Below are positions 1-64,000 of a stretch of 64,000 bases of DNA, in pieces. This DNA is from Thelephora terrestris. Its lineage: Eukaryota > Basidiomycota > Agaricomycetes > Thelephorales > Thelephoraceae. Made by a program: the position numbers and the translations under genes. Each line of letters starts with the position of its first letter. The first letter of the stretch is position 1. Location of the stretch: NCBI GenBank assembly GCA_015956445.1, contig WIUZ02000003.1, forward strand, positions 2,356,001-2,420,000, given 5' to 3'. The notes beneath the pieces were generated by a model, which ran no database searches, was not told the DNA's origin, and saw only the letters and a list, made by a program, of their open reading frames with translations.

Positions 1-571
1 TTGCATGACCTGTTAAATCCAGATGAGTCCAACTGCTTTAGACGAGCAAGGAAACCATGGTACTCACTCGGGATGCTAAGATCACTCCACCAACGAAGAC
101 AGAACAAGAGATGTTTACACCCTCCTTCATGTGGGTTCTTCCTTCGATTCGTTCGACGTATATCAGAGTAGCGACGAGTAACGCGACAAATCTTCTGGGT
201 GGATAGATTTGGCTGACATTTTGGATGAGGAGTTTGAGAGCGTCGCGTTCCTCTCGGGAGATCTTTGTTTTGGAGTCGGATGGTGATGAAGGCTCAATGC
301 AGCGTTCGACAACTGAGACTGTGAGGTCGGTTGCATAGTCGACTGGATTGAAGATGAGAACTCGAGGGCCACCGACGGGTTGTTGAGGTGGACTTACTAA
401 GGTACTCGGTGCGTTCGGTGTCCCGAAGCCGGAATATGAGATCGCCCGATTTCTCTGTGGGTCTTTGTGACTGAGAGTTGACCATCGTGGTGGTTATGGA
501 ACGAGGAAGAAGCTTGGGTGAAAGTAGGCTAGAAACTGAGGGGGAGTATAAGTGGACGAGGGGACGCTCAT
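1..571 (-). CDS. Cyclin-like protein, 5' part (gene continues past the left edge)
   Basis: I join three exons in phase: 571-537, 470-68 and 9-1 (open at the edge), with introns 536-471 (66 nt) and 67-10 (donor GTGAGT). The start is the ATG at 571. After a Pro/Ser-rich leader of about 45 residues the frame reads GTPNAPSTLVSPPQQPVGG. It then gives a helical segment with PRRFVALLVATLIYVERI and SCSVFVGGVILASR. That pattern, a hydrophobic helix ending in YVER followed by a helix ending in ILASR/K, is what the N-terminal cyclin box of fungal Pho80/Pcl-type cyclins looks like, and such proteins bind and activate cyclin-dependent kinases. The C-terminal half lies outside the window, so the family call rests on one partial domain. 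The first intron has a weak donor (GTTTCT), so the extreme N-terminus is uncertain. Confidence 0.6.
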
Positions 572-1490
572 GAAACTGGAACCGAAACTGGGGATGGGTC
601 TGAGTTTGTTTGTCCGATACGACCAAGGTTATGACTCACTTCTTTGGTTCACATAAACAGTCGCAAGCAACCCGGTTCAGGGCGGTTCTCTCGAGGCCAT
701 GACCTGGGACTTCCTCCGTTCCCTTTTACGCACACCAAATCGATAACAGAGATAATCGTCCAGATGAGGGTGACCCCCCTGAACGAGCCCCGTCCGTGCG
801 CCCTCCGCAGTGCGATCACCTCCGGTGAATTCGTCCATCGATCATCCAACCCCCCTCCGGCCTCCACCCTCACCCCGTCATAATCACCGCTACTCATTTC
901 GTTGCCCCACCATAGCCAACTTTCCGGCTCACCAAAGTTGGTCGTGAGCCACACACCGTAAACACGGCATTTACGTCAGGACTCGTGCGGGGTGCCCTCA
1001 AATTTTCCCCGTGGGCTGTCTGGGCCCAGGATTAGCCGTCGGCGATTCAACTTTTTTGTGATACATATCCATCTTTTGATCAGATGTGCGATTGTGATAA
1101 TAGATCGGCATTGACAAAAACTTCGTTTCTACCCGCGGTGGCGTGCTATCGTCTTCCTCGCATGAGATTTCCGCCCCCGGCAGACGCACGCCTTGCAATG
1201 CACTGCGCAGCTATTTCGAGTGTCCTCAGCCTTTTGCAGTGCCCTCGTCATGGCCGCCGCCCATTGCCGATACATTCCGCTGAAACGATAACGCGAAAAG
1301 GGTAGGCTCGATGGACTGAGCTTACGTCCTTTTACGGTCCCCTTTGTATGTCATGCTTACTTTTTCCTTTTCGAGGACGCTAAAGGCACAGCCTTCCAAT
1401 CCACTACAATGACGTAGAGTTTGCAGTGGACGTGTCGATGCGTTCCCAGATCACTGCGCACACCGAACCCTTACCTAGCGGTGTACTCAC
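572..1490. other. No gene seen
   Basis: Only short, mutually inconsistent open frames occur on both strands, without paired splice sites or a recognisable domain. The left part should hold the promoter of the minus-strand cyclin-like gene. The right part borders the relic copy of the tandem array. Confidence 0.5.
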
Positions 1491-1817
1491 TTGCGAAGAT
1501 CTGTTTGCTTGATTCACGAGAACCGTCTCGACGACATACCTTTTCCACCCCCCGTTTCAAAGTACCACCACGGCCGACCCCAAGGGTTCGCACACAATAA
1601 ATCCGCGCGACTACAGGCTCCCGATTGCCTCCCCCGAATGCGGACCGGAATTCCACCAACTATCATCTCTGGGATTAAGAGGGCCCATGCAGGTCTGGCT
1701 TATGCCCACCTGAAGCGGCGGGGCCAAGAGGAGTCTTACTGTGACCCTTCGCGCCCGTCCACGGACTACGGGGACCGTAGCAGATCTGAAGCGGGTGGGG
1801 ATTCAGGCAATCCATAA
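1491..1817 (+). pseudogene. Relic copy of the low-complexity tandem gene family (copy 1)
   Basis: The frame has no ATG at its start (it opens at a TTG) and no TATA box upstream. Two blocks match the intact copies. Around 1570-1600 the frame reads HHGRPQGFAH, matching NPGRSQGFAY in the gene at 4891. Around 1720-1800 it reads RRGQEESYCDPSRPSTDYGD, matching the GQEVSQSDYSGTSLDYGD stretch of the gene at 2839. Nucleotides at 1925-1965 also resemble the 3' flank of copy 2 near 3625-3665. It is most simply a decayed third member, 5'-truncated. Whether it is still transcribed cannot be told. Confidence 0.55.
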
Positions 1818-2375
1818 GTGTGAACCCCACTTCCCGGTGCCCCATCCGCGTCGTGAGTCGGCTGATAGAGGGAGGAAAACTATGGCGACCGTCGATAGTA
1901 AACGGGCCACACCTGTGGTGCTATAACCGATCACAATCGTGCATTTATTTCCCCCTGCACACATTTTTAGTGATGTTCGAGTTCTCCAAGCACACATGGC
2001 AGTTTCTGGCACTTGGTTTATGGACATCATTGTGCCTCAGTTTATTTTCTGCAGGTGACTCTCCACAAGCTCTGGGTAGCCGCAGTACTGACCGGTTGGG
2101 ACATCCTTTCGTCGGCAGATGTCTGGTGGTTCGGATACCCGCTCGCCACCGACTGCTACGCCCGGATCATCTTTCCAACCCATCAGAGACCCCAATCCCC
2201 CGCTTTAACCCAGAGTTCGGGCCACGTACGCTCCCACCGCTCAGAACACACACGTCGCCGTTCCGCCACGGACTGGACAATCCTTGGGAGAGCATAATCA
2301 AGCATTTCAGGTCGATAATGAATACACTGTAACGGTCTGGATTCAATAAAGTAAGCCGACGCCCATTGATACCTT
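1818..2375. other. Spacer of the tandem array, no gene seen
   Basis: Holds a 3' flank block at about 1925-1965 shared with copy 2. No coding frame in it has support from similarity or splice signals. Confidence 0.45.
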
Positions 2376-2564
2376 GCAACACGCTCGGCCGTTCCCTCCC
2401 AGGGCGTCAACGGCATAGCCATTCAACCCGCCGTAATGTCTTAAGGTCTACAACGATCTTGCCGAGACACTACCCCGCATACACTGAACCTCCATCATGG
2501 ACCATCCGGCGACACCTTCAACGGCGATGATCTGCATGCTGTGCCCTTCACCGGTCCCGACCTG
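2376..2564 (+). pseudogene. Broken short coding fragment upstream of copy 2
   Basis: In the frame starting at 2376 the translation parallels the intact 59-residue ORF at 4464-4643: QG..G....QP, then a cysteine-arginine pair, HTL.LH, and an identical ending AVPFTGPDL. An in-frame TAA at 2442 interrupts it. The nucleotides around the ending are identical over about 29 bases to those at 4614-4643. The 60-odd codons are conserved as protein, not only as DNA, so an ancestral gene lay here. I do not recognise the family. Confidence 0.5.
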
Positions 2565-2784
2565 TGGGTAGTATGTGAGACACGTTGCTACTGAAACTTG
2601 GTATATCAGGGCTGCCTTGCACCCAATTTCGGACGGAAAATCCAGGATGTGGGCCCTATAGTAGCCATGCTTGTGTAGGTTCCGTTCTGCGCTTAGACCT
2701 GATAGGCCGCTGCGTTCGACGAAGGTTGTCTTTCGGGGGCCCCTTTTCATGCTGGCAGCCCAGGTCGAACATTCGGCAGACGCA

Positions 2785-2790
2785 TATAAG
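2785..2790 (+). promoter_or_regulatory. TATA box of copy 2
   Basis: TATAAG inside a block (CATATAAGGAGAGGGG) shared with copy 3. It lies 54 nt upstream of the ATG at 2839, exactly the spacing seen in copy 3. Confidence 0.6.
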
Positions 2791-2838
2791 GAGAGGGGGA
2801 AAGGGTTTCCACTCCCTCACCACCTTCTCACATCCCAG

Positions 2839-3588
2839 ATGAACCCTCAACCCTCCAACTTCTATTATCAGGGCAACAACGGCCACCACGGCGGATACGG
2901 GGGCAATCAACGAGGCCTGCCCGTGGGTGGTCCCCCGATGTATCATGGGCACATCATCGTCTACAACGCCAACTACGTATTCATTCAGGTGGACCCCCAG
3001 TCAAATTATCCCCATGGCCAACCCTGGGGGCAGGCTGGATACCAACAAGCCTCTATGAACACACGCGCCCTACCATCTATCCAGAATACAAACCCTTGGC
3101 CTATCGGCCATCACCCCCAGAATGCATACTTGAATCCCCCCAGCAATCCCCTCCCTCCCGCATACCGAAGTTCATCTGAGGTCGGGAGTACTCATTGGGG
3201 TTCTGCCGATCTCCTCGCACTTCCGGCCGCTTCGGATCGTGCCAAAAGCTCCAGAATCGAAAGCTGGATCCAGCATACACATCTCGGAAGTATGAGCTCA
3301 CAGCCACATCACCCCGCTTCGCGACGTACCAAATCAATCACGACCAATGATGGTTATTACGATTACCAGGGCGGGGGGAAAGGCCAAGAGGTATCTCAAA
3401 GCGACTATTCGGGCACGTCTTTGGACTACGGGGACGGTTCTGAATCTGGAGTGGGTAAGAGGACTAGGCGACGTGGAAGTAGAAGATCACAGAATACTTC
3501 CCAGCGCCACCCTGTCCGTACCACACGGTGTGTGACACGGGAACCAGGAAGGGCGACTACGACATGCGTGAGGGAGTATGTCATGTAA
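2839..3588 (+). CDS. Low-complexity Tyr/Gly/Asn/His-rich protein, tandem array copy 2
   Basis: A single uninterrupted exon encodes 249 residues. I choose the ATG at 2839 because it follows the conserved promoter block at the same distance as in copy 3, and the upstream extension has no ATG. There is no signal peptide and no globular domain. The N-terminal third is rich in Asn, Gly, Tyr, His and Pro (for example YYQGNNGHHGGYGG). The middle is Ser/Thr-rich, and the C-terminus is strongly basic (GKRTRRRGSRRSQ). The whole chain looks intrinsically disordered and prion-like. The segment near residues 172-200 (DGYYDYQGGGKGQEVSQSDY) aligns with copy 3. Function is unknown. The composition would suit a condensate-forming or cell-surface protein, but that is inference. 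Confidence 0.6.
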   Translation: MNPQPSNFYYQGNNGHHGGYGGNQRGLPVGGPPMYHGHIIVYNANYVFIQVDPQSNYPHGQPWGQAGYQQASMNTRALPSIQNTNPWPIGHHPQNAYLNPPSNPLPPAYRSSSEVGSTHWGSADLLALPAASDRAKSSRIESWIQHTHLGSMSSQPHHPASRRTKSITTNDGYYDYQGGGKGQEVSQSDYSGTSLDYGDGSESGVGKRTRRRGSRRSQNTSQRHPVRTTRCVTREPGRATTTCVREYVM

Positions 3589-4463
3589 CGATCGATATCA
3601 TCTTCGTGGTTCCCCAAATACTTTTAGTCAGTTACAATCATGCATAATTCTCTACACTACGCACACCGATATGTCTCGTCGAAGATGTGAGTTCCCTGGA
3701 TCACATCGCCTCAACCTTCAGGCCTCAGGCCTCAGGTTGTGTGACGCACGCGATTTGGATCTCAGGGCCTCGTCCCGCAGCAAGTCCACCATTTAGCCAC
3801 CTCTTTCTCAGCTCGTGGTCCATTGTACCCTCTGAATACCTCTGATGTGGCACCAAGGCCGGGGACTCCCTCTTGCCTTGCAGCGGGCGCCCGAAGGTCA
3901 AACAAACAAGGAGTTTACCCTTTCTGTTTACAAGAAGAATGGGAAAAAGTCATGGCCCGACCTGAATCCCGGTTTCTGGGATTGTACAAGGGCGAGACCG
4001 ACGCGATTTGATTCTCCGCCATAAATGTCTCTTGACCATCGGGTTATACGCACGGACCGGGGAATCACTACACTTCGTGGTGCTCTCGGATGTGTGGGAT
4101 TCCTTGTCACGTACGCCACACCGTTCTTGTAATGACCAAAGTCCTCCTGCAGCGTCTGTCTTCTGTAGTAATTAGTGTAGGAGTGTCGGCGATCGATCCC
4201 TCGGACACGAATAGTCGGACTTCGGGAAGTTGTATATGGGTGAGAAGGACGAGAAGGATCACGAGAAGGGAGCAAGATTTTTCAGGTGGAGGCCAACATT
4301 CGGAAATCGACAGCTTTGGTCTACTGTGCGGGAGAGCAGACCTCAGCAGAGGGAGAGTGATGTCGTCGGTCCGAACCGCGGATGATCGACTCGGATACAC
4401 TCGTTCCGTTGCTGCAGAATCAGCCACACCACTCTTGCACACTTTCCGCCGACCCTTTCTGCC
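3589..4463. other. Spacer of the tandem array, no gene supported
   Basis: 3620-3665 matches the 3' flank of relic copy 1. Open frames on both strands between 3930 and 4570 overlap one another, and none has a start, splice pair or motif that singles it out. Confidence 0.45.
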
Positions 4464-4643
4464 ATGCTCATTCTCTTTCAAGGTGCCAAAGGCGCGGTAG
4501 TACAGCCCTTCATTACGAGCCAGGACCCGCGGCAGACGTGCCGACTCGTCGCACACACACTGAAATTGCACCGCGACCCACTGAACGGCGCGGTCGATTT
4601 TGAGGATCCGTTTGCTGTGCCCTTCACCGGTCCCGACCTGTGA
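4464..4643 (+). CDS. Short conserved ORF upstream of copy 3
   Basis: ATG at 4464 opens a 59-residue frame ending at a TGA at 4641. The C-terminus reads FEDPFAVPFTGPDL. The TGA lies inside the sequence CTGTGAGTAGT, a good splice donor, so this could be a first exon ending at about 4640 instead of a complete ORF. A candidate following exon begins at about 4720 after TGCACAG. The same protein sequence, broken by a stop, occurs upstream of copy 2. Conservation of the amino-acid pattern suggests past or present translation. No family is recognised. Confidence 0.4.
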   Translation: MLILFQGAKGAVVQPFITSQDPRQTCRLVAHTLKLHRDPLNGAVDFEDPFAVPFTGPDL

Positions 4644-4836
4644 GTAGTATACGGGCCACGCTGCTGCTAGCCTTTAGTGCTTCTTTGTACTTGATCTTGG
4701 ACGGTGATAATGCACAGGACGTGTGGCGACTCATAGTCATGATCCTTGGTGAGTTCCGTTCTGCGCTTAGGCCTGACAGGTCGTTGCGTCCGGTGCAAGG
4801 ACGTCCTTTGAATGTCCCTTCTCTGGGCATGGGGCA

Positions 4837-4842
4837 TATAAG
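4837..4842 (+). promoter_or_regulatory. TATA box of copy 3
   Basis: TATAAG in the same block as in copy 2, again 54 nt upstream of the ATG (4891). Confidence 0.6.
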
Positions 4843-4890
4843 GAGAGGGGGAAACGGTTCCATTCTCTCACCCCCCTTCACACATCTCAG

Positions 4891-5649
4891 ATGAGATCTA
4901 GAGCCATCGAATTCGACCTCCAAACCAGCACCTTCGGCATCCACCTCGCGAAGAAGACAGAGCGAGGTGGGCCCAGGGAGACTGTTTACTACCCCCAGGA
5001 AGCTCACAACCGCACGTCCCATCAAGCCCCCTACTATCCCGAGTATAACCCTGGTCGATCCCAGGGGTTCGCATACCAACCAGCACCCATAACCACATAC
5101 CAACCAGCGCCCATAACCACATACCTCCAAGTACCTCCCCCGTATTCAAACCACAATCCCACTGGCCATCATCACCATCACTCTCACAAACACAGACACA
5201 AGACTGAGAGGACCCACGAGCGTTCGCGTTCGCGTTCTCCCTCTGTCCTTCCGTCACCCACCGACGATCCGACACGCGGCAGAAGCCCCAATGGGTATAA
5301 CCGGAGTCCGGAGGCGCGTGGAAGTGTGCTCGTCGATCCAGTTCGCCTCAATTCGTCAGACACCGGCTCCTCAGTCGTGACAGATGAGGGCTATCGCGGA
5401 GCCCAGGGCCAACAGGTGTCTTACTATGCCCCCTCCCACACGCTTTCAAACCCCGGGCCGCGTGGCGCATACGAAGCGGGTGGGGGGTTTAGACAACCTG
5501 CGAGCTGGAATACAGGGAACTTCCCTCAACCCCAGTATTACAATCCCGGCCCCAATTATAATGTGGTACATAACCAGGGAGGACCGGCGCCGATGTTTTA
5601 TTACAACTATGGTAATTATGGTTATGGATATCCTTACCGACAATTTTAA
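4891..5649 (+). CDS. Low-complexity Pro/Tyr/Gln/Asn-rich protein, tandem array copy 3
   Basis: Single exon, 252 residues, ATG directly after the conserved leader ending CACATCTCAG. The N-terminal 45 residues differ completely from copy 2. Then come a duplicated eight-residue unit YQPAPITT (about residues 65-80), a His cluster (GHHHHHSHKHRHK), and an RS-like run (HERSRSRSPS). The C-terminus is rich in Asn, Tyr, Gly and Pro, ending GYGYPYRQF. It shares the block VTDEGYRGAQGQQVSYY with copy 2, and PGRSQGFAY with relic copy 1. It has no signal peptide, membrane segment or catalytic motif. It is predicted to be disordered. The RS and His runs recall RNA- or metal-binding low-complexity tracts, but this is only compositional. 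Confidence 0.6.
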   Translation: MRSRAIEFDLQTSTFGIHLAKKTERGGPRETVYYPQEAHNRTSHQAPYYPEYNPGRSQGFAYQPAPITTYQPAPITTYLQVPPPYSNHNPTGHHHHHSHKHRHKTERTHERSRSRSPSVLPSPTDDPTRGRSPNGYNRSPEARGSVLVDPVRLNSSDTGSSVVTDEGYRGAQGQQVSYYAPSHTLSNPGPRGAYEAGGGFRQPASWNTGNFPQPQYYNPGPNYNVVHNQGGPAPMFYYNYGNYGYGYPYRQF

Positions 5650-6619
5650 TCGATTTATAACATGCTTTTCTCTCTACACGAGTCACTAATGGTTTTGTGG
5701 ATATGTTTATGTCCTTTTATACGTCTATATAAACATCCTTACCACCAGTGAGCGGCAGATCCCCTATCTCGATTGTGCGTGAGGTTTGGTAACTTTTGAT
5801 ACCCTGGGCTTTCGGTATACTGTCCGTAACTCGACCAACCCGGCGGTCACCCGTCACCGCTCCAGACAAGATTGAATCGACCGGATGTTTTGGTCGCCGG
5901 GTTGGGCTTGTTGCTACAGTAATCGCGATCAAAGCCTATTCTTAAAGGAGAGCTGAGGCTAACGAACACGATGTCCGATTCGCTCTTGCTCAAAAATCGC
6001 TTTCCTAACGCATAACCTGAAGAATTCAAGGGCCCGATGAAGAGGAGGGACCGAGACCAGGGATTCTGTTCGGGTGCGGTTAAGTTTATCGACGATCATC
6101 TTCAGCCTTTTCATCGCTTGGACACACAGTGGGGTCCGGTATGGCGCTTATATTTGCATGCCGCTTGTCGATTGTCCTGAACACCCCGCCGCAGAATCTT
6201 AGATCACATTCATTTGAGGTTCGTCTGCTGCCACACCTCCGCCGCATCCGTAAGGGGGCTTTTCCCATATATATGTATGCAGTACCTGCCAGTTATCGCT
6301 CGTCTCTCTTTTCCTACCTCGTCTCCCTCTCTGTTTTCAATAGCGGCTACACCGTTCATCCTCTCGGACCCACAGTCCTCAAAGGGGTGCCTGTCAAGCG
6401 GAGTCTGAACTCATAGCCACTAACCATATGCGGTATATTCCCTTTTTTGGTATGTGCCACCATTTCCGGTTTACGGGAAGCTCTCTGATTGGCTGTCTCA
6501 CGGGCACTCATCCTGTAGCATGGACAATGGACTGAACGAGGGATTTAAAACGAGATGGACCTTCACAAAGTACCACCATCACCCAATTGCCTTTCTCTCC
6601 CCACCATCTACACCATCCC
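5650..6619. other. No gene seen
   Basis: Only short unsupported frames on both strands. The right end is the pyrimidine-rich leader of the zinc-finger gene that starts at 6620. Confidence 0.45.
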
Positions 6620-7434
6620 ATGTTTTCTCAAGCTTCCAGTTCTCCCCAGGTTTGTGGTTTCGCGCGGCACCTGTGGACAGGCTTTAATGCTCGAACGCCT
6701 CTCGATACCAGGTAGATCCGGGCGATGATCACTTCCACGGCGTTGCCGCAATGTTTCTCATGCCCGTATGATTCTCCCCTTCTTTGCTTGGCAGCGTACT
6801 GAACAGATACTACAGGGCGATGACGATCCTGTCTTAATGGGAGACATGGTGTACAATTTTTTGGCTCGCGAGGCAGATGTGGCACCTCAAAATTTTCCAA
6901 ACCCCCTTGGCTATCCTCCGCCGCCAGAGAATACACATGCTATGAACCGCCTCACCAATCCCTCCCGCGCTACCTGGGACGCCACTCCCTGGACTACTAC
7001 GTATGCCCCGCTAAGCTTCGATACACTCTCAGAGACCCCCTGATTTTCGTCGCAGGAATGACTCGATCCCTGCCCCGTCTCCCTCGCCGTCTCCCTCTCA
7101 AACTTCATCCACCTCAGAGCATAACCGACGATCGCCCGAACCGTCGTCGACCCCCGACGCATCGCCCACCCCAGAACCAAGTTGCCGCCAAGCCAATCCC
7201 GTATTCAACTCCGTCCGGGGGAAGTGGTCCTGCAGCATATGCGACAAATGTTTCCGAGGGAGGTGGGAATGCAGGCGGCACATCGGGGTCGTCGGAAAGC
7301 GAGTCAAGTGTCTCGCTTGCGGAGGACAACTCACTGGGAGAGATGACTCCCTACGAAGGCACCTCAGAAAGTACTGCAAGGGAGACGTTCGTAACGTCAG
7401 GTTTGAAGATGCTTTCGTCGACGTTAAGGAGTAA
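6620..7434 (+). CDS. Orphan C2H2/C2HC zinc-finger protein
   Basis: Exons 6620-6649, 6795-7000 and 7056-7434 join in phase to give about 204 residues. The second intron is a textbook one (GTATGC donor, CTAAG/CTGAT branch candidates, CGCAG acceptor). The first intron (GTTTGT..GGCAG) is longer and less certain, so the ten-residue first exon is provisional. The middle is a Ser/Pro-rich linker. The C-terminus carries two cysteine-histidine modules. The first is WSCSICDKCFRGRWECRRH, a degenerate finger with one histidine of the usual pair replaced. The second is CLACGGQLTGRDDSLRRH followed by LRKYC, a CCHC arrangement. Such proteins are common as lineage-specific candidate DNA-binding factors in mushrooms. 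The target is unknown. Confidence 0.65.
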
Positions 7435-9158
7435 GAGATTGCCTCCCTAGGGCCGGAACACGGCCTTCGTGGTGAAAAGCGGCTTCACGTACAAGAACCG
7501 CTGTTCGCTGGACCGAAGTGCGTTTTCCAGCCTGAGCTACAGTTTTCCATACCTTCTTGTATATTTCCTGATATCTTCCCGTTTCGTTTCCGGTGAGCAC
7601 CAGGTCTCATTGTGTGTATCATAATTCCCGTAATCCTTGTATCGATATCCTTGACTGTCGCATACAAATACGACCCTTTCATGGACTTTCCAACTCCGGG
7701 ACGACTGCGGTAGACAACAGGCGGTCGTTAGGATCAGGCGTACCCGGGTTCAGAGAACTTTTACCATGCCCCAGTCTCGCTGTGAAATCGTTGAGGGAAA
7801 CTGCCGACCAGGGCTAGGGTATCCTGGTGAAAGGTGCACGTTTGATATCTTACATGTAATTCTGGTCCTCGCGGAGAATCGCTCTTCGAGATGCCGCCTG
7901 AAACGCGCCCTATACAATAGCTCCCGTCCAAGCCACTCGAGCGGCGGCAGTGACGGCTTTGTCCTCGCGGGGTAATTGCCTTCGGGTGAGCCAGAGTTGT
8001 GACTTTCCGACGAGGCTGGTGCCTTCATTACTCAATCACTCGAGACGAAAATGCTTCGAGTAACCGATTTGCATCCGCGTGATACTAAGTTAGATATGCG
8101 TCCTTTATGCACGAGGAAAGGAACCTACTTGACGGGGACTCCATCAGCAAATCGTGGAAAGTCCGGCAGTTGAATATATGGGTCTACGAAAGTCGTAGTC
8201 CGGTATATAGCCTTATAACGCATTACATAGATCGGCGCTAACGGTCACCTGGGAGGTATATAATGGCTTACAACGCATTATAACGGGTTATAAGCCCTTG
8301 TATGGGAGGTACCCTGATTACCAGACTTTCCTCAACTTGCTGATGGAAGACAGGCGACGATTCCGTGGGTTGATCGCGCAGAGGCGTAGCGGGAGCCCAT
8401 AAGCCATCCTTGCCCCCGCCCGTCATCCTCGGCGACGCTGGGTCCGCACGATACTGATTTATCCCGACGGAATCATCCCAAATCACTCCTGAGCTGTAAA
8501 GTAAATGCAGCCGGTCGAGATTTTTGAGTCGCCTCTATTGTTAGTCCTATGAGTAGTCGAGTACTCACGGTGTCTCTCCGTTTTGTTCTCCGCACCGCGC
8601 AACGCCCTAGTACGACGCTGATCACCAGCGCGCAGTGACAAACATTCTCAATCGGAATTTGCCGTCGGCGTTGCTTTGTCCGTGACTCCACCGCCCGCTT
8701 GCCGTCACCTTTTGGCCCACACACGAACAATGGCAAGATTGTATCGTGGCAGCGCCGAGATACGTCAGCGCGTTTTCTGATGCCCACGATTGAGCGCCAC
8801 GTACCTACAGGGTAGACAATTTGGCCATCGGGCCGCATCCCCCGGTTCGTACCCACGGTGTATCTGGAACATAACTTAAGTATATGCGCTATTTTTCGAT
8901 TCCCGCATCTTACGTACCACCAGAACCGGCGTTGATTCTAACTGCGTTCACTTTACGCTGCCCCTATGTTATGAAGGCTTGGCTTTGTTCTTTCGAGACA
9001 CGAGGCATTGAGGTTCCCTTGGCCTTCATCCGCCACAGCAATCACTGCGTGGCGTGAGGCCATGGCCGGAAGATCGTTGCCACGCTTCTTTCACGACGAG
9101 CCTTTATAATCCACCCAAGAGTCCACGACCACCTGAACTGTCCATCTTTCGTCACCCC
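7435..9158. other. No gene supported; short AT-rich repeats at 8205-8310
   Basis: The block 8205-8310 contains direct repeats (TAACGCATTA / CAACGCATTA, GGGAGGTA twice) and several TTATAA palindromes. It may be a decayed element or a promoter-like region. A minus-strand open frame (8473-8856) exists but shows no motif or splice support. Confidence 0.4.
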
Positions 9159-9889
9159 ATGAGACCCCTCTTGAACAAAGACTTTCGTCGTCTCCGTTGG
9201 TTATTGAGACAGGAACCTCCAAAGCGAGTTCGAGGTTCGTCCGCGGGTTTCATACACTCTTCCTTCCGGTGGCTTATTCCCTTGGCAGACTATGTGACCC
9301 GAGAAGTGGCGTCTCTCGGTAGGGGCGGGGTTCATTCTGTGATTCTTTCGCGGTTGAGAAACACCCTACGAGCGGCAAAGATGAAAATGGCGCATGCGAT
9401 CTCCGCCCTCTGTTTCGTATCAAGAATGCGGTTGCGGGACCGAGGGGGCACCAACGAGATCCCTCTCGACCGTCGTATGTGCAAGGAATTGTACGGGTTT
9501 TTCCATAACGCTGCTTTCTGCGGACCGGTGAGTGACTGTGCGAATCGACGTATTTGGTTTGGGCTGACCCCCCGCACGCGTAGACGGCAAACAGGCAAGC
9601 GGATATGTTATTCTGTCGGGAAGAAGTGGACAAGTGGTACAACGGTTCAAGGCCACGCGTCCCAGACGACGTGATCGAGCAGAAGATTATCGAGGGGTAC
9701 CCTGATCTGTGTACCCATGTACGCGCTAGGGTGGAACGGCTGTACGCGTTTTTCGAGCTCCCGCCCGACCTGAGCCTGCCGCGGCCACCCCCTGTGCAAT
9801 CTATATGGGAGATGCCCCCTTCAGCCACGAGCCCTCCGCGTCCCTACAGCGCGCCACTGTATCATCAGAGAGCCCCGGGGTTCCGCTGA
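9159..9889 (+). CDS. Hypothetical protein, two exons
   Basis: Exons 9159-9527 and 9584-9889 meet in phase 0 across a 56-nt intron (donor GTGAGT, acceptor CGCGTAG). The joined protein is about 224 residues. The best-supported part is the second exon, an acidic/basic mixed helical region (DVIEQKIIEGYPDLCTHVRA) followed by a Pro-rich tail. The first exon is very basic (many Arg) and lacks any recognised motif. The true start may lie upstream, because the open frame continues in phase to 9054 without another ATG. No family recognised. Confidence 0.4.
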
Positions 9890-10976
9890 ACGATGGGATG
9901 TGGAGCCAGGAATTCCTCAGAGATTCATGCGTTGCTCCCGTTTGGAACGTTGTTCGTGTCTTGTTGTATTTGTACCTGGGTCCTTTGGGATGCCTAATGT
10001 CAACGATCTGCTTTATAAACCGCCTCGTCGCTGAGAGTCACGGTCCATGCGTCTTAAAGAGCTCGGGCTTTGTCATGCGGCGAGTAGACTGACAACAAAC
10101 CCCAAGATGTCCGACCCTCAATGTTGTCTGCGGCTCCATCCAACTCGGATAGGAGGCGGGTTCTGTTAAGGGCTCGCCTGTGCGCCAAAGGGCGCGTCGA
10201 GATGTTGCAATCGGTTTCCAAATATGACGGGAAACGTGAACGTGAAGTTTGGGCGCGCCTTGCGTAAGCGTGCCACATTTTTCTCCCGTTGACGGGTTGT
10301 ACGAACACCTCAGGTTCTCCGACCTTCTGATCGGCCCTCATGCTGAGTACTGAGTGCTCGGGAAGAATTCATCTCAGACTCCGGCATGCTCTTGGCTTTG
10401 AAAGATACACCTAGTGGCGTATCGAGACAAGCGGCTGGTATGGAATGGCACGAGTGGACATCATCCAGATGGTGGCGCGGTGCAAGAGTAGGGGGTATAA
10501 GGAACACGTAGTCGACCGTAAGATAAGCTGACGAACGCAGATGGCACAACCAGTTGCGCTGAATGGCTGCGATTAGGAACGATGCAGGAATGCGATGATG
10601 TTGGGGGATGCTTGTGCCACTGGCATGTGCAGGAGGCGGTCTCGTTCAAATGAAAAAAGTAAACTAGAGCGAGCTATTTTTGCCCGACGCTAGGACTTGG
10701 GCGCTGGGCGGATCAGCAAGACGTCGCGAAAATTTCGTTAAGCTGCCCACGCGTACCAGCGTCCTTACACGGCCCACACCATCGAATCCTGACGCCTGAC
10801 TCCTGAATCTTGGAAGAGCAATGAGTTTCGTGTTCCTCAGTCGGGAGTGAACGCCCTCAGGTGTCCTCGCCTGCCGAGGATTGGCGTATGGGAGCCAACT
10901 TCCTTTTACGGCAGCCCTCGCCGCAGTGCCAGCCCAAGTTGACGTCGGGAACCGACCTACTCGCTTACTCACTCGA
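9890..10976. other. No gene seen; promoter side of the MAM3-like gene
   Basis: Frames on both strands are short and unsupported. The right end must contain the promoter of the gene starting at 10977. No clear TATA box is visible. Confidence 0.45.
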
Positions 10977-13900
10977 ATGGTGATAGCTGTCTCGACTGGT
11001 ATTGGCCTCCTCTTGGTCAACAGCTTCGTCGACTTGTCGAATCTCTTACTTCCAATCCTATCTTCCATCTTCTCTACCACTACAACCGACACCAGCCATG
11101 CCGGCCACACCTTCGCGAAACGAGACGGACTCTCCGAAACCAACAAGGTCATCTTTGGGTGCCTCATACCGGTCCTCGTCCTTCTTTCCGGGCTCTTTGC
11201 TGGGCTTACGTTAGGATACATGAGTCTGGATGAGACTCAGTTGAACGTGCTCAGTATGAGCGGGACACCGTGAGTTGAGGTCTGACGACCACCCCAGTTC
11301 CACTTCTCTGACCCCGCATCGCAGTGAACAGAGGCGTTACGCAGAGAAAATCAAACCTATCCGGAAGAATGGCCACCTCCTCCTCGTCACCCTCCTGCTC
11401 TCGAATATGATAGTCAACGAGACATTGCCGGTGATTGCGGATCCCGTTCTCGGCGGTGGCGTTCAGGGCGTTGTGGTTAGCACGGTGCTCATCGTGCTGT
11501 AAGTCTCATGCGGACCGTTTTACTCCGCGGCTAACGACGGCTTCCTATGCTGCTGATGTAGGTTTGCCGAAGTTATTCCTCAATCTATTTGCACTCGATA
11601 CGGCCTTTGGGTCGGTGCGAAGATGGCACCCTTCGTACAGGTCCTACTTTGGACTATGGTAAGCCCAAGCTTGGGTCCAATTCGTGTTCGTTTGTGAACT
11701 CTCGTTGATCTTCGGATCCTTCGGCCGACAGGGGATCGTCGCGTGGCCGGTTGCCAAATTGCTCGAGATCGTGCTGGGGGCTCACCACGGAATCATCTAC
11801 AGACGCACAGGTAAGCGTACTAGGCATTGTCGAACTACGTGTGATTTATTGATATGTCTTGACCACCAGAGCTGAAAGAACTAATTGCGCTGCACTCTTC
11901 CGCGGGACAGCACGGCGGCGACCTCAACAACGATACGGTCACGATCATCGGCGCCACACTCGACCTCCAGGAGAAGGTGGTCCGTCAGGTAAACATCACT
12001 TTAGCGCGTCGATGCCGTTTGCATTCGTTGATCGCGATCCATTCAGGCGATGACGCCGATCAAGGACGTCTTCATGCTTTCGATCGACAGCAAACTAGAC
12101 TACGAAACGCTCCGCAAGATTTGTGCGACGGGCCACAGCAGGGTCCCCGTGTATGAAGAAGTTGAGGTTCCAACCTCTGGTGTGATCGAAGCTAGGAACA
12201 GAGCTGGATCTGCCATCTCCACCCCTCCGTGCCTGGATAAGAAGGGCGGCGACGGAAAGACCATGGTGGTCAAGAGGATCATCGGGATTCTGTTGGTGAA
12301 ACAGGTTCGCAGCTTCGTAACCTGATCGATTCGGCGGTTGTTCTGACTCGGTTCGCGTCCTCTAGTGTGTTCTCCTCGATCCAAGCGGTACGTCTACCCC
12401 CCAAAACATGATGTCATAGGCAACTAATGTTTTGCAACAGATGCGATCCCCCTCCGCCAGATCAAGCTCAACAAACTCCTTTTCGTTAGGAACAACGAAC
12501 CGCTCCTGGGAATCCTTGACAAGTTCCAAGAAGGTCGTTCGCATATCGCTATCGTCAGCCGATTCAGCGCGGAGAAGGCCAAGAGCGTCAAGAAGGCCGT
12601 CAAGCAAGGCCTCACTCAACGCATCCGTCAGTCGGTCGGGATATCGGATGATTCTAGCTCAAGCAGTTCGAGCAGCGAGGGTGGGGATAGCGAGGACGAA
12701 GCCGGATCAGGTGGAACCAAGAAGAGCCGCTTCACATCCCGGAACAACACGATACTGGATAGTCCGACAGACCGGGATGCCACTTTACGAGGAGACCCCG
12801 TCCCGGAGGACAAGGAGCACGGGGACCTCAGCGAGGGGATTTCCAAACGGCGGTTCAGGCTCCGGAGGAAGAAGGATGGGAAACATCGAAAAGTACGACG
12901 CGGGAGGGCGAAGGAGGGTGACATCGAGACCGGAGAGGTCCCTCAGGACGCAAGCAAGATTGGAGGATTCGGATTGTCCTCGAGGGAGCAGATCACACCC
13001 GCCGATGCTGTCTTGGCCGAGGAGAGCGCGAACGAGGTTAGTTCGCCTGATGCTTTTCCACTCCTTTTTTCATTCACGGCTGACATCCTGCCCATAGCTT
13101 CTGCAAATATTGGATCCTGCAATTATGCCTCTGGGGATCATCACGCTCGAAGACGTTCTCGAAGGCACGTGTACGACGAGGGTTTGTCTTTCAACGGTTG
13201 CTAACGTTCGTTGACAGAGCTCATCGGGGAAGAAATCTACGATGAATTTGACCCGCACCATGAAGGAGCCCAACTCAGCTCCTTCATCCCGCCGGACTCA
13301 GATGGCGCAGCCACGATCACCACGGTCAGCGCTAAAGACGCTGGTTACAGTCACACGGATAGCCTTGCACCTCCCATCAGCCACACTTCTATTGGATCTG
13401 GACTCGGACTTGGACACGGACCCGCAATCGTAAAACCTATTGCGCTCAAGGCCATGGAAGGGTTTGGGTTGCTGACAAGCAGGAGTCGGAGCGCACCGCC
13501 GATTCCGAGGGAGCAAGCCGGGAAAAGACCTTCATCCAAGTCTGGTGTCCCACCTACGACAGGGGACAGCAACGAGTATGAATCCGATGTGCCGGTTGTC
13601 ACTCATATAAACGAGAAGACCGACGGTCTTCATCTCGACCCGCCTACTCACCAGATCACTGGTGCAGAACCTCAACAACCTAAGACTCAACACGATACCT
13701 CAAAACTTGACTCGACTATAGCCCACGCCTCAACACATGGTTCACATATTGCAATCGTTACGCCCCCTCATATCTCATCTCCGTCGTCCCTTGAGGCATA
13801 CTTCTTGGAGAGGAAGCGAAGGGGAGCATCGGGGGGAGGGGCACCTCCAAGGATTGTTACTCCTTCTCCAGGTGGGAAAGGGAAGGGGTTCAAGAGTAGT

Positions 13901-14029
13901 CCGCTGAGCCCTGTGGAGAGGGATGTTATCACGGATGAAGTAAAGAGCAAGGGTAAAAGTAGTGCTACAAGAGTGGGTTATGAGAATGCCCTTCCTTCAG
14001 AGACGGTAATGGAGAGTAAATCAGACTAA
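10977..14029 (+). CDS. MAM3: CNNM/CorC-type membrane transporter-like protein (DUF21 + CBS pair)
   Basis: Ten exons in consistent phase: 10977-11269, 11325-11498, 11562-11658, 11732-11810, 11870-11988, 12047-12304, 12366-12387, 12441-13036, 13098-13164, 13218-14029; 838 residues. After an N-terminal hydrophobic segment, the DUF21 domain (about residues 60-210) begins FGCLIPVLVLLSGLFAGLTL and contains LLLVTLLLSNMIVNETLPV. The CBS pair begins near 255 (MTPIKDVFMLS, GHSRVPVYEE) and continues in HIAIVSR. The family signature ITLEDVLEELIGEEIYDEFD sits near 558-577. About 150 Ser/Lys/Asp-rich residues separate the two halves of the CBS module, as is usual in fungal members. Yeast Mam3 is a vacuolar membrane protein involved in metal homeostasis; vacuolar or Golgi location here is by family. 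Intron 9 (13165-13217) has a GC donor, and no GT alternative keeps the reading frame. The long C-terminal tail is disordered. Confidence 0.92.
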
Positions 14030-14754
14030 CTATTACAAGGAACGCCATGATACCTGTTTTTATCTTCTTCAGACTGAAAGTGGTGATACTTAGTAGTTTG
14101 TATAACATTGGCACTTCTTCCGAGATATAGAGGACGCGACAATTCGAGGCCCGATAGAAGTCACGCCCTCGAGTCTTTCAATCTAAAAAGACTTGGCTCT
14201 CGACTCTGGACTTTCACGGATCCAACTTGGCAACGGCCTCGCCTTTCGAACTGAAGAAATCCTTGAGCATATCGGACAAGTCAACGGACCAACCGCGGTC
14301 AAATTCGCTTGTTGCTGCAAGGCATCTCTAGAACCCACCCTCCATGCTTCAGAGACTGTCAAAGGGGGGGTTAAATTAAGGCGCCTCTTGTGAACTGTCG
14401 CGACGCGACGAGGTAGATAAAGACGGGGGACAAGGTATATCCCGAATGGGGTAAAGGGCTTCCTCTTGAGGGCATGTGCTGGAAGCAAGATATATTGAAC
14501 GCGAAACAGGACCTGCGCAACATATGGCGAGGGATAGAAAGACACCATGAGAATAATTCATCGGAGCAGAGGTTGCACAGCGGTAGTAGGGTGCAAACGT
14601 TGCAAAAGCCGAGGCTCCTGTGAGACTTGACCTCAACGCTTGTATCCGCGTGCTCTGGAGAAGCTGTTATAGTCTGAAGTACATTGATACCGTCGGTAGC
14701 GTATATTCCTGGAAAACGCGGTCAAAACAACCACAGTACCCGCGGAACCCCAGC
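14030..14754. other. No gene seen; 3' flank of MAM3-like gene
   Basis: Contains the expected 3' untranslated region and unsupported short frames on both strands. Confidence 0.45.
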
Positions 14755-15471
14755 CTACCGAAGTGAATTTGAGGCAGTCGCGTTACGTTGTAGGGGTAGG
14801 CAAAGCATCGTAACTCCTGCGTAAGCCACGAGGTCGGGGTGAGGTTCGGTCAGCCAGTTCCAGGATCCGTTGATTGTAACCTTGGGGACAGGCAACGAAA
14901 CGACTTCCCGAGGCAACAAAGGACGTGGGAGAATGGAGGGGAAGCCAAGAAAGACACCCCTCGAATGGATACCCTCTAAAAGGCTCTTCCGCGGTGATAG
15001 ACTCCGACCCAGCCGACTCCGAGTCCTGGCTTGGTGACACGCCATTAACTTGAGATGAAGAACTCGTCCGTTCCGTCGATTACCCGTTGCCGGAAGTCTG
15101 CTCTAAATCGACATGCGGCCGGAATGGCAATGGCAAGTCTGGAGTTGCTCTTGCGGCAGGATCAATTGGTCCTTGAGAAAACGGAGCTGGCGGTCGGCCG
15201 GTGGTCGTGTGCGCCTTGATGTAATCTGCGATCCGTAATTCCTGCACCGGACGCAAGACATTTAGGAGGTGATGGGGGAGGATAAAGGGAAGGTGGAGAT
15301 AACGGAGAAGTTGACGAGGAAGGTTGTTAGTTTGTGAGTTCCGCGTGAGGGTGAATTGAGGCCATATAAAGTGGAAGCACTAACTTCAAAGCTCTGATCG
15401 CGATGAGCGGGTGGACATAAACATGACGCGTTTTACTCTCGGGTCGCTCATCGCCGCTCAGCCGTAAGTTC
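14755..15471 (-). pseudogene. Broken minus-strand coding remnant, family unknown
   Basis: Three coherent stretches appear in order on the minus strand. From about 15470 the frame gives GDERPESKTRHVYVHPLIAI. From about 15305 it gives LRYLHLPFILPHHLLNVLRP, then ELRIADYIKAHTTTGRPPAP. From about 15060 to 14930 it gives DSESAGSESITAEEPFRGYP. The second and third share a frame but a TAA at about 15075 separates them. A 54-nt GT..AG intron could remove it (GTAATC donor). I find no acceptable acceptor to link the first stretch, and no start codon upstream. Either a degenerate gene or one with exons I could not resolve. Confidence 0.35.
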
Positions 15472-16862
15472 CTAGGTAATCATGCCTACCATGCGCACGC
15501 AGTAGTTAGTGCTTATAAGATGGAAAGCGTCGTTCCGATGATTTCACCCACGTGTGGGCATCCGAACGATCAATGAGTGGATGGCCTAAACACTCGATTC
15601 GAGCGGGCGGGCCCTTTCGCGAAACGCGGGAGGCGGCCCGGTAAAATCACAGAATCACCATTGATATCTCCCATACGACTTGTCGAATTTTCCCCCAAGT
15701 TCCTTCATAAAATCCGAGCCTGATAGCCCTCGGCGTCTAGGCTCGTAGTGCCCCGTGGTCCCACTCAGACCCAGTGCCGATGCTTCCCTAGAAGAAGAAT
15801 ATGATAGGGATCCCGCACGCCTCAAGACCTGAAAACATTATGGCCAACGACAGCTTAAGCACAGTCAGCTCCGAACCTGCTTGTGTAATTTTTTTCTTTG
15901 TTGTGCCCAAGCTTATGCAGCGAAACCAACGTGGATTTCTGAGTTGTCCTACAAAGGGCTTGCAACAGAGGTGGCACCAAAAAACCTCTAGAACTCAAAC
16001 GACCTGGTGTGGATGGCTTTGCGAGTTCACAGGCGACCACGGCAAGGAAGATCATGACTCCAGTGCGTGATTCTCCGCAGAGTGATGTCCGTTGGTCGTG
16101 TGCAGCCAATCCGGGGGTCAGCGCTAGAGTTATTCATATCACCTGAGGATCTTTTCCACTGGAGCGCTCAGATCGTTTGATTGGTGTGAAAAAAGTGAAG
16201 CAGGGCGGGTAATTCGGTGGAGGAGCAGTCAAGTCAAGGGTGACCGGTGAAATTTCGACGGTGGGAATTTCGTGATCGTGCTCGACCCAGCTGCCGCCTA
16301 CCGTGACGACCTTCGCACTGGTGTCGCCAGACCAGACCTCTCCTCAAGGCCGTATAAGCCGATGTCGATGTCTTTTTGTCATTACTATACCGAAGCGCCC
16401 ACATTCCCCGTGAACAGGGGCTATCAAACACGCTACAACTAAAACCACCAAAGGGCCCTTTTATCAGCACAGCTCTACTCTGACACTTCAGCAGATCCCC
16501 ACGAATGGTCACCATCAAATCACGCCAGACAGATTGTGGGAGACTCTGGAGGTGTGAGACACCCGCACTACGCACCAAGAGATCTGCTATTGTCATCCAA
16601 AGCTCCCCCTGCATTGGGTGAAGTTGTCATATAGGCTGCAGTCCAAATTTGAATGCATTTTCTTGCAGCGCCTCAGCCACGTTACGTGTTGATCTCAGCA
16701 CTGGGATCAGCATGAGTATTCGTAAATTCACTGATGGCACGTCCTGGAGTTACAGGGGCCGGGGTTCTTTAGTTTGACAGTTGCAGCTCGAATGAATCTC
16801 TATAAAGCTCTCGAGACTTGTCACTCTCGATTCGTTTCTACCCTCCGGACTGTACGCGAACC
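15472..16862. other. No intact gene; fragment at 16240-16330 shared with 19558-19625
   Basis: On the minus strand, 16330-16240 encodes VEHDHEIPTVEISPVTLDL. A related plus-strand stretch at 19558 encodes VERDRKIPTVKFDLAVPP, and the two also match as nucleotides. Frames nearby (15855-16109 and 16234-16614, minus) have no further support. 16802-16808 (TATAAAG) is a plausible TATA box for the gene at 16863. Confidence 0.4.
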
Positions 16863-18805
16863 ATGGTTTCCCAGTTGTTGGCTAGTTTCAGAGGTGTGGA
16901 ACACTCCTTCTTCATTTATACGACCTGATTCTGAATTCCTCGTGAAGTGGACATTCTGATCCTGTTCCTCCTCGTAACATGCCCAACGTTTGCACACGCT
17001 GTGAACATGGACGCGTGCGGTGACAGACTGAGAGAAGCACAAGCTGCAGCTTGGAACGCAACAAATCCCTCTGTCCCCCCGCCTCCACTCAAGCTTACAT
17101 ATCAACAATGTTTGGTCGAGTGTGGCGGGGGATTTGGAAACATCAGCTGGAGCGTGTTCTCGCAGAGCCTCATAACGTGGTTCATTCCTTGGGTTGCGCT
17201 GAGCTTCCAGATTCCGTTTGGCGCAGAAGGTGAGTTACCCGCTTCACTAAATGCCACAGACCTTCGAAGTCCTGAACGGGCCCACCTGGCTTAGATCCAT
17301 TAGACGACGTTTTTGCCTTCTTCCTTACGGTCGGATCACCTGCACTGGCTGCATACTCGCTTCAAATCACCCAGCTGAATGCGCGCTGGCTTTCTCAGAT
17401 ATTCTCCGACATCAACTATCTACACTCAGCGGGGATACCCACAGCGATATCAGCATTGCAACATATTCCCATCCGACTTTCACATAACCCCGCCCTGCTC
17501 CCATCTCTCATCGCCCTTCCCCAAAACAGGGAGTACTGGCGAATCCTCTTAAGGTCTGCAAAGAAGATCAGACGATGGTCCATCCCTATCGTCGTCAACT
17601 TTGTCTGGGTCGTACTGTCCGCACTTTTGACCATCATCGACACGTTTTCTACGCCCGTTCCGGGGGAGATCGGATACGGAATAGTCACCACCCTCGCCTA
17701 CCTTCTCCCCATCACCATTGGTTGGTTGCACGTTGGGTCAGAACCCGAGACCAACCATCTAAGGGATTCGCTGGAGGACGCGAGTTGCGTGGCGCTGGTT
17801 GCGGCGGACAAAGGGGATGAGCCGGTGTCAGCCGAACGCCTCATCGGACCGAAACGGGCGATCGAGATTGTGAAGGGGGTTGACGTGGATCTCGCGAGCA
17901 AAGATGAGTTGAAGACGAACCCGATATACAATTATGCTCGAGTCCTCGTTTGGTCGCAGATCGCGGAAACGATCTACAGGTTGACGAGGAACGCGTCTGT
18001 CAAAGCGGAAATGGGACTCTACGTTGACCCCTATCCTCCTACGGTAAACGGAATGGGAGCGAACGTGGCAACCGAGGGTCAAAACTGGGCGGCGCACGAA
18101 GTCATCTGTTACTGTGGAGTCGAATACATCCCGTCTGAAATGTCCCCCCGAGTACCACATACCAACGTCCTACCATCATCCCCCGGGTCCTCCAAATCAC
18201 AGAACATGTCAGCCGTTCTGCCGCTACCCTTGTACGACAACCACACGGAAAATCAGGAACCTCCCCTATGGGCGGCAGGTGTGCGGTGGCGCATGGTCCT
18301 TGCAGCAAGCCTGGCTCTTGGGCTCCAATGGGGAACCACAGGCGCCGGGCTGTTAATTTTCTACCAGATGCACCCCGTCGGGCTGGGTTGCCGGACAACT
18401 GCGTTGATGATATATGGCATCCTCGGCACCCTATCGTTCTTCCTCATGCTGGCGTCAAGCGTACTCGCGCATCTCTCTCGACCACGTTCCGGATTGCAGC
18501 ACCGTTATTCCAGGTTACAGGAGGTCGGAGCGATTCTAAGCAGATGGTTGGGCAAGACGTTGGGGATGATAGCTGGTCTCGGGATCCTGCTCATATCCCT
18601 TGTCCAACCTCTCGGGATTTTTGACAACTGCTGGTGCTCGACCATGACGTTTGACAGGCCAGCGCAGGCTGTGGCGTTTATGACGGGAAACTTCGTCTCG
18701 CAGTGGGGAGTTTTCAGGTATTGGGTCGGTGGGCTGACTATGGCATTTGCTATTGCTTCCTTGTTTGGGCTCTCTATCTACCTCGGCGCACCTCGTAGGG
18801 GGTGA
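16863..18805 (+). CDS. Polytopic membrane protein, hypothetical (fungal)
   Basis: Exons 16863-16893, 16948-17229 and 17304-18805 join in phase to 604 residues. The ATG at 16863 has a good context (GAACCATGG) and lies about 60 nt below TATAAAG. Residues 11-30 (VDILILFLLVTCPTFAHAVN) form a signal peptide or first membrane anchor with an Ala-x-Ala-type cleavage region. A cysteine-containing lumenal/extracellular loop (LTYQQCLVECGGGFGNISW) follows. Then come several hydrophobic segments (WFIPWVALSF, VVNFVWVVLSALLTIIDTF, LAYLLPITIGW). Three or four more lie near the C-terminus (LGLQWGTTGAGLLIFYQM, IYGILGTLSFFLMLASSVLA, MIAGLGILLISLV). Proteins of this shape are frequent uncharacterised fungal membrane proteins. 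I know no activity for them. Confidence 0.75.
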
Positions 18806-19921
18806 GAGGTTTTTGTTCTGTAATGTATGCATACAGCTCCCCCTTTTTTCCTACTTAGTGTGTTTATTATATTCGTCGTATTAGGACAATGGTGTAACGT
18901 ATAGAGATCTCCATCGCCGAAGGCGGTGGTATCGTGTAAGACCTGACCAGAACCACATAAGCGAACAATGACCTTTGGAGGTTTACTGAAATGGGCAATA
19001 TATTAATGACTGCCAGCGCGTCCAACTGATAGCGAACGTCGAAAGCGGATAAAGGCAGCCACGATATGTAAATGCCGGGAATGTATATATATATAGAATG
19101 GCTCGAATCCCAAGGCGGTGCGAACGTCTCGCGGTCAGAATTTCACGAATATCCCACGAGCTAACAAGTTGACCGGCGTGGCCATCGGTTGCGACCCACT
19201 CACCTCTACGATTCGAGACTGTATGCTGGGTCAGGGAGTCCCAGAATCGGTCCGTCATGCGTCGGAGTGCTAGTACAATGGCAAGGTATGGATCCTAGCG
19301 AATGTATTAATTGCGGAAGTATGCGCACTCCGGCATCCCGTGGGGGGCTGGAATCCAGCAGAGGCCGTGATAGACCAGGAGCTGGTATTCAGAGGCTTTG
19401 AAGTTTCTCATCGCGATCATCCATACAAACATACTCGGTCACGTCGCCAGAAGACAGGGAGACACGTTGTGCGTTTGCGCGTTTGCTGACTACCGGTAGG
19501 AGGTTCCTACGGGGAGCATGAGCGCCAGCGTGCGAACGTCAGGATTGCATTGGCGAGATGAAGGTTACAGTCGAGCGTGATCGCAAAATTCCCACCGTCA
19601 AATTCGACTTGGCCGTTCCTCCGACGGGCATTTTTTCTTTAACCTACAAGGGAAGATCCCTCCACCATGCTATTGGGTGTGAAAAGCTCGCTATCTCGAA
19701 CTCTTCCGGTTGTTTCCTTCTGTTCCGTAGCTCAGAGCAAATAGCAGGCCGGGCGCTTGGATGACACTGGAGTACGGGTTGATATGGGCGTTTGAGATTT
19801 GGATTTGAGAAGCTCGGTGAATACAGATATCAGAAGTCTACACGAGTTTAACGGGAGGCATGGTAACAGTGACGGGGAATCCAGCGCGCAAGCAGTCGTA
19901 AAACGAACCAACCCCCTCCAT
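18806..19921. other. No gene seen; decayed sequence
   Basis: Separates two convergent genes. Contains the short repeat at 19558-19625 shared with 16240-16330 on the other strand. A plus-strand stretch near 19300-19480 reads as a weak coding relic (WILANVLIAEVCALRHPVGG) preceded by a stop codon. Neither has a start or splice sites. Confidence 0.4.
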
Positions 19922-21373
19922 TTACAACAAGGTTTCGCCTGCCAATGCATCTTCAGAAGTTTGCAAGAAGTGGAATTCGGAAATCACGGACCTAAGGCAG
20001 CACGAACGAGCGAACACCCAACAGCGACGGTCTGACGAACACTCTCGGCGTCAGCAAGGCGAGGGTTGACCTCCTATTGGTTACACGGCAGCGTCAGCGG
20101 CTACTTCATGAGGTTAGATATCTCCGCTCTACGGACCATGAGATCGAAAGCGACGAGCAACCCCGTTTCATGAATTGCTTCACAGATGTAATGTCCCTCT
20201 CGGAATGTCAATCCGCCACGGACCTAGTGAGGTTTTGTAAGCTCTACACATCACCCTTCTAGCTCTGGCCATACCGGAGTTCCAGTGGAAGGAGCGACAC
20301 TTGGGTCCAACGCATCGACATCAAAAGACAGATGAATCGGAAGGTCTCTGTTCGGATTGACAGCATCCAGAGCCAACTCGACGACCTTCCCAATGCCGTG
20401 TCTATCAACCTCATGCATGCTGAAGGCTTTGATGCCATTCTCCTTGAGGATGCGCTTCTCCGCGGAGTCGACGTCCCGTAGACCGATGTACACGAGGCGG
20501 TTAGCCCGTAACACGGGCTTTATCCAGGCGAACTCGGGAACATTCCCTGCGATGCCAAGAAGGAAGGCCAACGGCATGCCATGAATGTTTCCTGCGGGAT
20601 TAGGTGATCTCTCAGCGGGAACGACTTGGCGCTTTGTAGGCAAGACGGACCTGAGTCGCTCGTTTTTGGAGTGTTTATGTCAGCGTGGGCATCAATCCAG
20701 ATAACACACGCGTTGGGGTAAACCCTAAGGATGCGTATTCAGGCGGAGAGTAAGTGCAAGCCGAATGAGAGCGTACTCACTCAAGGGTTCCTCCGACCGT
20801 GCCCATTGCCTGGGTGACGTCAGCGGGCTGATGTGAAGACCAGGTGCGTATATACGTGCCAATGAATGGTCACCGCCGAGAACGACCGGAAGCTGGCCTC
20901 TTCTGGCGTGGCCAGAGACGACGCCAGCCACAGACTCGCAGACCCGGGATACTGACCGGGGGTTCTTCATGTTGCCGATTGGTGGGTCGCTCTCCTCGAT
21001 GATCTCTTCAAACTGGTGGTGACCGTCGAATTGAACTTGCCATCCTAGGTCCTTAAGTTGTTGCTCAAGACCGGCCTTCACCAAGTGAATAGGACCGTGG
21101 TCGACTCCGATTTTAGCCTAGGAACGGTGGTGGTGTTGGTCTCAAAGAGCAACAGGTGCACAAAGGAAACGTACTTGTCCGCCACTAGATAGAGCAGAGA
21201 ATTTAAGTTAGCCCGTTGTAGGCAAACCGAAGATCCGTGATGACAAGTACCTGAATGGGCACCCTACGATCTACACGACGTGCGGGTCAGCGCATCAGCT
21301 GTCGTGTAATAAAGTTTATCAGGCTTACTGCTGCCGACTTTGGGTCGGGCAAAAACTTGTGGAGAGTGGACAT
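19922..21373 (-). CDS. CAR1: Arginase
   Basis: Hydrolyses L-arginine to ornithine and urea using a binuclear manganese centre. Ten exons in transcript order: 21373-21329, 21270-21251, 21184-21175, 21117-20860, 20809-20781, 20724-20651, 20591-20275, 20223-20137, 20073-19992, 19938-19922; 312 residues, the usual length. Metal ligands are all present: VVLGGDHSL (about 103-111), WIDAHADINTP (about 130-140) and HLSFDVDALDPS (about 236-247). Also seen are the N-terminal IVGCPFSGGQ.KIGVDHGP motif, SGNIHGMPL, and the canonical end ALGETLL. Exon 3 is only 10 nt. Intron 4 has a GC donor (GCACGT). Introns 6, 8 and 9 use an unusual GTCCGT donor. Every join keeps phase and family sequence, so the gene looks functional. 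It is divergent from the DRN1-like gene. Confidence 0.95.
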
Positions 21374-21772
21374 TTGGTTTGGACAATTGCAGAGGGTAGA
21401 TCTAGAGCAAGAGAGAAAAGATAGAGGACGGGCGTTTCGAAGGGTTCCTCTTTATCACATTCCGTTGGGAGGGACCTCGGAGGGACCGGTCTGAGACCCG
21501 ACCAAGCAACAAACGGGTCCGATTCACGGCTAGCGGAAGCCCGGATCATCGAAAAGATAACACTGAAAATTCCATTATTCGATAAGTTTTTTTGTTTGTA
21601 TGCATTTGTAGTCCAATTACAAATCTCATTACAAACCCATTGTTATCGGACCTTGCCACCTCCCTCCCTCAGCCACACTCGACCAGAACAGTGGATCCGC
21701 GGAGACCGCAAAGGCCGCAGCGAGCATTCACGCCCACCCTACCACCAAAGCCTTCGAGCTTCAGCTTCATCC
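21374..21772. promoter_or_regulatory. Shared intergenic region between arginase and DRN1-like gene
   Basis: The two start codons face away from each other across 399 nt, so this stretch must hold both promoters. The part next to 21773 is rich in C/T runs. No TATA box stands out. A shared regulatory element is possible but not visible. Confidence 0.5.
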
Positions 21773-24511
21773 ATGGCCACCCCGAACGTGGCTTCGGTTA
21801 AAATGTGTGTTGACTTTCCACGTTCCAACCCCTGATGTTCGGAGCCAATCTGAGTCCTCAGCCTTACGGTTGGTTCAGCCGTCGGTTCCATACGTGAAAT
21901 CTTCGCGAAAATCGACGGAATCAATGCAAAGCACGGGAAATTTGACGTTGTGCTGTGTATCGGTGATTTCTTCGGCCCTGTGGACGGTGATGGCGCCACA
22001 GACAACCCAGAGGTTGCTCAGTTGCTCAACGGGGACATAGTTGGTACCCTTGTTTGCCTTGCTCTACCGTTTTGTGTGCTGACCAAATCTCGTTGTGCAG
22101 CTCCGTTAACGTGCTACGTGATGCAAGGAGAACGCGCTCTGCCATACCCAGTGATCGAAAAGTTCGCGTCAACTCAGGGAGAGATCGCCAAAAACGTGTT
22201 CTTGTTGGGTACGCCACGCGTACGCCTTGCTTTCCGGATGTAGAGGCTCACCCAGACCCACCAGGCAAATCGGGGATCGTCACTACACCGCACGGCCTGA
22301 AGATTGCTTGTCTCGGAGGAGCTTACGATGCACAGACTTATGCCCAAGCCGAATCCCCTCACGTGAGTTCATCGGGAATCCTCAGAACCACTCTCACGAC
22401 GGAAACAGGGTTTCACCTCACCATACTTTACAAAACATACTATCGAGAAACTGAACTCGAGCTCGATGATAAACTCAGCCTCGGAACCACAAAACTTCTC
22501 ATCACTGGCAGCAATCCGGGCAGCCGCTTCCACTTCGTCTCTCGTAGATGTGATGATCAGCAACGTCTGGCCTGAGCCTATCACCCAATTTTCTGATGTG
22601 GCATTGCCCTCACCTGAGCTCGCTTCGATCTGCGTACAGCCTGCTGGTGATCTCGTAAAGACGACGAAGCCTCGGTACTTCATAGCTGCCGGCGGTGGAA
22701 AACCTCCCATGTTCTGGGAAAGAGAACCTTTCGTGTGGGATGACGAACAGGGGCGCATTTCCCGATTTATCAGCCTGGGAGCTTTCGGGGGGGAACAACC
22801 AGCGTCAGGCAAAAAACAGCGGGTACTGACATTTTACCTCGTCGGACATCCCCTTCCTTACCCAAACCGTTTTCCAGTGGTTCTATGCCTTCTCAATCAA
22901 TCCAAGCGCGTCTGCACCAACTCCTCGGCCTAACAACGCCACAAAGAACCCGTTCACCGAGTTCGTGCAACGAGTGCAAAAACGTCCGTTGGACATGAAC
23001 GAAGGTCAAAACTTCCGGTGGGGTAACCAAAAAGCCCCCGCGAAACGAACGCGCACAGGTTGGTGTTCTTTAATCTCTGCGCTCTGTGCGTCTTACGAAA
23101 GGATACCTAGGTGATCCAGGAAAACCTCCTCCAGGATATAAATGCAAACGCTGCGAAGGCAACGATGTGGGTGTCGTCGTTGGCGACAGGGTGCCTGTTC
23201 TGATTCCTCCGTCGTTAGCACTTCATCACCGACTGTCCTGAGCGCGCAAAGCCGCCTGAGGGATATATCTGTAAGATTTGCAGTACCGTAAGTGGTCCTC
23301 CGACTTTGTCGGGTTCTGAAATCTCATCCCCGCCCATACAGCCCGGTCATTTCGTCCGTGATTGTCCAACAAAGCATACACCGGGCGATACGGGTGGGAA
23401 AAAGCCTAAGGAGGGTTATGTCTGCAGAGCCTGTGGAGGCACGGAGCATTATCTAGAGGACTGCCTCGTTGCGCAACAAGGTCGGACTGAACGACCTCGC
23501 AGGGATCCCATGAAGGAGATCGCTCGTGCGTCTGTTTGTTTTTTTTGCAATCGCCCTCTGCATTTATCCACACCCTTGTTTAGCTGACGAATGCTGGTTC
23601 TGCCTCTCTAATCCTGCGATCGCGTGAGTTCGGTCCTGGGGACAAGGTCTTGATACCTGCTGACTTGGCCGTCATCTCAGAAAGCATCTCATCGTAGCCA
23701 TCGGTAACGAATGCTACGTGACGTTATCGAAAGGACAGATACCTCCCACCAAGACCGCGGGGGACTACCCGAACACGACACACATTCCCGGGGGTGGTCA
23801 CATCCTCATCGTGCCGATCGGGCACTACCAGACCATCCAATCCATCACTCCGGATTTAGCGCAAGGTATCAACGCTGAGATAAACAAGTAAGCCGCCCCC
23901 CGCCCCCTTCATTATTCCGAAAAAACACTAGGGGCTGACAGTCTTACAAACAGATACAAGATAGCGCTTCACAATTTCTACGCGAAGCACGGAGCCGCGA
24001 TGGTCTCGTTCGAGGTTGGAAGGGTGAGCGCCAAGGGCGGCCACGCCCACGTCCAAGTCGTGCCCGTCCCGCACCCGCTGGCGGACAAGGTCGAGGGAGC
24101 GTTCGTCGACGAAGGGAGGCGGATCGGGCTCGAGCCGGAGAGCGACCCTCAAGCCGCGTTGAAGGCTTGCGCGGACGGGAAGAAGAGCTATTTTAGGGTG
24201 GATTTGCCGGACGGGAGGGAGGTCGTCTGGTTGATCGATAACGCGGGGAGGTCGTTCAGTCTACAGTTTGGAAGGTGAGTCTCTCCCCCTCTCCCTCTCT
24301 TTTTCTCTCTCTATGATGCGGGCGGAGCTGACATCCGGCGGACGTCCCGCCATTTTAATCTCTCTCTCTCCACAGGATCGTGTTGACTTCGCTCCTCGGT
24401 ATGAAGGACAGGTTGGATTGGAAAGCTTGCTCTCAATCGGATGAGGACGATACGCTCGACGCCCAAATTTTCAAAACGGCTTTTGCGCCTTTTGACGATT
24501 CGTCGGAGTGA
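21773..24511 (+). CDS. DRN1: CWF19-like/Drn1 RNA-processing factor (CwfJ family)
   Basis: Thirteen exons in consistent phase: 21773-21804, 21862-22043, 22101-22208, 22244-22362, 22409-22822, 22878-23058, 23111-23166, 23219-23287, 23342-23525, 23584-23623, 23681-23887, 23954-24274, 24376-24511; 682 residues. The N-terminal metallophosphoesterase-like half starts ILTVGSAVGSIREIFAKID and has FDVVLCIGDFFGP. Three CCHC zinc knuckles follow (CKRCEGNDHFITDC, CKICSTPGHFVRDC, CRACGGTEHYLEDC). The CwfJ C-terminal domains begin at DECWFCLSNP and include NTTHIPGGGHILIVPIGHY. Yeast Drn1 stimulates lariat debranching, and human CWF19L1 is the counterpart; the nuclear role here is by family. Intron 3 (22209-22243) is only 35 nt, at the lower limit for fungal splicing, but phase and family sequence require it. 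Confidence 0.93.
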
Positions 24512-24870
24512 GAGAGGTCCGGTGACTGAACCGCGGACATCCCACACTTTGCTTGCATCCCTTCATCATTCTGGCCACGCCGCTCTAAACTCCCCTAGCT
24601 CAGGCTCCGGAACGTTGCTCCCACCTCTCCCACTCGACACCCTTGCCATATCGATTTGCTCGCAGTCTCGATTCGAAATGATGTGACCTTGCTTTTTTTC
24701 AAAGAGATCCCTCGCAGACGTCGTACGAACGCTCTTCTTTTCCCGCAGATTGTTTTTTCCAGTTGACCGAGAAATACGAACATGTTACAACGAGTATTAC
24801 ACGACCCTATCTGTCTAGGACAGGGTTTCCTTACCTACCGCTCCATAAAAACGGTTGCCTACCTCCACAC

Positions 24871-27207
24871 TCAAACGGTATCCGACACCGTCAATCCATC
24901 GAGGCTCTTCTTATACCCGTGCCCAAACCCTCTGACGCCCTCCTTCTTAGCCTTCCTCAGCAACCTCCCGATAGCGTCCAAACCCTTATCCAAATCCGCC
25001 AGCGGAGGACCGAACGAGAGCCTGACAAAGTGGTGGCACGGGGAGTTGAACAAGTTTCGACGGTGGCTGGGGTTGATGTCGAAGAAGATCCCGGGGATTA
25101 CGATGGTATGCTCTTTGAGCAGCTCTTCGAAGAAGGTCTACACAACGTAGCGAAATCAGTCAAGAGGCAAAAGAAGGGGGTGGGAAGGGACGTACGAGGC
25201 CGTTGTTCAAGGGTTGTGGGAGGTTATCCAAGTTCAACCAGATGTAGAACGTGCTGACGGGTGGGATCTCGACTTTCAACCCCAACTCTTCAAGTCGCTT
25301 GAGGACGTGATCTCTTTTCGCCTTGAAATGTTTCTGGAGGGCGATCCTCTCCTTGGCGGCATGCTCGGGGTTCAACAGCGGGAGAGCAGCGAGCTGGAGC
25401 CTGCAAAAAACCTCGCGTCAATCAGACAGATTCCAGAGGATGTTTCGCATCAACGTACGGATGATTGGCTCCTCCATCGAGATAAGAACCTAAAAGTGAA
25501 AACCCGTCAGAACCAGAGACAGTAAAGTTCCTTCGTCGACCAATGGCACACCTGACTGAGAAAGGGCAGTGATCAAGTTCTTGGGTCCGATGACCCAGCA
25601 CACTCGCCATCCAGGTAACCTCCAGTTCTATAAGATCCCTTTAGCCTATGTATGTCATATGTGCAATGAGATAAATCTGTACCTTGGTCAAACCGTCGAT
25701 TATGACGACCGAGTCCTAACGGGTGTCCGAGTTAGCCGCTGTGCGGGGTACCGGACGAAGGACAACAGACGTCATTGACATCCTCCACATATGCAGCGGA
25801 TGAGACGGGTTTCCCAAGGTCCTGCTCGTTTTCGTGATAGATATACCACGAGTAGAACTAGAAAATACCGTTGCGCCATCAGCCACACACGACCACAACG
25901 CACATAAGAAGAAGCCCTTACCTCGTCGAGAACCATAGTAACGTGTTGTTCGCGGCCGAGGTTGACGAGTTCCTGGAGGTCCTTGCCCCTGTCACAAAAT
26001 CAGCGTTCTCGAACTTGGAATGGGCGGTGAGTTGACGGACTGGATGACTTGACCAGTAGGGTTTCGTGGGTTCGAAGCAATCAAAACTGCCAATCCCTGG
26101 GTCCTGATATCTTTCTGCAAGACGGAGTAAGAGGTGAGCGAAATATAGGAGATATGAAATGCGATGGAGTGGGGTGACAGACCTTTACTTGGTTCAAGTC
26201 AAGACTGTACCGATTCTAAAAAGAACGGATCATAGTTAGCGACACTTCGCCGGGTGGGAAGACAGTGTGTCTACCTCTGCTTCCAAACTATGGGATAAAG
26301 ACCAAAAGGTTAGAAGGGTTGGGGCGTGCATAGTAGGTCAGCTCACGCGGTGGGAACGGGCACCAATCGTTTGAAAGCGCTCAACACCTGATCGTAAGCG
26401 GTGTAATCCGGGACTTGGTAAGACTAGCAAGGAGACTCAGCTCACGACGCAAAAAGAGCTGCAGATCTCACACACCGTATACACATCCCCGACGACGGCA
26501 GCAACTCGAGATAACCCAGCCCTTCCACCGGGAACGATGCAAACGTTCTCGTGGGTGTATTGGCTGGTCTTCCCTTGCCTGTAGGTGTGGTTGTAGAGGT
26601 TCGCGACTGCTTGACGGAGTTCTGATATCGCGAAGTTCCAACACGCGATAAATCATCCCTTCATACTGGAGAGAGAACAAGATTCACAAACCTTTGACAC
26701 CTGTGGTAGGCGCATACTCCAAACTGTCTTGAGGGACCGGGATCGAAGAGGGGCGTTCCGGGGCATCAGGGATGGGACCGACCTCAGGAGCACCTTGTCC
26801 AAGATTCGACCACTCATGGGAACAGGCGTAACTGAACCCGTTCGCCATGGCACGATCCGAACAATAGATCACACCAGTACTTCCAGGATGGAGAATTCCA
26901 GGTACGGTCTCTTCATCCTACAAAAACAATCGTATGTTAGATCGCAGTTGGGACGCATGGGAGATAGGACCTGAAACGTACAGGGTTGACCGTCTGAGGA
27001 AGGACGCCCTTCGCTGAATGTCCGGCAGCATCACGGTAGATCTGGATAAGATAGAGGTTGTCAATAAGGCCCAGTCGATCGAGGACGACAATCCCTCGGA
27101 CGGAAGTGCAGATCGCGAGAAGATCGAATGGATGGGAGGTGTGTGTGTGGGGGGATGGGGGATATGAGACTCACCCTGTGTGCCTCTGATTCCTTCTCGT
27201 GCCTCAT
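24871..27207 (-). CDS. Class I/II pyridoxal-phosphate aminotransferase
   Basis: Fifteen exons: 27207-27175, 27041-26982, 26917-26692, 26621-26476, 26423-26347, 26287-26275, 26215-26189, 26114-26041, 25988-25922, 25857-25771, 25715-25683, 25627-25552, 25489-25459, 25400-25196, 25137-24871; 473 residues in unbroken phase. Fold-type I hallmarks in order: LGQGAPEVGPIP near the N-terminus, IVPGGRAGLSRVAA (cofactor phosphate side), ASNPRNPTGQVI with the conserved Asn, and VIIDGLTKNWRLPGWR. In the last of these the Lys (about residue 281) should form the internal aldimine and Arg follows. FVRLSFG near the C-terminus carries the substrate-carboxylate Arg. The amino donor cannot be told. The gene converges with the DRN1-like gene. 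Exon 6 is 13 nt. The 11-codon first exon is the least certain, though a TATA box lies 41 nt above it. The introns include one GTCCGT donor. Confidence 0.88.
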
Positions 27208-27247
27208 AGTTTCGATAACGTGGAAGACCTACAGGAAACGTTCGAGC

Positions 27248-27254
27248 TTTTATA
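27248..27254 (-). promoter_or_regulatory. TATA box of the aminotransferase gene
   Basis: Minus-strand TATAAAA, 41 nt upstream of the ATG at 27207, supporting that start. Confidence 0.5.
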
Positions 27255-27257
27255 AGG

Positions 27258-28268
27258 CTATCTATAGGTGAGAGCGGACGTAAAAAACCAAACAACTGAC
27301 AACATCTCGCAAGTGAGGCGTTCCAGGCGAAGGACTCCCGGACCGTGATGGAAACCTGCTGCTGAATGCTGAGTTCACGTTTGACATACTTTGAGATTTG
27401 CCTCTAGGTTTCTAATATTCTGTACGTTCTGCGTTCCTTGGCTGATCTCCTGGGTATACGCAAGCGGTCTCAAGGTGCAGACGATTTGTCGTACGGAAGA
27501 GAGAAAGAGAGAGAGAGAGTAATCTTAAACCTGGGGATCAGAGATAAAAAAAGAGACGTTGCGGAGTTGTGCAGATTCCAAAAAAAGACTGTACCTCGAA
27601 CTCGATCTTGAGGCTCGATAAGTCGTCATCCGGATGCCGACGAATTTCAAGCTAACCGTGCTCATCGAACTATGGCTCAACATTGGGGCTGAAGCTCATA
27701 CGAAGTCTCCACAGCAATAGCCAGAGAAGGGAGGATTTATTCACGGAAGCTATAGCCGTCACCCCCAAACACAAAGATATTTTTGGGTTTGGGCGGCGAA
27801 GCTGGTGACGCAGAGGCCAGCAACAAAACCGTGTGAAAAATAAATTGATTCCGCACGTCATCGAAAAGTGTGAACTGCCAACTGACGTCTGCTGATCCAT
27901 TCTGACAAATATTGGACAGGGAATCGACGGATCTGGGGGGGGGGAAGCTAACCAATTATGGAGAAGAACACCGAGAGACTCCGGGAGTTTCCGGACTTTT
28001 GGACGTTTGACGGCCAACCTCAACTGTTCATTTCGTCCGCATCTCTGTGCGATTGAAGAAGGGAAGAGAGCAGGGGGAGCGTACAGATCGCACGCCAAAC
28101 AGCGCAATCCAAAAGAGATTGCCCACCGGGCACGACGGGCAGAACATCACCGTCATATGTACATTGCCAACGATGGCCGCAAACGAGTAGAGAACGTGGG
28201 AGAGTTGGGGCCAGGGTCCCGATCTCGTAACAAGGCGCTTCGCCGATCCAGGTCTCAGGTCCAAAAAC
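27258..28268. other. No gene supported
   Basis: A short AG repeat run (about 27500-27520), a G9 tract near 27936 and overlapping frames on both strands. The right end may hold upstream parts of the short ORF at 28269, since its frame stays open back to about 28190. Confidence 0.4.
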
Positions 28269-28448
28269 ATGGAAGCGGCCAATCGCGAAACCTCGGAAGC
28301 AACTCTGCTCCGACATATACCCCTCTACCTTCCCGCGAACCCGACAAGTCCCTTTGATATCCCCGCCGGGAAGAATGCATCCCACACCCGCCGCCCGACC
28401 TCCAAAGCACAATCGTCGGTCGAGCAGTTCAAGTATTCGTTCGACTAG
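28269..28448 (+). CDS. Short hypothetical ORF, possibly an exon
   Basis: ATG at 28269 opens a 59-residue frame with codon use like a real exon: it reads ETSEATLLRHIPLYLPANPT and ends SVEQFKYSFD before a TAG. The reading continues sensibly after the stop (FWNRFWDSS). A further open stretch near 28480-28590 in another frame gives PDSNGGTFKRAFLTGKPKTL. This suggests a small intron-containing gene or a degenerate one. No family recognised. Confidence 0.3.
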   Translation: MEAANRETSEATLLRHIPLYLPANPTSPFDIPAGKNASHTRRPTSKAQSSVEQFKYSFD

Positions 28449-29313
28449 TTCTGGAATCGCTTTTGGGACAGTTCCTGAACGCCGCATCGACTTTTCCGCA
28501 TCGAACACCACGTGTTCCAGATAGCAACGGTGGGACATTCAAACGTGCATTCCTGACGGGAAAGCCCAAAACCCTCATCGCATCAAATTCGTAACTTATC
28601 CTCAATCGAGCCTTTCTTTCCCACAGTTCAAACGCCAAGTTCCGCAGCACGGGTCAAGGGCACATCTACTTCGCGTACCCATCCGACGACTGCGCTCTTT
28701 TGTTTGGGGTGGTATCAAGGTGGTACCGAACAGGTCCAGAGGAGGGTGCAAGGGAGACATGGTAATACTGATTATGATGTATGAAGATAATCCTAGGTGA
28801 TACAACAGACGACCGCAACTTGTGCTTCACAGAGCACATCCACCAACAAACATTTGTTCCCATTTCGCTGGTGAGGAAACCGGAAAAAAAGGGGACGAAA
28901 ACAACGTACAACGGAGTAAGACACAAGTCGCGAATTATAAAATGAGTGTGAACGGTCGTCAAAACACGACCTGTAATAACAGAAAACGATACGCCAGCCT
29001 GCCGGGAGGCCATCCGTCAAGTACGCATAAAACGCGACAGTTAGAGACCCTAACGACAAGTGAGAGGGAAAGGGAAAGGCAACGAGTGCAAGAGTGCGAC
29101 ATTCGTGTCCGTACAGTAATCGTCGTCGCCAAGCATTAATACGATAAAAACTCAGCAGCCACGGAAAGAGGTGGAAGATAACAGGCCGATAACATCCAGA
29201 GGAACAAGCATATTGGTTGGTCACAGCAATCAAGAGTAGCGGGTGGAGCAGTCGTCCTAGCAAGCGCCGTACCGAGCCCAAGACAGGAGAGCTGGGTGCA
29301 CCTGCAAAGCCGC
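28449..29313. other. No gene supported; 3' flank of the bHLH gene
   Basis: The right part is the 3' untranslated side of the minus-strand bHLH gene. The 195-codon minus-strand frame at 28793-29380 overlaps its coding end out of frame and is not believed. Confidence 0.45.
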
Positions 29314-30689
29314 TTACATCACCAACGAATAAGCAGTTGGATTGGGTCCTGGAACCCCAACCAGTCCTTCCTCTCGCCATCTCGCCATGTTATCCATGCG
29401 CGCGCCGCTGAACAGTTCGTAGTTTCCAATGGGGCTTGCCCGACTTCCAATACTGTCACTCCTCTCGCGTCCTACCATACCATGTTCCATATAACGGGGC
29501 TGCTGAGAGATGGGGAATCCGTTGGAGAAACCGCCATCGAAGGGACTGCTACCAGGGCTTGTTCCGCCGCTGCTGTTAGGAGGAGTGAATTGTCCGGTCG
29601 AGTTGCTATACCATCCTGGAGTGGCCTTTTGGTCCGCCTCAGTGGCAAGTTGTGCCAAAATGTGCGGCGGCAACTGTCCGTTAGTGTAGGACTGGGGGAC
29701 ATTGTAACCAAACCGAGATGGGTGACAGCTATCGTATATCATCGCCGGGTTCTCATACGAGACTTGTGACTGGTGGGTCGCGATAATTGGGCGCCCAGGG
29801 GGAATATGCTGGGGCGATGCCGTATGTGGGTGCTGACGCCCAGGAACAAGTTGGCTGTGAGCGTGGTAAAGCTGGGAACCACCCATGGCTTGCTGGCAAA
29901 GAGGTTGTGCAGCACAGTTTTGTTGAACGGGAAGAGGTGGTGCATTATGAACAAACTGGTGACTCGGGGGAGAAGGGGCTGACACGGGGGACTGGCTGCG
30001 TTTGATCACGTTAATAACGGCAGCGTGCGCGACATCCTCTGCGTCTTCTGAGGAGCGGGCGTGGAAATCATCCTCGTCGTCTTCCATGTTTTGGTCGTCT
30101 TCCTGTTGGCCGGCGGGGAGAACAACCTCAACTTCACCGCTGAGCACCGAGTGGAAGCCATCGCCGCGGGCGGGCTCCTCCAGGCGGGGGACACCTGATT
30201 GATCACGCCATTCATTCAGTTCCCGACGAAGGGCGTCGGTTTCCGCCTTGAGGATGCGAAGTTCACGAGCAGCAATCAACCTGTGATGGCGAGATGCATG
30301 GATGTGCGCAATCGACGAGTTGACGATGGAAGACTTGGAAGGACGACGAATTTGGGAGAGGTTTGGCAAAAGAGCAGCGAGGTCCTATCGCGATGATTGA
30401 GCGTTTTCGGAAACGCAATTGGGTGGTATGTGCTTACCAAGAAGCGACCGTTGAGGGTCTCACGACGCTGCCTCTCCACTGCGTTGTGGGTCGCCCTTCG
30501 CTCGGCGGTATTTGCGCGCCTGCTGGGCTTTCTCTTTCCAGAAGGAGCAGGGGGGATCGTATCGGGGTGAACGTTAACTTCAGAAAGAGATTGAGAGATC
30601 GAAGGGGGCGTCAATGGGGAAGATTGAGTGGAAGGTGAAGTAGAAGCGCTGTCTGAGGGGCTGGAGGGAATCTGGACAGATGTCGCCAT
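29314..30689 (-). CDS. bHLH transcription factor
   Basis: Two exons, 30689-30438 and 30384-29314, join in phase 0 across a 53-nt intron; 440 residues. The basic region and first helix read ATHNAVERQRRETLNGRF (residues 67-84), cut by the intron exactly at the end of helix 1. The second exon continues DLAALLPNLSQIRRPSKSSI, then the helix 2/coil region ARELRILKAETDALRRELNE. The His-Glu-Arg arrangement of the basic region (HN..ER.RR) is the class that recognises CACGTG-type E-boxes, so it should be a nuclear homo- or heterodimeric DNA-binding protein. The C-terminal 280 residues are acidic then Gln/Pro/Ser-rich, a typical activation-type region. Targets are unknown. Confidence 0.9.
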
Positions 30690-33600
30690 TGCGAGAAGCA
30701 GCGATAAAGGGTAAGTGAAGAGGTGGGTGACGGGTGAGGTTGGTATCGACGCTAAAAGTACGCGAGCGTGAACTCAAGCAGAAACTTAATAGCGAAGTCG
30801 GGAGAGTTGATGGGAGATGGATAATGCGGAGGGGGTAAAATGCCAGTCGCGAGTATAACTCAAGCGTACGGCTATCACTTGCTTGCTTTAGGGTGGGAAT
30901 GGCGGGGGAGGAGGAGTCGGCAAAGGGTCGCGAGATCTTTGGAGAGGTATGTCAGTAAATTCAAACATTCGGATTCCGACAAACTCACACCAAGCGGGGT
31001 CCTTTGTTACGACGAGGAGAGTCGGGGGGGAGGGGAAGCAAGGGGAACGTGGGGAATGAGTGTATTCGCTGCTCTCAGAAGGGCATCTACGGTGAGGGGA
31101 GGAGGGCTAACTTTGAAGCGATCACCCTTATTAATACTTATCCATTGGAGGTCTATCTTTCGGCAATCCCCGCCGGAGTTCAAATTCCCGGTTTCCCGGC
31201 TCGGCACTCCCTCGTCTCCGATCTATCAACTGCCAATTGGCATCATTTCATTCCTCCTGATTGGTCCCAGAGATCTACTAGCACTCCTCGCCTCGTTCGC
31301 CTTACAGCATAGGCTGTGACCAACCTTTCGATTCTCAAGATCTCAACCTTCAGCGCTCCAGCCACGACGGACGGCTCTCATCCTTCCTCGACGCACCTAA
31401 ACCACGTGTTTAAACGCTGCGAAAAAGAAAGGCGATGCGACAATCCATCCCAAACCTTTAACCGACGTCGGTCACAGAGGCCAATTCATCGTCGAGTCGC
31501 CCAACTCTATTTCGTGTTGCTTGCGAGGTCCAATTTCTTTTGCGGGAGCCTCCGTTACTTTGACCTTGTCGCAGCGCCTCCGCTCTGAGGCGAGGTTTTG
31601 TGACAAAAGCGTCTCTCTGAGTGGTAGAGAAAAGTCTACGACAGCCACTGGGGGCCTCCGATCGGTTGTCCTGCCCACTGGCTTTGTTGCTGTGCTACCG
31701 GATTTCCTCCGAGCCCGCCAAGCGACCGTAACTGGTCCCTCCCGTGGAACAATTCTACCTTCGATTACACCCGAAAAACGGGACAAAATCCGACGGTCTC
31801 ACTCTGCTCATCCCGCTCAATGCCCAACGCAAACCTAACCCTCAAGGTCACTTGGTCCTGCCTCTACACATGAGTTTGTACCCCAAAATTCCCGAACTGA
31901 ATACACCCAGCCCAGCGGCGTGTATAAAGGCGTTTCGACTAGCGAGATTACGGCAGAAGGTCCACCGGCGTCTCATCCTCATTAACCCAGGTCACAGGAC
32001 CAACCTTCGGAAACAGCCTGCAGAAGATTGTGCAGTAGGCTGTATCGACTATATTGTGAATTGTGATGGATCACCGCTGCGATTGGCCCATCTCACAGAG
32101 CTTTACATCACCTATTTGACATCACCTTAGGGCGAGGGGTTCGAAGCCATGGAACATCTGATTTTGCGAGTCGGCGGTTTTTTACCCCCACTTGCATGGG
32201 CTGAGCCTCGGAGGAATCCCGTTCAACTTCAGTGCGGATATCCCGGCCGAGGTCGGTAGCTTCCGGCGGAATTTATTCCAACTCTCTGTGATCCAGCGCG
32301 CCCGCGTCCCGTCAGACGTTTCATCGATTTATTGCCTGTAGCTTACTGCAAACGATGGTTTCACTCGCTCCCGTGCCACATTTACTTCGACGATAAACTT
32401 CGGAGAAATCGGGTGCCAAATCTTGCAGCCACCAGATAGGGGCACCCTCTGCCGGTCTGACACCTGACTCCAAAGGGAGGAAGGTTTATCCTGTTTTTCT
32501 GGATTCCCTGGCTTGTATGAACGTGTGCCTCGTTTACGCTATTCTCAGTGATCAGCTCCAGGCGAGACGGTCGTTCGTTCGTTCATTTGCGGTAAATGTA
32601 TATTACCTTTTTTTGGCTCGTCATGTTCCCCTGACACCCCTAAGTAACAAGCGCGTGTCGCTGAAATCATCAGCGATGAACATATCAGGACCCCTGACAA
32701 TCAGGGAACGTTGTACCTCCCTTCGGTATCTGATATTAAACATCGTGAGTGGAGCAAAATTGAAGGTTTTGCTTCGGTCGTTGTGTCAGCGCTTGAGGCT
32801 TCCCCCACAGAGCGATGGTTTTTTTATGGTGACCTGGAGTGATCCATCGGTTGTTCCGATGGATCCTCGAGAGCTCCTCGATTTCAGGCCACATTTATTG
32901 CAGCAGCAAAGACGATGGGGCTATTTGTCCAGAGGCGCATGCAGCGGGATTCGAAAGCGCGCGCAAAAAATTCAAGGGAGCCGAGGGCTAGTTTTGCAAC
33001 GCCTATAGAGTGAACGTGATGAGAAGGAAGGGACTGATGCGCGGGCCGATTTGACTATGGATGTCCTGATAGAGGTATCGACTTTCATCTCTGTATTCAG
33101 TGACATTGAGAGTTTGCGTACTGATTCGTTCGCGACGGACCAGCCGTGGGTTCCCCGACCTCAAAAGGCTCATAGACATCTGACGTATTGAGTAATCGAT
33201 TCTATGAGCGAGCGAGAGAGAGGCGATAGTATCAACAACCAGAATTCAAGAGCCACTGTATGGCGGAGAATGAGAGGAGAACGTTGTGGCACCTGGCGAT
33301 CACCGCGGACGGCGCGGCTCGAATTGACTTGCGGTCTACATTTTTGAGAGCTCAAGTACCAAAGGAGACCGAAATACCAAACGGTGCGCGTCAAAGCTAA
33401 GGATCGCGCCCAGCGCGTTCTCTGCAAGCTAAGGGACATAGGACGGGGATGCCGATGTTGCCAGAGTTCGATAGCCAAGTAGAGAGCCGTGCGTGAGTGA
33501 AAGGCACTCAGGAAGGTGGCCACAGAGCATAACAACGTTGTGGATGCAACAAACCGATTTGTGGGCTGCACCGATGCTTCCGGCCGGGCCCTCGCTTCTG

Positions 33601-35330
33601 AAGTCAGTCGATCAAACGTCTTTTTCTCGTCAGCAAGGCAACCAACTGAACGAGCGTAAAAACGAAAAAAAAAAAAAAAAAAAAAAAGTCAATAGACCGA
33701 CGGACGAGAGTCTGTAAACTTATAGATCCCGCACAAGAACAGATACGGATGGGGAAGGCTAGTTCCCAGACGCGCGAACTCCGCGGCGGGCTTTCGACAT
33801 TCAACGTTGCAACGTCCGATTGTCGCAGTGCGGACTGATGGAGGGTGTCAAGTTGGTTGTCCCTGGACCCTGGGATACAAGGGCGTTTTTGGGTGGCACC
33901 TTAGAGAGACGGTATCTCAGTGAACAAGCGTCGTAGATCGACCGCTCGATCACATTTCCAACTAAACTTGTCCATATTATCTCACGTCCGAAACAAAAAA
34001 TAAGCCCTTCCACTGCATTCGTCAGGCTGGCATGATGAAGGGGTGACTATCTCTCCGAATTTGATGTTATAACAGGTGTCGATCCCGGTCGTCATCTCGA
34101 CTCGTGCCTCGAGTTTTCATTCCGGTCTATTCTCAGTCCAGACTCGGTTGGGCTTTTGTATAAGCGCAGTTTCTGGTTGGTTCCCTCCCTCACGAGTCGC
34201 ATTTACAGCAGCGTTGAGATGATGGTGGCGTCATCGTCAACACTCTGGTGGGTCAAAGTAGAACTTGATTATAAGTGGCTCGTCCGTAAATCAAAGAAAA
34301 CGTCCACAACGCCCCAGATTCTATCCCTGTCACGGTCACAAGGCCTCACGGACGGCCAGGCGGCTGCGGGCTCTGCACTTTCAATTGGATTCCGCAGGTG
34401 GGATCTCTCCCGGTTGGCCCTGAGCACTGTTCAGCGACCCGTGGATCGTGAGTACGTTCCTCAGAGTCGCCCCCTATCGGGTGTTACGAGAGATGATCCA
34501 TGATGTCTCGCAGTGGGGTTTTGAATGGATACCAAGGCACTGTTTTGGTTTCGCATCAGTAAGTTTCTATAAAATATCAGAGATGAGCTGGCCATGTGAT
34601 GTCTCTGACTATCCGGCAATGAGAATCACGTTCCACGGTAATGAGTACACACCGAAAATACCGGAACTTTCATGGGGCGAAGGGCGGCAACGAATGAGGC
34701 GAGGCCTCGAAGACCGGCACAACCCAGCCCCTGTTAGCCCCTGTTGTGCTGGGCTTACGATCATCTGCCAAGCTGACCAGGAATCTTCATGTTTATTCTG
34801 AAGCACGATCAACTCGCTACTGGAGGTCAAGGGTGGCGTGGAGTTGTAATTTACCCCCCATGAGGAGAATAACCCGACTACCCTGTGGCGACAAGTTACC
34901 AAATCGAAGCGTTTGGCTTCGGTCCTAGAACGATACCTTGTTACGTCCGGGGGATCTGAGATGACCCCCCGGAGATAGGTAAAAATCCACGCAAGTGGCG
35001 GAAGGATGATGATTACGCCCCACGGCGTTTTCTTGTTGAGGTTTGGTTTGCCCAATCTCGTGTTCCTGAACGACAGAAATCGATGGGCCTAGGTACTAAT
35101 GATCAGAGAGACCGTCGCGAGGGGCCAATCTCGCGCCCAGACTAGCCACATCATCTCCCGGGGACCTTGGCGCAAGCTTAGACTGCGAGAGCTGGGACTA
35201 GGATAGGTTACTGTGGCGGTGAGAACCATCGTGTGACGTTGAAAGGGGACTTCTTTGTGACCGCTGTTCGGATGCATAAGAGGGGAGCGATCGTGGGAGA
35301 ACAAGACAATCATTGTTCCGTCTGATCGTC
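30690..35330. other. Gene-poor region without a supported gene
   Basis: 4.6 kb with no domain, splice-supported frame or repeat family I recognise. The longest frames are 31744-32130 (plus, GTG start) and 32517-33008 (plus, ATG start, 163 codons). Both could be chance. A 23-nt adenine run lies at 33665-33687. It may be a graveyard of old elements. Confidence 0.4.
33665..33687 (+). repeat. Poly-A tract (23 A)
   Basis: Uninterrupted homopolymer, preceded by AAAAACG. It could mark the 3' end of an old retroposed copy, but no target-site duplication or upstream element is evident. Confidence 0.6.
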
Positions 35331-37159
35331 ATGTCCTCGTACCCCGGCCAAGGCCTATCCACAGATGAACTCCTCTTTGCCCTAGGCAAGGATCTAGAAC
35401 AAAAGCTTGCACGGTATGCACCTCCGATTGAGCTGCCCGGACCTATAACTGACCGAGCGCAGCCCGTACCCGCCTTTCGATTTCGCCGAGGTGGGAACGG
35501 AGTTCTGACCCTGATCCGCCCTTCCTAATTACCTTAAATATACAGGTGGATGCGCTCGAGAAAAGCTTATCCAAAGTATCCATGAAGATCCGCACCATGA
35601 AGAATGCGCTGGCATCGGTGAATAACTTGCCCGTCGAAGTGCTCCAGCAAATCCCCTCCTGGCTTCCTTTCGTTGCCGACATCATTACCGCCTCCCAGGT
35701 CTGTCGCTATTGGCGGAAGGCATTCCTATCCTATTCCAACCTGTGGTCCTACCTCAATTGCAGGTCGGAGCACGCGACACATGCTTTGTTGGAAAGGTCT
35801 GGAGTATCCCCATTGGACATCGTCATCAGTCCCGGATACTCCCCCCGAGCCTTTTGCTACACCATTCCACATGTCAAACGATGGGAGGTTCTGGACGTTC
35901 GGGTACTCCGTGACGAGCTAAATGTTGTCTTCGCCACAATCACGGGCCCGGGTACAGCTCCGAAACTACGCGAATTGACCATTGTCCCGATGATGGGATA
36001 CGACTCACCAGGCGCGATAGATGTCAAGGGCAAAATCCTCGGAGGAGAGCTCCCTGCGCTGCAACGGCTATGTCTGTGTAGTCTCAAGATCGAACTCCAC
36101 AAGCTCACGGCCCCCAATCTCACCCACGTCTTCCTCGCCTGCACTCGCTCCGAGTTCATTTCCATGACCGCGTTGCTGGATTTCCTCGAACGCAGCCCCC
36201 TCATCGAAGATTTCGAGCTTCGCTACCCCGGCCCCAACCTACCAGACTTGGCGCATCCGGACCACATAATATCTCTTCACAATCTCCGCCGTATCGTTCT
36301 CTGGGACCGGGGTTCGATGTACATTCACCATCTCACCTTACCCTACGGAGTAGAGTGCGAGCTCAACTTCCTCTTCACCGAAGTTTTGGGAACGGCGGGG
36401 TTCATCGAAGAGATGTTCGCATTCCTTCCCGAAAGGCTCAAGCCGATTTACGAAGCCGAGACCATGAGCATCGTTCCGAGTTACAATCGCGGCGCCGTCC
36501 GGTTTAAAGCGCCCAGCGGATTTGTGGAGATACTCCCAACGTTCTTTCACGGAGATCGCACCTCTATCACGCGGTTTATTGTCTACCCACCCCCCGTTCT
36601 GAGAAAGGTCAAGGAGTTGTTCGTTTGTTCTAGGGATGGGATAATTCCGGGGTGGGGGTCTGCTGATGTTAGGAAGCACCTCAAAAAGATGACTTCACTT
36701 GGGTCCCTCACCATCATGCAATGTAATGCTACGTCTTTCATACGAGCCCTCCTTCCTTCCGAGGGCAAGGTTCCATGTCCTACTCTGAAGAACCTCACTA
36801 TCCACTTCGCACATTCCGAGACCTCCTGCGTTCCCGATTTCAAGTCGATGGTCGAGCAGCGGGAATCACACGGGCACAAGTTTGAGAAGATCGTTTTGAT
36901 TTTCGACTCTCAGGTCCCCGATCCTCCCGATTTCCCGAATTTGGAGGTCAAGGTGGATCATCGGCCTTTGTATTGGGACGCGAAGAAGAAGGTTTGGAGG
37001 TATTTGCAGGAGGGGGAAGGTTATATGGAAAGCCATGGCAATCGAACCCTCGCTCCGCCCGGTATCATACCCATTGACCCTATCATGATCCCCGGTATGA
37101 TTCCCGGTATGATCCCTGGCATGATTCCTGGTATGATCCCTGGGGTGCACCTTCCATAG
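35331..37159 (+). CDS. F-box protein with C-terminal MIPG repeats
   Basis: Exons 35331-35465 and 35546-37159 join in phase 0 (donor GTACCC, acceptor ATATACAG); 582 residues. Residues about 66-115 form an F-box of the mushroom type: NNLPVEVLQQIPSWLPFVAD, then ITASQVCRYWRKAFLSYSNL with the conserved CR.WR. The remaining 400 residues are a leucine-rich repeat-like fold as in the large Agaricomycete F-box families (for example LTAPNLTHVFLACTRSEF). By family it would couple substrates to an SCF ubiquitin ligase through Skp1. Substrates are unknown. The chain ends in a run of MIPG units (see 37085-37144). The weak donor makes the 45-residue first exon less certain than the rest. Confidence 0.82.
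37085..37144 (+). repeat. 12-bp tandem repeat, five units, coding for MIPG
   Basis: Five in-frame units of consensus ATGATYCCYGGY, differing only at third or synonymous positions. They code for (Met-Ile-Pro-Gly)5 just before the stop codon of the F-box gene. The synonymous scatter means the repeat is not brand new. Confidence 0.9.
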
Positions 37160-39609
37160 GGTGATTTTTTAGTGTGGACGTACCGATAGGTTTACTAATG
37201 CGCGATGCGTTGATTACATCTTCCTCGGTTTCGCAAATGATATATTGGCGGAATCTTTGATCTCGACCTTTGCATAGCGTTCGTTCGTATTGACGAGTAC
37301 ATGAATGAACTACAAATCCCATGTGTATTGAAACCTCACGCAAACAGGAAATTTACTATGGCAGTGTCTGCAGATAGAGAATTTCGTGTCTCGGGTGAGG
37401 TAAAAGCTGATAGAGGGGCTCGGGCTGATGTGCCTTCGACCTGCATCGCATTCACTGTGGGTGTAGAATTGGCTGATTCTTCGGGGTTGTTGGTAAAGAT
37501 CAGATCTTCCGGGTTTTTTCGGATGAAGTATTTTTAAGTGAGGCGACTTTGCCAACGGCTGGTGACTTTGCACGAAATTTGTTTGGGGCGAGTTTTTCTG
37601 ACTATTGTGCAAGCTCTGTATGGATATGTAGGACGGTTTATTTTTTCGGGGTCTGACGGTAGATTTGGGGTCTGAGGCGAGTTTCTTCAATTACTAGATA
37701 AGTTCTCGCAACTCTTAGGAAAAAAAACAACTTTCCAACCCGCGGATCTTTTACCAACCCTACCTGCACAGCGAAGTTCTTGCAACCGTTCAGCGAGATC
37801 CCAGCACAATCACCGTGCCCTTGAATCGCTGTGGTGGAAATATCCTTCACCCGTTGGTCCAGAAATGGACAAACTCTCCGTCCGCATGTAAGTGAGAAGG
37901 CAGAATACACTCGGGGAATCGTCAATTCATCGACGGACTTCCAGGGCAGTTGAGTGCTCTCAGGAATCGAGATCTATTGGCGAAATCTCGGACGGTTTTT
38001 GAGTTTGTGATTGAGCAGTTGTAGATAAATCCCGATTGCTACCGTCGCGAGTCTCCTTTCGTCCCTATCGAGCTACCACAAAGGAGATCCTCTCGCCGGA
38101 ACGGGACCTCTACGTCCGCAGGGGCGTTTTGCGGGATGAGCCAGTGGAGTCTATGCTGGATGCATGCTAACTTAGCGGGTAGAAGCAAAGTGCGAGGTGA
38201 GACATACAGTTATACACTGCCCGGCCCCCAGAAACTGGGGGGCCCAGCGGGGGTTCGGAAACTGTTGGGTTAAGGGTCCTCACGTTCACCCAGGATAATC
38301 GGCAGTCGAGAACCCCAGACATTATGGAAAGTCACTCATTCTCGTACGTGTCAAAGTCCGCCGAAAGATAAGACTCGACTGGGACTTTCCATCCACTGAT
38401 CCAGAATTTGGAAACGCCGTTTGCAGAGCGCTGGACAAGTCCGTCCAGATCCCCGAGTGGATGTGCTCCCGACCCCTCGCACACCGGAAATTCGCAGCTC
38501 ACACAAGCTGCCGCCCCTGAAGCTGGAGGACGATCCTGCTGGGAATCCGAGCCACGGACTGATCACCTAGAGTCGCGGGCGTCCCAGAGGCTGAAGCAAT
38601 GCAGTTTGTGGGCCGTTCGAGCCCACGGTCTCTCGTAAGATCTGCATTCAATCCCTCGGCTAGTAGGGTCCAGTTCTTGCATGTGCGCCTGTCATACTCC
38701 TCCGACGGTGCTTCCCGAAGCAGACTGTGGAATTGAAGGGTCGGTGCCCAGTCCAAATCGTGGGACCCGACGAGATGAAGGCGCCCCTTCTAACGTCAGT
38801 GCCGTCATCCTTTGTAATTTGTCGTACCGACACGAGTTCCGGAAAAACGGGGGACTGAGATGGGCTGTTCTACGCTGCACTTGGCCTTGGAAATCACCTA
38901 CCCCACCGTCCCAGAGGGGTACCCGCCCTTGTCAGACGTTCCATTCCACGAAGCTTCTTGGTTCACGTACCGCCCGCGTTTCTACACGGAACACTTTGTA
39001 CGCCATAACGAAAGATAGTCCTTTGATCGTCGCCAGCGGTCATCCGAGCTTGAGTAATCAGTACTTGATCGCCAGCGGCTCCCGTCCACAGTTATCGCTA
39101 TCTGTTGAACGTTCGGGCGTTCACGGCTCGGATCTGGGGTGGTGGGGTAGGGTCACAACCCACTCTAGCCTCTGGCGCGCACCGCTGACGAGAGGTTATG
39201 TACATCAGATCAAAGGTTTCAGGGTGGGTGAATCAAACAGGTAAAAAGACACGGGGCTACCAGGAGGCAATGTGTTGGTCGATGCGGGAGGGTTCAGGAC
39301 GGGGGTGGAGCTCAACACAACTAGCGGCTCTGTGCTCAGAAAAAGCTAAGAAGGCCGATTGAGCATTCAGTGAGGATGGAGAATTGAAAGGCGTCGAGGA
39401 CAAGGGCAGTAGACCTCTTACTATGACAAGCGAGAAGGCGCCAGAGAGTGCGGAAGTTACCGAACGGGAACTGCTCTTCTTCCTCCGTCACTGTCGCTCA
39501 CCGTTCCGCATAACGTTGGCACTGCCCGGAGAAGCAACGGCCGACAACAGGCCAGGCATCACAGCAGTTTTCAAGTCCTTGGGGTGTTTGTTAGGACTTT
39601 GGTCTCGTC
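37160..39609. other. No gene supported; hairpin at 38223-38244
   Basis: Open frames occur (38408-38638 and 38681-39244, plus), but without motif, splice pair or TATA. At 38223-38244 the sequence GGCCCCCAG-AAA-CTGGGGGGCC forms a nearly perfect GC-rich hairpin. The right end holds the ERF2 promoter. Confidence 0.4.
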
Positions 39610-41718
39610 ATGACGGAGAACCTCTCTGATTCGAACTCGAACCCGCCTCGTTTGGACTTCCCTCCTTCTCCAACCCGGCCCCTAGCGTTGGATATCTCCC
39701 GGCTACATGCGGTCACAGACACGCCAACGAGGAAAGGGTCATTACGGTCAGGCGAGTCCAACTCGCCAATCGCCTCCACCTTCACGACCCATGTCCCCGG
39801 CATCTCCCCAACCGGTTTCCACCCCACGCGGCCAAATTTTGTTTCCAATCCGCTGGACGCTTACGACTCTCTGACGGTTGTCCCAGAGTATTCTCTATGC
39901 TCTGACACGGAAGACGAGAAGTTACACGCGCAGCTCTCGACGAGCTCAAGGCACCGATGGACCAAGCAAAGCCGCGAACCTCTCCTTCCCATCGGGGGAC
40001 CTATTAAGAAGCCTAATGTGTCCTCGCCCAACACGCCGACGAGATCCAGCAACCCAACACGACGCTCATTATCTATCTATGCACCTTCCCAACTGAACAC
40101 GATCCCCACACCCACAACTCCCTCGCGGATGAGAAACAGTCTCGATAAAGTCTTCAAGAAACGCCTCAGTGTCGAGTCCGTCAGACGGTCTGTTTCAGGT
40201 CTCGGACATACCCCCACGCAGGAATCGGCATCCCGGATTGAAACACCCACCACTGATGGGCGTCTCACATTCGAAATGAAATCCGCTGACATTGAATTTG
40301 CGCCCGTTGTCGTGGAGAATACACGGAAGAACACGATCTTGGGCTCACAAAGTCCGAATTCCCATGACCACCGGGGATGCTTCACACCGACACCTCCAGC
40401 TGGTGGATTGGACTTGAGGAACGTTCCCATAACAGACGGTAGCAAGAAGCTCACACGCAGATGGTCACTACACCCATCTCAGAATCGCTTCTTATTTGGC
40501 GGGCGTTTGTTGACCGGTGGAGATGCTCCGTGGGCCTTCGTAGCATCGGTAACCGTGGTATTCGCTATCGCCGGCGTTTACTTTGGTACGACCGCCGTCT
40601 GGTGGTGGAAAAACGAGAGTATCGCCGTCCCTATCGTCGCGGTGTATATGACTCTGTTAACTATCTCGAGCATGTTCGCAACTGTAAGACACCTTTGTGA
40701 GAGCTGGGAATTGCTCAGGGCTAACTTGTAGTCTGTAGGCTTTCACCGACCCCGGAATCCTCCCTCGTGGCCTCGATCTGGATCCGCCATACCCAGACCA
40801 GCAGCCTTTGGAAGGAATCAAAGCTCCGCTACCAAGGGATCTGAAGGTTCGGGCTGGAATGTAAGTGCTGCGGCTATTGCGCCACACGTTCCATCAATGA
40901 AATACCTTCTGAATCAGCGTTCGTGTCAAATATTGCCCAACATGTGAAACGTACCGCCCACCTAGGTCTAGCCATTGTAAGATGGTCAGGATTGCTGTTT
41001 CACTTGTAACCACGCCAAGTAATACTCACAGACCTGGCATTAGTGCGATAATTGCGTTGATGGGTGTGACCACCACTGTCAGTGGGTCAATAATTGCGTT
41101 GGGCGGAGGAACTATGCCTCATTCTTTGCGTTCCTTCTATCTGGGGTGAGCCTAGACAATCTCACGCTTCGACGGGATTGTTAATGATGATGCCCTGGTT
41201 TCACAGGTTCTGACAATGACATACATTATCGTCACTTGCGCACTTCACCTTTATTTTCTGACTGTTAGGCGGAAAATCAATTTCCGAGAAGCTCTCGAAC
41301 AAGGCCCCGGCAGTGCTGTGGCTTTCGCGATATCAGTCATCGTACTCTGGCCCGTGCTCGCCCTATTGTCATATCACCTTCGTGTACGTTGGGAGTATTC
41401 TCGGATCTCTTGCGTTGTGACACTGATACTGGTGCTAGTTACTCGTTCTCAACGTCACAACTATTGAACAGGTTCGCTGGGCTAAAATTTTCCTCCTGTG
41501 TTCTAATCATGACGTCCTATCAGATCAGGAACCAGGCTCACAAAACGGTCACTGATGGCCCTGCACCACCAAACCCCTTCTCACATGGGAGGTGGAACAG
41601 GAATTTCGCATATGTTCTTTGCAGACCAGTTGGCTTCTCCTGGCTTGATGGCCATGGCATCGCGACTCAAGACAAGAGGGAAGTTAACCCAGGGTTCCTG
41701 AGCGACAAAGATCAATAA
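39610..41718 (+). CDS. ERF2: DHHC palmitoyltransferase, Erf2 type
   Basis: Seven exons: 39610-40683, 40739-40860, 40918-40984, 41044-41145, 41207-41383, 41439-41471, 41524-41718; 589 residues in continuous phase. A long Ser/Thr/Pro-rich disordered N-terminus (about 1-300) precedes two membrane segments ([20 protein letters not shown] and [20 protein letters not shown]). Then come DPGILPRG and the zinc-binding Cys-rich domain [18 protein letters not shown]...[18 protein letters not shown], with the catalytic DHHC near residue 430. [12 protein letters not shown] and two further membrane segments follow. The short C-terminus has the NPFSHG motif of Erf2 enzymes (the yeast partner is Erf4). By family it palmitoylates Ras-like proteins at the ER. 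Intron 3 has a GTCAGG donor, but the Cys-rich domain is intact only with it removed. Confidence 0.92.
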
Positions 41719-43070
41719 TTTTGGGATATCCCGAACTCCTCGGAAACTCCCACGCAGGCGTCTCTCGTTTCTCCTTATGGCACAACATTCTTGTGTTGCG
41801 CTACCTTCAATTCGAAAGTTCTACATGTTTTCGCAAGTTTGTATACTACTAACATTCGCTCGGTCCATAAGGGTCGCAGAGCATTTACGCATTACCCTCA
41901 TTGATTCGTATTTACTAGGTTATAATATATATCGTGGTTTCTTTGTGCCACCCGGGGGATGTTTGAAAACCGAGAGGACCACGTCAGAATTGACATAGAC
42001 ATCGAAGGATGACAAGTGTGCGGTTGACATGTACAGTCATCAAGCTTTCCGGCGACTGCGGGGCAATATTGGCAGTGCATAAGTTGTTCCGATCAATTTA
42101 TCCGGTAAGCGAACCACATGGTGGGGCATTTGGACGCTCAGAACCTGCAACTAAACGTACAGCCCAACCTCGGTATGTCTGTCAGCAGGTGAGAGAGTTA
42201 TGGCAAGTGCTTACTGTACTCATCGGTTCCCATCGTAGGTGATCAGTTTAGATGGGGAATTATCTGAGATTGTGGGAATCCTCTCGGGAGTGTTGTTTTA
42301 CCAAGGGGTCGGAACCTTGCCTACCAAGGACAAACGATATATATATGGCAACGCCGAAGCGCACTTCACGAGCGATGTTGTCGCACTTGTGAAGAGTACT
42401 CGCAAAGGCTCGTTGAGATCGTTGAACCTGCAACGACGTCGTCAAAGGTGGCACAGACAGGGCACGTCGAAGTAAGTTACCTCTCAAAACCCTCACCACC
42501 CCGGTGTCCAAACGATTGGAAATATGTAAGTGACAGATGGTTCCGTCATAGCATGGTCACTAATCATCTGAAACAATACAACGGAAGCTATGATAAATAA
42601 CGTACGGTTTCGGCTCCAGGTCCCGGTGAGTTTCCCACCTCCCACCGTTGACGTTGAGGGACGGACGGCTACCAACCTCATCAATGACATCTCGGTCGTA
42701 CACCCTCCCATTGCGAGCACTTGTCGGCAGTAAGATAGGGGCCCAATAGGGGCTATTGCAGATTCTTGAGAATACCTCGCTACTTAGCCGCTCGGCTGAT
42801 CACCCTGTGAAGCACGGAGCGCCGCCGCGGGAAGGAAAATCAATCGGAGATCGAAACCGATTGCGGCTGCCGCGTTTGTGCCGTTCTAACTCTCCCCCGC
42901 CCCACAACCCAAAGCGCACTTATCAGACTCGGTAAGTGGCCGGCATCGTCACAAAAGCTCCGTTCGGTAGTAGAACACCGCTTTCAAGGTCTCAGGTTCG
43001 CAGATAATATCAGCCACTTCGGCCACTTTCACTCAGCCAGCGCCGGGAGTCATTGGTTTTCGGATCGGGT
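41719..43070. other. No gene seen
   Basis: Frames on both strands are short and disagree. The right end is the promoter of the Zn2Cys6 gene starting at 43071. Confidence 0.45.
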
Positions 43071-46000
43071 ATGCCAACCAAATCCTCCGAGCCTCCGTCC
43101 CCTCCCCCCAGCGATCGTCCTCCAAAAAGACAAAGGCGGTCAGGTAAACCTACTAGCAAATCGAAGGCCGCATCGTCGGAACAAACCCGTATGTTCTCCC
43201 TGCCCATAGACACGCTGAAATGTTGAACCAAATGCGTCAATTTTTTGTCTTGGTAATTCATCTTAGGTGCTGATGGGAACGTAAACCGGGCAAAAGCTGA
43301 TTCTACCCGTCCACGCTCTCCACTCTTTACTGCTCACCGTCAACCCGTGCCTGGGTTACCTCCAACTCCTTACCCTGCGATGAACTCTGGGGACTATCCG
43401 CTCAACGGTTCACCCTACCACGTCCCACCATCATATCCGCAGCAGCAACACCCAACCCAACAACATGGAACTGGTCAAGGATCTCCAACGACTTCAGGCG
43501 AATCCGGTTCTCCACACGCGATACAACACCCTCCCTTCCCGTATACCGCCTTTACCTATCCAAACCATTCCTACCCCCAATATCCCCAGTACCCTCAGCC
43601 CATTATGATGTACGGCCATGCACGTGCACAACCACCCACCACGCAGGCTGGTCCAAGCCCGACCCCTTCGACATCTACTAAACCTGCTCCGACATCCGCG
43701 AAACGGAAAAGTCTGCTTCTCGCTCCGGTCGACTCCATACATGTTGAACTTACCACAAGCCGCTCTCTAGATAGCAACAACGATCAGGGAGCTGCGGCGA
43801 CGACTGATAATAAGAAGCGAACGAAGACGCAGCGCGCTTGCGATAGTTGTCGAAGTAGAAAGATCAGGTACGCTTCATCCGTCTTATCCATCGATTCGCC
43901 ACTAAATTTTCTTGTAGGTGCGACATCCTCCCCGACAGCGAACCTCCCCTTTGTCAACACTGCAAACAATCTTTGTTCGAGTGCACATTCTTTTTGCCGA
44001 TCACGGAGACTCGATTCAAAAAGAAGAAAACGGAGGATGAGGCACCGGCTCAAGAGAAAGAGAGTGGCAGGGGAACGTCGTCCCCAAAGACTGATACACA
44101 CAAAGGCGAGACACGCGTTTTCGGTGCGCTGTCCTCACTGACTACCAGCGTTTCGCTTTTCTGATTGACACAGGCCCAACATCCGCGCAGCACCTTCTAC
44201 ACTCACAGGCAATGATTCCTCCACGCACATACGAGTCGTATGATTCTCGGTATAATCACACCTGGGAGATCAGCGAAAGTGGCGATGGACTAATCCTCGT
44301 GCACGAACCATCTTTGGGAGGAACCCACGCTGTCCCGTCCAAACAAGTGGATTTGAAAGTGGACCGTGACACGGTCGAGAAGCTATTGAACCTCTACTTC
44401 ACAGAGATCGCTCCGATATTTCCGATTGTGACTCAGGCCGAGTTTCTCGCGAAGCCATCGCCCTCTCCGCTTCTCTTGTACTCGTGTTGTCTTGTCGCTG
44501 CTGCTAGGCGACAGTTCCCCCAAGCTATTTTCGATTCAATCCGACTTGCTGCGAACAGTGTTATTAAGATGGATGATGTCCTATCAACGGCCTCCATCGC
44601 CAACGTCCAGTCGCTATTGATATTATGTATGGTGGCGGATTCCCACTCCCAATACGTACCTAATGCACTTTCGGCATTATGGGTTAGAGCAGGCACAGCA
44701 ATCAGGATGGTAAATTATTCGAACCTTGGCACTTTTGACAATTTACGTTAACCCCATCGTCATAGGCCCAGGATCTTGGTTTGCATCGCGCAGAGTCGGT
44801 CAAGCAGAACATTGAGTTACGCCGACGCCTGTGGGCGGCTTGCGTGATCAGCGATCGATGGTACGTCCACCAATTAAGATCAGGGGAAGAGCCGGTGTTC
44901 ACGCACGAATATCCCATTCCAGGATTAGTCTAATTTACGGTCACCCATATATGATCGACGTCGTGGACTGTGATGCCCGATTGCCGTCATCCGGCGATTC
45001 AAATGACTTGTACTTGGACGAACTCTTGCGACTGAGCGTTCTACTTGGGCGCGTTCTCAAGACGATCTACACGTATGTGATCCCACTGGGATGAATCGAG
45101 CGGATGGGCCAACCTGATCCACATTTCAGTCCAGCAGGTCTAACGATCGCTACAGACGAACAGCTCCACAAACTACTGGAAGACCTTGAGGCGTGGAAGC
45201 AAAACCTCCCGGGAAACCTCCGATTCAATGGTCCTGACACGGGCCCCACCGCTGGTGCGTATTGGTATAGGGGAACCCCTGATGACTGGCTTAAAGTCGC
45301 GCTACTTGTTAGGTCTGTTGTTCATGCTTTACACGTGTGTAAATATGATCTTTTGGCGTGTTTTCATGCGGATATCCTACACGTGTCCTCCCCACCTCAA
45401 GTTCTCTTTGACGGTTGAGAAATGGACGAACCTGGTCAATATCACTGGAGATGTGATCGATTGGCTTGACAAGCACGAAAACATGTACGATGTTTGGCTT
45501 GTGACGGCTTATTCGGCCACCTCGTGCGCTCTGGTTCAGGTAAGCTCAAGTTTCTGCTGTCTACCGACGTCGATCCTGGAACAGGCCAACATTGGCGCGA
45601 TCTTCTGTCCTTGTACTGCCGAATGGCGAATTGAAGGTTGAATTTTCCCGTTTCTAGTACCATACTTGGGTTCGAAGGGTCGACGCCAACGCTCAAGCGA
45701 AGCTTAAAAAACTGCGTGACTGCGTGAGACGCTGGGAGGGAGCCATCTCCCCAGATCACATGTCGGCAAGACGAAAGGCGAGTAGATCTGCCCATTATTT
45801 CTAGCGTCAAACCTTTGCTGACATTGGATCGGATGTTCGGCACTAGACCGCGGAGATCATCTCTCTCCTCTACGAAGCAACACTTTCTCCTGCGCCCGGT
45901 GTGACGCCGCCTGCTTTGAACCCAACCGGTGGTGTGACCGCCCGTCCCCCCGCACCGGCGCTGGTATACAAACAGGATGAGTCTCGCCCGGGCGGAGGAG

Positions 46001-46507
46001 TCTTCATTGCTCAGGGGAGTAAAGAAAAGTACAAAGATCTTCCACCAGGTGTTGTGATCGAATCCTCGGAAGAGGAGAGCCGAGCCTCTACATCGGAGCG
46101 GAAACAACCCGCGGCTGCAGGTTCGACCACCTACACTGAATCACAATTCACCAAGACAGGACCTTCGGTTCCCTTGGTTGGTTCACCATCGCCCATGGTC
46201 CAGCAACTGGGTGGGGGCGGGGAGCCGAACGTAAACCCTACGATGACTGAGGGCCTCATGATGGGGCCTCATAGCGCGCACGTAATGAACGTGCTCGGGG
46301 CCCCTCACATGTCGAGCCATGCTGCGATGGTGGACCTCGGATTGGAGGGTATGCCTGGTGGTATGTTCGACTGGGGTGAGTTTCTCGGTGCTTCGGTTGC
46401 TTCATTCCTGAGATCGTCTTTGGACTGACTGATATCAACCTACAGGCCAATGGGACAATTTCTTCCAACGCTTCTCCGGAGTAGATAACAACCCAGTCCA
46501 CAGTTAG
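43071..46507 (+). CDS. Zn(II)2Cys6 transcription factor with fungal regulatory domain
   Basis: Eleven exons in phase: 43071-43188, 43267-43867, 43918-44123, 44174-44709, 44766-44860, 44923-45072, 45130-45254, 45313-45539, 45658-45777, 45847-46375, 46446-46507; 922 residues. A Pro/Gln/Tyr-rich N-terminus precedes the binuclear zinc cluster near residue 230: CDSCRSRKIRC-x10-CQHCKQSLFEC (C-x2-C-x6-C-x10-C-x2-C-x6-C), then basic KKKK. The fungal-specific middle homology region runs from about 300 to 600 (LLNLYFTEIAPIFPIVTQAE, ELRRRLWAACVISDRW, YGHPYMIDVVDCDARLP). The C-terminus is Pro/Gly/Met-rich. Nuclear regulator by family; the regulon is unknown. The intron at 45778-45846 must use a GC donor (AAG/GCGAGT), because the only nearby GT breaks the frame and a TAG follows. 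Confidence 0.92.
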
Positions 46508-47096
46508 GTCCGATGCCCATGAATCGGTTCTCTCCGGCTAGACCAATTTGGTTCTCGATTCCCGGTAAATCATAGAGTCGTGGCTGTATGCCTGTTATCT
46601 AACCCTCTTTCTCATTGCCTTGTCACTTTTGCTCTCTGATTTTGCGCTTCTGATCTTTCTTCATCCTCGCTTCCCACTCTTTCTACGTTTCCCCAACCTC
46701 GATTTCCTCTTTGCCTACTTTTCTTCTCTCTTGCTACCTTGTTTCTATTGCCCCGTCGACCTTGCACCAACGATTGTATCCATTCCAACGCAGGCGCCTT
46801 GTATATTTTATATTTCTGTCATCATAATCAGTCCTTTCATACTTATAATATTGTCTGGACCGACTAACTTACCGCATGCACCCATTATCCTCACTTCTAT
46901 CGCACCAATGTGGACAATTACTATTCCCAACGATCCCTATCTTCTGCGCGCCGTAAAGAAACGTGGAATCCATACCTCCATTCGCTTAGTTTCGAACCCC
47001 TCATTCCCCATTAGTTCCTTTCTGTCATACTCGCCTTCCCCCATCTCGTTCCGATTTTTTTTGGACAGTCTTCTAGCTATGTCAAACGGACTTGTC
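46508..47096. other. Pyrimidine-rich spacer, no gene
   Basis: The plus strand from about 46610 to 47090 is strongly T/C-rich, which leaves a long apparent frame (46620-47171) made of Leu/Phe/Ser/Pro only. It begins with TTG and shows no gene structure. This is the 3' side of two convergent genes. Confidence 0.5.
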
Positions 47097-47735
47097 TCAG
47101 CCCCCCCAATTTGGGCCGAAGACCCTTCCTTCGGTTCGAATGCACAAACACACGCAGAGGCCGCGCCCTAGTTCCGGCCGCCCTGCTGCCTTCACGTTAG
47201 GCGCCTTTCTTACGCGGGGCCAGACTTGGTTCGGTGACTGATTTGGATGCAATCTTTTGACCCCGCGCCGTGTGGGGCCCAAAGAACAAATAGGATATAC
47301 ACAAGTAAAGATATGGACCGGTCTTCTCCCGCGTCGATGAGGTTCAAGAGGGGAAATAGCACCCAGAATTTTCGAATTGCACGTCAACCGAATGAATTCG
47401 TTACGTACCGTCTTCGAGGTGTGGTCACTTTGCCCCACCATTGCTGTGGCGACCCGTACGCGCGGGAGGTGCTGTCGATTACGTAGCGAGGTCAACGGAC
47501 TAGATTGGGGGATGGGTGAAGGAGTAGAAACGGGGGGCAACGTGAATGAGCTTTGTTTCGGTGGTGTGACAGACAGCATCGTCAGGCTTCCCAGTCCGAT
47601 GGGGCCGATACCTCCATCGAGTCGATGGAATGGCTGACACGCTTCAGCGAAACTGAACATGGAAGCTGGGACTTGCGTCAGTGGCGTAGTCGAACTCCTG
47701 AGAGGCTCTAAAGTTCTGGTCGGAGGCAGTGTCAT
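47097..47735 (-). CDS. Hypothetical protein, probably two exons
   Basis: The ATG at 47735 lies about 60 nt below a minus-strand TATAAG, and the first 109 codons (47735-47409) look coding: MTLPPTRTLEPLRSSTTPLT, then FAEACQPFHRLDGGIGPIGL. At 47408 a good donor (GTACGT) appears. If used with an acceptor near 47318 (GGGAG), a second exon in phase would end EPSLAPRKKGA at a TAA near 47195. Without splicing the frame runs on to 47097, giving 212 residues with a less natural Arg/Cys-rich tail. I favour the spliced form. No family is recognised and no signal peptide or membrane segment is visible. Confidence 0.45.
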   Translation of the reverse strand: MTLPPTRTLEPLRSSTTPLTQVPASMFSFAEACQPFHRLDGGIGPIGLGSLTMLSVTPPKQSSFTLPPVSTPSPIPQSSPLTSLRNRQHLPRVRVATAMVGQSDHTSKTVRNEFIRLTCNSKILGAISPLEPHRRGRRPVHIFTCVYPICSLGPTRRGVKRLHPNQSPNQVWPRVRKAPNVKAAGRPELGRGLCVCLCIRTEGRVFGPNWGG

Positions 47736-47792
47736 CCCGAATCGGCCACGCAGACGGAGAGGCTCGGTTTGACTAAGACAGGAGAAAGGGAG

Positions 47793-47798
47793 CTTATA
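47793..47798 (-). promoter_or_regulatory. TATA box of the 47735 gene
   Basis: TATAAG on the minus strand, roughly 58 nt above the ATG. Confidence 0.45.
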
Positions 47799-48300
47799 AT
47801 AGTCGCAGGTTAGAGTGCAGGGTCAGGATCAGTCACTGAAGGACCATTGCCACGCCGGCAAAGACGCATGTTTGACATTCGGCTAGTGCTTAAAATCGGC
47901 GACATGTGGGTTATTATTCGAGGCGGCATATGCGCCACTCCTGCATCGAGGATAGAGGTCGTATTGGCATAACGCTGGCAAGAGCGATCGGAAAATGGGT
48001 ACGGCGCTGGAATAGTTGTGATCGTTTATGAGGAGCTCGCAGTGGATTTAATCCCTCTTTGAAAGGGTTCTGGAGGACGCATGTGGCCTAACTTACCACC
48101 TCCATCTCTGGTGAAGGGGGGGTAGAAAATCACGTTGAAGTCGTGTCGCCACATTTCAATAGCCACTAGCAGGATGCCCTAGCGTTGAACCACGATAGGG
48201 AAAAAATGGCTAATTGCGATAGAATCTCGAATAATCAAATCTTTGAGCTCTGCATCGTCGAACGAGTCCCACCTGCAGCCCAAGCCACGGATGCCAGACC

Positions 48301-48620
48301 CTATCTGATTTCGATACTAGTGCCGGTTGGTCTGGTTGACAAAGGTCGGGCCCAGGGAGGGGTCGTTGCAGGTGTTCGACCACAGTTTGGGTACTTCGGG
48401 TTCGGGCAGTTTCCCCCCTGGAGTAACCTCGACCCGCATTTTATGCACAGAGGGGGATAGATTCGACCACAGGTTTTGCAGACCTTTCCAGGACCTTTGG
48501 GGTTCTTTACGACGATCAGAAATTTCGACGCGGACCGATTGGGATCGAAGGACTTGCGCCTTCTAACGCAACTCGGCACTGACCACGCTCGGTCTGTTCT
48601 TGACTATGCGGGGGAGACAT
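48301..48620 (-). CDS. Zinc-ribbon-like microprotein, copy A
   Basis: Exons 48620-48558 and 48504-48301 give 88 residues. The intron (48557-48505) carries a perfect GC donor, GCAAGT, at the very position where copy B (49982-50268) has GTAAGA, so the GC-AG reading is supported by the paralogue. Exon 1 starts MSPPHSQEQTERGQCRVALE. Exon 2 carries VCKTCGRIYPPLCIKCG and GGNCPNPKYPNCGR, six or more cysteines in C-x2-C pairs, as in a zinc ribbon. Copy A has lost the first Cys of the exon-1 pair that copy B keeps (WCSSCG against GQCRVA) but has an extra CKTC pair and a longer Pro/Thr-rich tail. Metal binding is inferred, and function is unknown. Confidence 0.55.
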
Positions 48621-48861
48621 GATGGAAGGTGTAAGTAAATGCAGGAACGAGAACACTTGCAGGAAGGAGGGTGAGGAGGGGGGTGAGTAGATATGCGTCG
48701 AGCCGCCATGTATACGAGAGGTGATGAGCTCTACACGTCCCGTTCCATTTACGCCAAGGATCCAGTCGTTATGGTCCGCTGGACGCTCCCAGAGTCGAGG
48801 ATCCCAACCCACCAGTTTCCACGCAGCGTTTACCACATTTAACACCAATGCATAGGATGGG

Positions 48862-49203
48862 TTATACATTTGGTTCGGGTGCGTAACCCGCCAGCACTGC
48901 AGTGGTAGCCATGTGCATGTGAATACTGTCAAATGTGGAAGAGTGGAGGATGGGTGAGAGCGGGGTTATGTGCATGCACGATCTTTGTCCGGGAAGGTAA
49001 TCGTGCTGTATCCCTCCATAGAAGTCGAAGTTATGCTGGTCCAAGGTGGGGCCTTGATCCCAGTCTGCGTCAGGATGAGAAACGGCAGGGGATTGGTGAC
49101 ACTGTCCAAAATAACTTGAGTAAGCTGCACAGTTAGCACTTCTTGTCAATGCGGCTACAGTGAGTCGTAGGCGCTAACTCGAACATGACGACGAAGAGCC
49201 CAT
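48862..49203 (-). CDS. Small hypothetical protein, two exons
   Basis: ATG at 49203 with an eight-residue Ser-rich first exon (49203-49179), a GTTAGC..GTGCAG intron with a GCTAAC branch site, and a second exon 49124-48862. The total is 95 residues. The second exon reads SSYFGQCHQSPAVSHPDADW and DQHNFDFYGGIQHDYLPGQR, acidic and aromatic, with no known motif. It lies directly upstream of zinc-ribbon copy A on the same strand. The tiny first exon is the weak point; the second exon looks coding. Confidence 0.4.
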
Positions 49204-49981
49204 GCCAAACTGGATCTTCCCATCTGAGAGCTCACCGAAAAGTACTCTGAGGCGTTATGCACGCAGGTTGGGTATCACACGTCACGGTTTCCCCACGCAC
49301 GGAAAAATTTCAAACCACCGGGTTCTCGCTTCCAAGTGAGCCGACATTGTGCTGTTCAGCGGGGTGGTGTCGATACTACGGCCAATCGATTGTCAGTAGT
49401 CTCCGCAAAGAATTCAAGAACCAAAAGTTAAATATATAATAAAAATGGCTTACCTACGACCAGGGAGATGAAACCGACCCCACAAGATCTCGGACAGTTA
49501 GAATCGTCCCACCTCCTTTTGTGGCTCGTATACGTAGCGTATAAAGTCTGACCGATCACCGAGTTTCAGTATAGCGAAACCCAGAAGAGCTTGACGCGTG
49601 ACGTGCCGAGAACGACCCGTGGCTGACGCTGGCTGATATCATAGAATGGGTGATCCACGAAGGCTTGTCCAAGGCGACAAATGTGTTCACACCGCAGACA
49701 TAGAGTTCATATTCGACACTTGCAAGATCACCGATCATACGAGAACGGGTACAGTCAGTGCTGGTGTGATTACCGTCGTCGTAGAGAAGCTCGCATCGAA
49801 GAAAACAGTTCCATATTGATACACACTCACAAGTCGCGTAGCTACAAGTTAAAACGCTAGCAGATACAGAAAAAGAAAATCGTTGCAGCAAAGAAGTTCG
49901 ATGTAGCAAAACAGATTGAGAATCGACACTCGAACGAAGATGCGCGGCCGAACGCGTCCGTGGAACTCAGGTGCCGCCTCT
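49204..49981. other. No gene supported
   Basis: A 117-codon minus-strand frame (49556-49909) contains VEYELYVCGVNTFVALDKPS but has no start context or splice signals I trust. It is the 3' flank of zinc-ribbon copy B. Confidence 0.4.
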
Positions 49982-50268
49982 CTAGGAGGAATATTTCTGA
50001 CCACGTTTCGCACAGTTTGGATGGGCTGGGTCTCGGCACACAAACTTTTCGTAGCCGCATTTCAAGCACCAAAAAACGTCGACCGCAACGCAAGTTGCCA
50101 ATCTAGGATCTTTGTAGGTCTGGGCCTTCATTGTCCAAAATCAAGATCGACGGTCATCAGCAAAGTCAACGCGGATGAGCGGGAAGCTAAATCTCTTACG
50201 TGTTGTAATGCAGCTCCGCAGGAAGAGCACCACTTCTCGTCTTCGGACTGCTGTGCAGGATTGGACAT
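49982..50268 (-). CDS. Zinc-ribbon-like microprotein, copy B
   Basis: Exons 50268-50200 and 50125-49982 join in phase 0 (donor GTAAGA, acceptor ATGAAG) to give 70 residues. Cysteine pairs: WCSSCGAAL in exon 1, then FWCLKCGYEKFVC and HPNCAKRG in exon 2, which would suit one or two zinc ribbons. The order of exon sizes, the intron position, the CLKCG/CIKCG pair and the P.PNC ending all match copy A, so the two are paralogues. About 300 nt of upstream DNA is also recognisably duplicated (C/T-rich leader and AGAGCTCATC / AAGCTCGCC block). The strand, the TATA box (50348-50355) and a good ATG context support expression. No function can be assigned. Confidence 0.6.
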
Positions 50269-51489
50269 GTTGGAAGATTAGAACGGATGTGAAGGATGGG
50301 ATGGGGGGATGGGTGGTGAGGAGATCTGTTTGGGTCGGTTCAGGTGCTATATATACGGGAGGTGGCGAGCTTCATGCGTCCCATGTCGTCTGTACTGGGG
50401 ATTCAGTCACGGCAGCTGAAGACCCCAGCGCGTCAGCTTTTGCGCAGGATTTGCCATGCTAAACGCAAGCGCGTAGACAGTATGTGAGTTTCCCTGGGAG
50501 AGAGGTGTGACTCCGGCCATGCGGTCGGACGTTCGTAGCGGAAGCGCAGGGGCAATCCGTCGCCGCCGCAGGAGAGCCATGACCTGCCGTTGGTCCCTTC
50601 TGGCATGCGTGGCTGTGCATATGGATCCTGCACTGGATCCTCTTGGGGACCGCAATGCCCATAAACCAAAGTAAGCGAAACCCAACCTAGTACGTCACCT
50701 CCTTTCACATGGCGAACGAGCGGTTTGCGCATCTCTGGCCCAGTTTTCCTTCCCTCGGATGTGCGCGTCATGGGGGTTCGTATGCAGTGCCGAAGGTTAG
50801 ATGAGCTTTTCGTGGCGTTGGCACTGGAACGGCGCTCATATGCGGAGAGAAGGAGCCCGACCCAATATCTCCCGCCTTGCTTCGTGGCGATGGACCTCCA
50901 GTAAGGCGGCTCGGCATGTGCGAGAACGGGAATCGTCTTGAGCGTGCAGTGATCGCCAGCCGAACGGTGCAATCGACTTCTTTCTGTCAGAGCTCCGGAC
51001 TGGGGCCCGAGGCCGATTCATATTCGCGCGTTGCAAGTAGACATAGGGTTCGCGGGGGGAATGTGTGGGTTTCGACCACGAATCCCTGCACAAATGTGGC
51101 AAACCGGCTGGTTACCAACATTGCTGGACGTCCTCATGAATGGTGGCATTGGCAAAAGATCGGCGTCAATTGCCACGACCAGCGTCCCGCGAGACAATCG
51201 TTCATCCACCTCAAGCCCACTGTTAAATGACACGCCGGATCTGATCCACCCTCAGAAGATGGTTTCCCTGAAGTCCTGATCACTGAAGGGACTAGAGGCT
51301 AGTAATAAAGGATGGGCTTGGCTGTACGAATGAACCAACGGCCCGGCGCCACACAAATAGGGCCCTGGTTGCGTGAATACCTTCGGGGATGGTCCGCTTT
51401 CGAGATGAAAGATAAAATCACTGGACAGGGTTCTAAAGTTGTCCCCCCTTCCCTTCCCTTTATTCCCCCCCCTGCGACGCTGGCGTCAC
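50269..51489. other. Promoter of copy B and spacer, no gene supported
   Basis: 50280-50420 is the promoter region shared with copy A. Minus-strand frames 50433-50972 and 50836-51102 lack an ATG or splice support. Confidence 0.4.
50348..50355 (-). promoter_or_regulatory. TATA box of zinc-ribbon copy B
   Basis: TATATATA, 80 nt above the ATG at 50268. The corresponding site in copy A reads GTATACATGG, a weaker TATA. Confidence 0.5.
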
Positions 51490-53256
51490 ATGTCTGCCGA
51501 GCTGGACTCCCTTATTGCACTTGGAAACGATATGTGAGTCCTGACTCATGTGCTCATCTTGTATAAGTGGCTAAAATGAAAGTGCGTGTTAGTATCGCAA
51601 CTAAGGTGCCTCTCCGCGATTCCCCCTTCCACTAGTGAAAACAATGACCGTCCGTTTTCTCAGTATTACGGGGTAGCCACTACCACGATCCTTTTCTATG
51701 ACTACCTCTTGACGCTGGCGGATGAGGTTCGTCGAGATCACTCTTTGAACACCTTATGGCAACTCCATATTGAGATCACTTCTCTGAAGGTAGAATATTT
51801 TTGGTCCAAAAAGAAATCGTGGAGTGCGTGCACGATTCGGGGCGGGTTTACCTCCCACTGATTATTGGGTAGCATTCTGGTTGTTCATCGCTGTGAGTCT
51901 AGTCTACCCTTTGTAAGATTCCTCCCTAGTCTGAACAAGGGTTACAGAATAGGTACTTCCCCATGACGTACAAGTTTTTGCCCTGTTAGTGCTTTACCCT
52001 GCCGCTTGGATCCTGGGAGTATGTGTTGATTATGAGCTGTCGAATCAAGTGTCCTATATTCCACAGTTTAACCAGAAGGTGAGTCTTATCCGACCACAAA
52101 TCACGCGAGCCTCTGTTGACAGTTGGGGTACGATCTATGGATCACAGGTGTAAGAATTACAGTCGGCGAACCCCGGAAGTCCTCACCCCACTCACCTTCT
52201 CATAACATCAGATGCGACAGGGCCACAGTCTTCTTCGTCTTGACGATGGTCGTTTGCACCTTCGTTGCACAGGTGGCGTTGACCGCAAGGTTGAAACCTC
52301 TTCTTGTTTGGCGATTCTGAGTTGATTCTTGGGAATGGTCTCACAGGATATACGCTGTGACGTTTAAAAATGCCGCAATCGCGATTGGGTTTGCTGCTGT
52401 CACCGTGTTCCAGTTCGCGCTTGGGATATACGTCACGGCACTTACCATAACAATGGGAGGTAAGGGACTATCCTTACAGTGGAAGAACCATTCCCGTTCA
52501 GAATGCCTGCAGCCCAAAAGTTCCCGCCGATTCCCTTGGGTGCATACAACCTGTGTGTTTTTTCACCGCACAGGACCCTAGAAATCGTGTACACAAGCGT
52601 CTCCCTCTTTTATGGTGTGTGAAAACCGCCAACATAGAATTCTGGACGGTGCTAACAACCCACGCCCTAGATTCCCTTGCGTTCTCGATGATAATATTCT
52701 TCACAACACGATTGAGTCGAAAGGTGCGGGGGCTCAGGGTTCCGCCTCTTTTGGAAATCATTGCGGAGGATGCGACGTGGTACTTCCTGGTTATTTTTAC
52801 CGCTCATTTTGCGCTCGAGTTGACGATACTCTTCGAACGGGTGAGTGCCGCGATCATTCCTCTCTTTTTACTACAGTTCATGACATCGACATCCCATCCG
52901 TATCTCTCTAGGAATCGATCCAACTCCTTCCGGGCTCGTGAGTAGTTATCAATTCACTCTGTGCTTACCAACCCTCACTAGAGTCTTCGTTACCACAACT
53001 AGTGGCCTCGTGGTGTAGGCCCTACATTTCTGCCAGCGATCTCTTATTTGAGTAACTAACGGTCATTTTCAGGTATCTTCCCGTGATGGTTTCGCGAATT
53101 ATGCTCTCGTTGAGGAGAGCCGCAGACTCGAACACGATGGGCTTTTCACCCGTGGGACTACCTCTGAACAATAGCAATTTTCAAAACACGGAGTTCTTCC
53201 GTCCTCAGAGGGATACGAGCCCTGGGGCAGATGATATACCGTATGCTGAGGCGTAG
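51490..53256 (+). CDS. DUF6533 family seven-helix membrane protein, middle part unresolved
   Basis: Exons that join in phase: 51490-51533, 51636-51726, 51790-51823, 51873-51892, and one starting at 51948; then 52212-52289, 52347-52459, 52513-52614, 52671-52840, 52912-52937, 53073-53256. The family core is clear: YYGVATTTILFYDYLLTLAD, VEYFWSKKKSW, FWLFIANRYFPM, CDRATVFFVLTMVVCTFVAQ, and IPLGAYNLCVF before LEIVYTSVSLFYDSLAFSMI. A cytoplasmic Ser/Asn-rich tail ends the chain. DUF6533 proteins are Basidiomycete-specific seven-helix membrane proteins of unknown function. Between 51984 and 52211 I found no splicing that keeps phase. Candidate pieces exist (one reading LLVLYPAAWILGVCVDYELS in another frame), so the gene may be frameshifted here or contain an exon I missed. 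Confidence 0.7.
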
Positions 53257-53384
53257 ACTGCCTTTCCGCATGAATAGATTACTGATCAGAAGCGGTATTG
53301 TACGGGGATTATGATGAGGTGAAAACGGCAGCGAGGGTCGTTTCTTGAAGGATGTGATGTGGAAAAAACTCGGATACATTTTGA

Positions 53385-54011
53385 TCAACGCAGTCTGAGC
53401 ACCGAGTCCTGAGGCTTTTCCCGAAAGAGTGTAAACTACTGTGACATCCAGACTGATCTCTGAACCTGTTTCGCCAAACTCGATATCCTCCCTCAACGCG
53501 ATCCTTCCCGAATTTCTCCCTTCCCAAGCCCTTGAAGAACGAATGACACCCTGATAACCATTCAGCACTGTCTCATGCCAAGGTTTGAAGACGAAAATAC
53601 TTACGGAGACAGCTTGAGAGGCGAAGGCCGTGGCGGTGATACCAGCATTTGACCGAGGAGGTGCGCGTGAAAGGAGAGATTGTGGTCCAACCGACAAGAT
53701 CGAGAGGAAAGCAGGTCCACAGGTTTGAAATCGCGATCAGAGGGCGAGAAGGCGGGTGATATCTTGCAGCGTTCGTGGGTCATCGCCCGCGCCATACCGT
53801 GATTTCGCGCTCGGGGTCGAAGAAGGCGGTCGGGGTGTTTGTGATACGCAGAAAAAAACTAGGGATAAGTCAAAGAATAGCACAGGTGGGATGTCCGTAC
53901 CTTCTTCGCACATCCCTCCCCCCAATATCTGAGCTAGGTCGAATGGAATGGGAGGGAGTCAGCCGCACGAACTAGAGCATAAAAAACATTGCACACCTTC
54001 TTCGTGCTCAT
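53385..54011 (-). CDS. Possible gene, exon structure unresolved
   Basis: ATG at 54011 opens MSTKK, then splice-like borders lead to LRYWGEGCAKK and FFSAYHKHPDRLLRPRARNH near 53870. Further down the minus strand a coherent stretch in another frame reads AGITATAFASQAVS (ending at a strong GTAAGT donor), then REDIEFGETGSEISLDVTVV and KASGLGAQTALIKM. The pieces look coding but I could not join them in one phase. The tail would converge on, or overlap, the 3' end of the DUF6533 gene. Either a gene with unusual small introns or a degenerate one. No family recognised. Confidence 0.3.
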
Positions 54012-55813
54012 CCCTCCCGATGGGTCAGCACGGACCACAGAAAGAAGAAAAAACAGGAAGCGAAACCAAAAAAAACACCCACCGTACCCACCTTTCCCAC
54101 CACCTCCCCTATGGATAACACCGCCATTATATTGATGAGCGGACCGTTGATCACAAAGGTAAAGCATCATTGGATGCTGACGACACAAACCTCGAAACTC
54201 AAGGGAAGTTCGAAACGCTCCTCTGCAGTGGAGAACTATCCGACCCTCAACCTCGAGCCTCAAAAGGCCCTTTGGAGGATCGCGTTCATCCGGCTCACCT
54301 TCCCCCCCGAAATCTGCGCGCCCGAAAAGAACTGCCCAACCGGAACACGACGAAGGAAAAACGACATGCTCATCGTTGAGTCCCCCCGCACACATGCCTA
54401 CACCAGGTAGGAGGAGCAGGGGAACTCGGCGTCCGGTGTAGCCGCAAGAGACGGTCCGCTACCAAGAACTCGCTCCCTCTTACGAGGACCAACGCCTTTG
54501 GACTTTTGGAGGGTGCAGGTCGCGAGCATGAATGGAAGGATACAAAAAACCGAGTTTTTTGCCAGTAGAGTCCCACCGTGCACGTAGGAAACCACCGAAG
54601 ATCGGACCGAACACGGCCCGATCCCCTTCCAAAACCAACCTCCAAGGGACTCGCAGGAGTGGGGCCTACAAGCGCAAAAAACAGTTCCAGACGCCAGGAA
54701 GTCGCGGACGGAGAACCCTTTCGAAGAAGACGGCCGGATACCAAACTCCCGTCGTGGACGAGCTATGAATATCCAAGACACCGCTCCCGGTACTCAGGAG
54801 CCGAACAGCCCCATCGAGAATCGTCTGGACGTTCAGCTTGCGCCTTCGGCTTTCCTAAACCCGGCCGCGGAGGTCTAGGAGCTCCTACGAGCGATCCCTG
54901 AAGGTCGGCTACTCGAAACCCACCTACCTACTCGTCCTCAGGGATTTCGGCATAAGCGAGTCTCGGTAAAGCCCAATTCGTGATCCACCATCCGAGAAAT
55001 GAGCAAGTGACGAGAAGATGAGATCACCATCTTTCCCGTCGACCTGGCCCATCCACACCGCGTGCCGAACCAAGGGGACGGAAGCCTACAAACACACCAG
55101 GGATAATTCTGGAGTCTTCGGCTTTCTAACACCGAGGTGAAAGATGACTCCCAAGGCCAGCACGGATGCAGTTCCCAGGTAGTGGATACGCGAGTTGACC
55201 GGGGCCGTCCCGCAGGGGCAGCTCGGACGCGCGGGTAGATGCCATACGAAAGTTCCCGAAGGAATGGAAGAATGAGGAATCTCATACTAATCGGGGCTGT
55301 CAGTTCAACACGACAGAGGAGAAAAGAAAGAAGGGAAAGGCAGCGGAGGCAGCGGCGGCGGAGGAGGGTCCAACCAGCAGGGGGCTATGGAAGGGGGAGG
55401 ATCCACCAAGACAGCGTGACGTCGGACAGCTAGTGTCCAACCCGGCGGCCGGCGCCATACACGCGTTATGGTCCTGGAAAGTGGTGGATCAGTGCATGGC
55501 ACCATACGAAGATGGCAAGAACAAGGGAAAATGTCCGAAGCGAGCGTCCAAGGCACGTAAAACGAAGGGGAAGGTGCGCGATGATACAGGGGGTAGGTAG
55601 AGGGAAGTGGAGAGATAACGAGAAGTAGGTGTCCGAGAAGAGAGAAAGAGAAATGGGAGTCCGAGAAGAGAGGGAGAAGGAAGTGTCCGAGCAGAGAAAA
55701 AGAAGAAAGAAGGGGAAGAGGAGAGGCATGTCCATGATGCTATGCGTACGTCCAATCAGCCAGAGATACAAAAGGATCAGAGCGTGCCAAAACCGTACCC
55801 TTGAATCTCCAGT
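54012..55813. other. T-poor, purine-rich spacer without a believable gene
   Basis: The plus strand is depleted in T over about 1.8 kb, so stop codons are rare and long frames open on both strands. One plus-strand frame runs from 54111 to 55868 with about nine stops, all TAG/TGA/TAA that single C-to-T changes could explain. Composition alone accounts for much of this. The block 55600-55720 is an AG-rich repeat (GAGAAG-type units). Confidence 0.45.
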
Positions 55814-58287
55814 TCAAAATGTAAAATCATCCGAGAAGAACTCGAAACCGTGTTGCACGGGAGCCTGAAAACCACCGCGGGAGAGACTAATCAGGGACAG
55901 GGCGAGCGAGAGCGTGATCCCAAGTTATTAAACTCACCTTCGGGGTCGACTGAGCGGCTTCAATAACCGCCTTCAAGAAATCCTCATTCGTCAGCATGCC
56001 AGCCTCATTCCCATTCGCGCCCACGTTTGGGCTGGGAAACTCGAACCACAAGCTGGTGTCGATATCCGCACCCGTCTCCATCGAAAGCTCTTCCTTGGAG
56101 GTCAACTCCCATAGAGAAGAGGAAGACGAGGGCGTTGATTCCTGGGAAGAAGGCTCCCCGAACACCGCTTCGTTCCAAGCGGGGATATCAACATCAAACA
56201 AGGCATCGAAGTCCGATTTTGCAGATTGTTCGCCAGCCGTCGACGAGAAGTCGAACTGGCTAGTAAAATTGTCTGGGTCGCCGAAGGAGGTTTCGAGAGA
56301 GAAGATTGCATCGAATGGGTCTGGAGCGGGTACAGAGAAAGTGCTTTCTTGTGCTGCAGTATCCTCATCGATCAGCGGTCAAGACAATCGTTGAGGAGAA
56401 ACGAAACAAACTCACCACGGGGACGAGGAGTCTCCAATGAATCATCTTCTGGATCCTCAGAGACTTTTGCAGGAGCAACGGTCTGGGGTTCAGAGCGAGG
56501 ACGAGCGAACTTATCAGGAGGAAGAAACGCCCTCTGAGCTACAGTCGGGGTGATAGTCACATCCCCATCCTCCTCTTCCTCTTCGTCCTCCTCAACGATC
56601 GTCGGCATACTCGGAGCTCGCTTCACCACCGGCGGAGCCAACATTATCAAAGTCTTGACCTCCGCAGGCTCTTTCTTACGGATTTTATCGACCACTTCAC
56701 CTCCTGGCATCTTACGGCTAGGATCCAAATGGGTCTCGAAATCCGTGATGGAACCCAAATTCGGAGTCTTTTCGGAAAGGGCCTCGACTTCGTCAGGAAA
56801 GGACGCCTCTTGGGAGGGATCGAGGAAATCGAAGAATCCGCTGGGAGTTCCGGAAGGATCGCTGGGCATCTTCAGCGTCATGAGAATCTCTTCATCCGAG
56901 AACCTTTCAGGGCTCGAAGGTTTTATCGGCGAAACAGCCGACTCCTCGGGACTCGACCGCGGAGACTTGGTCGAGCTCGGTTCAAGGTTCGCGGAAGGTA
57001 AAGGCTTAGCGACATCAAATTGAGGGAAGGTAGAAGCGGTGGGTGTGATGACCTGCCCTGAGGCATTGACCAGGGTAGGTGTAGCAGGAGTCGGTGGTGA
57101 GAAAAGGGGGCGAGACAATGAGGGCACGGATGAGAGTAACGTTGGCCGCATGGATGCAGAGGAAGGAAGAGGAGGGGGTGGAATGATGGCTGAGGGCCGA
57201 GGGTGAGGGTGGGAGGGGATAGCGACACTGAAGGCCGGTGGAGCATCGAAAATTTGCCGAGGCTAAGAGTAAACACAAGAACCCTCAACACGAGACAACG
57301 ACGCAAGGAAAGAGGGGGAAAAACACCAACCATCGAAGAAGCAGAGGAGACCGAAACCTGTTGCACAGGAACATCTCTCATCTCCGATCTCTTCTTCGCA
57401 GGGCCGCGTGGCTTCCTCCTTTCGTATACACACTGAATCGCCCGCTCGGTGCACCGTTCGCAGGGTTCGCCACCGCTACACTTCACTTTCCTAAACTTGC
57501 AATACTCACACGCCTTGGTGACACGACCACGGGTTACAAACCCAGGGGACGCAACGCCGGTCACGGTGGCGTGAAGGAGCTGCTGAGGTTGATAATGCAG
57601 GTGTTGGATTGGCATAGGGGTAACCATGGAGGAGGTGGGCATAGGGGTGGGCATGGGAGCAGATAAAGCACAAGCTTGTTGATAGTTATCGAACTGGTTG
57701 AATTGAGGAAGGAACGGATCGCCGATCGGGTGACACACGGCCGGGATCCTCTCAGGGACCACATGATAACCAGTTTGAGAACCATGGATCGAAGCGGTGG
57801 GCATCATCGACCCGCCAAACTACAAAAAAACCCAACATCAGACACCACAAACACGCATACAAGCCAACAAAGGGGGGAGGGGGTGTGGGTGGGTGGGATG
57901 AGAGAAAAAGAAAGAAAGTCGTACCTGAGGAACGGCTGGCAACTCATACGACGCCTGGAAAACCAAAGCGTTCAACCTCTCCACCTGCATCTCCCTAGCG
58001 ATATCCGTCTTCCGAAGCTCTTCCCGAAGCTGCTCAAACTCCGCAATCCTGGCGTGAGCGGAGACGAAAGGGATAGAGGAGTGCTGGGCTGGAGCTTCGA
58101 TCGGAAAGGGGGTCGAGAGCATCGTGGCGGAGGGGATGATCCCCGCCTCAACGCCGAACTCGTATGCGGAAGCTGAGGTGGAGATGGAGGTGGACGAGGA
58201 CGAAGAGGAGGGGAAGAAAAAGGAGCTCTCCTCGGGATCCGAATCAGACTGGGAGTAGCGAGCGGACATAGCAGATATAGCAGACAT
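55814..58287 (-). CDS. Zn(II)2Cys6 transcription factor
   Basis: Five exons: 58287-57925, 57819-57331, 57262-56416, 56353-55938, 55864-55814; 721 residues in phase. The N-terminus is Ser-rich with a short coiled-coil segment (AEFEQLREELRKTDIAREMQ). The zinc cluster near residue 226 reads ACEYCKFRKVKCSGGEPCER and continues CTERAIQC, spacing C-x2-C-x6-C-x5-C-x2-C-x6-C. It is followed by basic RRKPRGPAKKR, a likely nuclear signal. The rest is Pro/Ser/Glu-rich with an acidic run (EEDEEEEEDGD) and acidic-aromatic C-terminal patches (DPFDAIFSLETSFGD, EFFSDDFTF) typical of activation regions. There is no fungal regulatory (MHR) domain, unlike the factor at 43 kb. The ATG at 58269 (MSARYSQ) is an alternative start within a TAGCAGACA-like microrepeat. 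Confidence 0.88.
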
Positions 58288-59296
58288 AGCAGGTAACAGC
58301 AAGCAGGATAGAGCAGGGCAGAGTAGAGCGCGCAGCAGCTTTTCGCAGAAAAGCAGGTAGAGGTTGACCGGAAAGAGTCAAGCTGAAGATTCCCCTCACC
58401 GAAGGGGGTTTAAATACCCAGCTTACCACCCCCTAAGCATTCGCAACCCCCTCAGATTCACGATCAGGCGTTGGACGTCTATGGAAGCAAAACGTGGCCG
58501 GCAACCGCCAGAGCGGGAGTTATAGAGACGTGCATTCGAGATGAGATCATGGGTGGTACAAGAATAGAAACACACTTTTGACTCAACAAACGATCGACGT
58601 AGAAAACAGCGCCTAAATCCTCGTTCGATCACAGGAATGCAGATATTTGCCTTACTTACACGCCTCAGATAAAATCACCCCCCCTTTCCATGTGGAGAGT
58701 TTGCATCCGCTAACGGGATAACATATGATATCCCGAGGCTGATCAGGGAACAGTTAGTACCTAGCCAGAGGGTTAAAACAGCATTTATTTTAGAGGCAAC
58801 ATCGTAACCAAAGGGCAGTATATACACTACAAGCGTAAGGTAGGGAGATAACAAAAAAGCCGGGGGAGAGAACGGTATGGACGAGCGATAGGAGTAGCGG
58901 CTGCGCACTAGCCCGGTGGAGTGATCGAACAAAAGTAAAAATACAGCGAGAGAGCGGATCGTAACAAGAAAACGAGCAGCAAGGTGAATACAAGAGGAAT
59001 GTTTGCAGAAAGGATTGACAAGCGAGAAGCAGCAAAGGCGGGATCACAACGAGAGGACGAGGTATCTGGTACAACGACGGAATAAACAGCGTCCAATGGT
59101 TCACTGTCCGGAACCTCGCAATAGAGTTCGGGAATGTGAATGGAGGTGGAAAGGTGTGTCGCGTCGGGTGAATAAAACTACCTGGACTGTTGACAAATGA
59201 GTAACATTGATCCAAAGGAGTTAGGGAGAAGGACGTACCGGGTTGATGTGTCGGGTGGTGTCGGGTGTTGAACTCTGTTCCTCGCATATATGATGC
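58288..59296. other. Intergenic, no gene seen
   Basis: Holds the promoter of the minus-strand Zn2Cys6 gene and the 3' flank of the VCX1-like gene. Minus-strand frames (58675-59287) are Ser/Pro/Leu-rich without motif. Confidence 0.45.
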
Positions 59297-61025
59297 TTAC
59301 GAGACCCAGACTGAACACTAATCAGCACAAGGAAGGCGCGAGGGGTGAACATAGGGCAACTCACATGACAAGGCAACAACGCAATACAACGCGATCAACA
59401 TCAACCCCTCCATATAGTTAGACTTTCCGTCCTGGACTAATAGATTCACCAGGAGGACGGAGACGAACAACACGATCGTCTCAAAGGTGGCAAAGAAGAG
59501 GGTGAGGTCGTGACCAGTGATCCAGCCGATGATGACAAGTAACGGGATCACAAAAGCGGAAATTTGCTGGGGGAGATATCAATAAGTGACCAGGTTTAGG
59601 AGGGATGAATAGAAAACGTACGATCGAACTACCGACACAAATCCCGATGGTCATCTCCATTTTATTCTTCATCGCCATCCAAACGGAAGTTACGTGCTCA
59701 GCGGCATTTGAAACAAGGGGCAACAAGATCAAACCGATGAAAGGCTTAGGGATGTTGTACCGCTCGGTAGTCTCCTCGATAGAAGCGACGACTAAACACG
59801 ACAATCAGAGAAATGACAAGGGAGACGGAAACAAATTTGCTCACGATAGTCGGCAGCGAATGATGTGACAAGGGTAACAAGCAAGAGGGCAATTCCAGCA
59901 GTGATAGGGGCCATCTCCGGTTCCTCAACGTCGTCCTGAGAGTGATGTCGACGCGGGAGGCCCTGACCATCCTCACAGTCCTCAGTATCATCACCATCCT
60001 CATCGAAGAGACGAGCGTGAGTCTTGAGCTGGAAGACGAGGTAGGCGACGTAGACAAGAAGCAACAAGATGGACGTCCCACGGGAGATGATGAGAAGGCC
60101 CGATTTGCAGCGTTCTTCGATGGCTCCAGGTTGGTCGGCCTTCGTAGGATCGAGTCCGCCTCCTTCCCCGATAGTCTGGGACATGAAATATGCGGCAGGG
60201 ATGACCAGCGCTTTTGTAGACGGTCAAAACGAGAGAAAACGTTCGATAACCGAAAGAGTACTCACTGATACACGCGAGAGTCATAAGAGAGGCAGAAGTT
60301 TGGGCAGCAGTGGTCCGGAAACGGTTTTGATCGTGCATCAATCCACCAGCCAAGAATGAACATCCCAAAACAAGGAGCAAGTTCGAGAGAATGGAGCCGA
60401 GCAACTGAGCAAAATGACACGGTCAGCCTCACGGCGAGATCGCTCAAACGACTCATCGTGGACTCACCGAAGTTTGAACAACCCTGAGTTCATCTGAGGG
60501 ATAGGAGTCAAATGAGAACGTACGAAGAGGGGAAGCGAAGGACGGTACCTTGTAACAGGGCAGCAATAGCGACTATAATCTCGACCGCGTTCCCGAAAGA
60601 CGCGTTCAGGAGACCAGAGAGGGTTTGGCCGAGTTTCAACGACAGCTGGTCGGTCGCATCACCCAACAACTGTAACGCCGAAAAATCCGGTTAATCACCG
60701 AAAGTAGACGGGAAAGGAGAGGCCCAGAAGTTCCGCTAGGACGTGGGAGTTACGTTACCTTTGCAAGGGGCATGATAGCGATAAAACTGAACGAGAACCT
60801 CAGGCCAGCATCCCAGTTGAGATTATGAGAGATGAAGCTCAGAGGAACAAACACGAGCAAGACGTTCGACCAGGAACCAAGGAGGAAATATCTGTAGGAC
60901 TGGATCCAGCCAGGTTGACCTTCAGGTATACTGAAGATACCAACGATTCGCTCCTTATAAGAAAGTCGGCGTGAGCGGCCGTCAGCGCCATTTCCTAGCA
61001 GGGGTGTCGTGTCTGTAGAAGTCAT
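59297..61025 (-). CDS. VCX1: Vacuolar Ca2+/H+ exchanger (CaCA family)
   Basis: Eight exons: 61025-60759, 60669-60549, 60493-60468, 60404-60266, 60210-59845, 59791-59622, 59566-59365, 59310-59297; 434 residues, standard for Vcx1. Eleven or so membrane segments in two halves. The first alpha repeat has GLLNASFGNAVEIIVAIAAL and LLGSILSNLLLVLGCSF. An acidic loop follows (FDEDGDDTEDCEDGQG). The second alpha repeat has LILLPLVSNAAEHVTSVWMA then MEMTIGICVGSSI. The conserved Glu of both GNA.E and NAAEH, needed for cation transport, is present. By family it moves Ca2+ into the vacuole in exchange for protons. The last coding exon is only 14 nt (encoding the end FWVS), and all joins keep phase. Confidence 0.94.
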
Positions 61026-61506
61026 TTGAGGGTGTAGAATAAAGTATCGCTCTCGACGAGAAAAGGGGAGGGATTTGGCGGGAGGGAGTTCTGGTGAGGC
61101 AAAAGCCGGCAGCGTCCTGGAGCGGGGGCCTAATAAACAGGTCCGCGGCAGGGCTGTGCTCAGGCGCTGCCGTGTATGCTAGACCATGTGACGTGATAAC
61201 TGTTCGCTCGATCGCGGCACGGTGTTGGATTAGAAATGGCCTCAAGTGCATCCGGCCGCCAAGACAAGAGATATATGCTTACACGGCCTCACAGTCTCAT
61301 ACCGGCCCAACAAAACGGCACCCGATACTAGAAAGAATTTCCGTAGGCAGAAAATTGCAAACCAGATTGCTCAATTGGACTTCCTTATAGGGCACTGCCA
61401 CTCCAAGCTTCAACCCACGGCACTTACCGGCACCATCATTGATCAGCCATCATACACAAGACTCTTGGCATGACGTGCGTACTGGAACCGAGACTACCAA
61501 TCCTCG
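61026..61506. other. Promoter of VCX1-like gene and 3' flank of the phosphatase
   Basis: No coding frame with support. GC-rich patches but no clear TATA box. Confidence 0.45.
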
Positions 61507-62331
61507 TCATACATTCTGCGGTGTGCTATCCACATCAGCGTTCTCTTCTACGACTGGTCCTGTCAAGTGAGATACGTCCGAGAACCTGGTAATCTTCCCC
61601 TTCCCAGATGCAGTCTCGATTTCGATGACGGTGATAGAGGCGTTCAAGCACTTCGTCAGCCGCACTCCCTTCTCCACTCCCACCGTCCCTTTGCACAGCG
61701 CCTGCAGCAAGACACCAATGAGCCCGGCGTGCGAGACGATCAAGACATCTCTGCGTGCTTGGCTCTTTTCATGGCCAAGCTCGGCAGCGTCCCACTGGAC
61801 TTTTATCCATGGCATCACTGCCTCGCGCCACCAAGCACCAGCCCTCGCACTCATACTCGTAATCGGCTCCATTCCCGCCGGAGTATGGTCGAGTTTCGCG
61901 CCGACGTGTAACCCTTCCAACTCCCCCAAGCCCTACATAATCATTGTTTGGAAAGCAATTTCGCGGGGGGTTAACCGTTCAGAGTTAGCACGTACCCGTT
62001 CTCTCAGCTCAACTCGCTTGTGTAGTCTGATCCCTGGGTGATGAAGGAGTATCGCCTCGGCCGTCTACTAGACGAACATGCATCAGTTAGTCGTGATGCA
62101 ACCAACGTAGGAAACCGAAAACATCTTATGATTAAATCCTCGTACCTTCACCGCTCTGCTAAGATCACTTGAGAACGCAACCCCAATATTTGCGTCTTTC
62201 AAAGCTTCTCCAACCATCCACGCCTGTCCCTCCCCATTCGCATTCAACGCCGTGTCTCTTTGTCCTTGAATCACCCCGTCCAGGTTTTCTTGCGTCTCGC
62301 CGTGGCGTACAATATACACTCGCACGACCAT
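61507..62331 (-). CDS. Histidine phosphatase (phosphoglycerate mutase-like)
   Basis: Exons 62331-62146, 62064-61996 and 61932-61507 give 226 residues in phase. The N-terminal RHG signature VYIVRHGETQENLDGVIQGQ supplies the phospho-accepting His (residue 10). The second His is in DVLIVSHAGLIG (about 153). The acid/base region ELRERGLGELEGLHVG follows. Family members hydrolyse small phosphoesters such as fructose-2,6-bisphosphate or act on phosphorylated metabolites or proteins; the substrate cannot be told. The intron at 62145-62065 has a strong GACTAAC branch site. An upstream extension of the frame to 62478 exists but lacks support, so I start at the ATG at 62331. Confidence 0.88.
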
Positions 62332-64000
62332 TCTTTTCTTGGACCCCTTCACCCTACATTGAATAAGCCACAGCACGAGAAGGTCAGCGCAAGCTCCGTT
62401 TCCATGGCAAGCGAAAATCAACCGAACAATTGGTTGAATTTGAGATTTCGTATAAAGTTCGTGATGAGGTGCAGACAATGACGCAGCGCAGTCTCCATTT
62501 CTGCGGTCAGCTCCATAGCTCGAGGGTCAAGCTAGCACGAACGGGCGAAGAGCATGTAGGATGGGAGGAAGAGGGCCGCAGAAGTGGGCGACACGTGTCA
62601 TCCCCCTGACGGCAATTCACTTTCACTCCTGAAATTTGACACTCACATCAGCAGATTCTGAATATAAGGTACCGGAAAAATTAAACAGCTGAACGAAGGA
62701 ACTTCCACAATTCTCGTTCACGTACATGTCCAGCCAAATCCCTGGGTCGCGTAAGCAGTGGACGTTTGAACGTTGGTGTTCTGAGCACCCACCACGCGTC
62801 CTAGTATGTACGCAAAAGTACAGGTATGTCAAATGATGGGTCTTGGCTGAAAGAGGCCAAGTCGCCTGCGGTCAACAAACGGGCTCGCTTGAGATCGAGA
62901 GAAAGCTGTGACGGATCCGGATCGAAGCAAGACGCCGAAGCTTTACATTTCCCTCTGCCCAATCCCGGCTCAGGTTTCCTGGTAATCTCCCGCGCTACCC
63001 ATCGAATGGCTGTCCAGCCAAGGCCTTCTTGGTAGATCTCCCTCATGCCGAGCCCGCGGCGCGGCGAGATCATCCACGCCCCGAAAGGGACCCACTCATC
63101 AACCACTCCGAAATCTACTGCGCTATTCCTAACTTCCCTTGGCTGTGCGTGCGTGACGACCTCAACGTGTCGCTCACATTCATCGCGCCACAACTCCTCC
63201 GATGGGTTCTAGTCATCGGACTATCCTTCTGGCTCAAGATTAAGGGTGCTGCATCGCACATGCTGCTGCGTGGAGCCTCAAAAGTCTCTGACCTCTCGCA
63301 CGCTCTTTGTCCCCTGCTCTAATCAAAATTCGCTCTGACATGAAACCGGTCCGTACCTGTGCCCTGCGTTTACGCGGTTTACATGCGCACTTGGGGGTGA
63401 CGTACGTTCGCCTCGTGCCTAAGTAACAGCATCTTTATGCGATTCTCACAGACAACCAAAGCGCACCCTCACACCACGCAATTTTTAATGCCGTTCCATG
63501 GGTGGAAAACGATCGTTCCAGCCCCATCCCTATTACCATCGAGATTCCGCCCGAATCACCCCACGCTTTGGCACCTGTTCCCATATCCGGGCATATAATA
63601 GCCCATCCGACCATTCTACACACCACACTGATACACCGATGCCTTGAGGACCGACATACAATATTTCAATGATCCCCACATATACTCAGTGCTCAACGTG
63701 ATTGTCTGGGGATGATATCGCACGAGGAAGGATCTGACCTGATGGTTCGGCTATGCAGCAACCTGTAATAGCAAGTGCTAGTGAGTTCTCGGGTCACGAT
63801 CATTGTTGGACACGCATAACTAACCGTCCACGCCCCTCGCCAAGACTAATAACCTTGTATACAGCACATAGTCTTGGCGCCTATGCGGTCCTTCAAGTTC
63901 CCAGAGATGGTATAAATGGCACCTGAATGGAACCAGGCGGCCCTAGCGAAGGTCCTATGGTAGGTCTACAAGGCCCACCGCCTCCAACGTGGGACTCACC
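62332..64000. other. No gene confirmed; minus-strand frame at 62801-63193
   Basis: The minus-strand frame 62801-63193 reads well for part of its length (GMREIYQEGLGWTAIRWVAR, SQLSLDLKRARLLTAGDLAS). It has no ATG at its start (TTG) and an upstream in-frame stop, so it may be an exon or a relic. The rest, to the right edge, shows nothing. Confidence 0.35.

Follow-up and report, generated by a model that had tools for sequence, protein, structure and literature searches.

The window analysed here is the whole stretch of 64,000 nucleotides from Thelephora terrestris. Near its start, three units lie in tandem on the forward strand: unit A (about 1340-2000), a relic without a promoter block, and genes B (2839..3588) and C (4891..5649), each a single exon consisting of one open frame. 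Gene B encodes 249 aa (pI 9.7) and gene C 252 aa (pI 9.5); both products are basic, and Y/N/G/P/H/Q/S make up 57% and 59% of them, respectively. The C protein has one His-rich and one SR-like stretch, its tail is YNG-rich, and a 24-bp tandem duplication (YQPAPITT) lies within its gene at 5072..5125. Upstream of the promoters, a segment of unit B (2392..2490) resembles A 1364-1469 with an alignment score of 39, and a segment of unit C (4453..4616) resembles A 1340-1509 with a local alignment score of 54; none of 500 null alignments reached either score. At the other end, the 3' untranslated segment of B at 3622..3664 resembles C from its stop region onward (5644..5686), at a score reached by 3/500 shuffles. 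The locus supports the conclusion that B and C arose by tandem duplication, leaving two intact open genes and one promoter-less relic. No further unit stood clearly above the null in the 10 kb upstream, where the best matches were equalled by 28/30 and 6/30 nulls, or in 5700-14000, where 2/30 and 3/30 nulls equalled the best matches.

The two genes share their promoters. As the initial annotation had stated, the ATGs at 2839 and 4891 are spaced 2052 bp apart, and TATAAG, starting at 2785 in B and 4837 in C, lies 54 nt ahead of each. Self-similarity between 2530-2850 and 4610-4900 is likewise present: the blocks 2526-2842 and 4602-4894 match with an E value of 5e-26 and are 69.3% identical over 326 columns, gap columns counted. 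When 2478-2842 is aligned locally with 4554-4894, 256 of the 320 aligned positions are identical, and the score of 246 compares with a maximum of 40 among 100 shuffles. The similarity consists of three conserved islands with diverged stretches between them and stops at the ATG. Island 1 (2537..2566 in B, 4613..4642 in C) is identical over 30 nt; island 2 (2679..2708 and 4753..4782) is 90% identical, its first 18 nt being the same; and the TATA island with its 5' leader (2782..2838 and 4834..4890) opens with 21 identical nucleotides. In 30-column windows identity peaks at 97%, 90% and 87% in the islands and falls to 30-67% between them.

The third, upstream copy is real, in that several of its segments match B or C beyond all null alignments. 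Apart from the upstream matches given above, A 1497-1667 resembles C 4979-5173 and A 1721-1810 resembles C 5406-5496, while the 3' part of the unit with its downstream DNA (1715..2000) resembles B 3371-3709 at a score of 79 (0/100 nulls in each of the three cases). The unit contains a 5'-truncated open frame of 112 codons (1479..1814), in the same codon phase as C over its GRPQGFAH and GQEESY blocks. Chance alone would produce a frame this long, runs of at least 112 codons averaging 95.8 per random window. Nothing in unit A matches the C promoter block above the null (111/500 nulls were as good); a weak match of 1231-1303 to the B promoter (2730-2806) is out of order, its score being reached by 1/500 nulls. 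The description of the array as decaying suits unit A, which is broken and has no promoter block, and does not extend to B and C.

Aligned as DNA, the two coding sequences score 87, the best of 500 codon shuffles reaching 54. The N-terminal halves had been called unrelated, which holds only for 2839-3006 against 4891-5043, where 235/300 codon shuffles scored as high; the middle is homologous as DNA. This core spans codons 57-212 of B (3007..3474) and codons 52-203 of C (5044..5499), and 386 of its 505 aligned columns share codon phase. The B and C proteins align no better than shuffles, and protein searches of the genome with either failed to recover even the sister gene. The motif GRSQGFAY, initially taken to be common to both genes, is shared by C and A (there as GRPQGFAH); its counterpart in B is GQPWGQAGY. 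The tails, the last 37 codons of B and the last 49 of C, are unlike on their own (124/500 shuffles). In B the head is YNGH-rich and the tail basic; in C the head is charged and the tail YNG-rich. An exchange of ends between the paralogues, with the head of B from the tail of C and that of C from the tail of B, was considered; the likeness is compositional only and reveals no homology, scores being equalled or exceeded by 294 and 435, and by 102 and 391, of 1000 shuffles. Frameshift as the source of the tails was ruled out, as the tails alone have no DNA similarity (124, 150 and 80 of 500).

Within the core, 62, 63 and 40 of 139 sites differ at codon positions 1, 2 and 3. Pairwise omega is about 2.5, with a likelihood-ratio statistic of 14.1, a signal that comes from one gene pair and one alignable core. 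A statistic this high together with omega above 1 was reached by none of the 216 neutral simulations kept (280 run), by none of the 26 purifying ones kept (40 run), and by 24 of the 39 kept (40 run) when omega was set to 3. When alignments were sampled, the observed excess at positions 1 and 2 was 0.133; the highest among 269 neutral simulations kept (280 run) was 0.129, and 23/40 runs at omega 3 reached the observed value. One of four sampling settings gives an excess of 0.123, under the highest neutral run at default settings, and under two of the four gap settings 27 codons remain and p is 0.06. The final stretch of B has no such excess (12/34, 16/35, 14/33), and the non-coding promoter alignment, taken in an arbitrary phase, is also uneven (26/104, 22/105, 16/107).

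The cores have kept a common amino-acid content, with Y/N/G/P/H/Q/S at 57% and 59%. Neutral drift from the core with the base frequencies of the window gives averages of 42-45%, and 0/1200 simulations reach the observed content; with the genes' own codon-position frequencies the averages are 47-49% and 10/1200 reach it. The correlation of core compositions, 0.85, is unremarkable, being reached by 80/1200 and 299/1200 drift simulations, and the ends of the proteins show no agreement in composition (r 0.05 and -0.05). An AlphaFold model, made for C only, has a mean pLDDT of 38.4 and no residue at or above 70, which, from an input alignment of two sequences, is a weak test of disorder. The label "prion-like" fits weakly: Q+N accounts for 13.6% of B and 12.3% of C, and PAPA-type scores are 0.077 and 0.019, for a threshold of about 0.05. 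The suggestion of surface products finds no support by hydrophobicity, the measure applied: Kyte-Doolittle means over 12-residue windows of the first 40 residues peak at 0.25 (B) and 0.44 (C) and indicate no hydrophobic N-terminus. The broader proposal, that regulation is conserved and that the products change fast and are probably disordered, is supported by the promoter islands, the excess at positions 1 and 2, the core composition and the low pLDDT.

Among the best-scoring candidates in the 40.6 Mb genome, searched with DNA, with protein and with the three island patterns at up to three mismatches, only B and C were recovered; a transposable element was ruled out, dispersed copies being absent among those candidates. 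The genome has 43 DUF6533 matches, which accord with a mushroom-type fungus, and a search for 5.8S rRNA gave no match. No Pfam family exceeds its curated cut-off for B, and for C two matches fall below the threshold (E 0.19 and 0.32). B has no match in the PDB; the six weak matches of C (E 0.27-0.87) all start at the His stretch and look like tags. Viral contigs scanned with C gave 3 pattern matches and prokaryotic genome contigs scanned with B gave 20, none of them confirmed in either case; these scans say little because neither collection is fungal. The PADLOC anti-phage models gave no match. Among the matches listed from a literature collection with few subscription journals, no report of this locus or of a similar pair was recognised. 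The 10 kb upstream contains, on the minus strand, an open frame of TPR type that matches STAND/NB-ARC weakly (L007:1259-3412).

We suggest that B and C are co-expressed, intracellular, disordered paralogues acting through their composition, and put the probability of this reading at about 0.48, slightly under even odds. After duplication, the three promoter islands, one of which contains the TATA element 54 nt ahead of the start codon, changed very little, and the two genes would probably be switched on together. The coding cores diverged past protein alignability, codon positions 1 and 2 more than position 3, and retained their Y/N/G/P/H/Q/S content. The products are predicted to be small (27-28 kDa), basic, disordered and intracellular, and may have a common activity set by composition, namely weak multivalent binding, possibly to RNA or within a condensate; an activity of this kind would depend on composition, and residue order would therefore be free to change. 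The unrelated new ends may provide each paralogue with partners of its own. Condensate formation is a plausible candidate role for the products. We are more doubtful that selection is split in three, with promoter islands frozen, the core amino-acid mix held and change in residue order favoured; if it is, composition would be the conserved trait and position the diversifying trait in a co-expressed fungal pair.

The same divergence might be expected of conflict or recognition genes, that is, of co-expressed intracellular proteins engaged in an arms race or in self/non-self recognition, with amino-acid change selected and composition incidental. An omega above 1, turnover of both ends, and tandem copies accompanied by a relic would suit such genes. 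The upstream TPR frame has been counted in the same direction, but says little because STAND/TPR-type genes are common in such fungi. B and C have no Pfam domain and no hydrophobic N-terminus, and the kept core composition is not something that conflict or recognition requires; we consider this explanation unlikely. Distinctly unlikely, in our estimation, is neutral or nearly neutral decay, under which A, B and C would all be dying copies with open frames and a codon signal due to chance. Unit A is clearly broken, and the B/C protein similarity is within shuffle range. Codon usage is also weakly gene-like: synonymous codon choice is slightly above the null (39/1000 as high for B, 13/1000 for C) and below that of seven gene-like frames in the vicinity, and C itself is outscored by one of its shifted frames. 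Random sequence of the same composition also yields long open runs with some frequency, 40 windows containing nine of at least 290 codons. However, the C frame stays open in 2/4000 trials of neutral substitution without indels, the codon-position excess does not arise in neutral simulations, drift rarely or never reaches the kept composition, and the promoter islands are retained.

A mistaken gene model, which we judge very unlikely, would have the upstream block transcribed, as a 5' exon with an intron or as part of a longer frame, and TATAAG would then not be a TATA box. Island 1 does run into GTGGGT (B) or GTGAGT (C), which resemble the fungal 5' splice site, and island 2 opens with a pyrimidine-rich stretch ending in TTAG; in both genes, moreover, the frame continues open across the leader, where the two translations resemble each other (YKERGKGFPLPHHLLTSQM and YKERGKRFHSLTPLHTSQM). 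The implied intron, however, joins in frame in B and not in C when worked through by hand, and we prefer the one-exon model because the intron model fails in C. The leader alignment also has compensating single-base gaps, as in untranslated DNA, and nothing in the C frame corresponds to the upstream ATG of B (2749).

Venom and conotoxin genes are familiar examples of tandem families that evolve rapidly, with omega above 1 and with non-coding flanks better conserved than the coding sequence; their products are secreted, cysteine-rich and folded. B and C resemble these families in their better-kept non-coding flanks and omega above 1; they differ in having no hydrophobic N-terminus, in their cysteines (two in B, none in C) and in the absence of a confident fold, modelled for C only. 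A further parallel is with composition-driven disordered regions, among the indicators of which a review lists composition kept without residue order (PMC12509984). The B/C core agrees, its mix being kept (57%/59%) and its order not, with protein alignment within shuffles; it differs from the regions described there in that two paralogues of one genome are compared and that codon positions 1 and 2 change more than position 3. Genes of this kind escape protein homology searches, their status as duplicates being visible in DNA. A frozen promoter, used as a pairing tool, may offer a way to measure disordered-protein evolution and to test selection on composition versus sequence. DDR48/Cprp-type fungal proteins contain repeats of an S-Y-G motif, and Asn, Ser, Asp and Gly are abundant in them (PMC10512284). 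They resemble B and C in being fungal, in one case from a basidiomycete, as well as low-complexity, disordered and Tyr-containing; the S-Y-G repeat sets them apart, as B and C each carry one [GS]Y[GS].

Three tandem units lie within 1.3-5.7 kb of the window. Genes B (2839-3588) and C (4891-5649) have one layout, in which a promoter block precedes a single open frame (249 aa and 252 aa, respectively) and a 3' segment follows it. A relic copy, unit A (about 1340-2000), keeps the segment upstream, fragments of the coding core and the 3' part; alignment against B and C with nulls detected neither a promoter block nor an N-terminal coding region in it. A weak likeness of 1231-1303 to the B promoter, equalled by one of 500 nulls and out of order in position, may be due to chance.

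TATAAG begins 54 nt 5' of the ATG in both genes, and alignment of 2478-2842 with 4554-4894 yielded 256 identities over 320 aligned positions. That alignment scored 246, while none of 100 shuffles exceeded 40, and BLAST gave E 5e-26. This conservation is uneven. Identity taken over 30 columns at a time is highest in three islands (2537-2566/4613-4642, 2679-2708/4753-4782 and, around the TATA box, 2782-2838/4834-4890), at 97%, 90% and 87%; the islands contain unbroken matches of 30, 18 and 21 nt and are separated by stretches at 30-67%. We would expect this pattern from selection on regulatory sites, and an even tract from gene conversion. The likeness stops at the ATG, the following 150-165 nt being at shuffle level. 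Genome-wide (40.6 Mb in 60 contigs, of which the window represents 64 kb), each island pattern occurred only twice at up to three mismatches, with one match to a reversed-pattern control. Protein searches of the genome found B and C each alone, missing the sister gene, while DNA searches missed unit A; a diverged copy without a promoter could thus go unnoticed.

Protein alignment of B and C showed no similarity beyond that of shuffles: the score was reached by 34, 71 and 266 of 300 shuffles under three settings, the best BLASTP E was 0.13 and MAFFT identity was 26%. As DNA, the region between their ends (the core; B 3007-3474, C 5044-5499) is homologous: it scored 87, while the best of 500 codon shuffles scored 54, and 386 of 505 columns share codon phase. 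The heads (the first 56 codons of B and 51 of C) proved unrelated in DNA comparison with codon shuffles, and the tails (the last 37 and 49) showed no similarity when compared alone. The tandem array described in the initial annotation is real, with its three units, kept promoters and constant TATAAG spacing, but only the ends, and not whole N-terminal halves, are unrelated.

Tyr, Asn, Gly, Pro, His, Gln and Ser together account for 57% of the residues in B and 59% of those in C. Among the 58 open frames of at least 150 codons in the window, those bearing B and C, upstream extensions included, reach 52% and 57%, and the remaining 56 do not exceed 48%. The core alone retains 57% and 59%, despite residue identity at just 41 of 139 aligned positions. 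Simulated neutral drift across a comparable distance brought the mean down to 42-45% when base frequencies were those of the window, with none of 1200 runs attaining the observed level, and to 47-49% under the codon-position frequencies of the genes themselves, where 10 of 1200 did. The correlation of core compositions, 0.85, was matched in 80 and 299 of 1200 runs and is by itself less telling than the kept residue content. The ends differ, with heads at 73% (B) and 41% (C) and tails at 32% and 78%; despite this mirror-like arrangement, a swap of heads and tails by descent was rejected.

These computations support a kept promoter and a kept composition with a diverged residue order. Neither protein matched a Pfam family above cut-off, and a search of solved structures gave no convincing relative. 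AlphaFold, run on C with an alignment of two sequences, predicted no confident structure (mean pLDDT 38.4). The most economical mechanism, to which we assign a probability of just under one half, is a composition-driven disordered pair. B and C would be basic, intracellular proteins expressed together from one promoter type and acting through multivalent weak binding, their new ends perhaps conferring distinct partners; we infer this co-expression, location and binding. It is rather doubtful that selection froze the promoter islands, held the amino-acid mix of the core and favoured change in residue order. The label "prion-like" fits weakly, and a surface role finds no support, neither N-terminus being hydrophobic.

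An arms-race or recognition role is an unlikely alternative, and plain decay of the units is slightly less likely still. In a codon-frame alignment scored on nucleotides only, such that similar amino acids were not favoured, positions 1, 2 and 3 differ in 62, 63 and 40 of 139 codons. Pairwise maximum likelihood gave omega 2.5 (LRT 14.1), and an alternative alignment of equal length and score gave 2.95 (LRT 18.4); none of 216 neutral simulations kept (of 280; alignments of at least 60 codons) attained an LRT of 14.1 with omega above 1. Over sampled alignments, the mean excess of positions 1-2 over 3 was 0.133, reached by 23 of 40 simulations at omega 3 but, of 280 neutral runs, by none of the 269 retained, the highest of which fell narrowly below at 0.129. 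Two of four gap settings left just 27 codons (p 0.06), one of four sampling settings gave 0.123, below the highest neutral run, and a free DNA alignment reduced the contrast (54/129, 54/130, 39/127), which is absent from the last stretch of B. Comparisons with unit A are small: 9, 9 and 6 differences of 25, 25 and 26 in the A/C GQ block, 9, 7 and 5 of 25 each for A/B, and 11, 8 and 9 of 27, 27 and 29 in the A/C mid block, where the excess is absent. This single pair provides moderate evidence that amino-acid change outpaced synonymous-site change. The initial proposal of fast divergence under kept regulation is supported. The non-coding promoter alignment split by arbitrary phase is also uneven (26/104, 22/105, 16/107); this control, the narrow margin and the codon score of a shifted frame of C, which exceeds that of C itself, led us to weigh decay slightly higher, and both the composition-driven pair and the proposed threefold split of selection slightly lower.

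Open runs of at least 290 codons are not rare, with nine in 40 random windows of this composition. Codon usage is only mildly gene-like (of 1000 random synonymous versions each, 39 equalled or exceeded B and 13 did so for C), and seven gene-like frames nearby outscore both. The C frame survives in two of 4000 neutral trials with substitutions only. Predicted gene status rests on the conjunction of frame survival, an in-phase core and homologous ATGs directly after kept promoters. An incorrect gene model with an upstream intron seems the least probable alternative. The first island's edge resembles a fungal 5' splice site (GTGGGT, 2564-2569; GTGAGT, 4640-4645) and the second's, pyrimidine-rich with TTAG (2679-2696, 4753-4770), a 3' splice site. 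These could delimit a leader intron, 133 nt long in B and 131 nt in C; worked by hand, its removal would keep the reading frame in B but break it in C. The locus is a clean, fresh case of a phenomenon of already known type.

Twenty of 92 open frames of at least 110 codons in the window and 10 kb upstream were scanned against Pfam, and none of these neighbours names a function for B or C. Four of ten upstream frames matched: a transketolase-type gene in two frames, a Cmc1-type frame and a minus-strand, NLR-like 718-codon frame (L007:1259-3412 in the stretch upstream, about 6.6-8.7 kb before the window start) with TPR above cut-off and STAND/NB-ARC below threshold. Two of ten downstream frames matched, a Zn2Cys6 frame downstream of C and an F-box frame (35453-37156) containing a 24-bp (12-bp) tandem repeat at 37085-37143. 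Just 3' of C, at least two frames are open at 7046-7447; a Cys/His-rich, zinc-finger-like stretch was read by eye near 7230-7420, and a 77-codon frame (7199-7429), which may differ from it, had no Pfam match. A degenerate A/G-rich array of 26-28 bp repeats occupies 55611-55709. DUF6533, a family typical of mushroom-forming fungi, has 43 matches in the genome, and a weak one lies at 51664-51810 in the window (E 4.8e-4).
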